Assembly: GCF_035083965.1 (NCBI RefSeq)
Contig: NC_089726.1
Coordinates: 8,375,501-8,439,500 of the forward strand
Direction of reading: 5' to 3'
From: Branchiostoma lanceolatum
Taxonomy: Eukaryota > Chordata > Leptocardii > Amphioxiformes > Branchiostomatidae
Length of the DNA: 64,000 nucleotides
In this document: piece after piece, positions 1-64,000 of the stretch
Layout of the letters: every line of letters begins with the position of its first letter
Numbering within the stretch: the first letter of the stretch is position 1
Made by a program: the position numbers and the translations under genes
The notes under the pieces: model-generated
Databases searched by the model: none
The model's input: the letters and a program-made list of their open reading frames with translations, nothing else
Told to the model about the DNA's origin: nothing

Positions 1-744
1 AGCTTTTTAGATCATGCGTAACAGTAGCCGACGTTAGAAAATTATCATAAGTCTATGCAAGGACACTATATAATGTCCTTGGTCTATGCGAGGACTACGC
101 CGCACGTGTGAATTTTATCCTGATATTCTTGCTCTTGATCGGGTACTGGGCAACACCCCTTTGTTGGAGTAAGGCTGTAGCCTGTCATAATGAGGATTTT
201 TCTCCACTATTGGCAGACTATAGTAAGAATATTAACATTTGATTATAGTCACAAAACAACAAATTTAAACACGAAAACAAACAATGCCAGGATAACGAAT
301 TTGGTTCACAAAGCCAGCTCTATACCATTTGGGTCAACCAGACCATATAGAATTGATGAAATGTTAGGAAGACAAAGGAAGACAACGTTGAAAAAGGAGA
401 AATTTGACAAAAACTTATGGAAAATGTTCGGAATGACATATTACTGTAAAACACTGCACACATGAGACAAATTATTGCATATCTTTGCAACAATAACAAA
501 CAGATGTTTGGATAAACCTGTCTAGCAAACAAACATTCCAACCTGACTTTTCGTGATTTTGATCTTTTCCATCTATACAGACATTAACTATGCTACACAT
601 TATTTAGTCATATTATAACTCATGTGATAGTTATAAAACCTATTCAAATTCCTTTTCTGCTTCTGACCGTTACTGAAGCTGTATAAAGTAACTATAAGCT
701 CCAAATTTTCTAAACAATCATGCTAAATTAAAGATAATTGTCCC
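1..744. other. AT-rich DNA without a recognisable gene
   Basis: Only short open frames lacking family resemblance are present, and no splice-site-flanked coding segment could be recognised. The right edge runs into diverged units of the adjacent 180-bp satellite. Confidence 0.5.
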
Positions 745-3255
745 AAAGAGCCACATACTCCCAGGTAAGATGATTGTCTGTATCTGGAAAACTGCCACGA
801 GGGGCTGAAATTGAAAATGCTGTCTCTTTTCAAGGAGAAAGACTTTCGGAATTAAAATTTGCGTACTGTTATATGTGATAACTATCTTAACACCAGAGTG
901 CTTAATTCAGCCAAAGAGAAACGCACCCAAGCATCATTATAGAAAACTGCCACGAGAGGCTGAAGTGGAAAATGGTGTCTCTTTTGAAGGAGAAAGGCTT
1001 TTGAAATGGAACTTTGTGGCTCTCTGATCTACACAGTGAATGGAATTTTTTGGCTCTTTCATCTACACAGTACCCGTACTGTCATATCTGATAACTATCT
1101 TAAAACCAGAGTGCTTAATTAAGCCAAAGAGACACGCCCCCAAGCATCATTAAGGAAAACTGTCACGAGGGGCTGAAATGGAAAATGGTGTCTCTTTTGA
1201 AGGAGAAAGGCTTTTGGAATGGAATTTTTTGGCTCTTTCATCTACACAGTACCCGTACTGTCATATCTGATAACTATCTTAGAGCCAGTGTGCTTAATTA
1301 AGCCAAAGAGACACGCCCCCAAAGCATCATTAAGGATTACTGTCACGAGGGGCTGAAATGGAAAATGGTGTCTCTTTTGAAGGAGAAAGGCTTTTGGAAT
1401 GGAATTTTTTGGCTCTCTCATCTACACAGTACCCGTACTGTCATATCTGATAACTATCTTAGAACCAGAGTGCTTAATTAAGCCAAAGAGACACGCCCCC
1501 AAAGCATCATTAAGGAAAACTGTCACGAGGGGCTGAAATGGAAAATGGTGTCTCTTTTGAAGGAGAAAGGCTTTTGGAATGGAATTTTTTGGCTCTTTCA
1601 TCTACACAGTACCCGTACTGTCATATCTGATAACTATCTTAGAACCAGTGTGCTTAATTAAGCCAAAGAGACACGCCCCCAAAGCATCATTAAGGAAAAC
1701 TGTCACGAGGGGCTGAAATGGAAAATGGTGTCTCTTTTGAAGGAGAAAGGCTTTTGGAATGGAATTTTTTGGCTCTTTCATCTACACAGTACCCGTACTG
1801 TCATATCTGATAACTATCTTAACACCAGTGTGCTTAATTAAGCCAAAGAGACACGCCCCCAAAGCATCATTAAGGAAAACTGTCACGAGGGGCTGAAATG
1901 GAAAATGGTGTCTCTTTTGAGGGAGAAAGGCTTTTGGAATGGAATTTTTTGGCTCTTTCATCTACACAGTACCCGTACTGTCATATCTGATAACTATCTT
2001 AGAACCAGTGTGCTTAATTAAGCCAAAGAGACACGCCCCCAAAGCATCATTAAGGAAAACTGTCACGAGGGGCTGAAATGGAAAATGGTGTCTCTTTTGA
2101 GGGAGAAAGGCTTTTGGAATGGAATTTTTTGGCTCTTTCATCTACACAGTACCCGTACTGTCATATCTGATAACTATCTTAGAACCAGAGTGCTTAATTA
2201 AGCCAAAGAGACACGCCCCCAAGCATCATTAAGGAAAACTGCCACGAGAGGCTGAAATTGAAAATGGTGTCTCTTTTCAAGGAGAAAGACTTTGGGAATG
2301 GAGCTTTTTGGCTCTCTGATCTAGACAGTACTCATACTGTCATATCTGAAAACTATTTTAACACCAGTGTGCTTAATTAAGCCAAAGAGACACGCCCCCA
2401 AAGCATCATTAGAGAAAACTGCCACGAGAGGCTGAAAATGAAAATGGTGTCTCTTTTGAAGGAGAAAGGCTTTTGGAATGAAACGTTTTGGCTCTGTCAT
2501 CTACACAGTACGTGCCCGTACTGTCATATCTGATAACTATCTTAACATCAGTGTGCTTAATTAAGCCCAAGAGACACGTCTCCAAGCATCATTATAGAAA
2601 ACTGTCACGAGAGGCTGAATTTGAAAATGGTGGCTCTTTTGAAGGAGAAAGGCTTTCGGAATGGAATTTTTTAGCTCTGACATCTACACAGTAACCGTAC
2701 TGTTATATGTGATAACTATCTTAACACCAGTGTGCTTAATTATCCCAAAGAGACACGCCCCCAAGCATCATTATGGAAAAGTGCCACGAGAGGCTGAATT
2801 TGAAAATGGTGGCTCTTTTCAAGGAGAAAGGCTTTTGGAATAGAATTTTCTTTCTTTTTCATTTACACAGTACCTGTACTATTATATATGATAACTATCT
2901 TAGCACAAATGTGCTTAATCATCCCAAAGAGCTCACCCCCAATTTGGCCCCAAAGCATCATTATAGAAAACTGTCACGAGAGGCTGAAATTGAAAATGGT
3001 GTCTCTTTTCACAGAAAAAGGCTTTTGGAATGATTTTTTTTTGCTCTTTCATATACACAGTACCTGTAATGTTATATCTGATAATTATCTTAACACATGT
3101 GTGCTTAATCTTCCCTAAAGAGCCACGCTCCAAAGCATCATTAAGGAAAAGTGCCACGAGAGGCTGAATTTGAAAATGGTGGCTCTTTTCAAGAAGAAAT
3201 ACTTTGGGAACAGAATTTTTTGCCCTCTCAATCACACAGTACACATACTGAGAAC
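745..3255. repeat. 180-bp tandem satellite array, about 14 units
   Basis: The segment GGCTGAAATGGAAAATGGTG and its variants recurs near 800, 960, 1172, 1352, 1532, 1712, 1892, 2072, 2251, 2431, 2613, 2793, 2982 and 3161. The spacing is exactly 180 in the centre. Each unit also carries CTACACAGTACCCGTACTGT, a run TGCTTAATTAAGCC that is nearly self-complementary, and CACGCCCCCAAAGCATCATT. Units between about 1140 and 2220 differ by only a few bases, while units at both edges are clearly diverged. Short frames run through the units but shift between them, so no protein is called. Confidence 0.95.
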
Positions 3256-3540
3256 CATCTTAACCCTCATAACTTCGGAGTATAACTCCTAACTTAAAAA
3301 ATGGGACAGTCTCGCTAAAAACATTTCAGAAGTTGTAAGAAATATACACAGACCCGTGGAAGGAATTTTTCTTCGACGAAAAATATTGATACGGCACACA
3401 TTGATATCTGCCTGAGACCTCATACGGTCGGATGAGGCAGGCCGTCGTGTTTGTTGTTTAGCTTTTGTGATAATCTGACGGAATAAGGCATGCATGTCCC
3501 AGTTACCAGTGTGACTTGATATTTAGTTCTTCATACTATA

Positions 3541-3543
3541 TAT

Positions 3544-3578
<35 letters not shown>
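3541..3578. repeat. AT dinucleotide microsatellite
   Basis: An uninterrupted run of alternating T and A lies in this interval. It separates the satellite flank from the possible terminal exon at 3640. Confidence 0.8.
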
Positions 3579-3580
<2 letters not shown>

Positions 3581-3639
3581 TATTTGAGATTTTTCATGTG
3601 AATTTATGTTAATCATATGGTCTTTTTTTCTTATTTAGG

Positions 3640-3802
3640 AACTGGCTCATTACCAGGACTCCAAACTCACACCAAGAAGTCCAACATGCAGACACTGACA
3701 GCCTTGTCAGTGTATGACAGCAGTGGATGTAGATGGGAATGGGGAGAGGACACACACAAGCTCCACAATATATACAGTATAACACTTAAGTTAATGATGT
3801 GA
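3640..3802 (+). CDS. possible terminal exon of an unidentified gene
   Basis: A pyrimidine-rich tract ending in TTATTTAG is followed by an open frame that stops at TGA 3800-3802. In that frame the peptide starts TGSLPGLQTHTKKSNMQTL and is not recognised. The roughly 900 bases that follow are AT-rich and free of obvious repeats, as a 3' UTR would be. No upstream exon was found in the window; if real, the rest of the gene lies left of the satellite or outside the window. This is a weak call based on one acceptor-like site. Confidence 0.2.
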
Positions 3803-4744
3803 TGTACCATAGGTGTTCAATGTTTTGTAGCCCATATAATTTTACTTTCGTGTAATTCAATGTCAGTTTTATTGGGGGGGGGGGGGGTCATTTTTTGTAT
3901 CTGGCTGTCAGACTAAGGGCCACAAAGGTCTTCATAGCTTTAGTAGAATGTGTAGCAAATTCGAATGTCTGTTTCTGTCTATTTGCACTATACAGCAGGA
4001 AATATTACCCTGTTATCATAATCATGCTGATGCATTTTAGAATATGTCCGAAACACATTGTACTTAAATAACTCTAATTTTAACTGCCCTATTCCGGCCA
4101 CATATACAAGAAGTATTTTAAGCCCTGATATGTACATGTTGTACATGATAAAACATTGTTTGGAAAAACATGCAGAGTAGTCACATGGCAATGGTCATCT
4201 TGTCAAAGTGTAAAGCAGTGCTGGCCCCATTAAATGTTGGCCTACATATTTCAAACTTTAACATATGTCATCATGGGTCAGTTTTCCTTGTAATGTTACT
4301 GTTTCTTTACATAGTTTTCAAGCTTTTTATCATACTAGCACATATTGATTCCATAGATGCCATGATGTTAGCAGTGAAAACATAGTCAGGATTTTTCACA
4401 GAAATATGATACAACATGTATTTATGTTCAAACCATTCTCCTACATGTATATATAATTTCCCAATTGCTGCATTTGTTCGTGTATAAAGATAGAGACTGG
4501 TGATATTTAGATTGCATTAGATTGTTTGTCAGCATTGTTAGATTTAAGTGTCATTCATTATAAATGATGCTTGTAAGTATTGTAAGTATTTATCTTGTGT
4601 AGTGTATGTGTGTGTTGATGCAGGATGGTTGATAGGTGTCTGATCATGAAATGAAATTTCATAGTCGATAAATCTAACGTTTATGTGTATACCCTTTAGA
4701 AATTATAACTAACAATGCTGCTATATTTATGAAATATATATTGC

Positions 4745-5060
4745 TATCAAAAACACGAGATGTCTTTTGACTTTTTTCCTTGATGACTGACGAGTTTCCT
4801 TTTTACTTAAGAAAAAAACAAGAAGGGCAAACGATAAAAAATTGCACAAACAGATCGAAAACAATAGGAATAAATAATCTCCTTTATCTGTATGTTTTTT
4901 CATAACTCCGTTTGAGTACAAAACATCGAAAAGTGCAACAATACATTCTAAGAATTAAATAAGTTGGTACACCATTCCATCATCTCAAACATTTCGTTTG
5001 TCGTCAGTGAATAAAAGAAGGCCAGTGACCTCATACAAAGCTTTACGTCCCCCATCGCTT
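4745..5060. repeat. local segmental duplication, copy 1
   Basis: This block and 5455-5745 share long stretches in the same order: the GAGTTTCCTTT, GAAGGGCAAACGAT, ACAAACAGATCGAAAAC, AAATAATCTCC, AGTTGGTACACCATT, GGCCAGTGACC and TTACGTCCCCCAT segments. The period is about 690 bases. Copy 1 is interrupted at its right edge by the MITE at 5064-5282. No coding frame is conserved between the copies. Confidence 0.8.
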
Positions 5061-5063
5061 TAA

Positions 5064-5282
5064 CCCGATCCAGACTGGGCTTTTTTGGTCATAAACCTGT
5101 TGCCATGGCAACATGAAAAATTATAAACTTAAACCATTATTATAAAATTGTTCCCAAGAAAACTTTAGGAAAAGCCACAAAGTTTGGGAGTCCTAGCATA
5201 CATCGTTTGGCAGTAATACGATGTCAAAGGTGGCACGGGCACTTTTAGCCATCCACCCCCCCCCCCCCCGGTCTGGATAGGG
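5064..5282. mobile_element. 219-bp piggyBac-like MITE with TTAA target duplication
   Basis: The element begins CCCGATCCAGACTGGG and ends with the inverted counterpart of CCCTATCCAGACCGGG. It is flanked by TTAA at 5060-5063 and 5283-5286. The paralogous segment near 5740 reads straight from the same left flank to the same right flank (GCTGTAATGGAACATTCC) without the insert, so it acts as an empty site. TTAA duplication and CCC-starting termini are typical of the piggyBac superfamily. The element is too short to encode a transposase and must be non-autonomous. Confidence 0.8.
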
Positions 5283-5454
5283 TTAATGAAACATTCCTAT
5301 CCTATCCCTACTCGACGACGAGTACATAAATCAAATAAGAGATACCTCACCCTTGTGATTTTTTCGTGTATAGCTTATGAAAACAGTCCTCTTTAGCATA
5401 TCGTCCGATTAGCAACCAAATAGATTTAAAAAAAACATATTGTTTCTGTGATAC

Positions 5455-5745
5455 GGCCTTTTCGAAAACACGGGACTGGTGAGTTTCCTTTCCGTGACGT
5501 AAAAAAAGAAGGGCAAACGATGAAGAATTGTACAAACAGATCGAAAACTATAATAAATTTATACGTCAGAATAAAGAGTAAATAATCTCCGTATATGTAT
5601 TTTCATAACTCCGCTTTGAGTACAAACATTGAAACGTGAAAGAATACATTCGAACAATTGACTAAGTTGGTACACCATTTGAATAAAAGAATTCATAAGG
5701 CCAGTGACCCCATACAAAGTGTTACGTCCCCCATTGCTGTAATGG
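5455..5745. repeat. local segmental duplication, copy 2
   Basis: Partner of 4745-5060. It lacks the 219-bp insertion at its right edge and so preserves the pre-insertion site. Confidence 0.8.
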
Positions 5746-5760
5746 AACATTCCTATTTCC

Positions 5761-5812
5761 GGTGTCACGAGCGACGGTGTCACGAGAGACGGTGTCACGA
5801 GAGACGGTGGCT
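5761..5812. repeat. 16-bp tandem repeat, three units
   Basis: The unit CGGTGTCACGAGAGA recurs three times in a row with one or two differences, directly after copy 2 of the local duplication. Confidence 0.8.
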
Positions 5813-5916
5813 CTTCGGCTCGAGCCTCCCCCTACTCCAAAGTTGTGTCGCGGTTTTGTTACTCCGGGAAGGAGGAATACCTTCTTCTGGGAGTATTGGG
5901 AATGCATTTGTTTGCG

Positions 5917-6294
5917 CGTTCGCAGCTATAACTCACGATCCCGTTGTCGCATTGGTGTGTAACTTGGCATATCGTTTGCCTGGTTCGGCGTGGTGATGCA
6001 CAATGTCTTTGTTACGCCGTAACTACTTTTATCGTCAATGCAATATCGAAATTGCACCCCTATAATTAATGGTAAGGGCCACTGCCTTGGCATAGCGACC
6101 ATGTTATAACCCGTTACGCTTGACTGCAATACTTCAGGCAGATACGGGGTACGAAAATTTCCTACTTGCTATGATCGTATAGCCACTGTTACATTGTAAA
6201 ATAGACAACGTGCATCACCACACGCAACCTAGCTAGTGATATACCAAGTTACATACCAATGCGGCAACGGGAATTGTGAGTTTTCGCTGCGAAC
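5917..6294. mobile_element. MITE with ~95-bp terminal inverted repeats
   Basis: The left arm begins CGTTCGCAGCTATAACTCAC, contains GTCGCATTGGTGTGTAACTT and continues to GTGGTGATGCAC. The complement of 6190-6294 repeats these blocks in order. The centre is unrelated and non-coding. The superfamily was not assigned because no clear target-site duplication was read. Confidence 0.7.
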
Positions 6295-6977
6295 ATGTGC
6301 CGAGTGAGCTTCAGTCTGTGTATTAAGTATGCCGTGTACAATCGCAGGTCGCATACTAGTTTGGCGCACGAGACGACCGTCGCACTTTTACGCACAGTGT
6401 GAAAATGGGATATCTCTGGACCTTCAAACTTCTCACACTTGTAGTTTGTAATACGGAGGCTGAGACAATATAAAACGTTTACACAGGGGATGAAAGATTG
6501 TTAAGATATCTCTCTCAGAATAGTGCGCGCAGGCCGCGGCCAGCTCAGACTGTGTCACTTCCGGGTGTTTTCAAAGATCCGGTGACCTTTGACCTTCGAG
6601 AAATGTTACGATAATACAAATAGACCGATAGCTATAGATCAGGCATGCCTGCAATAAATTGTGGAAAGAGGATTTGCTACATATTTGTGATTTCTGAAAC
6701 ATTTTAGTTGTAAGGCTGAATGGTTCGTTGATCTTCAAAAGAAGCCATCTAGATCTAAATTTGTGACTTTTCCCGGAATTTCTAGATCCTATCTGTTCCA
6801 TGTTGTAAAAACGTACTTTTCAGCAGGTTGAACCCTCCTGTATTGAAAGAAAAAGATAAATAAACACATTTTCTTTACTTGCTATAAAACACTACTTGGA
6901 CTGTACAGAGATGCAATTTTGTGTGGGTCAATATTTTTACTTCTTTAATTACCGCTTATCAAAAATGCACTTTTCAC

Positions 6978-7145
6978 ATAGTCTCTACCAGACTAACTAC
7001 GCCAGGGTTTCACTTGCAGGCTCCGTCCTAAACGGGCGAAATATGATCGTCACTGAGGACTGACTCTACTGGCTAATTATTCCTTTTTCTGGTAAATTGT
7101 ACGATTCATACGCCCGTAAGAGGGCCTGGTGGAGGCTACTTTTCA
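6978..7145. mobile_element. possible short inverted-repeat element
   Basis: The left end TAGTCTCTACCAGACTAACT and the right end CTGGTGGAGGCTACT are imperfect inverted copies. A CGGGCG core lies inside each arm. Arms are short and diverged, so the call is tentative. The sequence 3' of it (CCTGAGTGTCATCCTGTTT) recurs at 37278, which suggests a second repeat family here. Confidence 0.35.
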
Positions 7146-8505
7146 CACCTGGCACCACATACAATCCACGATTCCGTTGCTGAATGGGTATGTTAAGTTA
7201 GCCTGAGTGTCATCCTGTTTCAGTTCCAGGCTCTAGAAATAAATTGTCTGTGATTCCACACCTTACATCAAGATCCATTTGCTTACAGCTGAGCAGGTCA
7301 CTAGCAAAGGAAATCACTGGAACAAACACCTCACCCAAAATTTACAGACTATAAATACTTCACGGAGAATTGTGTCCTACGGACTCTTGTTCAATTTGCT
7401 GTTGGAAAATCGATGCAAAGACCCCATCTTTGGAATTATAGCAGCACGACTATACGAGTATTAGCATACATAGGAAACAGGAATAGTACGTACAGGATGA
7501 AGAAAACACACTGGAAGCCGGAGCATGCGGCGTTTTCCGGTAGTCACAGTTTATTTCCTTGGCTGTTTAGGACTGTCTTGGCCAGCTGAATTTTGCCACC
7601 GGAGGATCATATCAATTTTCTAGCATCGACCCTACATCGAACTGGCCTTGATCAGATGTCATGTGGACTCTTGTGATGGTAACTTTATACCAGCCCTGCT
7701 TCTGTGACCCACGAATGGATCTAATCTATCGTCACTTGATTAACTAAAGTTTCATATTTGGTACTACGATGACTGTAGCGTTTATAATGTCTGTATCGGA
7801 ATAAACTACAGTCTATTCGTGATTATTACTTATAAGTTCATATTTGGTTAGCTTACCATGTTAGCAATTTTCATGGGTAAATCCTGGTATTAGTGGCATA
7901 AAAATAAACTCTTTGGTCGAGAACATACGAATGAACATGAAACGAAAGTTAAGGGACAAACATGATATGGTAGCCGGTTTCATCAAAGGTTTTATTTTCT
8001 GTGTCCATTCGGAAACTTGGTCGGTACTCACGTACCTGAAAACACAAATAAATATAAAAGTAAAACAGCGTATGAGAGGTAAATAGCAACAAGTGACAAC
8101 ATAGCTACCGATTTCCTGCGTTTTGAAAGGCAAATCATCGGGTCGTGTTAGCACAACCACCGATGATAGTACATCAAAGGCGCAAAACCACTGACAACCG
8201 CTCTCAACTGGATGATTTGCCTCTCAAATTGCGAGAAATTGCGTTTTTGAAGGCTTGAAAATCCAAAAATTCCCGGGAAAGCATGCCCTCCGGAGCCGCC
8301 CTAGATTGCCTTCGGGTTGGCGGAAACGCTGAGGCAAGGTAAGTCTTATAATGCACTGATGCCAAAATGAAAAGTCGACTCTATGTATTTTGGGAGAGAC
8401 GCGAATGATATGTTGCGTGTGCGTCAGGACAACCCCGAATACGTCCGCTGTCCCAGTCAAACATCACTACCGCTAACTTTTATTCAGTAACATGTTCATG
8501 TGGAA
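7146..8505. other. stretch without a recognised gene
   Basis: No splice-flanked coding block with family resemblance was found on either strand. Between 8107 and 8260 the segment GATTTGCCT followed by an A/C-rich GCGTTTTGAA-type block occurs in both orientations, which suggests an old inverted-repeat element. Confidence 0.4.
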
Positions 8506-8515
8506 AGTCTTGAAA

Positions 8516-8648
8516 AATGGGGGGGAGGGCCATCGAAAAATTTTTAGAGCCGGGGGGAGGGCCATTGAAAAAAAAAAATGGGCGGGGGGGAGGGCCATTG
8601 AAAAAAAATTTGAGCCGGGGGGAGGGCCATCAAAAATTTTTTTTACCG
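8516..8648. repeat. G-rich/A-rich minisatellite, four units of ~35-40 bp
   Basis: The block GGGGGAGGGCCAT followed by an A-rich run occurs four times. The alternation of G-runs and A-runs is low-complexity and yields a glycine-rich open frame that is not a credible protein. Confidence 0.75.
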
Positions 8649-9108
8649 GACCCACTTTGCACCACCCCTCCCCCCCAATAAATATCGATCAGTCCCTTAT
8701 CACAACTCCACCCAGGTGTGAAAATGGATACCTGACTTCAGTTCTGAATCAGGATAGATACTGGGCAATGGGCCTTAGTTGGGGAGAAAAAGGTGGTGGA
8801 AGGAAAGGGATGGGCTCCTCTTTCCAATAACCTGCCCTAGACACTGGATAATGACCCACTGCTTCTACGGCCTCAAAAAGGCCACCTTTGCCTTTAAAGA
8901 TATGACACTTAAGGCTCTTCTCTTTGGAAAATTAGTCTCCTAGTAGATGTTGGAACGAAAGACTAACACTTTCTGACTGTTGGGCTTCTCTGACAAGGTG
9001 AGTAGCTGTCTGAGAACCCTCGCAGTTAGAAAACGTTTTGACTTTCCAACCCAACATCTGCTTGGAACCCAGTCTGACAAAAACACCTTCCACCTATCTG
9101 TTCCTATT

Positions 9109-9296
9109 CTCCAAGCAGAGGTTTCGGTAGGGGGTTGTGCTAGTAGTGCCTGTATTTGTTTCGTATGACTCCAAGCAGAGATTTCGGTTCGGGGGCTAGT
9201 AGTGGCCGCGACTTTTTTCGTCTGCCTCCTTCGAAAAAAATAGCGGCCACTATTGGCCCCCCGACTGAAAGAAATCACGGCCTCGACTAGCCGACT
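9109..9296. mobile_element. MITE with CTCCAAGCAGAGG-type ends
   Basis: The left end CTCCAAGCAGAGGTTTCGGT and the right end ACCTCTGCTTG are inverted copies. An inner inverted pair (GTGGCCGCGACTTTTTTCG / CGAAAAAAATAGCGGCCAC) forms a strong hairpin. A second CTCCAAGCAGAG end at about 9170 shows nesting or internal duplication. The same terminal motif recurs at 47125-47336 and 47401-47536. Confidence 0.6.
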
Positions 9297-10019
9297 GACT
9301 GATACCTCTGCTTGAAATATATGTTCCCATGTATTGAATATACTATCATGTAAGGACGACTTTTGTGCATTCGGTAATGTTCAACAGGTATTTCAACAAC
9401 TTGAAGATGATTGTGGACAACAGACGCAAAGATAGGCGAGTCCTCCACTGTAACTGTCACGAGCAAGGTTTCTGTATACATAGTGCAATGTCAGAATTCA
9501 AAGACCTTGAAATCATCTGTAACATACTAAGGACATTCTCCCAATCATATGTATATCTATATTAAAGGTCGTGGGAGGGCACTGTGTGGGACAGTGACTT
9601 AGAATTGATATTGATTGATCAGTGGTCATCTTCATGTATGATAAACATGAATATTCCATTTATTGGGACAAGTTCATGTTAAAATCTTACAATGTAGACT
9701 AATGTAGACTAATGTAGACTAAAGCACAAAAAACTATACAACTCCAGTGATTTTGTTTGCAAGTTATGGCTTTTGTTATGAAGAGGAAAGATGATGGGAG
9801 GCTATTGGATATGAGTCAATAAACATAAATGTAATGTTACAATTGATTTGATCCAGCTGCATTTGAAGGCCTAAAATCGAAGTTTTTTCTATATGAATAT
9901 AATTTGTGAAAACTAGTCTATGCTATTATCACTATGTTACAAAAGTGTATGTACAGTTTTCTGTGACGTTTCCCTTCATTTCATATGATGGCCGGTGTTA
10001 GTCTCCCCAGCCCCTGTTT

Positions 10020-11255
10020 TACGACCTTGTCCTCGTATGACCTGACATCTTGTGCTTCCGATTTCCTGATGAACCGATTAATAGCCATCCTTTCTGTGAC
10101 GTCGTAAAAGAAGTGGGTATTTATAGTCATAGATGGGACCAGATCTGTGATCCTCGGAGTGTGCTCTTTTCGTCCTTGGTTTTATATCCATACCTGTATG
10201 CATCTTCGGCTGCAGCACTTGTGAAGATTCTCCGAAAGTAGAAACGCCCAGTGTATATCATACTGAGTCAACATTCTAGGTATATCTTTCTCCCGTCGCC
10301 TTGCGTTTCGTAACGTTTTGTTTGCAAAGCCTGCCTTCTTATTTGTCCTCCCGAGGAATTCCTTCATATCACAAGTCTTCTCCCCTCCTTTCTTTGACTC
10401 CTTCTGATCTGTCCTTAACTGACCTGAGCTGAGGTCAGGGAGGCTTTGGGTGGATGCCAGCTTTTCTTCCCTTCCGGCTCGACAAGGCCTAAGAAAAAAA
10501 TTGTGTTTTCGGTTACGGCACTGAAAGAAAAGTAGGTCAGTAGGGATTCTGTGTGTGTGTGCCTTTATGAAAATGTGCAAGACGTCTTCGATTCTGTTTT
10601 GAATATTAATCAACAAGATGCCAGATCAAAAATTTGATGTACACATGTATCTCGCTAGCGGTAGACTACAAAATGCTTCTGCTAGTGCTAGGGTCGGTCG
10701 AGTAACCAGAAACAGAACATTTTTTTCCAAGGCCCAAGCCGTCAAGGTCAGAGGCTGGACATTCGATAGACTGATAACGGGCCGGAAATGGCGCCTGTGT
10801 GATAAAGCGTGTTGTAATCCATGATCATCCGGTCAGACAACTCCCTATCACTCCAGTAACGTTCAATATGGTGGCCGTTAAGGGCGATCAACAGGACGGA
10901 GAAATTCGGCCACTTTTAGAGGAAGACAGTGGGCAGAATTACGCCTCGATCAACGACGACCGCGTCCACACAACCGACGACAGACCGAAATGTCGTGTGT
11001 ACAAGCGACGCTGGTACATCGTGGGGTTATTCTCTATGTTGGCGTCGATGCAATGCACCATCGGCAACACCTGGGGACCGATCGCGGACTCGGCTGGGGT
11101 GGTGCTGGGCTGGACGGACAGTAACATCGCTCTAGTCAACAACTTTGGCTGTTTCTCCTACGTTCTGCTGGCCGTCCCGTTTTCATGGCTACTGGATGTA
11201 AAAGGTAAACTGCAGCGCATTTCCTAACTCAAATATTTTTCATGTATATATTTAT
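10020..11255 (+). repeat. tandem duplication unit A (promoter + exon 1a of SLC49A4)
   Basis: This unit aligns with 11283-12575 from the upstream block GACCTTGTCCTC...GATGACCTG, through GGGAC/GACGTCGTA, CAGATCTGT, GTGTGC, TATGCATCTTCGGCT and TCTCCCG, to the ATG, the whole first exon, and about 45 bases of intron 1. Putative promoter and 5' UTR are therefore duplicated together with the exon. Upstream blocks are much more diverged than the coding part. Confidence 0.85.
10868..11204 (+). CDS. SLC49A4: alternative first coding exon 1a of SLC49A4
   Basis: ATG 10868 opens 112 codons plus one base before the GT donor at 11205. It encodes a cytosolic head with an acidic dileucine signal (EIRPLL), then KRRWYIVGLFS opening TM1, the NTWGPI signature of the SLC49A4 group, and the start of TM2 (FSYVLLAVPFSWLLDVK). 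Phase 1 at its end matches exon 2 at 12994, the same acceptor exon 1b needs. Joined to the ten shared exons it gives a 503-residue protein. It differs from 1b mainly in the head and in the two membrane segments. Confidence 0.8.
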
Positions 11256-11282
11256 TTCATACTGACCCCTTTTAAAGGACAT

Positions 11283-12575
11283 TTGTGACCTTGTCCTCAG
11301 ATGACCTGGCATCTTGGGCTTTGGCTTTCCTGAACACATCCGTCAAATAACAGTCATTCTTTCTTTCTTTCTGGGACGTCGTAGAAGAACTAGATTTTCA
11401 TAGTCATATTAATCATATTTTGATGGACCCAGATCTGTCATCATCAGAGTGTGCCTTTTTCGCTCTCTCTTTCTTATTATCCATCCATGTATGCATCTTC
11501 GGCTACAGTGACCTGTAATTCCCTGAAAATCGAAACGCACAGATATAATTTGTATTTTTGTTGCGGCAACATTTCAGGGCATAGAGTACTCTATCTATCT
11601 CCCGACGCCTGGCGTTTCTTTGCGTGTCTCTTGCAGGGCCTTAATGGATAACTTATCCTCTGTCCTCGTATTGAGCAACTTCTCACAAGACCCCGATGAT
11701 CCCTGCGACTCCTGGTCTGTCCTTAATTCCTTTCCATGACACGAGGTCACCGCGTCAGGGTGACCTGGATGCCAGACCCCCGATCTCTATCATTTCTATC
11801 GTTTCTCAGGGTCTAAGTTAACTCTGGGGGCCTGTTGTAGAATTTCCCTGGGGCATGTTAGCCATAGAGCCGAGGAGTTGGCCTGTGTAGGTCCTGGAAA
11901 CAGTCTGGTATCCAGACTAGGTTCAGGAAGACCTTGGGAAGACTGATTTTGAGCCGGCCTTTCTTCCCTCCCCCAACAGGCCGTTTTAAGTCCAAAGACA
12001 ATCGGACATTTCATGGATGGATACGGGAGCGTTGCGTCGTTGTACAATCAGCTGTTGCACATGACCTTCCACTTCCCTTGTGTACGACATCGGAGCGTAC
12101 GCTTATTGTAATTCATGCACAGCCGGTCTGACAACTTAACTCCCTATCACTTCACTTGATCACGTCCAAGATGGCGGACGTTAAGGGCGACCAACAGGAC
12201 GACCAGCAGTACGATGAAATCCGACCGCTTCTGGGGGAAGACAGTGGACAGAACTGCGGACAGAACTACGCCTCGGTCAATGACGACATCGACGGCGTTC
12301 CCGGACCGGAATGCCGTGTGTACAAGCGACGCTGGTACATTGTGGGGTTATTTTCATTGTTGGGGTCAACGCACTGCGCCATTAGCAACACCTGGGGACC
12401 GATCGCGGACTCGGCTGGGGTGGTGCTGGGCTGGACGGACAGTAACATCGCTCTCGTCAACAACTGTGACAGTTTCTCCTACATTTTGTTAGCCATCCCG
12501 TTTTCATGGCTACTGGATGTCAAAGGTAGGGTACATGGCGGTACGGTACCCGAATATTTCCATGTATTTACAGGT
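11283..12575 (+). repeat. tandem duplication unit B (promoter + exon 1b of SLC49A4)
   Basis: Second unit of the duplication described for 10020-11255. Its upstream part keeps the same order of blocks but carries extra sequence between about 11640 and 12060. The end of homology in intron 1 is near the block GAATATTTCCATGTATTTA, matched by AAATATTTTTCATGTATATA after exon 1a. Confidence 0.85.
12171..12525 (+). CDS. SLC49A4: alternative first coding exon 1b of SLC49A4
   Basis: ATG 12171 sits in a good start context (CCAAGATGG). The exon encodes 118 codons plus one base, with the same EIRPLL signal, KRRWYIVGLFS, NTWGPI and a TM2 start FSYILLAIPFS. Compared with 1a, the head has a six-residue insertion around QNCGQNY, and TM1/TM2 residues change (LLGSTHCAIS for MLASMQCTIG; NNCDSFSYI for NNFGCFSYV). 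It is the copy nearer to exon 2 and carries the better start context, so it may be the main form. Confidence 0.85.
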
Positions 12576-15500
12576 TTGCGATCTTGGTTTTCATTCAACA
12601 CCGTTCATGAGCTCCGCCATGCTTGTTTGTTTGTTTGTTTTCCCATCTAAGCTTAAGTCTTAAGAGGTGTATGACGCGAAGAGGGCCACGCACCATATTT
12701 GCATAATTCATGTATACTGATGATGGTTACCCTAACTTAAATTCCTAATGCCAAGTATGAAAGTATGAAGTCCTGTCATTTGCCTATATAGATTTGTAGT
12801 ATTTTCTCATTGAATCTGCACATGGGTCTTTATCTGCATAGTTGATATCTATCGATACTCCTCTCTTTCTCAGTTACTTAAGTTATGCCACATGTTTGAG
12901 AGTCCTATCATAGGACGCAGTGGATTTATAAATTCCTCATCTATAATTACAGTGTACGTAGTGTAACTGGATTTTTGTTCCATCATGTAACAGGTCTCCG
13001 TACTTCGGTGCTACTTGCAGCGTTCTTCATGACGGTGGGGACGGGGATGAGATGTTTTACACTGGAGGAGCCCCTAGCTACATGGTAGCTATGATGTCGC
13101 GCTACTTTTATGTATACTGGATTATATAGCGGGACATAGTTTCGTCCGGCTTTCTGCAAATGCTGTCCTGGTGGTGGCTGAACTGAAAGTCAATCGGGAA
13201 TGACGACAATTTACTCATTGATTTTTAGATACATATCTTTTCATTGCAAATTTTCTATTTTATTTATTCAAATTAAGACAAGGTGATGCTGGGCTCAAGT
13301 TGTGCAAGGTATTTTGCCAGCACCAGATACAAATATATAGATATAGATATAGATAGATATATAAACAGAAAGACAATAAAACAAAACCCACTGTAGATAT
13401 GACAGATCGTTTGACCGATTGCTGACGTCAGGTGTCCGCCATGTCACGTGACTGGTCAGTCGAACCTGATGAAGCCTGTAATATGGACAATTGCCGAAAA
13501 TTCGGCGGGACTTCTTTGTTGTCTGGAACGTAATTTCTACCACAAAGACGATAAATGTACCTCTAGCCTTAACAGTTATCTATCGGTGATTTTTATACAA
13601 TGATATTATATTCATTTTATTGCATGCAGGTTGATTTATCTGGGCCAGTTTCTAAACGGCTGCGGGGCGCCTGTGTTGATGGCGGCCCCGCCCCTCATAT
13701 CGGCCACCTGGTTTCCGCCCGAGCAGAGGACCACGGCCACGGCCATCGCTGGTCTCCTTGGCAACGTGGGCTGCGCTCTCAGCTACGTGATTGGTCCGTT
13801 GGCTGTGTCCCAGCCGGGCGAACTGACCAATCACACGGGGAATCACAGCCACGCCCTGTGAGTCAGACGACGCACCATCATACTGTCATTACCGTCCGAC
13901 TTTATTACAATCTCATTTCAATGACATAAACGAATTTGAGACAAGCAAATCCGGTATTTGACAAGATACCTCGATTCTTATCTTGGTTCCACGTACGTTT
14001 TGTTGGCTATGCATAGTCTGCAGTAGATTGTACCACATATATATCACAGATTACTTATGATCACTGGACGAGTTGATTACTCGTCCATTGACATTATCGG
14101 GGCTACATTTCTACTTACGTCAGTAACAATAATTTTGTTCGTGCAGTCTACCTCTAGAGATGCCAGAGATCAGTGATGCCAACAACACAGGTACGAGTCA
14201 ACCCACTGCGCACTTGGTTTATTTTCGCACGTCTTGTACCTCGTCTTATATGTATACGTCTTTGAAGTGGTCCGTCTTGATCACATGATTCGTTGATCTA
14301 ACTTAACAATCTTCTTTACATCCAGACACCAAGTCAATAGAGGCGGGACAGATCATGCGACTGATGTACATCGGTAAGTGTGGAAGAATCAGTATCTATA
14401 ATTTGAGTCCTTTTTAACGGCTAATTAAACATGTCTGTCTGAAAGGATTATGGATGTTAGCATTTTCGGAAGCATTTCTTTCTGAGTGAACATCAGTTCT
14501 CGAGAAGCTTTAAGTAAACGTTGTTCTATGTATGTTTCAGACGCAAGCCTGGCTAATGCTAATGTCACGTTTCCAAACCGGGGCACGGCTTGCGTTAACA
14601 AAAATCAAACAATTCATATCGGGAATATACACAAATAGTGCTCATGATTATATTTGTCTCTTTTTGTGTGTCCTTGGTTGTCTTTTATATAATATTTTTC
14701 GTTCTCGCTATATATGCGCTAACAGCCCGGCCGGGTCCCGGGCTGGGAATTGTGACCTTGGCATTACTGGGAAGGCTCCTCTGGGGAGGAGCTCTGTAGG
14801 AGCCCTGGACAGTGATAGTTTGCGTTACGCAGACCGAGTAAGACGCTAGTTTGACATATGAACATGTCTTTCCAGAGTTTGGTTTGACGGCCGCGTTGTT
14901 CCTCGCCATTGTTGTGTACTACCCCGCCCGTCCCCCGTCTCCGCCCAGTCTATCCGCCTCCATAAGCCGGCTCAACTTCACGTCCGGAGTAAAGGGTCTG
15001 ATGACGTAAGTGCTGTAGATATTGAAAATGTTCGCGGTGGTTTAATGTTGGCGGTTTTTACCGCGAAAATGCTTGTTCTGTCTTCTGCCTAAAACTTGGG
15101 CTCAGAATGACCCACTACACAGTAAGGATTATGTACAAATATATTGAGAAATATTGCCCCTTTCCGTCTTTACTTGCAAAGGCTTATGCTTCGCCCTTTT
15201 AAAACATTAACACTTTCTTTTCCTCTACATAATATTCTGTTGTCTTGAAAAATCTTTACAGGAACGGGTCGTTTTGGCTGGTGTGTCTGTCTTACGGGAT
15301 GGTCCAGGGCTCGTTCGGCGGGTGGGGCAACATTCTGGACGTCAACGTGTCGCCGTATAACGTCACTCAGGTACCGCTACCTCGTCGTACTATGTTTCTA
15401 TCATAACAAAATCTCAACCAGTATCTACGGCAACTACAATGCATTTCTGTCACAAGACTGGATATTGCGCGACACATCCACGACTGTCCCAAGATTAAAA

Positions 15501-17879
15501 AATGTCCTCAAATTCTGTCGTAAATCTGTCGTGCGATGACTGTGACAGACTCCGACTACTCACTATACTAGAGAGGTCTAAAACGGTGAGGTAAATGTGT
15601 GAAATCAGTTTGACAGACATTTGAAAAGTCTAGGTAACGTGGTTAAGATTCAAAGTAGCAAGTCTATTACAAGAGAAAGGTACAGACACTTTGTACCATT
15701 AGTATAGCTACCTTGTGTTGACAATGTAATGTTTTCGTCCCTGTTAGTTATACTAGTACTTCATACACTTTGTTAGATTTAGAGACTTAGACAGAAGTCC
15801 TAGCATTCCTGTTGAACTGGAGCTTGGTTCGAATTTATTCATGTAACGTTACATTTGACAATATCTACACAGGTTCAGGCCGGCTGGGTGGGGTTTTACG
15901 GAAATTTGATCGGCTGTGCTTCCTCCTTCGTCTTAGCAAGGTACGTGTAGAAGATAGATACTTATTCTTTGCTTAAAATTGCCTGACGTTTCAGTTTTGT
16001 AATTCCTTTATATCAGATGTCCCTGTGGCTGAGGTGGTAGTAACCTCACAGTTGAGCTCCTGTTTCCAATTAGTTGGTAACTTGGAGAGCCTTGTTTCAA
16101 GTCCCGGGGTCGTCTCGGTTGGGACTGCACCGTCTTTCGGAAGGGACGTAAAGTTGGGGTCCCGTGTTCGAGTGGGGATGATTCAAGCACGTTAAATGGA
16201 AAAAGCTAGCAACCCCTCCCTGTAAAGACATACCCTGCTACTGAAACAGAAAGGAAACTTGCTGACCTATGTGGTACTTGACACTGCGAGGTGAACAATA
16301 ACAACAGTGTTTGTATGTTCCCACAATATTATCGTAGCAGACTCAAAGGAGAGTGAAAGAATGATTACGTGGCTATGTAATATTATCTTTCCCAGACTGG
16401 GAGACTACTTTGCCGGCCACTTCAAGCTGATGTTGGTTCTCCTGGCTCTGCTGCAGGCAGGCACCATGCTGTGGTTCACCTTCATGGTCAACATCAACCT
16501 CATACCGTTCAACATGGGTATGTTAGGCCCTCTTTCCTACTAGACGGCGATCGCTGAGCGACCATACAGCGACCAAAATCGGATTTTTGTAACCCTTCAT
16601 TTCATAATTGGAAGATGATGCACGTGATGTAAAATGTGATTTAAAAGACAACAAACAACACAAAACATAAAAGGCCAGCTCAGCTTTCAGATCATTGCCA
16701 CAGTATCATGACAAACGATTTTTTTTCACGTTCAGCGTCGCTGTACACCACCTTCGCCCTGACCCAGGTGTGTCTCAGCGGCTCCGCGCCGATATTTTAC
16801 GAGATGTCGGCTGAGATCACCTACCCTGTAGCGGAGGGCATCACTACCATGGTGCTGACTTTGGTGTACTACATCTTCTGTCTCCTGGTTCTTTTCCTTC
16901 CCATGATCCCAGCTCTTGGTAAGAAAAAGACTTTCTTAAAGCCCTAGGGTGTGATTACATTATAATTGGAATCAACATTAGTGTAAAATGAGATTGATGT
17001 GAATCGACAGTAGCAATCTCAAAGCATTTTTAGGAAAACAGCAAAAAGTCAACTCGAAATTCTTTGTGGCCTTCGTACCGTTTTGACGTAAGACGTTGCA
17101 GGTATGACGCTTCATTTTGAGTAGAAAGTTGACTAAAGTTTATAACTGTATCAAGTCTCAAAATTCAAACTGTAAGTAAAACATGTCATGCAGTGATGGT
17201 ATGTGTAGTATTGATACAATGAGTTTTATACTTTATATATCTGTTTTATACTTTTATACTTTATACATTTTGACTTTATTATCTAGTTGGTAGTTCTTCT
17301 GTGTCTCATAAGACAGTATACTATATTGGCACGACAAGCGAACAAGGACTTTCATAGTCTGCAAATTTAAAAAAACAGATTTAACCCATCTACAAATAAT
17401 AATAGTAATACTGTATAGATGTGTCAACGGGTGGGTTTTTACTTCCGTCAGTCTACGCTGCAATTTCTAAAATCTGAATGCAAGGTAATACCAAGCAACT
17501 GGGTAGATTTTGAAAACGGCCAGACGTTTTAGGTAGCATCCACTACCTTTCGTCAGTGACTACCTTGAATGACGAAAGGTACATGCAGTGGGCCATGCTG
17601 CCTGAAACGTCTGACCGTTTCCAAAATCTATGCAGAGCAACTGACACCTTGCGTTCAGATGTTAGAAACTTATTACCCGGATGTCTAACCTTCATCGACG
17701 TAACATCTGCACATTCCGTGATTCCAGGAGTGGCCTGGGTGAACTGGACCACCCTCGGAGCGACGTTTGTGGTCATCCCCATGTTGTTCTGCTTCAAGGA
17801 GAGATACGGACGTTTGTCTATCGACGTGACGGGCATTAAGGAGAAAGACGTTTCCCCAGACTCAGACGTTAACACATGA
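12171..17879 (+). CDS. SLC49A4: SLC49A4 (DIRC2)-like lysosomal MFS transporter
   Basis: Exons: 12171-12525 (1b, or 10868-11204 as 1a), 12994-13084, 13630-13857, 14147-14190, 14326-14373, 14876-15005, 15262-15370, 15873-15940, 16396-16517, 16736-16918, 17728-17879. All junctions are GT-AG and phases agree, giving 509 residues (503 with 1a); human SLC49A4 is 478. Family signatures in order are NTWGPI, GTGMRC, a PERATATAIA-like block (PEQRTTATAIAGLLG), AGWVGFYGNLIGC, PIFYEMSAEITYPVAEG and the C-terminal CFKERYGRLSIDV. SLC49A4 is a 12-TM MFS protein of lysosomal membranes, reported to move pyridoxine; transport here is inferred from orthology. The acidic dileucine EIRPLL near the N-terminus is the expected lysosomal sorting signal and is kept in both first exons. 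A second gene (P450) converges from the right. Confidence 0.9.
16018..16310 (+). mobile_element. tRNA-derived SINE, copy 1
   Basis: The head contains a Pol III-like A-box region (TGGCTGAGGTGGTAG) and a B-box-like GTTTCAAGTCCC. Downstream blocks TTTCGGAAGGGACGTAAAGT, GCTAGCAACCCCTCCCTGTA, ACCCTGCTACTGAAACAG and AAGGAAACTTGCTGACC recur at 43225-43505 and, inverted, at 57135-57390. It lies in an intron of SLC49A4. Confidence 0.75.
16537..16670 (+). mobile_element. truncated copy of the CACTAGACGGCGATCGC MITE family
   Basis: The left terminus (CTAGACGGCGATCGCTGAGC) and the internal block TTTCATAATTGGAA are present, followed by the ACAACAAACAACACAAAAC block. The right half seen in the full copies at 41331, 51812, 54437 and 61158 is missing. 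Located in the SLC49A4 intron before the last-but-one exon. Confidence 0.7.
17494..17645. mobile_element. palindromic MITE, copy 1 (AAGCAACTGG family)
   Basis: The arms begin AAGCAACTGGGTAGATTTTG and contain GGTAGCATCCACTACCTTTCG; the right half is the inverted, more diverged copy. The same element, better conserved, is at 33209-33348. This copy ends about 80 bases before the last exon of SLC49A4. Confidence 0.7.
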
Positions 17880-18016
17880 TAGTATTTGTATTCGTAATAA
17901 GTACCAGTATCAGAGAACGTTTTGCATTTCGCACTTACTCTTATGTCCCACCTTAGTCCACACAGCAAGTAAATCTTATGGATGGCATCCTCCTGACATG
18001 ATGGGCAAATTTTCAA

Positions 18017-18022
18017 AATAAA
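18017..18022 (+). terminator. poly(A) signal of SLC49A4
   Basis: AATAAA lies 138 bases after the TGA stop at 17877-17879 and is the first canonical signal downstream. Confidence 0.6.
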
Positions 18023-18871
18023 AAACCTTCAACGTTGTATTTCAAACGTTACTTGATATTCGGTCTTGATAGACTTTTATTTATCAATCACCATATCTGT
18101 ACACGATGACGATGTCATGAGCTGGGTGACAACATAACATGTAATATGCCAATGGTAGCATGTGATAATGCTTTTTACCATGAGATCGGGGGACGAAACT
18201 AGAATCTGGAAGGTAGACCAGATCATACTCCTGTGTTTGGCTAAAGTTTATTAAAACATATGGTCATGAGCGTTAACAAGCAGATAAGATTTAGCAAACC
18301 CTCACATATCATCAAAATGTAACAGGACCAAGTGAACATTACACTTGTTATCTTACAGTTGATGCAACCGTCTTAGTCTCTTTGGGTTAGATTATTGGCA
18401 CAACAACTAAAATCTGTTGGATTTCATTGTCTTTCTTCACACACAGGTAAAAACGTATACTAGGTCATGAGGATTTCATGTAAGGAACTTTGAAAATATT
18501 GCTCACACACAGTAGAGACGTTCTGTTAGTATAGGTTCACATAGCACTGTATATGTAGTTTGAATACAGTCCATTTTGACACTCCGATCAGATGTAACTA
18601 GCTAGCTGTGTTGACGAATGCATTTTTGCCTGCTTATTAAATGGGATGTAACGTTTCTATTGATTTGGATAGAATCAAAATGATGCATACTCTTCTCTGA
18701 TCTTGTTGGAAGAATGATGTAGATAATATTTGATACACAAACATAGGTGTACTATTCTTGTTTACAAATACTTTGAAGCATAACGCTTCTGATGCATAGA
18801 AGAGAGTTGATTAACTTTTAATTAGTCAATCTATTGTCCTATCGGTCTGCTCTTCAGCGTAACATTGAAGT
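18023..18871. other. convergent intergenic region SLC49A4 / P450
   Basis: No coding segment was recognised. It must contain the 3' UTR of the minus-strand P450. No canonical AATAAA on the minus strand could be singled out with confidence. Confidence 0.5.
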
Positions 18872-21800
18872 CTAGCGGGGAAAGGCCTGCAGCTTGTAGG
18901 GTTTGGGCAGAAGGGTGATGCCAATATCTCCAGACAAATCTGGCTCAGGTGCCCCCTCTGGCAGTTTGAAGGTGAACCGCTGCAGTAGGGACGTGAGGAA
19001 CAGGAAAAGTTCCATCTTCGCCAACTGCTCGCCGAGGCAAATTCTCCTTCCTGCACAGAGACGGAGCAATAACATACCGAAGTGGTTAGAAACCGTAGAT
19101 AATCATGACAGCAACAAGTACTGCATGCGGCCCCTTAGATGCAATATACAAATGGAGTTGAAGAAATGCAACGTTTAGAACGTAAGGAAAATATTCAGTA
19201 TACTATTAGACCGATCCAACATCCCCTCCTACCTCCCTCAAAACGCAGAGTTGTAAAATAAAAACATAAAAATGCACATTTTTTTACGGACATCCATCCA
19301 CTCTCTCATTGGTCAAACCGACACTTGTCGTTCTCTCATTGGTTGAACTGCTAATTGTGATGGACAGTCAGGATCGGTCTATTGTTTGCATGTCACAACA
19401 CACCTGTGGAGAACGGCATGAAGGCCTCTGGGACCTTGACCCTCCCGTTGTCGTCCAGGAACCTGCTGGGGTCGAACGTGTCCGGGTGGGACCAGTAGGC
19501 AGGGTCCATGTGGACGGACCACAGGTTAACCCACACCTGGGTGTGTGCAGGGATGTCGTACCCCTGTAGGCTAGTCGGGGACGAGGTGCAGTGGGGCACG
19601 GACAGGGGAACCGTGGTGCGGATCCGCTGACTCTCCAGGATGGTCGCTTCTGTGTAGGGCAGCTCTTCACGTCTGGAGTAAGGCGGGATTTCATCACTTC
19701 CCACCACGGTATCCAGCTCCTCTTGGACTTTCCGCTGCCACGCAGGGTTGAGTGCGAGGTAGAGCAGTGCCCAGGAGAGAGTCGTCGCCGACGTTTCTGT
19801 ACCTGCCGCAAGGAAATCTCCCACGATGTGCAAGGTGTTTTCCTCCTTCAAGAAAGTTTTACCTCCCCTGCTTTGGTGCAGTTCCAGCAGGCACATGTCA
19901 ACTACGTCACGGGTCTCGGAAGGGTCAAAGGTCTCCTTGTGGTCATCGATTATCTTTTGCAACCACCTTGTTGAATTGAAATGCATTTCTCTCCACTTCT
20001 TTAACAAGCCACGAATGCCAGGGACATACCTGAGGGTTGGATAAAAGTTCAGAATCTGGGCTTGGAGAAACAGCTTGAAGGCGACATCAGTTCTCCTTAA
20101 TTGTTCCTGATAATCGGGATCATCCGACTCAAACCGTCTTTCGAGTCCAATACCAGAGATGACATTGCCGGCGGCAATTTGAAGAAAGCGGCTGGCATCG
20201 AAAGGCTCTCCACCCAAATCCTAAAGAAAAAAGTGTTTCTGTTAGTAAGATGCTCAATGTTGTATTCTCAAAAGTCATTGTCTCCGTATAAAGAGCCTTG
20301 GCGTATCACAAAACTCAGAATTGGCTGTCACAAATTAAGATACCATTTAAGGGTTGAGGAGTTTTGGGATGTTATTGAAAAAAACCTTTATTATCGTTTA
20401 TAAACCTTCGTCAACCTTGATTTTTTTCAGGTAGTACCTTATAGCAAGATGATAATTTATTCAAATTGGTATGACGTCATGATTACGTCATCAAGAGTTA
20501 TAAGGCCACGCCCATTTTTTAGGAAAAAGGCTCTCCTTGGCTTGTACTTCGATGTTTATCAATATTATCTTGCAGGAATGTACATGATCGTAATATATGA
20601 AGGACTACGCGAGTCTACGTTTATATTTTGAAATTAAGATTTTTGGCGATTTTTAAAATAAAAAATAACAATAAAATTTCGCCAAAAATCGTCATTTCAA
20701 AATATAAACGTCGACTCGCATAGTCCTTTATGTATTACTATCATGTACATTCCTGAAAAATTATATTGATAAACATCGAAGTACAAGCCAAAATGACGAT
20801 TTTTGGCGATTTTGTATTGTTATTTTTTATAAAAAAATTCGCCCAAAATCGTAATTTCAAAATATAAACGTAGACTCCCGTAGTCCTTTATATATTACGA
20901 TCATGTACATTCCTGTGAAGTAATATTGATAAACATCGAAGTACAAGCCAAGGAGAGCCATTTTTTTTCTAAACAAATGGGCGTAGCCTAATAACTCTTG
21001 ATGACGTAATCATGACGTCATACCAATTTGTATAGATTATCATCTTGCTATAAGGTACTACCTGAAAAAAAATCAAGGTTGAGAAAGGTTTATAAACGAT
21101 AATAAAGGTTTTTTTCAATAACATCCCAAAACTCCTCAGCCACCCTTCAGTGGTACCTTAAGTATAGAAACCGGAAGGTTAAAAAAATCATATCGTTTGT
21201 CCATTTTGTCCAGAGCTAATTGAAGACGAATATCACTTTTTGATTGTATTCACTACACATAATCACTACACACAAGGCTGTCATCTTATATACTGTACCA
21301 GGATTTATCTCAATGGACTTTAATATCAAATTTGCTACTACATAATGACATGTGACAACCCCTGCATACGAAAATATATTAAAGAATGTCTAAGCGTTAG
21401 AAATTCCTCCAACGATTGTAAAATCCTATTCTCATACCATACTACACACTCTTGCATTAGGTAGATCACTGATTAGCCTTATGGTACTGTAGTTATATAC
21501 CAGTAGATGCCATACTTTGTACCTCATTTGGATATGGGCTTACCTTAAAGGACTGACAAAGTCGGCGGCATTCCTGTTGAATGCTTGGCTCGAGTGTTTT
21601 CTTGCCAACACCAAAGTGGCGAAGACTGGAGAGACCGAACCGTCGGAAACTCTTCCAGTCATCGCCATACTTTCGCATGATGATTCCTGTAAAACAAGTA
21701 CACACAACTGTTAAAATAAAAGACGGAAACTTCTTTGTTTGTAGAAACATTTTTCTCTTGTGCGTATTTACTACCGTGCGAACATGTTCTTACTAAAAAA

Positions 21801-22389
21801 CTCCATGACCAATAAGTATTCAGCAGATATATCACGTAACGTTGCATCGTATGAAACCTTTCTATTCCTTCAGCAACAAATGACTGCGTTTGGGGGGAAA
21901 TGTAGATATATCACGTAACGTTACATCATATGAAATATTTCTATTCCTTCAGCAACAAATGACTGCGTTTGGGGGGAAATGCTGGGCGGGCATTGGTAGC
22001 CGAGGAAGAGGACAGAAAAAGGGCAAGAACAAGATACCTTTCCTGGATGAAATAGCCTCCGTAAGGAATAGGGCGGGTCTGTCCGAGAAGTGCGCGGCCT
22101 TCATGACCAGGGCCTCCTTGATGGCGGCACACCCGTTCACAACCACCACGTCCTGGGGACCCATCCGCAGACTGAACACGTCTCCGTACTGGCGGCGCCA
22201 CGCCGTCAGCTGCAGGTGGGGCTCCCGGGTCAGGGACAGCAGGTTCCCCAAGAACGGCAGCCCAGGGGGGCTGGGGGGAAACTTGTCGGGACGGCCGCGG
22301 CGGTGTCCCGCCCATGTCCGGAGACAGAAGAGCGACAGAAGGAACGAACAGATCAAGACAAGACCCGTGGTCAGGTCGACAAGCTCCAT
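18872..22389 (-). CDS. cytochrome P450, CYP2 family-like
   Basis: Exons on the minus strand: 22389-22038, 21686-21544, 20220-19404, 19050-18872. Junctions are GT-AG and phases agree, giving 496 residues, a normal P450 length. Residues 1-30 form a membrane anchor ([14 protein letters not shown]), followed by the proline hinge [13 protein letters not shown]. The C-helix WKSFRR, the oxygen-binding I-helix AGTETS (about 304-309), the K-helix ExxR (ESQR, 361-364), FDPSRF and the heme loop [14 protein letters not shown] (heme ligand Cys about 442) are all intact. The heme loop is split by the last intron, whose phase-1 position restores the glycine. The fold and signatures point to an ER-bound CYP2-clan monooxygenase; the substrate cannot be read from sequence. 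The start is ATG 22389, because the upstream in-frame codon is GTG. Four coding exons is fewer than in vertebrate CYP2 genes. Confidence 0.92.
20335..21162. mobile_element. 828-bp fold-back element in P450 intron 2
   Basis: The outer arms (20335 rightward and 21162 leftward) match as inverted repeats over about 350 bases: GAGGAGTTTTGGGATGTTAT, AAACCTTTATTATCGTTTAT, GGTAGTACCTTATAGCAAG, GACGTCATGATTACGTCATC and AAGTACAAGCC blocks all recur inverted. The centre holds a third, partial copy (blocks TTTTTGGCGATTTT and CATGTACATTCCTG), so the element has been rearranged internally. No transposase frame is present. Confidence 0.85.
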
Positions 22390-23740
22390 TTTGTCACGCA
22401 CGACGTTATTTTACAGGCAGCCTGCTTTACCTTCTACTTGCTGGCGTAGCCTTTTGGCACCAAAATTGTGTTGTTTACATGTTTAGGCAGCAGAGAGAAG
22501 GTTAATACATGTGAGCTCCATGAGAAAAACAGGTCGAAGTCCAAGAGCAAAATACGACCTTTGTTCTATTTACGTGCACCGTGTGACAAAGTATGTACGT
22601 ACGTGTTGGTCGCAGTTATTTGGTGCAGGGTCTAACCAAGGACATTATATAGGTCTAACAAAAACCAACAGCGACAGAGTCTGTCGGACACCAAACTCCC
22701 AAAGTCACGGACGTGAAGTTGACACCACTGACCGTAACTTTTAAGGTTCCGGGTCGGAGGTGAAAGTGGAGCAACTTTCAACTTTAACCTATGATTCACT
22801 ATGACAATCGGAGGGGGGAGGGATCTCTGTAGCCAGCGTGCAGTCTGAAAGAAAGTAACAGACCCTGTTAATTTTTGTTAGACCCTGCATCAAATGATTG
22901 AGATAATGTCACATATATGTGTCACACGACGCGCGCGTAACAATTGTACAAGTGTAAAACGCTGCTGTGATGGAGTTCCAACTTAGTGCTTTGCATTTTG
23001 CAATGATGTGATGATCATGTCCGTCCGATTCCACTGTAAACACCATCTTATCTTGACAAGCAGATCCTCAACTGGACGGTACTGAAGCGCCGTTTAGTGA
23101 ACAGAGATTGTAACCACACGTATGAAACGGTCATGTCTGTCTAGCATCTTAGGAGATTCTCATTACATAGAGATATACGGAGCATATATGCAGTTGTGGC
23201 GGAATGAATGGCGATCTATTCATAGGTTAAATGTTTGTTTCATCCATCCGCCGTCGATTTATGCAAAACAAATTTTGTAGCATCATGATGACGGCACGAT
23301 TAAAACTGTAATTGGTATTACCGCCGCTGTAAGTCGCATACCACGAAAAAGCATAAATATGGCAATTGCATGTACTGCAGTGTTACTTAAAGTCGCTAGA
23401 TGCCGCTGGGAGACCACTGCAAAACAAACACGACACTTAAAAGAGCAAGAAGAGGCTATTCCTGGACCATGACAATGTTTTTACCCTTTTCAAGCATCTC
23501 AATAAATGACAATCAGAATTTAACGATTTACTTTCAGTCGTCACTGTTAGTTTATATATATTTCAACTGCATTGCTGAATACTTTCAAGCACCACTTTCA
23601 ATTAAAGAAAAAATGGTTTATCTTCTGTGCTTTTCTGTCTTCCCACCACCATCACTTTCATTGCACTACTTAGTCAACTTAGCACCACTCCAGTGCCAAC
23701 TAGACTATTCAATAAATGAAAACACAGAGAAGATATGAAA
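22390..23740. other. upstream region of the P450 and spacer to SEC13
   Basis: No coding segment was recognised. The part next to 22390 must contain the P450 promoter, since the gene reads leftward from here. No TATA box or other core element could be assigned with confidence. Confidence 0.4.
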
Positions 23741-23745
23741 GAAAC

Positions 23746-23751
23746 TTTATT
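23746..23751 (-). terminator. poly(A) signal of SEC13
   Basis: TTTATT on the + strand is AATAAA on the minus strand, about 620 bases beyond the SEC13 stop at 24370-24372. The interval 23752-24369 is therefore the likely 3' UTR. Confidence 0.5.
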
Positions 23752-24369
23752 CTTGATGAACAATTCGTTTAGAAACATAAGGAATGGTGACATAAGCATT
23801 CACAGAAATATAGCCCTGCAACTTTTCTTACACACTCATACATACTTGCTCAACAGAAAATTTACTGCCTTTTACAAAGAACCTATGGATCCAACAGATC
23901 TCACAACTGTACAACAGCTTTTACGTTGTTTTCCAAGGGTACACCTCTAAAACTTGCATTACACTTGAATCAGTGATGCACAAGGTCTAGAAACACTAGT
24001 TTACAGGAGAATCTTTATGACTGTTCAAACCAATTCCTTTTTACATGAGCAGTTATTATGGAGACAAACCTTGGTTACTTCTATCTGAAGCTTCTCAGAA
24101 TAGCTGCTAGATAGCAGCACAATGTTAGTAGTGCTTTTCAATGTATCTCTCAACCGGCAGGTTACAAAAATGGAGGTTTTTGTCAAGTTATCATCATCAT
24201 AAAACATCTTTGACTTGCATGGTAAACATGGTAAAGTACAATTACAAAATACAATTTCTAGTTATACAGAGTGATTACTAAAACTTAAACTGCTTTTGAC
24301 AGCGGTGGAATTAAACATTTCCCGTCCCCTCCCCTTTCTCCAACATGTACAGACTGACTCTACCATAAG

Positions 24370-27300
24370 TTATTGTTCGGGTTTCTGAGGTTCAGCTGGC
24401 GCTATGGTTTGACCTTGACCTTTGTTGACATCGCTGACACAGACCCACTGTCCTTCCAAGGACTCCTTCCACAGGCTCACCTGGTGAGGAAACAAAAAAC
24501 ATCACATAGGTCAGAATAACCGTCACAATCATAAACTATAAACACAATGTAATGGGCCTGAAAATAAGGCCTTTTATATTCAGAATACTCTGGTGAGGAT
24601 ACGAAGCATCATTGGTCAGAAAATACTACATATGCAAAGTTTGGGACATGAAAATAGCATCATTCAGACTAACCTGCTGACAACACAAAAGGCTTTACCA
24701 TTAAATTAGAGCTCAACAGGTACACAAACCTGTTTTCATATTCCTGTTTGTTTGAAAGTGTTATATACCAAACAGAGTCTGCCCCAATATCTGAGTTGTC
24801 TACCACTTTATTATTTGCCGCTTAAACTCACAGAACAAACTTCAGTGTATTCAGTACAATCTTCAGTACATGCATTTGGACAAATGCATTACCTTGCTGC
24901 CCCCCTGACACAGCCAGGATGTTTGTTTGTTTATCCTTACCTTGTTGTCTCCCCCTGACACAGCCAGGATGTTTGTTTGTTTATCCTTACCTTGTTGTCT
25001 CCCCCTGACACAGCTAGGATGTTGCCTGTGATGGACCAGCTCACATGCCACACCACATCGGGGAACTTGTTCAACACCTAATATGGGGAGGGATAAAAAT
25101 ACTGTTAGCAAGTCTGATTGAGTTCCACCAGAAAATACAGCTTACTTCTGGGACAGGCTTTTTAGCGAATGCCCACAAACACCCACTCTGGCGAAGTCCG
25201 CTCTGCACGAATCTATCTTTTTTTGCTCGGAATATGTTCAGGTTGTACTCCCATTAATTAATCCTGAGTTTCAAGTCAATCCATCGATCCGAAGTTAAAT
25301 AAAGCGAACTTGAAGATTCTTACCTGGCTTTTTAGCGAATGCCCAGCAAAAAATGGCTTTTTAGCGAATGCCCACTATATCAGCCAAAATATCGGCCATC
25401 GTGACACGGGCGCTAAATCTAACATCATAAACATGTTCAACAAGCTGTCCCCTGAATGCGTACTCAGTTAGCGTGCTGTATACGCCTGTAAAGTCACTTT
25501 ATTTTACGAAATACACGGCGTGCCCCGCGGCACGTATACGGGGTAGAGGCCGCTGGTAACCTGTCCCGAATATGCAAATGAGCCGCCATATTGGATTTTT
25601 ACGTCCGGGGCCGTGGATTCCCGCGCCGTGTATTTCGTAAAATAAAGTGACTTTACAGGCGTGTACAGCACGGAAACTGAGTACACATTCAGGGGACAAC
25701 TTGTTGAACATGTTTATGGTGTTAGATTTAGCGCCCGTGTCACGATGGCCGATATTTTGGCATATATATTGGGCATTCGCTAAAAAGCCTTTTTTGCTGG
25801 GCATTCGCTAAAAAGCCAGGTAAGAATCTTCAAGTTCGCTTTATTTAACTTCAGATCGATGGATTGACTTGAAACTCAGGATCAATTAATGGGAGCACAA
25901 CCTGAACATATTCCAAGCAAAAAAAGATAGATTCGTGCAGCGCGGACTTCGCCAGAGTGGGCGTTTGTGGGCATTCGCTAAAAAGCCGATGCGCTTACTT
26001 CTCCAGGTGCAAAAGATCAACTGTAGTCTAAACTAGGAAACCTTCTTCAACCAATTCTACATCTGAGAGCAACATTGATTATATCAAATTATTGGACTCA
26101 CCTTTGAGGTCCAGCTAGTTCCATCCTCACTCTTCCAGATGATCACTCTTCCATCCTGTCAACAGGTGAATTTAGAAAACACATAAGAAACACAGGTGTA
26201 GAATCAAGGTACGATTATTCCCCTCAAAGGATATATGCAATTTGGTAGAGATTACAGTGTTGATTGACATAATTGATGAATGTGCCAGATCACAATTTCT
26301 TATTTCCAGTCAACCTCAGATTGAGGACAAGGCATTACGCTTTTTTGTTAGCTAGTAGTGCAATGCTACAGCTCACATATTTAGCCATGCACACTGGGTC
26401 ACCCCTAATCAAGTTTTATCCTAAAATGTAACTACAATGTACATTAGATAATAGAGATGATAAAAAACAAACCTGTGAGCAGCTGGCTATAGTCTGTGTG
26501 GGGAGTCCTATGGATGGAGCCCAGGCCACGTCTCTCACCCAGTCACTGTGGGCCTCCAGCTTCTGTTCCTCCTTCCACTGCCCATCCTCCTCCCTGGGAC
26601 ACAAACACATTCATTTCATTTTCATTTATTTATTTAGCCAGCGGACACACTCAGGTCTCTTGACCTTTTTTTCAGGCTCCCTGGATACAAATACAATGCA
26701 CAGACATAATACATAATGATAACATAAAATTTTAAAGACATACAATTTTAAAGACTCGGTATCAGTCTAGAGGTTGATACGGCAGTGAGTTTTATTTGTT
26801 CTGTTGGTAGTTTATTCCAAAGTTCAGGACCCATGGGCTTTAGACTGCTCTTGAATGACTGTAGATTTGCCTGTGGATCTGCATATTAGACTTTAGTGTC
26901 AAGGAAGAATGTTTACTGCAGTATTTGTCAGTGAGCATCACGACTCAAGACGCTATAGATGGATCTTCATGACATTCCAAGAGATGCAGGAGGAAGAACT
27001 GGGAGAAGAGGTTTTCATAATAGGTTGAACATCAACATTTTTTGATTGAGTCATTCTGTATTTTCCTCTTAACTTTTTTGTGCATTTTTTTCTCTGTATT
27101 GTCCTAGTAGTTTTTTCCCCATTGCAATACCACAGACCTTGGAGTGCCACCCTTAGCATTTAAATAACTATGAGTATACAGTTGCCTCCTGTATGAATGA
27201 CAAAAAAGGTGTTGCACTACCCCACATCCTACATGTTGAAATATTCCTGTTGAAACACAACCTTTCAAACAAAATATGGAGAAAAAGTCATTTAGGAGTC

Positions 27301-30048
27301 CCCATCATACATGGCCGCCATTGGTAAATATTGATCATGGTAAAATCATGCAGGAGTCCCCATGAGTACCTCCATATCTTGACGAGGTTGTCGCAGCCTC
27401 CAGTGACAAATCTGCGAGTCTGCTGAGGCCGCTGTGAGGAAGGCTGGTCCACCAGGGAGCCTGCTGCCACGGCTGGGCACCAGCTTACCGCATTACAGCC
27501 AATCTGCAATAAGCACAGGGCAACAGTCATACCATATTTGGGTACGGGATGTACCATTGAAAAATGTATAGGTTGGTCTGGATCAATTTTATTTTAGACG
27601 AAATTTTTGAGGCTCAAAATATTTTCAGGACATTTTTCTGAGAACTGAAGTGGTATACTCAGTTGCAGATGACAAATCTATAATTCTAATGTTAAAAAAA
27701 TGACTGTCCTGCTGTCAGAACTAGAAGAGGAAAGACAAGTTTACTCACTGTGTGAGCATTGTTGATTTTCTTGGTGTCCCACATGCCATCAGCTGTAAGA
27801 AAGGGAAATAACACTTTTAGTTTACAACGTACAGACAAAAAGCATGGGCTGCAGAATAACAAATGAACAAAGGCCAGCTGAAATAAAGGTAAAGGGGGGT
27901 TCTTCTTTCGAGCCTGCCATCTAGGCAGCCATCCTCAAGGCGTTGGCCAAGGCAGCATGACACCTGCAAATGGAAATTCTCTGCTACAGCCTTCGACATG
28001 CAGCCGGAGATGCTTTCTACTGTTTCATACAAAAAAGTATCATAAACAGTTACTACATTCTTGTGTTTTACCTGTGCTTGAGATGATGGACACAGCTCCG
28101 TCTGATGACCCACATGCCAGCATCAGGCCAAACTCGTGGGGAGCCCAGCACACAGAATTCACTGGAAGAAGAGTAGAGCAGTTTTTACGTTTTAAATCCT
28201 TTGGACACTTCAATATCAAGTTCCGCTTGTCATAATGTTAGATTTGCTAGAAATGATGACATATGGCAATGGTCTTCGTCAATCAATATTGAACATCGTG
28301 AAACCCTAATTCACATCAACCCTACAACTTAGGCTATGGCTAAACAGACCTTTGGCACATAAGGCACATCTGTAAGCTGACTCAGTTCTATTGTAAATAC
28401 ACTGTATGAGCAATGTTTAGCCATAAAAACATACATTTTTGGACTTTGGTTAAGAATGTCCACCCTTACCTGATGAGTCATGGTTAGCGTACTCGTAGAG
28501 TCTGTCCCACTGTCCGTTGGTCTCCTTCCATATGATGACCTTCCGGTCGTACGAACACGAGGCCAGGATGTTCCCGTACATCGGGTGTGCCCAGGCCAGC
28601 TGCCACACTGGACCCTCATGGCTGGGGAAGGAAACAGTTAATATGTTGATAACAGTTATGGTAAGAACTACAAGAATTACACAGCATAGGTGTTATTCAT
28701 AGTTTGTATCACGATCTCTCGTTATTATCACCTATCATCTATCTTTGAAAAAGTATCTTATTCTCAATGATCTTGAAGACTTGGATGGTGAAAAGGCACC
28801 GACATCTTGTTTTGATGTTCAATGCCTGTGCCACATACTCTCTCTCTAGTCTATCTCTATCCAATTTTACGTTTTTTATTCCCCATCATATGGGGGTTGG
28901 ACGTGCTTACACATGGATGGGGGAGCCCCAGAACTCCTTATCAAGGTGCAAGTCTTTTTTTGTAGCAAGAGTTTTTACAGCTTGCAATACATGTACAATT
29001 TGTTATCTCAACAAATCACAAAATATGACAGTACAGCTGAAAGGAGTACATTGTACCTGAGTACTACATGTACGTACTTTGATTGGCTATCATATATACA
29101 TATTACTTAGATACTTATGCTTTAAGATCATAATCAGGTACTGTATTGAACGTAAACTTTCACAATAACAATAGATGTAAATCCAAGGAGGCTACATTGA
29201 GGGAAAACCTCCTTGGTAAAACTAAGGTGCTGCTGACCCTCTGAGTTCTGCTGCTAAGATCTGTCCTCCGTTCTTGATGTCAAAGATCTTGACAGTCTTG
29301 TCGGAGGAACACGTGGCCAGGCGGACACCGTAGTAGTCCATCTGCGCATCATGCTGTAATTAGTGTAAACAAACTTAACATTAATCCTTGATAACCCAAC
29401 TACATGCAGGATTTCTTATGGATTAACCATTGATAACCATATGAACCGCAGGTAAACATAAATAGAATAGCATGCACTCCTTTTGTATACTGGATGGATG
29501 GCAGTAACATGATTTTACTGATAGTGATACTGACCTTTACAGTCTAACTACTAGTTTGTCATATCATTGTTCAATTGTTAAAAATATAGAAAATGGTGAA
29601 GCTTAGTACATAGATACTTACGATCATATCCTCATGGCCAGTATCCACAGTATTCAGTACAGAAACCTAACATAGAGAGAAGTTTTAGGGATCATAAATA
29701 TTTGTTTTTCCAACATATGCACACTAATGAACTGAATACAATAACGCACATCATTGCGGATACAAAAACGTTACAGCGCTAGATATATGACAAGCTTTTT
29801 TAATTGGCGAAAATAAATAAAATTTTCTGGCACATCTTCCAACGAAATTTTGACACGTCAAAACGCAAACGTATGGCACCGACTTCCTGATGATCACATC
29901 GCCCCCCTCCCCCATAGCATATTTCTACCGCATTTTCCAAGCCTCAGATTGATCCGAAGTAACCCTATCATTGTTTGGACGTAGTAAGAAGGTCTTAGAT
30001 ACACTCTTGAAGTTAAAGACCGAGCAAAGATGTGAAAATTCTCACCAT
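24370..30048 (-). CDS. SEC13: SEC13, COPII coat and nuclear-pore WD40 protein
   Basis: Eleven coding exons on the minus strand: 30048-30046 (ATG only), 29666-29622, 29353-29238, 28621-28470, 28161-28072, 27792-27749, 27503-27370, 26593-26473, 26155-26102, 25077-24991, 24480-24370. Phases agree throughout, giving 318 residues against 322 in human. Near-identical SEC13 blocks are [94 protein letters not shown] and [23 protein letters not shown]13 is a six-bladed open propeller that pairs with SEC31 in the COPII cage and is shared with the Nup84/107 pore complex and GATOR2. The exon 3 donor is GTCAGC, weaker than the others. The gene is head-to-head with the PLP enzyme at 30846. Confidence 0.96.
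24895..25023 (-). repeat. 50-bp tandem triplication across the SEC13 exon 10 donor
   Basis: The unit CTTACCTTGTTGTCTCCCCC plus TGACACAGCCAGGATGTTTG and a GTTTGTTTATC tail is present twice in full and once diverged. Read on the minus strand it is the end of exon 10 ([10 protein letters not shown]), the GTAAGG donor, and the first intron bases. The exonic copy is 24991 and rightward; intronic copies follow, so one extra intact donor and one decayed copy lie just inside intron 10. Confidence 0.85.
25150..25992. mobile_element. long-TIR transposon in SEC13 intron 10, possible MULE-type
   Basis: Arms of about 365 bases are near-perfect inverted repeats, starting at GGCTTTTTAGCGAATGCCCA (25156) and ending at its complement (25987). 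The same 20-mer is also found twice inside each arm. A unique centre of about 100 bases (around 25520-25625) separates the arms. The 10-mer GCTTACTTCT flanks the element on both sides (25140-25149 and 25993-26002). Long TIRs, a leading G and a 9-10 bp target duplication fit a non-autonomous Mutator-like element. No transposase frame is present. Confidence 0.8.
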
Positions 30049-30139
30049 TTTGGAGGAAATTTCGTCCCAAACGTCAGACAACCGGTAAACGCTCGCGTGG
30101 CACTTACAGCCTCGGTCTGATGTAACCCCGCCTGACCTC

Positions 30140-30147
30140 TGACGTCA
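30140..30147. promoter_or_regulatory. CRE palindrome TGACGTCA upstream of SEC13
   Basis: A perfect 8-bp CREB/ATF site lies 92 bases upstream of the SEC13 ATG. SEC13 is secretory machinery and ATF-type control is plausible, but occupancy is inferred. Confidence 0.5.
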
Positions 30148-30166
30148 TACGTGGGAAAGTGAAGTT

Positions 30167-30174
30167 ACTTCCGG
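30167..30174. promoter_or_regulatory. ETS-type site ACTTCCGG
   Basis: The motif ACTTCCGG lies 20 bases beyond the CRE on the SEC13 upstream side. ETS/GABP sites of this form are typical of TATA-less housekeeping and bidirectional promoters. Confidence 0.45.
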
Positions 30175-30639
30175 GTTTGATTTTCTGAACTTCTGTCCTG
30201 ATCTGCTCGTGCATCATGAGCGTTGTAAGATCACAGTAGTACGTGTCGAGTGCAGCGAAAGTGTGCTGTGAGGTTCAGGGAACTTGGATTACAGAAAAGC
30301 GTCACAACATTACGTAGTAAGGTGTGTAAAATAAGGTAGAATGTGATTTGCTTATTTAATATAACGGTGCAATAATTTATTGCTCCGCCCCTTTTGCACC
30401 TAACGTTACATGTATACCGTGTGCAGGAAAAAAAACGAGACCATAGTGATGTTCACGAAGATAATTACTTTTTTCATAGTTATAGTCGGTTAAGAAGGAG
30501 ACAGAAGAGAGAACGTTCAAAAGAGGAAAAAAAATTAAGAAATGAAATCTAACTAATTCTAAGATTAATATTCCTCAAGCTTGTAGTGTAAGATGGCCAC
30601 AGTGACTGTTCCACTTAAAACTTTGATTATGAATTTGAA

Positions 30640-30835
30640 TGGCTTTTTTGTTTGTTTGTTTGTATTGCATACCCTGTATCTAAGCTGCCTTGTGGCGTAA
30701 CACAGAGGTTTGTACTGAACTTCTGAAGAGTACAAGCTAGACAGATATATCTGGACAGATTTATTTGATCCACCAGGAAGGATCCCTACTCTTTTTGATA
30801 AGCGTGGTGGGTTCTATCAATAGCAAGTTGCGATT
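30640..30835 (+). repeat. dispersed repeat next to the PLP-enzyme start
   Basis: Blocks GCATACCC, TGGCGTAACACA, GGTTTGTACTGAA, GAAGAGTACAAGCT, GGAAGGA, CTTTTTGATAAG and GTGGTGGGTTC occur in the same order at 55360-55475. It sits directly before the first coding exon of the enzyme and so may supply part of its 5' UTR or promoter. Confidence 0.6.
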
Positions 30836-30845
30836 GTGTTTATAG

Positions 30846-33800
30846 ATGAACAGCAAGATTAATCTCATCCATACTCCAGCAGGAAAGATGTACGACCCCA
30901 ATGCAGATCTTTTGACCATCGAGCAGATCTCCGGTGCCAGACAGGTGCTGCAGACCAGTGGACTGTGCCACCACACACCCCTACTGCACCATGTACAGAC
31001 TCTGTGTGGGCTGGACACGGACATAGATCTGTACCTCAAACTGGAGAACATGCAGAACACAGGTTTGGGGTTTTCTTCCAGTTTTACGCATCTTTCCAAC
31101 CCTTCTCTTGTATGACAAAAATATGAAGTAAAAGTGTTGGTAGGAGAAATGTTGGACATACTTTTATTACCTATTTTCTTTAGATACATGTACATTGATT
31201 TCAATGTAGGAGTGGTAAGATGCTGTTTTAAGTAGGACAAGTATTCTGCCATTGTCTTTTTCAGTTTAATCTATATTATATGCACATATTCGTTGGACAA
31301 AGTGCTATATACAATTTGTATGTATTCATTAATACCAGTACTTTACTGTAATATCATAGTGACTTGGAAGGCTATGCAGGTTTTGAGTCACAGACATACA
31401 TGTCATGTATGTTTGTGACTCAAAACCCACAGCAACGAACAATGTATTGATAGTTTCAATTTGTATGTGATTTTGGCTTTATAATATTATATTCATATAA
31501 GGAGGATATCCTTGATTCATAACATCTTTGACTGATTTTTCAGGCTCCTTTAAGATCCGAGGAGTAGTGAATCAGATGGCTCACATCCCGGACTCCGCGG
31601 CCCGAGGACAGACACATCTCATCAGCATGTCTGCTGGGAACTTTGGGAAGGCGTTTGCCTACATGGTGCAACAGAAGGGTCTGAAGGGGACGGTGTTCAT
31701 GCCTGACACTGCGCCTGTCAACAGGGCAGAGCTCATCAAGGTGGGAGCCTGTGTTTTGTGGTACTGTAAATTGAATCAAGTTCACAGGCACTGTAGAAAG
31801 AGAAAGGAGGCATTCAGGGTGTTTAGAGTTTGCTTTTGTAACGCAAGACATAACGTAATGTTTGGTGTGATGAGGTCACAGTGAGAGGTAGCCGCAATAA
31901 CAGAAAACAATTAAAACCACACAGAAAATATTTCTCAATCTACAGTAATTAAGATAATTTGCTCTATAGTCTTCTTTGAAAGAGACCAAAGCATATACAG
32001 AGAGCAATATAATGTTAACAGGCTTGAAAGACATCCATTTGTAAGTGTATACCCGGTATATAAAATAGATGCCACTGCTATTCTTAAAGTACTGATGATG
32101 TTTTCAATGAGTGGCACACTTGTACCAGGTAATGACTGTTCTAAACTTGAAGATGTATCCCCTATTTCATGTAAGATGTCTTTCACACTGACTGCTTCTT
32201 ACCATTGTTACTTATCTGAAATTGTGTCTTTTTATATTGATGATTGATGATATTGCTGACAGAGTTATGGTGTGGATGTGGAGACACTGCCCATGGCTGA
32301 GTTGGAGCCTGCAATGGACAAGTGTCTCAGGATTAGCAACATGATGAAACTTAATCAGGATAACATCGATATCATGGCTGGGAATGCCAGGTCAGTCTGC
32401 TGGACCAGACCAAATAACCGTGATTGTGACTGACACTAACCCTTATCCACCTCACTGACCACTGATGAGCCACTGATTCACATGTACAGAAGCTAGATCA
32501 GCTGGTCCACAGGAAATCTTAAGGCTGAGTTACCTTTCAAAATGTACTGGTGTAGTGTCAGGCGGTCAAGGGTCATTTCCAAGCAGATATAAAGATCTGG
32601 CTCATTTTCAGTGAAATACACATGATTTTGAAACATATAGGGCACCTTTCAGGTAGAGCACCTTTTGGAGGAGGCAAAGAGTTTTAAAGGGCGTGCACTA
32701 CCTGAAAAACACTGAGACTGAGCTGGTTCCATACATCTGCTTGGAAATTTAAGAGTTAAGGTTTTGTATATTCATGTTCTGTAGAGTTATGGTTTGGATG
32801 TGGAGAGAATGCCCACCTCAGAGCTGCAGCCTGCGGTGGACAGGTGTGTGAGGGAGAGGCACATGCACTACCTGCACCCGTTCGACGATATCAACCTCAT
32901 GGCAGGACACGGCAGGTTAGTAGGTGTGCCTCTCCCTCGATACAGTTTATATTATAAACTGCATGGGGATCTCCCCTATATACAAGAAAAGGTGTGGGGA
33001 CGATTTTAACTTTTGATTTAAACACCTTTTCTTGTATAGGGGAGATCCCCATGCATCTCTGTTTCTATAGCCCTTGAGCAACACAGGCCAATACATTAGT
33101 GGGTTAGCACTAAAAGATTGTCTGAAGTATTACAGACAGACCCACAATCTACATTAATCATTTTGTAGCAGTTAAGAAAGCTTTTACAGTAATAAGTTAT
33201 GTGATGAGTTACTCAAGCAACTGGATAGATTTTGGAAATGGTCTGACATTTCAGGTAGCATCCACTGCACTCAGTGTCACTACCGAAAGGTAGTGGATGC
33301 TACCAGAAACGTTTGACTGTTCCAAAATCTATCCAATTGCTTGAGTAATTGTTATCATGCATTTTACTACGAAAACTAAAGTTACACTTTTAGATCTACC
33401 AAAACTGTCTAAATATGGGTATTTTGTATGTTGATTGCATCAAAGTTAGCCTTGATAGTACGTGTATGGAAGAAAGAGGGAGCAGTTTTGTTGTTGGTAG
33501 ATACATACGCTAGTAGGCTGTAAAATCATTTTGTGATGTTTTGTTCCTTGTGTGCCTGTCAGTGTTGGACTGGAGATTCTGGAGGACATTCCTGACCCTG
33601 ATGTGGTGGTGGTGTGCTGTGGAGGGGGAGGTTTACTAGGTGGAACAGCTGCAGCAATCAAGCTGTCTGGATTGAGTGACACAAGAGTTTACGGGGTGGA
33701 ACCAGAGGGGGGTGAGCGATGTTTGGAATAGCCTTTGATACATCATCATCTATTGATTAAATATTATTTAGTTGAAGATCTACATCATGAATTCCTGTAT

Positions 33801-34686
33801 ACAGTGTAGACTAAAATATTTTGTTATACATGTTTTATGATAAAAGACTGTATGTACTGTGTAATTTCTGCAATGGGAATTGTTAGTCAAGACTTGCAGT
33901 ACTTGACAGAATCCAGGAAGACTTGAAGTGTGTTTTATGCACACAAGTAAATGAGGATATCTGAATGAAGGATCAAGTTTCGAAGTAGAGATGTGTCATG
34001 ATAGTGACTGATCAATTTTTCTCCACTTTTGATGTTGTGCTGCAGCGCCCTCTATGTATGAGAGCAGAAAGGCAGGGAAACCTGTGGGAGTGCAAGTGAA
34101 GACCATAGCAGCAGGACTGGCACCACCATATGCAGGTAATTAAGACAATGTCTCTGTCAGCATTCTTTCAAGTTTCTCCTTTCAGAAATATTTTGTTTTA
34201 AAGGAATTATCAGATGTTATGTAGCATTAAGGTCTTTATGTTTGGCTTTCTTTTGTCTTCTTAAATTGAGGTGAAGCATGATGATTTTTCAAATACACTG
34301 TAGCTACTATAGTCAAATCACTTATGCCATGGGGCATGTTATGTTATTAGAAGTAATTATGAACTACAGTGGTGCATTCTACTTCATGCTCATGCTATAA
34401 TTCTTCATGAGACTGACTACAACCAACGGTATTTCTCCCTACAGGTCCAAATGCTTACAAACACAACATGGCATTTGTGGAGGATGTCGTTCTTGTCAGC
34501 GATGACGAGATTGTTACAGCCGTGAAGCGGTTGTTTTCACGCGGACTGGTGGTCGAGCCATCGGGCGCGGCGGCCTTCACTGCACTAATGTTTGGGAAGA
34601 TACCAGACGTCAAAGGGAAGAAGGTTGTTGTTGTGATAACTGGAGGGAACGTCACAACTCAAGAACTGTCTAAGATTTGTGGATAA
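30846..34686 (+). CDS. fold-type II PLP enzyme, threonine/serine dehydratase - serine racemase group
   Basis: Exons: 30846-31062, 31544-31740, then either 32263-32390 (3a) or 32785-32915 (3b), 33563-33711, 34046-34135, 34445-34686. Phases agree and give 341 residues with 3b or 340 with 3a; human serine racemase has 340. The PLP lysine is in SFKIRG (about Lys76), followed by SAGNFG (102-107), the phosphate loop GGGGLLGG (about 202-209) and the C-terminal ITGGNV. The residue matching Ser84 of serine racemase is Ala, as in threonine dehydratases, and the metal-ligand position after VEPEGA is Ser, not Asp. I therefore favour a cytosolic amino-acid ammonia-lyase over a racemase. The exact substrate is unresolved. 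Transcription diverges from SEC13. Confidence 0.88.
31380..31426. repeat. 47-bp near-perfect hairpin in intron 1 of the PLP enzyme
   Basis: GTTTTGAGTCACAGACATAC and its inverted copy GTATGTTTGTGACTCAAAAC abut around a short centre. One mismatch is visible. Confidence 0.8.
32263..32390 (+). CDS. alternative exon 3a of the PLP enzyme
   Basis: 128 bases between acceptor AG (32261-32262) and donor GT (32391). It enters in phase 0 and leaves in phase 2. It encodes SYGVDVETLPMAELEPAMDK and ends DNIDIMAGNAR. The HPFDD block found in 3b and in most relatives is replaced by KLNQDNID. The frame is open and both splice sites are intact. Confidence 0.8.
32785..32915 (+). CDS. alternative exon 3b of the PLP enzyme
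   Basis: 131 bases between acceptor AG (32783-32784) and donor GT (32916), with the same phases as 3a. It encodes SYGLDVERMPTSELQPAVDR and ends HPFDDINLMAGHGR, which is closer to the family consensus (HPFDD...AGQG) than 3a. Using both exons together would shift the frame, so they must be alternatives. Confidence 0.85.
32961..33054. repeat. 94-bp inverted repeat in intron after exon 3b
   Basis: GCATGGGGATCTCCCCTATA continuing to ACAAGAAAAGGTGT has its inverted copy at 33022-33054. Arms are about 33 bases with a spacer of about 27. Confidence 0.8.
33209..33348. mobile_element. palindromic MITE, copy 2 (AAGCAACTGG family)
   Basis: Ends TTACTCAAGCAACTGGATAG and the inverted ATCCAATTGCTTGAGTAA enclose a 140-bp palindrome with GGTAGCATCCACT repeated inverted in the centre. 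It is related to 17494-17645. Confidence 0.8.
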
Positions 34687-35248
34687 CATTTGTTTGGAAA
34701 ATACTTAGTTAATAATTGGTAGCCACAGCAATCCACTACAATTTTTGATACATGAATCTCAGGAATAATGATACAACTGATTCATATTGAATTTGCATAA
34801 TGTTAAAGGTATTGAATTTATTTAATGCATTTCATTATTGTCTTCTACTGTTGCTTTTATAAAGAATGATCTTCCTCTGAGAAAGCAAGTTGCGAGAGTT
34901 TGCCTGCATTGATTCGCCTTACATATGGGACACAATGGTGTCACCTAATATGTGAAACTGAACCTGTCAAAAATCTTTGAAAATGTCTCATTGTATCTTG
35001 TAAGGAAGAACTTAGATAAATATCTGTTGAGCCATACCCAATGTTTGAAAGGACATACAATTCTCATTGTTATGAATTCATGTTTGTCAGAAGGTTATCC
35101 ACTGGGATCAATCCACTCACAATTATCTACTCGTATCACATAGCTGATATGTGTACGACTCTGTGGAATTTTTTTCCGGCTTGAGCAAAAATTATACGGG
35201 GAAACTACAAGCAAACGGGACGTAAACATGCACGATTTTAAGCGTCTA
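34687..35248. other. 3' region of the PLP enzyme
   Basis: No coding segment was recognised. The first few hundred bases should be 3' UTR; no canonical AATAAA was seen before 35248. Confidence 0.4.
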
Positions 35249-35440
35249 ACACTGCACGAAATGGCCTCGTATCCCGGCGTATACGTACAGGGATTCCTCC
35301 GGAAATATTCCATATCCCGGTGCGGATTTAGCGTATCCGTTAATTTTATCGGATACGCTAAATCCGCACCGGGATATGGAATATTTCCGGAGGAATCCCT
35401 GTACGTATACGCCGGGATACGAGGCCATTTCGTGCAGTGT
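35249..35440. repeat. perfect palindrome, 91-bp arms with 10-bp spacer
   Basis: From ACACTGCACGAAATGGCCTC to the centre GTATCCG, every base of the left arm is mirrored in the right arm. The spacer is 35340-35349. The same open frame is therefore readable on both strands, which explains twin frames of about 70 codons; neither is taken as a gene. Confidence 0.9.
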
Positions 35441-35619
35441 AAGTTCTAACAACCCCTCCGTCAGTTTATAACCGTGTGGGCTGGTTTACATTGGATTATA
35501 TGAAGATCATATGAACAATGGATTGATTTTACATGTACAGTATTAAAAAATCAATGTATTATACAGGAATTTGTCTCTCTTATATGGGTCAATTTGGATA
35601 GGCTATGTGATAATAACGT

Positions 35620-35792
35620 TAATGACCCACCTGTTCCTTGGTGTATATAATGTCATAACACCTGGTCATGTGCTATAACCATCGAATAAAACCACCGTGT
35701 GAGCGAAGCGAACGAGGTGGTTTTATTCGATGGTTATAGCACATGACCAGGCGTTATGACACCATATACACCATGGAACAGGCGGGTCATTA
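35620..35792. mobile_element. palindromic MITE, ~75-bp arms
   Basis: TTAATGACCCACCTGTTCC at the left and its near-inverse GGAACAGGCGGGTCATTAA at the right enclose arms with GGTCATGTGCTATAACCATC in both orientations. The centre is CGTGTGAGCGAAGCGAACGA. The ends suggest a TTAA or TA target. Confidence 0.85.
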
Positions 35793-38390
35793 ACCCTTAA
35801 TTTTTGCAATAAAGATTATCATTGCTATCAGCTACTTTCACTAATCTTTAAGGATGCTGTTTCTAAGCATGAGCTATGTGGAGGTAAACAAACTTCAGAG
35901 AGCCATCCCTGTCCTTGGTGCTGATTTTGCTATCATTGTTATCTAGTAGTGCCTGATGTGAACGCTTGGTGCTTGGTGATCTCCTACCTCACTGAACTAT
36001 ATCATTTCTGAACCTCACGTCTTCGTGCATTCATCAATAATTTTCTCTGACGACTTCTTCTTGATTACTGCGCAAAATATATACATTACGAACATTTTGC
36101 TCCCGAACTGTCCGTACAGACACCAAACCAAACACTGTAAACTTAAAGTAAAGAACAAGAAACCCCACACCTTCCTTTATTGCCTTTATTTCTATTTTTC
36201 CACTACAACACTTATCCCCCTTTATCAAAATGATACAGTCTTGATTGAATGTGTCGTTTTTATATACCACTTTGTGCATCAAGTGTGTTTCATGTTTCTA
36301 TAACTTCAGGTATGAAGGTAAAAAGTCAGCAATTGCTTCAGTTTTCTACATGGTGTTGTTGTTGCTGAGTCCTTGTCATCAATGTACATTTGTGCAGTAT
36401 AAAACGTTTCTATGTCGTACGACTAGTAAGATTACACATAATTCTTATTGATTTACTTTTGAATGATATACCAAATTGTGTTTCTCCTAGATGATAATTT
36501 CAAATTATACAAAACAACCCCAAAGTCCATCACCTTCGAACAATTTTCTATTTTCATCACAAAATAAGATGTTTTTCTACATATTTCAGAACGTCGTTCC
36601 CTTATCAGAAAACAGTACAAACACAGCATATTGCATGCAGTTGTTTGATACAAATGTCCTCCAATTTTCAACGGGCATAGATAATTCGTTGATAATTCTA
36701 ACCGGTGGGTGTTCCTATTTACAGATATTTTTTCATTGAATAGATGGACAGATACATGTTTCAACTTAAGTACGTCTCATGTGTGAAATCACACCGCAGG
36801 GTACGGGTACAAAATGACGGGTACAAAGAGGATATCAAAACAAAACGTCCCAGTTTTTGTAGAATTTCTACAAGTACAGTCTCGTTATGTATTCCTCGTG
36901 TTATAGTTGTTGGTTGCCACCACATACATGTATTAAGTACTTAATGATTGCTCCATGGGATCTCCTGATCAACATGCGTGTCTCAGAGTTTTAAGTATAA
37001 AATCGATCAATGCGGTCTTCAATAAAGATTGGTGATGTTACCACCACGTTACGATAACAAACTTGGAATAGGTACTCAGCCTTCTATATGGTACATCCTA
37101 GGTAGTTCATAGACAGGGCACAACATGGTAATTACACGTGAGGTGTTCGTCAGACGAAAGTTATTCTCACAGTCAAATTACACCGCTTATGTTGAAGCTT
37201 GTGTTAATCTCGTGTGCTTTGACGTACGACACATATAGTACAACAGTTCGTTTTGTTACAATCAGGACGAGCTCATATTGCCTGAGTGTCATCCTGTTTA
37301 GTCCCAGGCCCTTCACCAACTAGTTTGACACTCAGGATATAGTTCATAAGGTTTCCACAGTCATAAGTACACCTCCACTTTACATAAGTAACGTTTCAGT
37401 TTTTTTTTTCTTTTTACATAGAGAACTTTTACAGATGACAGCTACAATCGACTCTACTATTCGTTCAACATATCCACAAACGTTCGGCTTGTATATACAC
37501 CTTTGTACACGTACATAATCAGACGTAAAATTACCGGTAGGGTCCATCTGTGCCGGTTTAAAACTTAATAAGAACGAGTTTTGACTCGTCTTATAACTTT
37601 CCTCCAACTTTCCTCCAATACCCCAAAGTAAGATATGTACATTCTGTCTCCGTCTAACACTTACCATTAGTAAGTACTAGGTCGTTTTTGTTAGGATTCT
37701 ATACTTCCTTCAGCACTATATTCTGATTAAGTACAGGACTGTAAAACTCAATCGTAATGTGTGCCTTTTTCATAGACAAAATCTCGTCTTAATATAGATA
37801 GATATAAATACAAATTCATTGACATAATGTATACAACGTATTGTGGTTTTGGGATCAAAATTGGACAACTATTACACCTGAACAGTTTGGTACAACACAG
37901 ACGTGCCTTTAGATCTATGGGCTAATTTTCTTGTGCTGGTACCTAGATGCAATTTGAACCGAATTTTGAAGATTTGATGCACATTATTTCTTTTATGATT
38001 ACCTTTTTAAAGAATAGGTTACATTGGACGGTGTGTACCATGGTCTCAGGTAATCATATGCAGTAGACGCTCCGGCGTTTGGCAAGCAGTAGAATTGCAT
38101 AACGTACATGTACGCTGTTTTGAAAATTTTGAGAATTTCCGAAAACATTTCAAGGCCAAACTACCGTATCTATGTTAGAGACAAAGGACTCCCGGACAAA
38201 AGTCTGCATCGTGCAACATGATCGATATGGCACAAAATGATTCCAACAAAGCGAATATCCGTACGTAACAGATAAGGTTCAATTTCATTAAAGCAGAAGT
38301 CTACATGTAGTATAGACGCTGCTCAGCGGTTGGGATGGAGGCAAAACATACTAGCGTGGAACACGGTGCGTGTGTGTCGTCCGATCCACA
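35793..38390. other. convergent intergenic region PLP enzyme / GPCR
   Basis: AT-rich with short frames only. It must hold the GPCR 3' UTR. TTTATT at 36176-36190 (AATAAA on minus) would imply a 2.2-kb UTR, which is possible but unproven. Confidence 0.4.
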
Positions 38391-39018
38391 CTATCTAGAA
38401 GCGCCAGTGACCGTCTGCAGTTCTGTGTCCAGTTTGTCGGGATCGTCCTTGCTGTTCCTTCGCGGACAGCACAGCACTTCGACGCAGCGACAGCAACAGC
38501 AGAAACAGTAACAGCACGGACAGCAGTCGTTCAGCGCTTTTCTCCACGCCTCGCTCATGGTGAAGAGGATGAGCGGGTTGACGCAGGACTGGAAGTTGGA
38601 GAGGTAGAACCCCGCGTAGTCCAGGATCACCATGTAAGTCCTGTACTTCACCAGCACGCTCTTGTCCACCACTCTCCACAGGATGGTGCTGACGTGGTAC
38701 GGCAGCCAGCAGAAGGCGAAGGCCAGCACGAGGAACAGCACGACCCTGGCTGTCTGGTGGCTCTGCTTCAGGTGCAGCTTGTGGGAGTCCTTGGCGTCCT
38801 TGTCGTGGTTGGCGGCCGCCGCTAGGCGTCGCGAGCTGAGGCAGAAACAGACCAGGCCGAACAGGACGGGAAGGCAAAAGTAGCAGCCCAACAGCCACCA
38901 CGTCTTGATGTCGTAGTAGGTAGCGGACACCTGTAACATCACCTGGAGAACGGTAAAGGTACATCGGCAAAGTTCTCACAGGTTTGGCATTACCTATTCC
39001 ACATACAGACAGACAGAA

Positions 39019-39059
<41 letters not shown>

Positions 39060-42000
39060 CGCAAACACACACACACACGCAAACACACAAATACACACAC
39101 ACACATACATACAAACAAACAAAGACAGATATACATACACACACATACATACAAACACACAAACACAAACACACACATACAGATTGACAGACAGAGAAAG
39201 AAGCAAGCCATGGGCCAAAGACAATATTTCATTCATATAAATATACCAGTAGTTAGAAGGCGAGAAAGCCCGTGTAGCAACGCTACCTATCGACTACAAC
39301 GAACTTGTCAGGGGGAAATGAGGATCGTTTCTGCTCCCTCGATCGCGCTTACCTTGGGAATGCCCTTGGTGACGTTTCGCGGACAGACGGCGTCCACGGC
39401 GTTGGCGGTGCGGAAGAGCGTCTGGTACCAGCGGACGGTGGGCGGGAAGGCGTCGGGGACGGCCAGGATCAGGGCCCCCAGCCACACCACGAACACCTGC
39501 GGGGAACAACAACTCGTGATTCAAGATTCAAGAAGACTTAATTGGTTTGTCGCAGTTCGAAAAACTGAATTAAAAATCAATGTGCAAACAATTTTGAGTC
39601 TGCAGTCGACGTGTAAATCATCTTATATATACCCAAAAATATATTAGTAATAGACAATATTATTTCAAGAAATATAAAGAAGAAATATGTGAAGATCACA
39701 TAAACCTAAGATGACAAATATCGAGAAGTCTAACCTATACACAAGTTTACAGGAGTCATTGCAGATGTAGTAAGATTGCTCTTTTGCTTTATCACCATGA
39801 CCTGTACGTAGCCTTTAAGGGCATAAATGTGCAATAAAGGTCTTTTCTGCATTCAAAATCATTGGAAATACAGTCAATCCTATCTGTGGACTTTAAGGAA
39901 ATGGTCACCGGATAGGCAGGTGGCCATTATAGAAAGGATCCTTATAATACTTGGGTCAATGTCAAGATAATCTAAACATGTAGTGCTGGTATAAAGCTAC
40001 CTGTCAAGCTAAGGAGGTTTCAAATAAGTACAGACCACTATTCGGAATTGCTCGGTCATTGACACCTACATGCATATGAGTGGGCTTCGATACCCGGCAA
40101 CAGTTTCCAGGTAACAGTTGGAAGAACGTAGTTCCATATTCATAGAATATGAGGTCAGAAGTTGCTAGGGGTTGAGTGTTAGGTCACGGTTGCTACAGAC
40201 AGGCTACTTTGTGTACCCTTTAGCATGTAGGTTGGTGCCCACGGCGCAATGCATCTTTCTACCTACATGTTTCGCTTGTCTATGGAATGCCTTATCTACG
40301 TTTCGCACATTTTGGTGAATATATCCTATACGCAAATTTAGCCTCCGCATTGGCGGAGGGTTTTCAGTGTCATTCAAATTTCTCTCACGACCGTGCACAA
40401 GTGTTATCGGCAGTGGACACACGTAGCCCAGACGGCTAAATGAAGCCAGGCTTATTCTTCCCCCAAGTTCCTTTTCTAATGGCCTTACTGGTGAAGTGAA
40501 GCGCGCGGCGTATCGGCAGCTCGAGTTATTTACTACCCATTAACTCAAGCAATGAAGGCTGCACGGCGCAGTGGATAGGCTTACCCAATAATCGTTACGT
40601 CTTCTGCACAAACCGCACGCGGATTATGTCCGTAAGTCGTCAACTTTAGGCTAGGATATGACCAACCCTCAGATGGGGCACGTGCCTTTGATACAAATTG
40701 GAGCAATTGTATACATTTATGGAAAGAATTCACTGTCACCTTATCTGAAATGTTGCAAAAGCACACTAGGAAATTTGGAAGCTTATTAGCATGGCTGTCA
40801 TTCAAAAGAGTACGAAATCTAGAAATTGAGCGTGCTTATCACCCAACCATGGAGGCTGCATCAAGCAAAATTGATTGATGTTCAGCCAATCGTATCGTAA
40901 CTATGAATAATCATAAGCGAAGCATGGCGGATGATTGACAGCTAGGACCATGGGTAGGTGCATCCTGCTGTTGGTATATAAACACAGAGAGAGTCAGCTG
41001 CAGGTGATGTTGGATTGCTTTCGATCGATTGTCCTTCTGTTCAAGTTCAAAATCACTTTCTATCCCTCCGTGTGACAGCGTATTAGACCGAACGGTTACT
41101 TTAGGCTCTTCCCCTAAGGTATTGGGTAAAGACTTTCCTCCTTGATCCGCACACTCCTTAAACAGCCATTGGAAACGTGCACGTGACCCTTAAGAAGATC
41201 GAACAGGTATAGTTCAGAAGTTGCATTCTTCGATTTTGCTCGCTTCGTAGGGTCTGTGGGGTAACCTATTCCACCGCCACCCGCCTAATTCTTTAACAGA
41301 CATTGAAAACTTATTCCTTCTACCCCCTTTCCACTAGAAGGCGATCGCTGAGTGGCCGTACAGCGACCAATTTTGGATTTGTGTAGCGTTTGATTTCATA
41401 ATTGGAATATGATGCGTACGCAAGACATTCAAATGACAACAAAACAACCAAAACATACAATAATTCATTCCCCATTTATGAAATACGTTGAGCGATCTAT
41501 CCAATCCTTGGTCGCCCAGCCGTCGCAGCGCCGCGGTCGCATTCTCTAGTGGAAAGAGGGTGTTAGCAGCCATTGAAAACGCGAACCTTAAGAGGACCGG
41601 ACAGGTAATTTGGAATGCCGCGCACTTGAACACTAATGCCCCGCCGGCGGAGATAACTTTTCACCCGGAGGGAGCGATATGGATCGGGATCGATCTACAG
41701 AGACCTTTAGCCGCCGATGTAGTGCTGTTGCTCTGTCTCACTTCTAGCTGGCCATTATAGAGGGCGGCTATCAAACTTCACTTTGGTCGGAGTCCCTGTG
41801 GAACGATGTGGGTTCATGGCGTGGCATAAAAGAATCATTTTCTTTGATGTTTAGTCGACACGCGGGACTCGGAATTCTGCATGGTTAGCAGTTATCCGAT
41901 GAAAATGTAAACTGTTGAGAAAGTTTTGAATTACAACAGACATGTTGGTGTATTTCTTCTACACATTGTAGAGTGTAATTTATCACCATAACTATGCGTC

Positions 42001-45000
42001 TTGTTTGTTTTTGTCTCAAGAAATGAATTCTAAATCTAAGTCATTTGTGCGTGCGGCTGTTGGTTATAAGGCTATCATATAACGTTATCGATAAATGTTT
42101 GGATGTAAAATTACATCAACATGCAGCAATGCCTCATTGTGTAATAGTAGTCCGTTGCACCAATTATTTCCCGCGGTTTCAGGTCTGCATCGTATGTGAC
42201 CATTGGCCACTCAGCGACAATACGGCTGTTAAAAGCCTGCCGGCCACTCTTATTCCCCAAACCACTCGTCTATCTGACATTGATCCAGACGAACACAGGG
42301 TCGGCCAAAGTGAGGAACGCACACCAGGGCACTCTGGGAACGAGGGTATCTTCGTTATCTGCTTTCCGACCACTTCGGGATGGAAACAGATAAACCTAAG
42401 CGCCCTTCCTGCGACTTAAGACGACCTCTCGCGACTTAAGACGACCTCTCGCGACTTAGGACGACCTCCCGCGGCTTAAGACCCCCTCCTGCGGAGTTAA
42501 GACGTCTCCCGAGAGACCATGTCTCGCCCTCACAGAGGAGATGTCGATGATAGAGTGTGAACTATGGGTTTAGGGATATGGATCTCTAAATGCAGCTCAC
42601 TTATTCTTCTACTTGTCATGACATGGATATGAATGATCATGAATAGGCAGACGCTAATGTCAAGACCATATGGGTCCCGCTCTTTTGTCATTCTGTATAT
42701 GTACATGAAACATTACAGGTACATGTAAATGAAAATTTTTGCAACAATCTGTATATCTTGATTGTACTAAAGAAGAACGGACAAAGCTATACATGTATAT
42801 ATGCCATCCATTGTACCTTATTATAGGCTTATACAATTGTCGCGCAATCAAGTTCTCTGTCTATAGAGTGCGCTGCTATAGAGTGTTGACCTCTCGGGGT
42901 GGGGCGTGAAGCGCGCTAGCATTTTTGTAAGAGCGTAGAGTCTTCGGTACATGCTGCAGTACAAATGTAGGTTTACGACCCAGCCTTAAGTGGATTTCGG
43001 ACCAACGGTACGGTGGTTTACGAGCAATATTTCTCTATCTAAAGGAACCACGGGCCGACCGATTATTTTGAATAATCCACAGGCCACCACTTGTGGGTAA
43101 AATCAATAAGGTTTATGGTGTTTTTCCATAAATATATTGCAGCGCAATGTTCACGGCTTGGCCGGCTCCTGTTCCGATGACAGGAGATGGCGATAATTAC
43201 GTTCCAGCTAGCTACGTAACAGGCATTGATGCCCCTGAAGCTCAAAAGTTGAGCTCCTGGTTCCAATTCATAGTTGGTAACTGGGAGGCCCCGGTTCAAT
43301 CCTGGGCAGGACATCTAGGTTGGGGCTGCGCCCGTCTATTGGAAGGGATGAAAAATGGGGGCCCCATTTCAAGGAGGTGCCTCGAGTACGTCAAAGGGCA
43401 AGGGATAGCAACCCTCCCAGGAATATACCCTGCTACTGAAACGGCAAGGAAACTTGCTGCCTTATGTGCCACTAGGCACAACAAGGGTCTGAACGAACGT
43501 AGCTACCGTGACGTAAACATCCTTGGTGAAACCTACCACAAAGTACGTAGTTATCGCCTAACAATAAGAGGTTTAATCACGTCATGTGCGCCACGAGCCC
43601 CGCGTGTAAAATCCCTTCCCGTGTTGTGATAGATTCATCTAGATGTTTGGATGAACGCGCCGTTCTTTGATAAGAGCATCAGCGGTAATTCTGGGCTTAC
43701 CGAAGCAGTGCTCAAGTCTGGTAAACCCTTTAAGCCTGACTGATGAACGCTTTAAGAGTAGGAAAGAGCAGATGCTATTCAGAAGGAAATTCCTCAGTAA
43801 TTCTGTCACGAGCTAGCTTTTAGTACCTTCGTTAAGAAGGTTACGTTTTTTCGGGTGTGTCCGTCCGTCTGTCTGTCTGTCTGTCCGCTTGTTTGTTTGT
43901 TTGTTTGTTTGTTTGTTTGTGGACAGCATAATAAATGAAATCGTGGGTGGATCTTTATGATATTTGGTATGTTGGTAGGTGGTACCAAAATGAAGAAACG
44001 GTAAGATTATGGGCTCCTAGCGTCTTTGTATAGTACTGCAGCGGAGATTTCTTTTTATATGTCGTTACTACCTTAACCGATACGAATTCAGATAGGTTTT
44101 CAGAATAGAATTTCTCAGCGAATCACACTCTTTAAAGGTCAGTATACTTGCATCGTTGAGTGAGGAGGGGGGTAAGAAAGACTTTCCAGATGTCACATTC
44201 TTAAATAGACGTACAGACGCCAGGCGCACAGCGGGCAGTGACCCCGATTTTGTATGAGACAGTCGAGGGTTCAGATCCGACCTGCGCGCTACTGTAGAGT
44301 GTAGCAGTTATCTAGGATGGCGCAGAGTGAGTCATAGTCCTCTGCTCATTGTGATAATTGAAAAGAGCAAGGGCGTTTCCTCGTGACATTGAACGTGTAG
44401 GTACTGCACAGCTCAGAACATAGCGCTACACTTAGAGTTAAAGTCTTGCAGCGAGAGTTAAGCAGATTGAAAAATAATGCTATCAACTTACTGCGTAGAG
44501 TTTGACGACTTATTATGGGTAAACATAGAACATTCTGAAGGTCATATGTGTCAACCGTAGATGAGTATGCATTATTAAGTCCTTAATAATAGATGGCATA
44601 TTCTTTGTAAAAGAAAACATATAGCTAGTAGTTGACGGAAAGACATGTGGTTATTGAATTAACATTGTTCCAGCTATTGGACTTGCGCAAGTGCAATGTT
44701 TATTCGACATTTCAAGTCAAATAGATGGAACAATGCACACTTTTAGATTAGAGGGAGGGGTCCTAGCCCGGCGGCAACTAAACGTGACATCAATAAGTGA
44801 CAAATTTAAGGACAGAAACTGAGAGGCATAGAGACATGGAGGAATGAGAGATGGAAAGAGCGAGAGAGGCGAACCTAATTTTACGATTCATTAGATTGGA
44901 AATGCACAGCAAACACCAATATTATCACGGGAGCCAATCTGAGTGAACGGCGTACTCAAATTAATTAGTGAACCATCCGGGATGGAACCAACCCTCCTGG

Positions 45001-48000
45001 GACGCCACTTTGTTGATGAGACTTTGATAGTGTGAAATGAAAGTCTATCAGTGCAATGAGTCATTACGAAGCAACCCCATCCACTAATTAAAGAAACGTG
45101 CTCTTGCTTCTTACATGTCTTATAGGCCGATGAAATTCAGTACTTACATTACGGCCATTAGCATATGTGTTTTGATGTTAGGATTTCTGTTTGCTGGTGA
45201 TACCCAGTGTTTTGAAAACTCCGGACATTCACCAACTTCATCAGTAACTAGAGTTCCACGAACACATTATCTTCGCCAAATAATCTAGGCTTATCATGGA
45301 AAGTGATTAATATTTACGTGCTTATCACCCCCTGCAAATTTGATCATGCACCATACCATTTGGACGTTATGATTGGGCGAATGAGTCCAGTCTAGATAGG
45401 GTTAAAAATCATTTGGTGGTACAGGACTAGTATATGTGTAGAGTGTGCTGATGTATGTTATAACTGGTCATCAAAAAATATATGTTGATATTATATGGGC
45501 CACAAAGGTTCGACATGGCAGTGTTGAAAGTTGAAATTGATGATGAAATAGTACAGTCAATACATATGAATAGAATAAATCTGGCACGTTTTTAGGTGTT
45601 TTTAGTCAGGCTTTCTATTTTGTCCCTATTTCGTTATGTCGCCAACCGTGTTGAATAAAAATGCTTAAACTGAACACGTCAAAAACCAGCAGGACCCACA
45701 CCTCTGCTTGGAGAATAGTTTATTTATTTGACCTACATGTACGTTTATGCAAGGCTATCTGTTTACATGACTTGACACTGTCCCATGTCCCATTGAAAGG
45801 CAGTGGGTTAACAAACTTTCCTTACTAATTATGCAAATTAGCTCCTTATTTGCATAATTAGTCATTGATAATGTAAAGCACCATCCATTCCTCTACATAC
45901 CAAACATCACGACGATCTGTCGACCCCTTCTCAAGTTATTCATGTCCGAATGTCAAAACAAAAACACCCACTGCAGTTCTTAACAAGCCGCTAGGTGGCC
46001 CAAATTTACAGAACTTACTTTCTGTGGCATGAACTATCTACCACACAAAAATCATGACCATAGCACTTTCAGAAAATATGCCCCTAAATTTTGAAGCTCT
46101 GCTGCAGTACCTTTGGTACCCGCTAGAAGGCCCATTATCGAACTTGACCTTCCTTTCTGTAAATCCTACCCATCCACTAAATATCTTAAGGATCCATCAA
46201 CAGCATCTCGAGTTATGCTGGCGACATACAAATACACATCCACACAAAGCCCGCTGCAGTACCGACGGAAAATACCAGGGGAACCATTTTTGAACTTGAC
46301 CTCCGTTTCTACAACATCTACACACCTGCAAAAAAATACTGAAGATCCATCAACGTTTCCGTCACTTTTTTTGCCTACAGACAAACACACAAAAATGCAA
46401 AGTCCGCTGCAGTACTGTTGAAAAACGCAAGGTAAACCATTTTCGAACTTGACCTTCCTCCACACAACCACTACACACCTACCAAAAATCATAAAGATTC
46501 ATTGAAGTTTTCTTGAGTTATGCTCCTGACATACATTCAGACCCATCCAACAGATTTTTCAACCGAAAACATAATCTTCTCCGAGTACAAGTAGTCGGCG
46601 AAGATAATCAAAGAAACGTTTTTCTACTTCTTATATATTACTAGTAAGCTGATGAAATGAAATGCTGTACTTACATTACGACCATTAGAATATGTGTTTT
46701 GATGTTAGAATATTTGTTTGCCGCTGATACTCAGTGTTTCCAATATTCCAGACGTTTCCCAAAGTCTATGCAGCGATTAGTCCCGCGGTTTCGAGCAAAC
46801 CAAGGTGACATTTCTAGAGCAAATACAGTACTTCGGATTGTACGATTACTTTTCCCTCGATGACGTCAAGCGAGGATTAACATAGGAGGCGAGACCATCC
46901 AACGTCTATGTCGCTAGGTTACACTATGCAATCATAACCTCCTTTTATGTTGCTAGGATACACTATGTACTCATAACCTCCATTTATGTCGCCAAGTTAC
47001 ATTTATATGTAATCCGCTTCAAGGCAGAAAGAATGCCACTTATGGTAGTATGTAAAACCCACGTACTGTAGCGGTGACATTCGTGGTACGATAGGCTTAC
47101 GATAACACTCTGAGTGCATTTTTGGTACTCTCCAAGCAGAGGTTCGGCTTCGGCTTGTTTTGACGTCATTTTAGGCGTTTTTTTATTATCGGGCTTTCTA
47201 TTTTTTTCAGGTTTCCTTTTTGTTCGCTAGCCAAACAAAACAAAACAAAAACAAAACATGACAAAATAGAAAGCCCGATAAAACGCCTAAAAAGACGTCA
47301 AAACAAGCCGGAGCCTCACCTCTGCTTGGAGAGTACATCCTTGGGACAGCTGTGGTGGATGTGACGTACCAACTTCAGCTGTCTTGTGACCGAACATTTT
47401 AATCTCCAAGCAGATGCAGAAAGGAAAAGTCCTTCTCAGAAAGGCCCACTGTCCCGGTTCCGCGGAGCAGTGGGCCTTTCTAAGAAGGAGCTTGTGAAAT
47501 GTTACGATTTCGTCTTTCTACATCTGCTTGGAGATTAGGAAAACCTTGCCATTAATCGTTTTGATGGTCCAGTCTGTCATAGCCTCGCTGACGACATTAA
47601 AACAACGTAAGACGGATGTGACAACGCCCGTAATGATGGACTGACGTTTGAGTCATCCTTTTTTCATTACGTCCTTTTAGTTAGAGTACATCATTCTCTT
47701 TACTTATTAGTTCTTAATGCATAATACATGGAGCACATAATGAAATATTGAAAAGTGCTGGGAGTAGATAGTTGTCCGTTTAAAAGTTTTATAGTTTCTC
47801 GGTGAACATAAAATGTACTCTGCACACGTATCAATGCCATGATGATCTCATGAGGTAACACTGAACATTTGTTTTTTTTTTCAGACCAAGATATGAAATG
47901 TCAACTTATCTTAATGAGACTGACACCGTAGCGTGCTATCCAGTCCCATGCCTGAGAAATTTACGATAATGGCCTGTAGTTCACAGTGTAGGGACAGGGG

Positions 48001-50889
48001 GCTCTTCTGCACAAATGGCGTCCTTATTGCTGCGGTTGTGCCACAATTAATTTCGAATATTATACACCATTGTACCCTCATACGGATCCAGTGATGAATA
48101 ATTGATAAAACTGCATAATATAGAAACATTCATTTCTCCGTTTGCTCGGACAAGGTTTAAAACCTACACGTGAGTCAGCGCGATGTACCAACATGTATTG
48201 TAATCGAGACTGACTGTGGATACTTTAATCATGATATCTGTACACGTTATGTTATATTTTCTCACGCGCCTGAGTTGACCCGACACCAAGATAACATTCA
48301 GAGGAAGGAATGTAGAGTGATTTCCAGTCTAACGGAACACGGCCCACGTTTTAAAACATGGCGGAAAGCCAAGGGCACAGCTAAACCAGCGGTGGCAAAA
48401 GAGTTTGGGCGTATTTGATAGTTTGCGGTACCATGGTGATTTCAGGAAATGAAACAGCGTCTGACAAAATTCAGTTTGTTTTGTTTTCAAAATTGTCAAC
48501 CGAGAATTTTATGCATAAACAACGTTATGATTGATATGATGAAGAATTTCATTAAAGATATGACTCTTTCTGCTCTCAGAATAGTTAAAATGCATTGTAC
48601 GATCGATGTAACGAAATTTTGTTACGTTACAAGCCAAAATTTCATAAAACGCTCTTTATCAAATTATTCATATCAAATACTTAGTCACGTCACCTCGTTA
48701 GAAAAACCCTCTCCTTACGAATGACACTGTAATTTCCTACCCAGTTTTGCGGCAGACATTGCTAGTGTTGTTCGACGTAATTTTCCTACACTGCATTATG
48801 GCATCAAGGACATCCGGTAGAAAGATTAAACTCCGCCATGCATGTATATTTTATTGTAGTGGATTGTCCTAATAATTGTCTGGAACATATCCCGTGGCCG
48901 CAGTGCTGACTTCGGCACGAAGGCTTACCCTTGCCAAGAAGCTTTAAATATTTTTGGCACGCTCGGTTCGTTTAAAACAAGCAGTAATTCGTGGAAACAT
49001 GTGTTGGCTGATATGTGACAGCAGAGGACAATCACATGAAACTCTATACTCGGGTGTTTAGACAATGAGGCTGTATATATGGCCTTGGTCTGGGGGATAG
49101 ATAGCTGTTGTGACAACTACAGAAGGGTTGTTATACAACCTTACCTAGACCCACAGGTATTCTGGAAGCGTTAAGGGTGTTACCCGATACCCTAGCCCCT
49201 TGAGAGTACGGTATAGTGATGGACGATATGTCACAGAAATGTCAGTAAAAATGCATGGGATTTGGGCTCACCTTTTCCCTGTGACAACTGCAGAGTAGTT
49301 AGTATACAATGTTATGCTGTATGAACCCGCACGTATGCTGTATGGTATTAAGGGTGTTGCGCGATATTCAAGCCCTTTAAGGGTACCGGTATATAATGAT
49401 GGACGGTATGTCACAGAAAATGTCAGGAGATTTAGGCTGACCTTTCTCTAAATTCTGCAGCAGTAATGATAGGCGATATGTCACAGTGAATGTCAGTAAA
49501 AGAGCAGCAGATTTGGCTCACCTTTTCCATGGTTCTGCAGCAGCTTTCATACTGCTCGTACTGCAGCCTGACGTTGACTGACGCCCGGTAGCGATCCACG
49601 CTGAAGGCGCAGAGGCTGAAGACGGTGACTCCCAGGGAGAGGGCCCTGAGGACCGGTAACCCCCGGCACACCACCTCCACCCCCCAGCCGGGGAAGGGCA
49701 GGACGTCCGTGACGGCGGTGTAGGCGTTCAGGGGGACGTACAGCACCACCTGCAGCAGGTCGGAGGTGGCCAGGCTGGCGATGAGGATGTTGAGAACGCT
49801 CCGCATGGAGTAGTGTCTGCACACCGTGCACAGCACGCACAGGTTCCCGATGCACCCCACCAGTAGCGTGAAGCACGACACGCCCACCACCACGTAGTCT
49901 ATGGGCTCCCCCACCACGGAGGCGTTCCACGGGGCGGCCGTCCACGACATGGTGGCGGAAGGAAACCCTGCAGTCGTTGCGTTAGCGCCGTTCGTGGCAG
50001 CCGGTCCGCCTGTGACCGCTCGGAGGTTATTAATGGGGATGTTCCGATCCGCGACGCTGGGATTTTCCCGCGGGCTCTGCCCAGGTGAGGTGTAACCTGT
50101 GTCCCCGCTGTACGGCACGATCCCGTCTACCACGACCCCGTCGTCTTGCACCGTACCTGTGATGACGTCCACGTCTGTGGAATTAATAATCGTGTCACCC
50201 GCCGGCGGCTCCCGGGCGCTTGGGACCTTTCCCGTTATAAGCTGTTGGAAGGTGGTTGCGGTAATGTTCGCAGGGGTTGAAGTTGAAGCCGCCGGGGATG
50301 GAACGCTGGGTGGCTGCTGCAGCGTTGCGTTCGGCGGCTGTGCGCTGTCAGGCGTATGAGTCACATTTAGATAAACAGGCCACTCATCCGATGCGCTGTT
50401 ATAGCTAGGTGTGGGTTCGCCCGGGCTCTCCGTTCTGTTTATGATTCCAGATGCGTTCGCAAACGTGGGCGTCAGCGTGGCATTCCTTACCGCACTGCCC
50501 TCTGACCCCTCACCGCTCGCATCTGTAGAATCGTCCCTGTCTTTCCCAGTCCCACGGGAATTACTCAGGTTGTTGGCTGCGCTGAAATTTTCCCTCAGAG
50601 GATCCAAACTCGGCGGCAAAGTCGTCTCAGCGGCCGCCGCTTTCCCAACTCCCTCCTCCTGCCCGTCTGTATTATAGAGCTTGATGGACGTTCCGTTGTT
50701 CGATGTGTCGTTCCGCCATATGGCAGGTTCGATAGGGTGAAAATCACCCCCCTCCTTCCCGATCTCCCCACCTGCCACTGTAGCCGCCGACTCCTGGGCA
50801 GCCCCCGCCCTACTGACAGCTCCAAATGTCAAAATTAGCGTCACTAGCACCGGGGCAACGCGACAGCCTGCCTTTCCCGCTCCAACCAT
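38391..50889 (-). CDS. class A GPCR of the endothelin receptor / GPR37 group
   Basis: Minus-strand exons: 50889-49522, 39496-39353, 38942-38391; all joins are phase 0, giving 687 residues. Residues 1-31 are a signal peptide, followed by an acidic, Ser/Thr/Pro-rich ectodomain to about 328 with some 13 N-glycosylation sequons. TM1 is about 331-355 (GNLCVL), TM2 about 366-390 (LASLATSDLLQ), Cys408 precedes TM3 and DRY is 432-434. The second exon carries TM4 (WLGALILAVPDAF) and the ECL2 cysteine. The third carries TM5 (WWLLGCYFCLP), TM6 (FAFCWLPYH), TM7 (LDYAG...SCVNPLILF) and a Cys-rich tail suited to palmitoylation. TM5 and the Cys-rich tail resemble GPR37, while TM6-TM7 resemble endothelin receptors. 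The ligand is unknown. Confidence 0.88.
38998..39185. repeat. CAGA and CA-type compound microsatellite
   Basis: A run of GACA/CAGA tetramers is followed by ACAC/ATAC/AAAC repeats. It lies in the second GPCR intron and creates long low-complexity frames on both strands. Confidence 0.85.
39780..39852 (+). mobile_element. 3' end fragment of a retroelement family
   Basis: GACCTGTACGTAGCC...GGGCATAAATGTGCAATAAAGGTCTTTT matches the inverted segment at 53490-53560 (GACCTGTACTTTGC, GGGCAAAAATGTACAATAAAGACC on the minus strand). A shared terminus ending in AATAAAG is what a truncated LINE or SINE 3' end would leave. Confidence 0.45.
41331..41552. mobile_element. MITE of the CACTAGACGGCGATCGC family, full copy
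   Basis: Ends CCACTAGAAGGCGATCGCTG and the inverted GCGGTCGCATTCTCTAGTGG, flanked by CTTT/AAAG. The internal blocks TTTCATAATTGGAATATGAT and GACAACAAAACAACCAAAAC are shared with the other copies. Confidence 0.85.
42414..42500. repeat. 21-bp tandem repeat, about four units
   Basis: GCGACTTAAGACGACCTCTC and variants repeat in a row, with decay toward the right end. Confidence 0.85.
43225..43505 (+). mobile_element. tRNA-derived SINE, copy 2
   Basis: Same order of blocks as 16018-16310: TTGAGCTCCTGGTTCCAATT, TTGGTAACTGGGAGGCC, CCGGTTCAATCC (B-box-like), GATAGCAACCCTCCCAGG, ACCCTGCTACTGAAACGGCA, AAGGAAACTTGCTGCC. A 160-codon open frame crosses it by chance. It lies in the large GPCR intron. Confidence 0.75.
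43861..43920. repeat. GTCT/GTTT microsatellite
   Basis: Tetramer runs CTGT then TTTG lie in the large GPCR intron. Confidence 0.85.
45120..45270. repeat. diverged repeat, copy 1
   Basis: Blocks AAAGAAACG, CTTCTTA, GATGAAAT, TACTTACATTACG, CCATTAG, ATATGTGTTTTGATGTTAG and TTTGTTTGC recur in order at 46610-46745. Both copies lie in the large GPCR intron about 1.5 kb apart. Confidence 0.7.
46095..46550. repeat. degenerate ~155-bp tandem repeat, three units
   Basis: GCTGCAGTAC recurs near 46099, 46252 and 46408. Each is followed by an ACC-rich block, TTTGAACTTGACC-type block, GATCCATCAA-type block and a CAAA/CACA block. A fourth, weaker unit may precede it near 45900. Confidence 0.75.
46610..46745. 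repeat. diverged repeat, copy 2
   Basis: Partner of 45120-45270. Confidence 0.7.
46897..47010. repeat. ~43-bp tandem repeat, three units
   Basis: The unit TATGTCGCTAGGTTACACTA followed by TG and CATAACCTCC occurs three times with several substitutions. Confidence 0.8.
47125..47336. mobile_element. palindromic MITE with CTCCAAGCAGAGG ends
   Basis: GTACTCTCCAAGCAGAGGTT at the left is inverted at the right, and inner blocks TTTTGACGTC, TAGGCGTTTT and ATCGGGCTTTCTATTTT are also inverted. Arms are about 85 bases. A half-copy with the same inner blocks lies at 45585-45720. Confidence 0.85.
47401..47536. mobile_element. second MITE with CTCCAAGCAGATG ends, different core
   Basis: AATCTCCAAGCAGATG and the inverted CATCTGCTTGGAGATT enclose an inner hairpin (AGAAAGGCCCACTG / CAGTGGGCCTTTCT). 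The core is unrelated to its neighbour at 47125-47336. The same right terminus occurs near 9045, 53340, 53475 and 53995. Confidence 0.8.
49205..49530 (-). repeat. tandem repeat spanning the GPCR exon 1 donor
   Basis: Blocks TATGTCACAG, AATGTCAGTAAAA and GGCTCACCTTTTCC (donor side on the minus strand) recur near 49227-49277, 49405-49445 and 49473-49530. The rightmost holds the real exon 1 end and GTGAGC donor at 49521; the leftmost keeps an intact donor-like GTGAGC with no coding context. Confidence 0.7.
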
Positions 50890-51200
50890 TGTGTATACGC
50901 TGGATCGGGCTGTACCTGAGGATTAGAACACACCGGATGCTGCACTCCTCCTCAGATATCCAGGGATGCTGCTCCGTAAACCATCACAAGTGGGACGCCA
51001 CAGTCACGTCGACAAGAACACTAACTAGCTAGCTGTCTTTTTCTACTACACGCACGGTCTCGTCGGTAGGTTCTGCAAAAGCATTACGCCTGGCTGATGA
51101 AATAAAGATGGAGACGGACACATAAAGCAGGGTGCGGCTGAAACACACTCAGGAAACACTCTGGTCGGGATTGCCGCGGCGCGAGCTCAGCTCGTCAGAG
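50890..51200 (-). promoter_or_regulatory. upstream region of the GPCR
   Basis: This stretch precedes the first coding ATG (50889) on the minus strand and must contain the 5' UTR or core promoter unless a further 5' exon lies in the region to the right. No specific element could be assigned. Confidence 0.3.
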
Positions 51201-51811
51201 AGATGAGAGAACGATAAATTCCCCCGATGGCGATTGCTCGCCGAAGATGTATGTTCCCTGCTACAGCCGTCAACAGAGCGAAATCCTCGCCATAAAAACT
51301 GTTGGAGGACGCCGCGCTGGCTCGCTCTGGGTTTACACATACATACACTCTCTCTTTGTGACCTCACATTTGCCAGATTCGTCACAGGGTCCGACAATGC
51401 ATATTGTGCATGGCTGGCCCTCAACCCCAAGGCGCCCATAGAAAAGGGTTTACATTATTCCTGTATTGACAGAAGGGCGGAATTTCCGTCTCGGTACACT
51501 ACACACCAAAGAAAAGGCACATGTTTGCGCTGTCCCTGACGATCAAGCGTACGGAACAACAAGAGTACTAGTAGAACTCCAACAGAGACGCCCGTTGTCC
51601 GCGGAACGCCAACTTTAAAAAAACCGAAAACCCGGCATTTCTGCAACCCTTCGCTTTTTCCAGGTTATTCTTATCCCTGAACATCATTACTTCATTGATC
51701 TGTCTACCCCAGACTTATTTATTCCGTATGCCAGGGTACTTACCATATTTTATATTCCCGAACATCTGTCGTCGTTAGAGTCGCGCGCTATTGTACCAAA
51801 GGACCCAGTTT

Positions 51812-52035
51812 CACTAGACGGCGATGGCTCTGCGATCTCCCTGCGACCTAAATTGGATTTGTGTAACCCCGGCTGATTTTATAATCAGAATAACATGCAA
51901 AATTTAGAAATATGACTGAAAGACAACAAAACACACAAAGCGTAGCAAAAGATTAGTTTTTATATGTGAACTTCGTTGAACGCTCGGTACAATTTTAGGT
52001 CGCACAGCGGTCGCAGCGAGGTCGCCGCACTGGTG
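51812..52035. mobile_element. MITE of the CACTAGACGGCGATCGC family
   Basis: CACTAGACGGCGATGGCTCT at the left and the inverted GCGAGGTCGCCGCACTGGTG at the right. The internal GACAACAAAACACACAAAGC and AAATTGGATTTGTGTAAC blocks match the copy at 41331. Confidence 0.85.
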
Positions 52036-52501
52036 GAATTGGGGCACAGAGACCTTTCGTCGGTGATAAACCTGAAATTATGCGCATCGAAGTAAAGCCC
52101 TGGGCTGAAATATACTGTTTATTTATGCTGCACATAATGAGTTGACTTTTATGGATCGCGAGTTTAGATTGTGCTGACTTGAGCGGTTGGCTATGTCACG
52201 GTTCCCTGACGGCGCTTTTTATTTTCCGCCGTGGCGATAAACCGAGAAATATTATGCTTATTACGGCAGTTCGCGGATCGTATTGAAAATCCATGCGTTC
52301 CGCAAGGACAAAACATACATCAAACCGCTTTCTGTTTCCGTGCACGACGCATCTTGTGACAGATGACTGACACCATCTGCAAACCGGGAACTGGTGCAGA
52401 AAGCATCGCCGTAAACCGGAGATATGTCACGAGTGATGGTGAGAAAGCGTTGCTTTCGTCAATGTTGCTATCGAATGGAAAATATGTACTATATACTAAA
52501 T

Positions 52502-52705
52502 CCGGCGCAAGGGCCTAATGGGTGGAGTGTTCGCCTTGCGCACATTAGGCCGTGAGTTCGGTCTCTGGTCGAGTTATACCAAAGACCGAAAATGGTACAT
52601 ACTGCTTTCGCTGCTTAGCACTCAGCGCTTGAGAACTGAGTGTATGGAAGTTAAACACACACATCACAACCAGCAGACTAGCCACCTGCTATAGAGACTT
52701 GCACA
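52502..52705 (+). mobile_element. tRNA-derived SINE, second family
   Basis: The head GGGCCTAATGGGTGGAGTGT and GTGAGTTCGGTCTCTGG look like A and B boxes. They are followed by ATACCAAAGACCGAAAATGG, TACATACTGCTTTCGCTGCT and CACATCACAACCAGCAGACT. The overall layout (tRNA head, conserved core, no coding capacity) is that of a SINE. The cloverleaf is degraded, so a functional tRNA is not called. Confidence 0.6.
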
Positions 52706-53489
52706 ATGTTTATAGTTTCGCTTGCTTCTACTGTGCCTACGACATGATGAGTACAAGTTAGCATCAGATTACTACGAAACCGTCAGATGAAACAGACATT
52801 GGACAGGAAATGTAAGAAAATCCCGAAATTAAATCCAACGCCGATCTTACATTTGCGAATGCTCCATGGTAAACGTCCACGACCTAACTATGAGGTGTAC
52901 AAAACAAGAGAATAGAATAAAGCAGAATAGAATAGAACCTGATATTAAATTTAGAACACGATCGAACACGTGTCACTCAGGTCGTTCTTGAAATTACCTT
53001 TCTCATTCGCTATCGCTGATTCGCAATGAGGTTTCCACATTTTCATTGCGGGCCAAATGAGCCGCCTCTTGTACATGTGACCTTCGGTGTTTGTCGTCCC
53101 TCCGCCGGTATCATTGCGCTTCACAGCCAGTATTGGATTACTCGCAAATTAACGGCGACGTTTGGACAAATCCAATTAAGGTGGTTAGCGGGGTAAAAAT
53201 ACACCCGTCCGCACTTAATAACAATGCACGACATGGTCCCCTGTTGGGACGTGAACTGTCGACGGGCGCACGCTTTTGGAAATTTAATTTAAAGGAAAAG
53301 AACCCCGCAGTCAGAAAACGTCACGATCTTCTACCCCAACATCTGCTTGAAGATTAAATACAAAGCATATCATGGTCCCCTGCTGGGACGGGTACTGTCG
53401 ACGAGCGCACGCTTTTGAAAATTCAATTTCAAGTAACCCGGCAGCCAGAAAACCTTACGATCTTCCACCCCTACATCTGCTTGGAGATT

Positions 53490-53870
53490 CAATGATGAAA
53501 GGTCTTTATTGTACATTTTTGCCCAGCTGAGCAAAGTACAGGTCGCAACAATGACATGTTTATAAACATGTCTAGTATGTAGGATCGTTTTTTTCTAGCT
53601 TCTTTGTAATGGTGAGAATGAAGGATTGTATGTGTTTAGCTAAAGTCGGTTTATCAAAACGAATAAGAATTTCTCAGTACCACTCATATATCTGAAGTGA
53701 GGGAATCTGTTTTCTATACAATCATCTATAACTAAATAGGATATTTCTATCATTAATCATAACATTCATAACATAGTATAATCTACGATGAAGTGCATTT
53801 AATCTTCCACCGTATTTGAGGTACAAAATTGACAGATTCTTTGCTCTTTGATATAGCACTTGATAACAGA
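53490..53870 (-). mobile_element. 3' fragment of a retroelement, minus strand
   Basis: Its outer end (53490-53560) is shared with 39780-39852. Further in, the minus strand has a short open frame (AKNLSILYLKYGGRLNALHR) before the stop, which could be the tail of a retroelement protein. No reverse transcriptase motif is in reach. Confidence 0.35.
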
Positions 53871-54436
53871 ACATGCCGTGGTCCCCTGTTGAGACGTGTG
53901 TTGCTGGAAAACGCACGCTCTTTTCGGGAAATCTGTGGTGTTCTCTTCAAAGGAACCCGGCAGTCAGAAAACAGTATGTAATGTTCCACCCAACATCTGC
54001 TTGGAGATCTAATAGTATTTTGCTCTGGTAGTTCTGCTTTGGTAATTGCGGGGCCGAGGCAGCCGTGGTTTCTGCCCACCAGTTTATCAGGTAAAGCCAT
54101 ACAAGCCGAAGGAAATGATTGGTTTCCGGTAGGTCACTATTAACGCAGGGAAACGGTTTGCGCAGATGTAATTACCGTTGGCCGATGGAGAGAGGATGTG
54201 ACTAGCATAACTACGTCCTAAAGTTAAGTATTCCACAAGGATAAGGAAATGTTGCCGTGCTTCTTACGTCAAACGTCTAGATGAAGTAGTCAAGGGATTT
54301 TTTGTTGCAAGTTCAAAATTCCAAAATCTTTTGAATGAAAGGAAGAATAAGGAGAAAGTTATGTATACGAGAAGGATTATGATGATAACACAGCACCGTA
54401 AACAACAAGGTCCTCTATAGCTACCCTATTCTTTTC

Positions 54437-54665
54437 CACTATATTATAGGGCGACGACCGCGCCGCGACTCATGGGCGACCAAACATTTGACAGATCGCT
54501 TGACAAATTTCATAGAAAAAGCACGATTTTATTTACGTTTTATGTGTTTTGTTGTATTTGAAGTCATACTTTTATATCTTGCATCATATTCCAATTATGA
54601 AACCAAGGGTGGCACAAATGTAAATTTGGTCACTGTACGGTCGCTCAGCGATCACTGTCTAGTGG
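54437..54665. mobile_element. MITE of the CACTAGACGGCGATCGC family
   Basis: CCACTATATTATAGGGCGAC at the left and the inverted GGTCGCTCAGCGATCACTGT plus CTAGTGG at the right. The element is in the opposite orientation to the copy at 41331 (ATTCCAATTATGAAA is the complement of its TTTCATAATTGGAAT). Confidence 0.85.
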
Positions 54666-55359
54666 AAAAGGGGCCTACCTCAAGCCAAAAACCCATCCCT
54701 ACCTATTTCACCTGTACTGTGTTGTATTCAAGGCACATTTTCCACATACGTTACATTTACAGTATAGACAGGATAAACGTTACGAGGCAGCAGTAGTTAC
54801 AGTACCTGGAGCCCCGTGAGCCATTCCCGCGGATACATAACTGTACGTCTCCCACCTTTTATGACCGTGCAATTTGAGAGACGGTTGGAGCTTGTAGGCG
54901 GGCGGCGCATCTTTCACAGTCATCGCACGGTTATGGCGGATTTATCGGTTTACAGGCCATGGTTTTTATTTCCGTTGGAGGCGACGTGGTTTACTGGCCT
55001 AAATCGTAACCCTGGTGCCAAACGTTTATAGGATATATTGTAAAGACTTGCTGAACGTAGCAACACATATAACATGTGACTGATCATGATTTTTTTTAGT
55101 ATCACATTTCTCCTATACATTCAAAAGGCAATCACATCACAGGTACAGAGTGGGAGGGATATAGAAATGAAAACTATGGGACCTGCGGGAATATAGAGCA
55201 TTTGGGATTCATGGAAGGGTGGGGGTTTGGACATTAAAACTGATTGTTATTACCTTTCCCGTGGATATAGCCAAAAGTCATTGAAAGAGTCCGGAGAATA
55301 CTAAGTCAAGCAGAAGGGGGGGGGAGTTAATGGAGCTCTGGTAGTGGAAGGGTTGTTCG

Positions 55360-55475
55360 TTTGCATCGCATACCCGGTAAACCGCTCCATGGCGTAACAC
55401 ATCAGGTTTGTACTGAAGAGTACAAGCTGCATATCCGGGAAGGACCCCTGATCTTTTCGATAAGTGTGGTGGGTT
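55360..55475 (+). repeat. dispersed repeat related to 30640-30835
   Basis: Blocks GCATACCCGGTAAACCGCTC, ATGGCGTAACACA, AGGTTTGTACTGAAGAGTAC and GATAAGTGTGGTGGGTTC match in order. Confidence 0.65.
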
Positions 55476-57134
55476 CCTGAACGTTCTCGAGATGTGGCTC
55501 TACTCTAACACCGGGGGCCTCCATTTAACGTCGCATTCGTAACGTCACAGACAATGAAGCGACCACATAAACATACAGGTCATTTACTTCTCAATATAAC
55601 AGGCATCACTCAGAAGCCGAAGACACAGGATTTTCTGCCACATAACGCATTCGTGTCACTCATTTGGGAAATTAGGTTCCACAAAAACTTCCAATCATGA
55701 AAACCCATCCATGGAATAATGATGATATTAACTCTTCATAAAATTGGGACGTATAACACAATTTGATTCACTTTATGCGATTGCAGCGCTCATATTGTAT
55801 AAACTATATTGGAACCAAACGTGGATAGGTTTTATCAAGGTTGGTACATAAATGGATAATGCAGCTCTTTGTTGCGCAACCAAAGGGATCTACCTGCCAA
55901 AGTTTCAGTGGTATGTAAAGGAACTGATTTCGATCCAATTTAACTCACCGAAGAGCTGTCCTTCCACCGGTTATGACCGAGAAAACAGGCAACAGGTTCA
56001 TTGTACGGGGAAACACGACAAGTGCAATGAACTGTAAACCACGGCGACCCTTTCCGGTAGCGTTCAAGTAGGGTGACCAACAACAGCCAAGATTCAAACT
56101 CCCGAACTCTAATTCCAGAGGCAGGGTCATTTACCACTGGACTGCGGTGGAAAGCACAAGCAGCCATTTTTACCCTGAGGAAAAGATACCAAAAAATGTT
56201 GCAGATGAAACCCTTTCGTCTTGCAATAAAGACACCATTACCTATCCTGGAACCGGCGGAACGTTTTCTGTATGGTGATCTAATTTACCTCAGCACGGGA
56301 AATAACCTACAATTGATTGACCGATGAAAATACGATGACTTATGAAGCGCACGCGTAATTCCCTTCACTTAAGTAATGGTGATCCAATTTAGATTATACA
56401 TTATGTGTGCCGCAAATCCAGTTTCCCTGTCTGCGTACGCCGAATCATGGCTATGAAATAAAGTAGAGAAATGTGTAGATATGGTATGGCAGTTATGGAC
56501 GATAAACTTATTTCTTCCTTTCGTGAATTGAATGTTGCTGATAAGAAAATGAATCGAATCATAAGCAATCCGAAGAGGAAGGAAATTCAAACTTTATAAA
56601 GTTATGTATATCATACATAGATCAGGAAGAATTGCGTGTATATGTCGGAAGAAATGTTAAAGGGGACATAATTGCATGGAAGAAAAAGTTTCTCAAAGAA
56701 GCACCAAGATTTGACCTAGATATTTTCAAATCCCTCCATACGTACAACTGGGTTTCCCTACCATGCTATACATCTTGACTGTAAACACAGAAGCTGCCGT
56801 CACAACAAAATGAAACCAGACTTTCTCATTAAGGTATACATCAATACAGCAATTTGCTTCGGAATCAAATCAAATCATGAACTCTCCGGGGGGCAAGCGT
56901 GTAGGCTGTGCTCACGATAGGGCAGACAGACAGACATTAAATGATATCCAACTTCCCCAAAACGTAGCGTCTCCGTTGCTCATTTGAATCAGTCTGTAAT
57001 AAACTAGATTTTTACAGTCACTTGCACCACGATGTTTCCGCAATGTTTACTTCATACTTCACCTGAAGATACGGCGTGAGTGTGTACAGTTGGTTTGAGA
57101 TTGCCCATTACTATTTGCCTTCACCAAGACATTG

Positions 57135-57390
57135 TTGTTTACCTTGTAGTACCTAGCGGCACATAGGTCATTAGGTTTCCTTGCTGTTTTAGTAGCAGGG
57201 TACATTTTTACAGGGAGGGGTTGCTAGCTCTTCTGTTAAAAGTGCTCGAAGCACCTCCTAGAACACGGGGACCAACTTTACGTCCCTTCCGAAAGACGCC
57301 CCCAACCGAGATACCTTCCCAAAATTTGAACCGGGGTTTCCCAATTAAACCGTTAATCAGTTGAACTTAAGTGACACCCTTCCCCCAGGA
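57135..57390 (-). mobile_element. tRNA-derived SINE, copy 3 (inverted)
   Basis: On the minus strand it reads CCCCGGTTCAAATTTTGGGA, then TTTCGGAAGGGACGTAAAGT, GCTAGCAACCCCTCCCTGTA, ACCCTGCTACTAAAACAGCA, AAGGAAACCTAATGACC, in the same order as 16018-16310. Confidence 0.75.
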
Positions 57391-57956
57391 TATATCATAA
57401 GGAAACATTTAATTTTACGACTACAACACAGCGTTGTGGTCCATTGAGTCCCTGGCATGTTGCGTATGACCCTCTGCAACTCTTTTAAGGCGTGTCTTCT
57501 TCACGGCAACCCTACTGCCTGCTGCCCGTCACCCACTCAATATGCAATGTATACACCTAAAGGAACCTTAACGTGCAACTAGAAACTTTAGATATCGACA
57601 CAAATTTCCTCCATATGGCGGCACAATTATGGATAAAGTGTCGATGACATGGATTGTGTGTTGTTTCCTAGTATAGAATTGTGTGACGATACTTTTCCAG
57701 GAAACAAAAGAGCGAACGGTTGAGAAATTGAGAACATTTCCCATTTTCCCTTCCAGTGACGAATGCTAGCATGTGATATCCGGCCTGGCAGGCTCCCTCC
57801 TGGCGAGGAAGCCGATCCAAATCCCTCCCCGCACACGGCACGGGCGATAAGGACGGGTGATGATGACGAATATGTCCGCTCAGCGAGCTCCCACCGGGGA
57901 ACGTCTTTTGTCGAAAATCCTCATGACATCTGAAAGTTGGAAAAGTATATTGTGCA

Positions 57957-58136
57957 TATATCAAGTCCGAATGAGTTCCGTATTGACTTTTTTGGGGCTT
58001 ATGTAAAGTTTGCGGGGAAGAGGCTGATTTTCACTTTGACCCACCGTCGTGCAGTCTGGTTATCGAACAGAAGAAACGACTTCGTCGGCCTTCAAACTTT
58101 ACCTAAGCCAAAAAATGTCAATACGGACTTGATATA
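57957..58136. mobile_element. MITE with ~50-bp inverted arms
   Basis: TATATCAAGTCCG and TTCCGTATTGAC, TTTTTTGG, GGCTTATGTAAAGTTT at the left are mirrored at the right by AAACTTTACCTAAGCC, AATGTCAATACGGACTTGATATA. The left arm carries a short extra duplication. Confidence 0.75.
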
Positions 58137-58149
58137 CTCACAAGCGTGA

Positions 58150-59720
58150 AAGTCCCATCGGCTGGGATTATGGTGTTGTGGTAACGGCATATAAGCTGTA
58201 AAGAATGCACCTGTATATCGGGTTAGCTAACTTAAAGGTAACGAAGAAAAGCTGAGCTGGCTTCTCTCCGGGATCCCTCTGTTGGCCCTCTCTTTTGGAA
58301 AATCCCCAGCCCTTCTGAAAGTTGTAAATTTGTACACACTTATCTGGGACTGCGGCGTTGTGATAACGACACACAACCCATGAGGAATGAACTTATATAT
58401 CAGGTTAGCTAAGGTAACGAAGAAAAGTGAGTATTACGCCCGTCGAGCTTCTACTCTCTTGTCGTAAATCCCCAGGCCTTCCGACAGTTGTAAATTTGTA
58501 CATCCTTACCTGGGACAGACAATCCGTAAAGAGTGCACCTGTCTATCAGGTTAGCTAAGGTAGCGAAGAAAAGTGAGTTTTACGCTCATGAAGCTCCTAC
58601 CGGGATTCCGCTGTTGGCACCCTCTTGTCAAAAGTCTTCTAAAAGTTGTTAAGTTGTACACGGTCAATGAGACTTATTTGGGACATACGAAAAGAAAGCT
58701 GGGGTCTTGTGGGAACGACAAATAACCAGTTAAGAGCGCACCTGCATATTAGATAACAACGTAATGGTGAGAAGGATACACACTTTTTTTACGCCGTGCT
58801 GTCACGACGTCTGGCTGTATGCCCATCAAGCTAACACCCGCGAAGCGTCCTTTGACAGCACCTTGCCAAGGTTGTAAATGTGGTCGCTGTCGATGGGACT
58901 TCTCTGTGACAGACAACTCGTAAAGCGCACACCTGCATGTCAGTGATGACATATAGCTAAAGGAGAGGGATCATTCTCATTTCCACGTCCCCACGACGAG
59001 CTGAGACTGTCCATAAATTCCCAGGACGGGAGAACAATATTGAAGAGGGAATGTCAATAGGTATAGAAGCATACATGTATCAGTAGGTAAAAAAGTAAAA
59101 GAGAGAACCACTTTACTTCATACTAATCATAACGTTGTGCTTCAGTGCCTGGCAGTACGCTAATTGAGCTCCCAACCAGGAATACTGTTTTTGAAGCATC
59201 TTGTCGAAAATCCCCACGCCTTTTTAAAGTTGTAGGGTATACGGTCGACGGGACATCTCTGGAACATGCTATACTTTATAGGCAGCCCGTAAAGCGCACA
59301 CCTGCATGTCGGTGATGACAGATAGGTGATGGAGAGGGATCTTTCACATCGCCAAGTCCGGTCCAACAACTTGTAAAAAAAACATCCCCACGACTTTTCA
59401 AAGTTGTAAATGCGTTCACGGTCGATGGGACTTCTCTGTGACATGCGGTACTAAGGGACCGACAGACAGCCCGTAAAGCGCACACCTGCATGTCAGTGAT
59501 GACAGATAGGCCAAGGAGGGGATCCTTCTCATCGCCATGTCCGGCCCTGCAACTTGTAAAAACATCCCCACGCCTTTTCAAAGTTGTAAATGCGTACACG
59601 GTCGATGGGACATCTCTGGAACATGCTATACCTTTATAGACAGTCCGTAAAGCGCACTACTGCTTGTCACTGATGACAGATAGGTGAAGGAGGGGGATCT
59701 TTCTCATCGCCATGTCCTCA
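58150..59720. repeat. degenerate ~170-190-bp tandem array
   Basis: The block AAAGTTGTAAATTTGTACAC (or GCGTACACGGTCGATGGGAC later) recurs near 58317, 58484, 58632, 58867, 59225, 59400 and 59580. It alternates with a CCGTAAAGCGCACACCTGCA block and a TGATGACAGATAGG block. Units at the right end (59225-59720) are the most alike. No conserved reading frame runs through. Confidence 0.75.
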
Positions 59721-61157
59721 CGACTGACACTCCGAGCTGAGAGCGTCCATCAATCTCCAGGACGGGAAGAGCTGTGCAGGGATTTTTTGGATCAGAGAAT
59801 AGGTCAAAAGACAACATTTCCGCCATACATAACATTTACGATGGCATTCGTCAAACTAACATAAAGACCATATTTTCTCGGCTGACGCACTTCCCAATGT
59901 ATGATGGCACACGTCGTGTAGCATATTTGAAGGAACCACGTGGTGCATTCGGTAGCTGTCAATGTAGAGATATTAATACAATTGTAGACACCAGAATTTT
60001 CTTGAGAGGAGGCGCAGAAATATTACTTCTCAAGTTACGAAACTGAAGAATCACACTTCATTCTCATTCCGAACACGTTTGGATAGAAGGCTTGCTCGGG
60101 GGCAGGCTCAGTCTTAACTTCAGAGAAATGCTTTTCAGTTCCAAACGTACGCCGTGTATTCACTATAATCTGGAACTTCAGAGTATCAGGATTCCAGAAT
60201 ATAACAGTTACCTAGGGGGGATATGGGCTAAAGCCAATTTCTTTTATCGCCTCCTATCTCACCGCATGTCTTCCCGCTAGCGTCGTTTCATGCCGATATG
60301 TGGCGATTCGATAATTTTATTTCAAGCACGCGCTGTCAGCCTTAGAGGCAGGAAATATGAATTGTTAGCAGCTTTCGATATATATCTACTTCTAATGGTA
60401 GTATTGGAGGGACAGTGTGCTTTGTAACGCGGAAGCCTGCAGCTGAATATATGACAAGTGTTGGCAGTTTTTAGTGAGAGTGATTCAGTACCAGAGACAG
60501 GCCCCAGTGGTCTTAGTAACCGCGTTTCAGCACCAGGGATAGGCTCACAACAAAAGTTGTACAATGACACAAATACTTTTATAAGACATGGAGAATATAC
60601 AAAAGAAAAATCATGTATTCCAAAAGTTTTAGTGTAAGCAATTTGCATGGATGAAACTTATAATTAAATGATCATGATTTTGACGTAAATCACAATGGAT
60701 GAAGACAATAAAGATCTTGTAATGTTTACATGCGTCGCGTCACTAAATAGCATTTCTGACATTCATGTTGCGAATTTTGGATGCCAATAAACGTTAGTTT
60801 ATATATTCGCTACAAAGCTAAACTAGCTCAGGTCTTGTATTGACTTGACCCTGTTCGTGAAGACGCCTTGCGCGTGTCTTGACTTCAGAAGGGCTATCCC
60901 CGGGTTACTTTAAGAAACAGATGCAATCCCTGCTCAGTCCCTGTGGGCCACAATCCTATACAAAAGGGATTAGTCTCTTCTCTGTCAGCTGCGACTTGAT
61001 CCCTAGGACCGAGACTGTGCCTTAAGGGCTTCCCTTTCTCTTCCAAGATAGAAGAAGAATAAGTACTGGATTCTCAAGAATCGATATTTGTAGAGGATGT
61101 GCTCGAGGCAAAGTAAAGCCGAAGACCAAGAGGAAAAAGTTTCCCAACGCCCCAATT

Positions 61158-61367
61158 CAACTAGGGTGACAGCCACGCTGCAACCTGAAATTTTACAGAT
61201 CGCTCAACGGATCTCATGGATAAAAAGGATTTGTTTACGCTTTGTTCGTTTTGTTGTTCTTTCAATCATACTTTTACATGTTGCATGATATTCCTATTAT
61301 GAAATCAAGGCTTACGAAAATCCGATCTAGGTCGCAGCGGGGTCGTAGCGCGATCACCGTCTAGTGT
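61158..61367. mobile_element. MITE of the CACTAGACGGCGATCGC family
   Basis: Left end CAACTAGGGTGACAGCC, right end GGTCGTAGCGCGATCACCGT plus CTAGTG. The internal ATTCCTATTATGAAATCAAG and CAATCATACTTTTACATGTT resemble the copy at 54437 in the same orientation. Confidence 0.75.
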
Positions 61368-62028
61368 AATGGGGTCTAACTATACAATGTATAAACCGCG
61401 ATAGATCTAGTCAACATTTGATTCACTAATATCTATGAAAAGATTCAATCTTTAGATTCCGAATTTGTGAAATAATGTTGTGTGAATGATAGTAGCCAAG
61501 ATGGTAGTAGTCAGTAATCTGTTTACTACACCTGCATTTTACGTGTTCATCGTTGAGCCCTTAGGTCTCAGTAGAACCATCAACACCTGCAATGTACCTG
61601 AAGAATATCTAGGACATTACCGGAGTCACTTGCTGAAAGAAACGACACCACTGGGCCAGGAAGTCCCTGTGGAACTATTGATACCTGACCCGTGCTTCCA
61701 GGGAATACAGAAGACCATGCTGGAGACACTTTCCAAAACGACACCAGTGAGCCTTCAGGCCCCGACAGAACCATTAGTACTCAGGTCCGTACTTCTAATG
61801 GTCCTGCTGACACCGAGACTGATGAGCCGGCGGGGCGGGAGATCCCAGGGGTGCGACTAAGGTGGCAGCAAACATGCTGACGGTTCTTTTGCGTGTTTGA
61901 TGGCTCTTTGATTGACCAGAGTGGAGAGCTATCGATTGCTGGATGTCTCGGCGTGATGTCGCCGCGGCAAACGTGTATCAGCCACAGGGTGTGGAAGACG
62001 TGTTGTGGAGCTTTGCCTGTCCCTGGTG

Positions 62029-62133
62029 CTGAACGTCAAGAGTTTGACACGTCGTGCGAAGTGCAAAGTACCGTACAATACAAAACTTTTCGCGACTCTG
62101 CACTCAGCACAACTCACCAAACTTTTGACGTTC
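62029..62133. mobile_element. short inverted-repeat element
   Basis: CTGAACGTCAAGAGTTTG and the inverted CAAACTTTTGACGTTCAG bound an imperfect palindrome with inner GTGCAAAGT/ACTCTGCAC-type pairing. It sits inside a unit related to the neighbouring minisatellite. Confidence 0.6.
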
Positions 62134-62164
62134 AGTACAAGGGATGGGCCCAGAATAGTTCTTA

Positions 62165-62600
62165 GTAATAGTGTTTCAGCACCAGAGACAGGCTCACAAC
62201 AGCCGTAGATAACAGTGTTTCAGTACCTGGGACGGGCCTACAATAGTTCTTAGTGACAGTGGTTCAGTGCCAGAGACCGGCCACAATGGTTCTTAGTAAC
62301 AGTGTTTCAGCACCAGGTACAGGCCCACAACAGTCCTTAGCAACAGTGTTTCAGCACCAGGGACAGGCCCACAACATTCCTTATTAACAGTGTTTCAGCA
62401 CCAGGGACAGGCCCACAACATTCCTTAGTAACAGTGTTTCAGCACCAGGGAAAGGCCCACAACAGTCCTTAGTAACAGTGTTTCAGCACCAGGGACAGGC
62501 CCACAACAGTCCTTAGTAACAGTGTTTCAGCACCAGGGACAGGCCCACAACAGTCCTTAGTAACAGTGTTGCAGTACCAGAGACACGCTCACAACAGCCG
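62165..62600. repeat. 44-bp minisatellite, about ten units
   Basis: The unit AACAGTGTTTCAGCACCAGG followed by GACAGGCCCACAACA and GTCCTTAGT repeats every 44 bases; central units are almost identical. Related isolated units lie near 60480-60550 and, inverted, near 62010-62030. Confidence 0.9.
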
Positions 62601-62639
62601 TAGATAACAGCCGTAGAGACAGGACCCCAACAATCTTAG

Positions 62640-64000
62640 TAGCTGTGTTGTCTTCCGCCAATGTACCCAGCTACAAAAACACAACTCATCGCGCGTTGCA
62701 TTTACGTGGGCCATCTTTATAGAAACGACTAAGACGGATCCCATACAAGCAGGTGATTTGTAAATAATAGCTTTCTATAATTAGCTACAGAAACAGCCTG
62801 AAGTTTCATAAGGACGATTGTTCCCTGGTGTATATGACAAACTGCGGGACAAATATCAAAACCGAAAGTGTAGCTCGTCTCTGACTGGTTAAGTGCTGAT
62901 ATTCTTACGCCAAAAGACAGTTACTCAAGCAGTTACTAACATTCTTGTCTTACGGAAGATCAATATGGGAAGAAAGATGAGTTGCACAAATATGGATTTT
63001 ATAACACATAACACAAGGACGCGATAAGCAGCTCACTGCATCTTCTGCCACCCGATATTGTATGGATCTGAAATCGCGCACCCCGTGCAGCAAGATGAAT
63101 CCTTAGAGTTAGACAGCAGTAGTATAGAATTACTCAATTTGGTGTAGTGGTGCTAATGGACTGGGAGCCACGCATGCTCCTGATTTATCTTCCTCTATGA
63201 TTTTGTTTCGGCTAATTTCCGAAGCTTCTGTTCTTAAAAAAACACACAATTACAATTGTTACAAGACAGCTAAACAGAACGACAAACCCCAGTTTTGATC
63301 TTAATAACTAATATTAAAAAAACACTTATTGTATCTTATCTTCGGAATCTTATCTAGGACATTGAACCGATTGCCTAACTGAAATCAATGATGTGCGTTA
63401 GCGCGCCTGAAACGGCCCGAGGTGAATGTACGAACCTTCCAAGAGAGTCATCTTCGCCTTCCTCATTACGATAACAGGAACGTGCTACCTCGAGCTACGG
63501 ACGTGTGCGGTTTCAAAGATCTACGCCTACATATGTGGGCAACGAATGCAGACAGCAGATTTTCATTTTGTGTAGCGGTCTACAATCACAGGAAAACAGC
63601 GCTGTGCACCCAGTGATTCACAGTATATATTTGGCATCAGGATACATCTTGGGCCCACAAACAGCGATGCGAGGAGTTAGGATGTTATTTCTTTTCAACG
63701 ATTTCAAGATTAACCTCCTGCTTTGAAAGGCTTAAAATAATTTGTAAAATACTTTCAACTTTGATCTAGATGATATCTTTTTAAAGACATCTTATTAGAG
63801 ATATCATCTCTTGGAATACATAAACGGGTCAAGGAATCCATAAAATCTTATGGAAATATAGTGCATTTATATCGAAAACAAACTACACCAACAAAACGTC
63901 ACTATGAAAACTAAACCTTCATCTCCTGTCGCCGTTTCTTTATAAGTTTCCACCTTGCCCTCACCCCCAATCGTCTTTGTACTAACCCATATGCATAACT
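62640..64000. other. AT-rich flank without a recognised gene
   Basis: Only short frames without family resemblance or splice context were seen. No repeat family identified elsewhere in the window recurs here. Confidence 0.4.

Follow-up and report, generated by a model that had tools for sequence, protein, structure and literature searches.

Tandem exon 3 copies in a probable fold-type II dehydratase gene of Branchiostoma lanceolatum: a candidate pair of alternative exons around the active-site loop

The locus described here raises the question of whether a PLP-enzyme gene that carries two copies of its third exon produces one protein or two. The gene occupies positions 30846-34687 on the plus strand of the window, the 64,000-nucleotide stretch of B. 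lanceolatum DNA that was analyzed (contig NC_089726.1, positions 8,375,501 to 8,439,500). It has seven coding exons, including both copies of exon 3, all on the plus strand and with limits set from the open frames and the GT-AG sites. Coding exon 1 (30846-31062) starts with an ATG at 30846 and continues as an open frame up to a CAG/gtttgg donor. Exon 2 (31544-31740) holds the SFKIRG lysine motif and an SAGN motif, which has an Ala at the position of Ser84 in serine racemase. The first copy of exon 3, exon 3a (32263-32390, 128 nt), encodes SYGVDVETLPMAELEPAMDKCLRISNMMKLNQDNIDIMAGNA plus two bases, and is separated by a GT-AG intron of 394 nt (32391-32784) from the more family-like copy, exon 3b (32785-32915, 131 nt), which encodes SYGLDVERMPTSELQPAVDRCVRERHMHYLHPFDDINLMAGHG plus two bases. 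Exon 4 (33563-33711) contains the GGGG motif, identified as the phosphate-binding loop (PMC6424897). Exon 5 (34046-34135) is an open frame with GT-AG sites, and exon 6 (34445-34687) includes the stop codon at 34684-34686.

Exon 2 ends in phase 0, both 3a and 3b are entered in phase 0, and each leaves two bases of a codon whose third base is supplied by exon 4. Transcripts with a single copy are open and encode 340 amino acids with 3a or 341 with 3b. When 3a and 3b are joined, a stop is found at codon 203 (32849-32851, inside 3b), 303 nt before the last junction, and when exon 3 is skipped a stop is found at codon 149 (33593-33595, inside exon 4), 206 nt before the last junction. Since the joint and the skipped forms both stop early, exactly one copy of exon 3 is needed for a full protein. 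Premature stops located so far upstream of the last exon junction are expected to lead to nonsense-mediated decay. The initial annotation had placed both exons at these coordinates, with these lengths, splice sites and entry and exit phases, and had stated that they share an SYG-DVE start and that double inclusion breaks the frame, leaving single inclusion as the only open outcome. The frames and GT-AG sites agree with all of this, and both copies open with SYG(V/L)DVE.

A tblastn search of the window with each copy retrieved the other one at 48.8% amino acid identity (E about 2e-11 and 6e-11) and gave no sign of a third copy in the window, the next matches being chance-like (E 0.21 and 4.6). 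A repeat search found 77% nucleotide identity across 83 nt from the acceptor AG onward. With the missing codon of 3a placed at the site of highest identity, 39 of 126 aligned coding positions differ between the copies, and the pairwise dN and dS were 0.32-0.44 and 0.87-0.98 across eight gap placings. The first block has 12 amino acid differences in 27 positions and the last block has 8 in 13, and the only indel, which makes 3a one codon shorter than 3b, is in frame. In the flanks, the copies are identical at 12 of the 60 positions upstream and at 22 of the 60 downstream, and local alignments of the 300-nt flanks were no better than those of shuffled sequences (29 and 54 of 100 shuffles reached the observed scores). 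Diverged copies inserted between unrelated introns point to an old tandem exon duplication and not to haplotypes set side by side. Polymorphic genomes can yield artefacts in which two haplotypes are joined, but the coding divergence and the dissimilar introns make such an assembly error scarcely credible as the source of the second copy. The tandem duplication proposed in the initial annotation is thus borne out by the amino acid identity and the phases, with the flank comparison speaking against an artefact. The two exons display the adjacency, similarity, near-equal length and common frame by which mutually exclusive pairs are recognized (PMC5740500), and neither joint inclusion (stop at codon 203) nor skipping (stop at codon 149) is productive. 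Among human mutually exclusive clusters, 60% contain exons whose length is not a multiple of three, and exclusive splicing is absent from many human neighbours that resemble each other (PMC5740500). We estimate a probability of roughly 60% that the tandem-duplicated exon 3 of this fold-type II dehydratase gene provides two alternative exons and hence two isoforms, with 3a presumably in use and the two copies presumably exclusive.

The predicted proteins match the Pfam PALP family with E values of 7.7e-68 (with exon 3b) and 3e-64 (with exon 3a). With scores of 229.4 and 217.6 bits, where the cut-off is 35, and with SFKIRG and GGGG present, they belong among the fold-type II PLP enzymes. Among proteins of solved structure, the best matches are TdcB, a catabolic threonine dehydratase (2gn0), and the Dictyostelium serine racemase (6lut). 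Ala103 aligns with the re-face base of serine racemase, Ser84, and Lys108 with Gln89, while the equivalent of Arg135 is Gln153 in the 3b isoform and Glu153 in the 3a isoform. In the human serine racemase, the S84A substitution blocks racemisation and retains L-Ser elimination (PMC9001717). Membership in the serine racemases was ruled out by the Ala at Ser84, and Arg135 and Gln89 are also replaced. Because of this Ala, a racemase reading, to which the D-Ser assay suggested in the initial annotation alludes, is unlikely for either isoform. Of the interpretation given there, the duplication, the shared phases and the requirement for one copy only are supported. None of the NCBIfam models among the matches listed (the best 25 of 43 for 3b and the best 25 of 44 for 3a) reached its curated cut-off. 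The best score among them was 233.4 bits where 378.75 are needed, the models being bacterial or archaeal. The equivalog scores do not assign the protein to the TdcB/IlvA threonine/serine ammonia-lyases, on cut-offs that belong to models built for bacteria and archaea. The best-supported class is a beta-eliminating dehydratase of the L-Ser/L-Thr type and of fold-type II, with a substrate that is putative because the protein falls under these curated cut-offs. The viral contigs scanned gave one pattern match and no relative, and the phage records queried with the DNA of exon 3b gave no match.

Exon 3 corresponds, by alignment, to residues 120-164 of the human serine racemase, in a numbering adjusted to that of PMC6424897 at Arg135 and His152. 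In serine racemase, residues 78-155 make up the small domain, and from 157 on the chain is again part of the large domain (PMC6333871); with these limits, the end of exon 3 falls at the crossover from the small to the large domain, in keeping with the earlier description of this segment as one that links the two domains near the active site. Residues 152-155 form a loop above the PLP imine, in which changes shift the preference for Ser or Asp and the balance of racemisation and elimination; within the serine/aspartate racemase family, this loop is described as one of the main features that decide which substrate is used and which reaction is run (PMC6424897). The published specificity loop lies within the swapped exon. 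The contrast in motifs that had been reported for this region was found as described, with HPFDD...AGHG in 3b and KLNQDNID...AGNA in 3a. When the loop of 3a is anchored on AGNA, LNQD takes the place of HPFD at 152-155; in the HMMER alignment to the human serine racemase, the NQ of 3a falls instead on Asn154-Gln155 and gives the loop a racemase-like look. The register of this loop is ambiguous.

To describe the conservation of this block, the best 80 of at least 565 prokaryotic relatives were kept, two were dropped due to a stop in the translated match, and 78 were aligned. The residues of the first half of the block are His (in 67 of the 78), Pro (62), Phe (61), Asp (58) and Asp (70), and those of the second half are Ala (72), Gly (78), Gln (76) and Gly (77). 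Exon 3b retains 8 of these 9 strongly conserved residues, the exception being a His for Gln. Exon 3a retains 3 of 9, namely the first Asp, Ala and Gly, a count that is the same in the MAFFT and the AGNA-anchored registers, and its final Ala for Gly is found in one of the 78 relatives. Upstream of the block, 3a and 3b diverge about equally from the prokaryotic consensus.

The reduced block leads to an alternative explanation in which 3a is a relic duplicate, seldom or no longer spliced in, and the gene yields the 3b isoform only. Exon 3a lacks the His, Pro and Phe of the block as well as its second Asp and its last Gly, each of which is kept by 61 to 77 of the 78 prokaryotic relatives; the exon is one codon shorter, and its acceptor has the weakest pyrimidine count nearby. 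The frame of 3a is nonetheless open, with its indel in frame, intact splice sites, a donor that fits at 8 of 9 positions and a long AG-free zone ahead of the exon. Differences between the copies are more frequent per synonymous than per nonsynonymous site (Fisher p 0.016 for all codons and 0.001 when only the last 13 are counted, from rounded counts), and the first 27 codons by themselves, in favor of a relic, show no constraint (Fisher p 0.53). In a one-branch neutral simulation in which all 39 differences were placed on 3a (400 stop-free runs), the family-profile score of 3a, 277.1 bits, compared with a simulated mean of 259 (P 0.0025), and its conservative-substitution score gave P 0.0075; the number of amino acid changes was not significantly low (21 versus a neutral mean of 23.6, P 0.155). 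A two-branch simulation was also carried out, in which 3a changed neutrally and 3b under constraint (600 runs per setting). At the rate that reproduced about 39 differences, the profile test gave P 0.014-0.016 and the conservative-substitution score was not significant (P 0.14-0.28). At lower assumed rates, which produced fewer differences than observed, the profile P weakened to 0.04-0.14. An open 3a frame is expected in 41-46% of the matched-rate runs, so that the absence of stops is weak evidence. In these comparisons the chosen gap slightly flatters 3a and 3b was used in place of the unknown ancestor. The results indicate with moderate confidence a past coding constraint on 3a, which has no bearing on its present use. 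The simulations disfavour the view of 3a as a decayed relic, since at the matched rate it fits the family better than neutral drift predicts, and on balance we consider this explanation unlikely, although it deserves attention.

The splice sites bear on whether 3a can be used as one of two alternative exons. The donors of 3a and 3b each fit MAG/GTRAGT at 8 of 9 positions, and none of the six donors of the gene is better. Near the 3a acceptor, 8 of 16 positions are pyrimidines, the poorest count in the gene, the other five acceptors having 11 of 16 each. The acceptor is preceded by an AG-free zone of 85 nt (32176-32260, plus strand) that includes a pyrimidine-rich tract and a CTGAC whose A is located 72 nt upstream of the exon. 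Among the 181 intronic AGs of the gene, the 3a acceptor is the only one with so long an AG-free zone, and 21 of the 3743 inter-AG gaps across the window are this long. This layout, in which branch points were judged by motif only, suggests a candidate distant branch point. Exon 4b of OGDH has been described with the same layout (PMC7969005). Steric exclusion, which takes fewer than 50 nt from donor to branch point as its criterion, and U2/U12 incompatibility were considered as causes of exclusivity and found unsupported, given the 394-nt intron, the AG-free zone of 22 nt before 3b and the GT-AG introns. These mechanisms operate in a minority of human mutually exclusive clusters (PMC5740500), so they are not strictly defining.

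At the donor of 3b, a hairpin is predicted (32845-32944, plus strand) in which the exon segment 32845-32875 pairs with 32912-32944 through 29 pairs. In the minimum-energy fold, all but one of the 9 donor bases lie within the hairpin. Folded alone, the hairpin has an energy of -52.4 kcal/mol, and the pairing probability of its core was about 1.0 in all five contexts, which ranged from 176 to 2168 nt. Its z-score was -5.1, with none of 200 shuffles as stable, compared with -1.4 for the equivalent stretch of 3a. The mean unpaired probability was 0.12 for the 3b donor, 0.22 for that of 3a and 0.33-0.48 for the other four. Given its length, the stem, which includes codons of the exon, may be a target of double-stranded RNA editing.

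Whether this structure participates in the choice of exon is a separate matter. It could be without any such role, as a by-product of a recent template switch or a target of adenosine deamination, an interpretation compatible with the other readings. The intron segment 32918-32944 is nearly an inverted copy of the exon segment 32845-32870, with 24 of 26 exon bases paired, and for this reason the hairpin may be young. Hairpins are also common in the DNA of the window: perfect stems of at least 12 nt number 25 among those listed, some of them overlapping, whereas 10 mononucleotide block shuffles yielded 0-2 apiece, and 8 of 726 plus-strand segments of 176 nt equal or exceed the hairpin region in folding stability. 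Considering these frequencies, the location on one of the six donors could be due to chance. Against this stands the finding that among 30 donor-like plus-strand sites, a set that includes 3b itself, the stability of the 3b donor is reached at one and its degree of pairing at one. A hairpin with no part in exon choice is in our opinion a serious contender with somewhat less than even chances. The stronger proposal, that RNA folding at the 3b donor lets the gene alternate between an ordinary dehydratase and a second form whose active-site loop is rebuilt, with a new substrate, reaction balance or regulatory role, is rather unlikely as it stands. Among competing structures of the docking-selector type, which do not accompany every mutually exclusive pair, the best in this one sequence reached -22.6 kcal/mol for the exon arm and -24.6 kcal/mol for the intron arm, versus -40.9 kcal/mol for the arms of the hairpin.

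The two-isoform reading can be formulated as follows. Exon 3 was duplicated in tandem and gave rise to two alternative exons, from which the cell would make two isoforms, the joint and skipped forms being discarded, probably by nonsense-mediated decay. The 3b isoform would be an ordinary beta-eliminating enzyme of the L-Ser/L-Thr type. The 3a isoform, in which LNQD replaces HPFD, AGNA replaces AGHG and the residue equivalent to Arg135 is Glu where 3b has Gln, would have an altered activity or none, and might play the part of a regulatory subunit. Two elements would decide which copy is used: a regulated 3a acceptor served by a distant branch point, and the hairpin, which would keep the 3b donor hidden as long as nothing melts, binds or outpaces it. 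For the hairpin, a regulated switch is our leading guess. In favor of two isoforms we count the frames, the amino acid identity of the copies, their unrelated introns, the well-fitting donors, the AG-free zone and the hairpin at 3b. On the opposite side are the weak selection signal, the poor pyrimidine content at 3a, the few block residues retained by this exon and a 3a donor that is itself fairly paired. A hairpin masking the donor of the family-like exon would also be odd if 3b is the main form. Yet another explanation is that 3a acts as a poison switch, with joint inclusion or mis-splicing triggering decay and setting the dose of the enzyme, and owes its value to this instead of to a second isoform. 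The stop at codon 203 of the joint form, well before the last junction, agrees with this function, and a masked 3b donor could favor non-productive products. For such a purpose, however, the retained coding similarity and the matching phase would be unneeded, and the family fit of 3a is above neutral at the matched rate; we regard this explanation as quite improbable.

Paired exons of this type are well known, with PKM (exons 9 and 10) and OGDH (exons 4a and 4b) as precedents in which alternative exons swap a segment of a metabolic enzyme. OGDH also resembles the present gene in its long AG-free zone and distant branch points, but these branch points are located in the intron between the two exons, 25-41 nt from the 4a donor (PMC7969005), whereas here the long zone lies upstream of the first copy, 3a, whose use is presumed, and the zone before 3b is short. 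TdcB, serine racemase and aspartate racemase have the same PALP fold-type II, with the loop 152-155 in the region that corresponds to the swapped exon. Serine racemase differs in having Ser84 and Gln89 where Ala and Lys are found here. In the serine/aspartate racemase family the loop varies between genes; in this gene it would vary by exon choice. Stems that embed a donor, would hinder U1 and regulate the use of the exon occur at exon 10 of tau and at exon 7 in spinal muscular atrophy (PMC7404189). The one at 3b differs from them in that it is a prediction, has 29 pairs and is formed with the exon itself. In the titles and abstract openings of the matches listed, no earlier account was found of this gene, or of paired exons of this sort in any PLP dehydratase or racemase. 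Most likely, then, this is a real alternative exon pair in a known style, in a gene that we have not seen described in this way and at an unusually informative site of the protein.

If 3a is used, the two products would constitute a natural matched pair of enzymes that differ only inside a segment of 42-43 residues bearing the loop 152-155. They would permit a direct test of chemistry steered by this loop, and the exon choice would represent a splice-regulated control on the breakdown of serine or threonine. The donor hairpin would be a compact and testable switch.

Other features were observed in the window. The intron after 3b contains a hairpin element (33209-33348) with a related stretch at 17489-17560, perhaps a small mobile foldback element. 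Just downstream of the enzyme gene there are two foldback elements, one at 35249-35440 with a perfect stem of 91 bp and a loop of 10 nt, and another at 35661-35751 with a stem of 36 bp and a loop of 19 nt. To the left of the gene and on the opposite strand, a fragment at 27288-27593 matches SEC13 (E 1.1e-19). A second tandem duplication, of an exon or a gene, is represented by 10983-11207 and 12304-12528, which are 89.8% identical over 225 nt and lie each within a longer open reading frame. We take these open reading frames to resemble a membrane transporter. Two tandem arrays are present, at 862-3250 with a repeat unit of about 180 nt and at 62131-62610 with one of about 44 nt.
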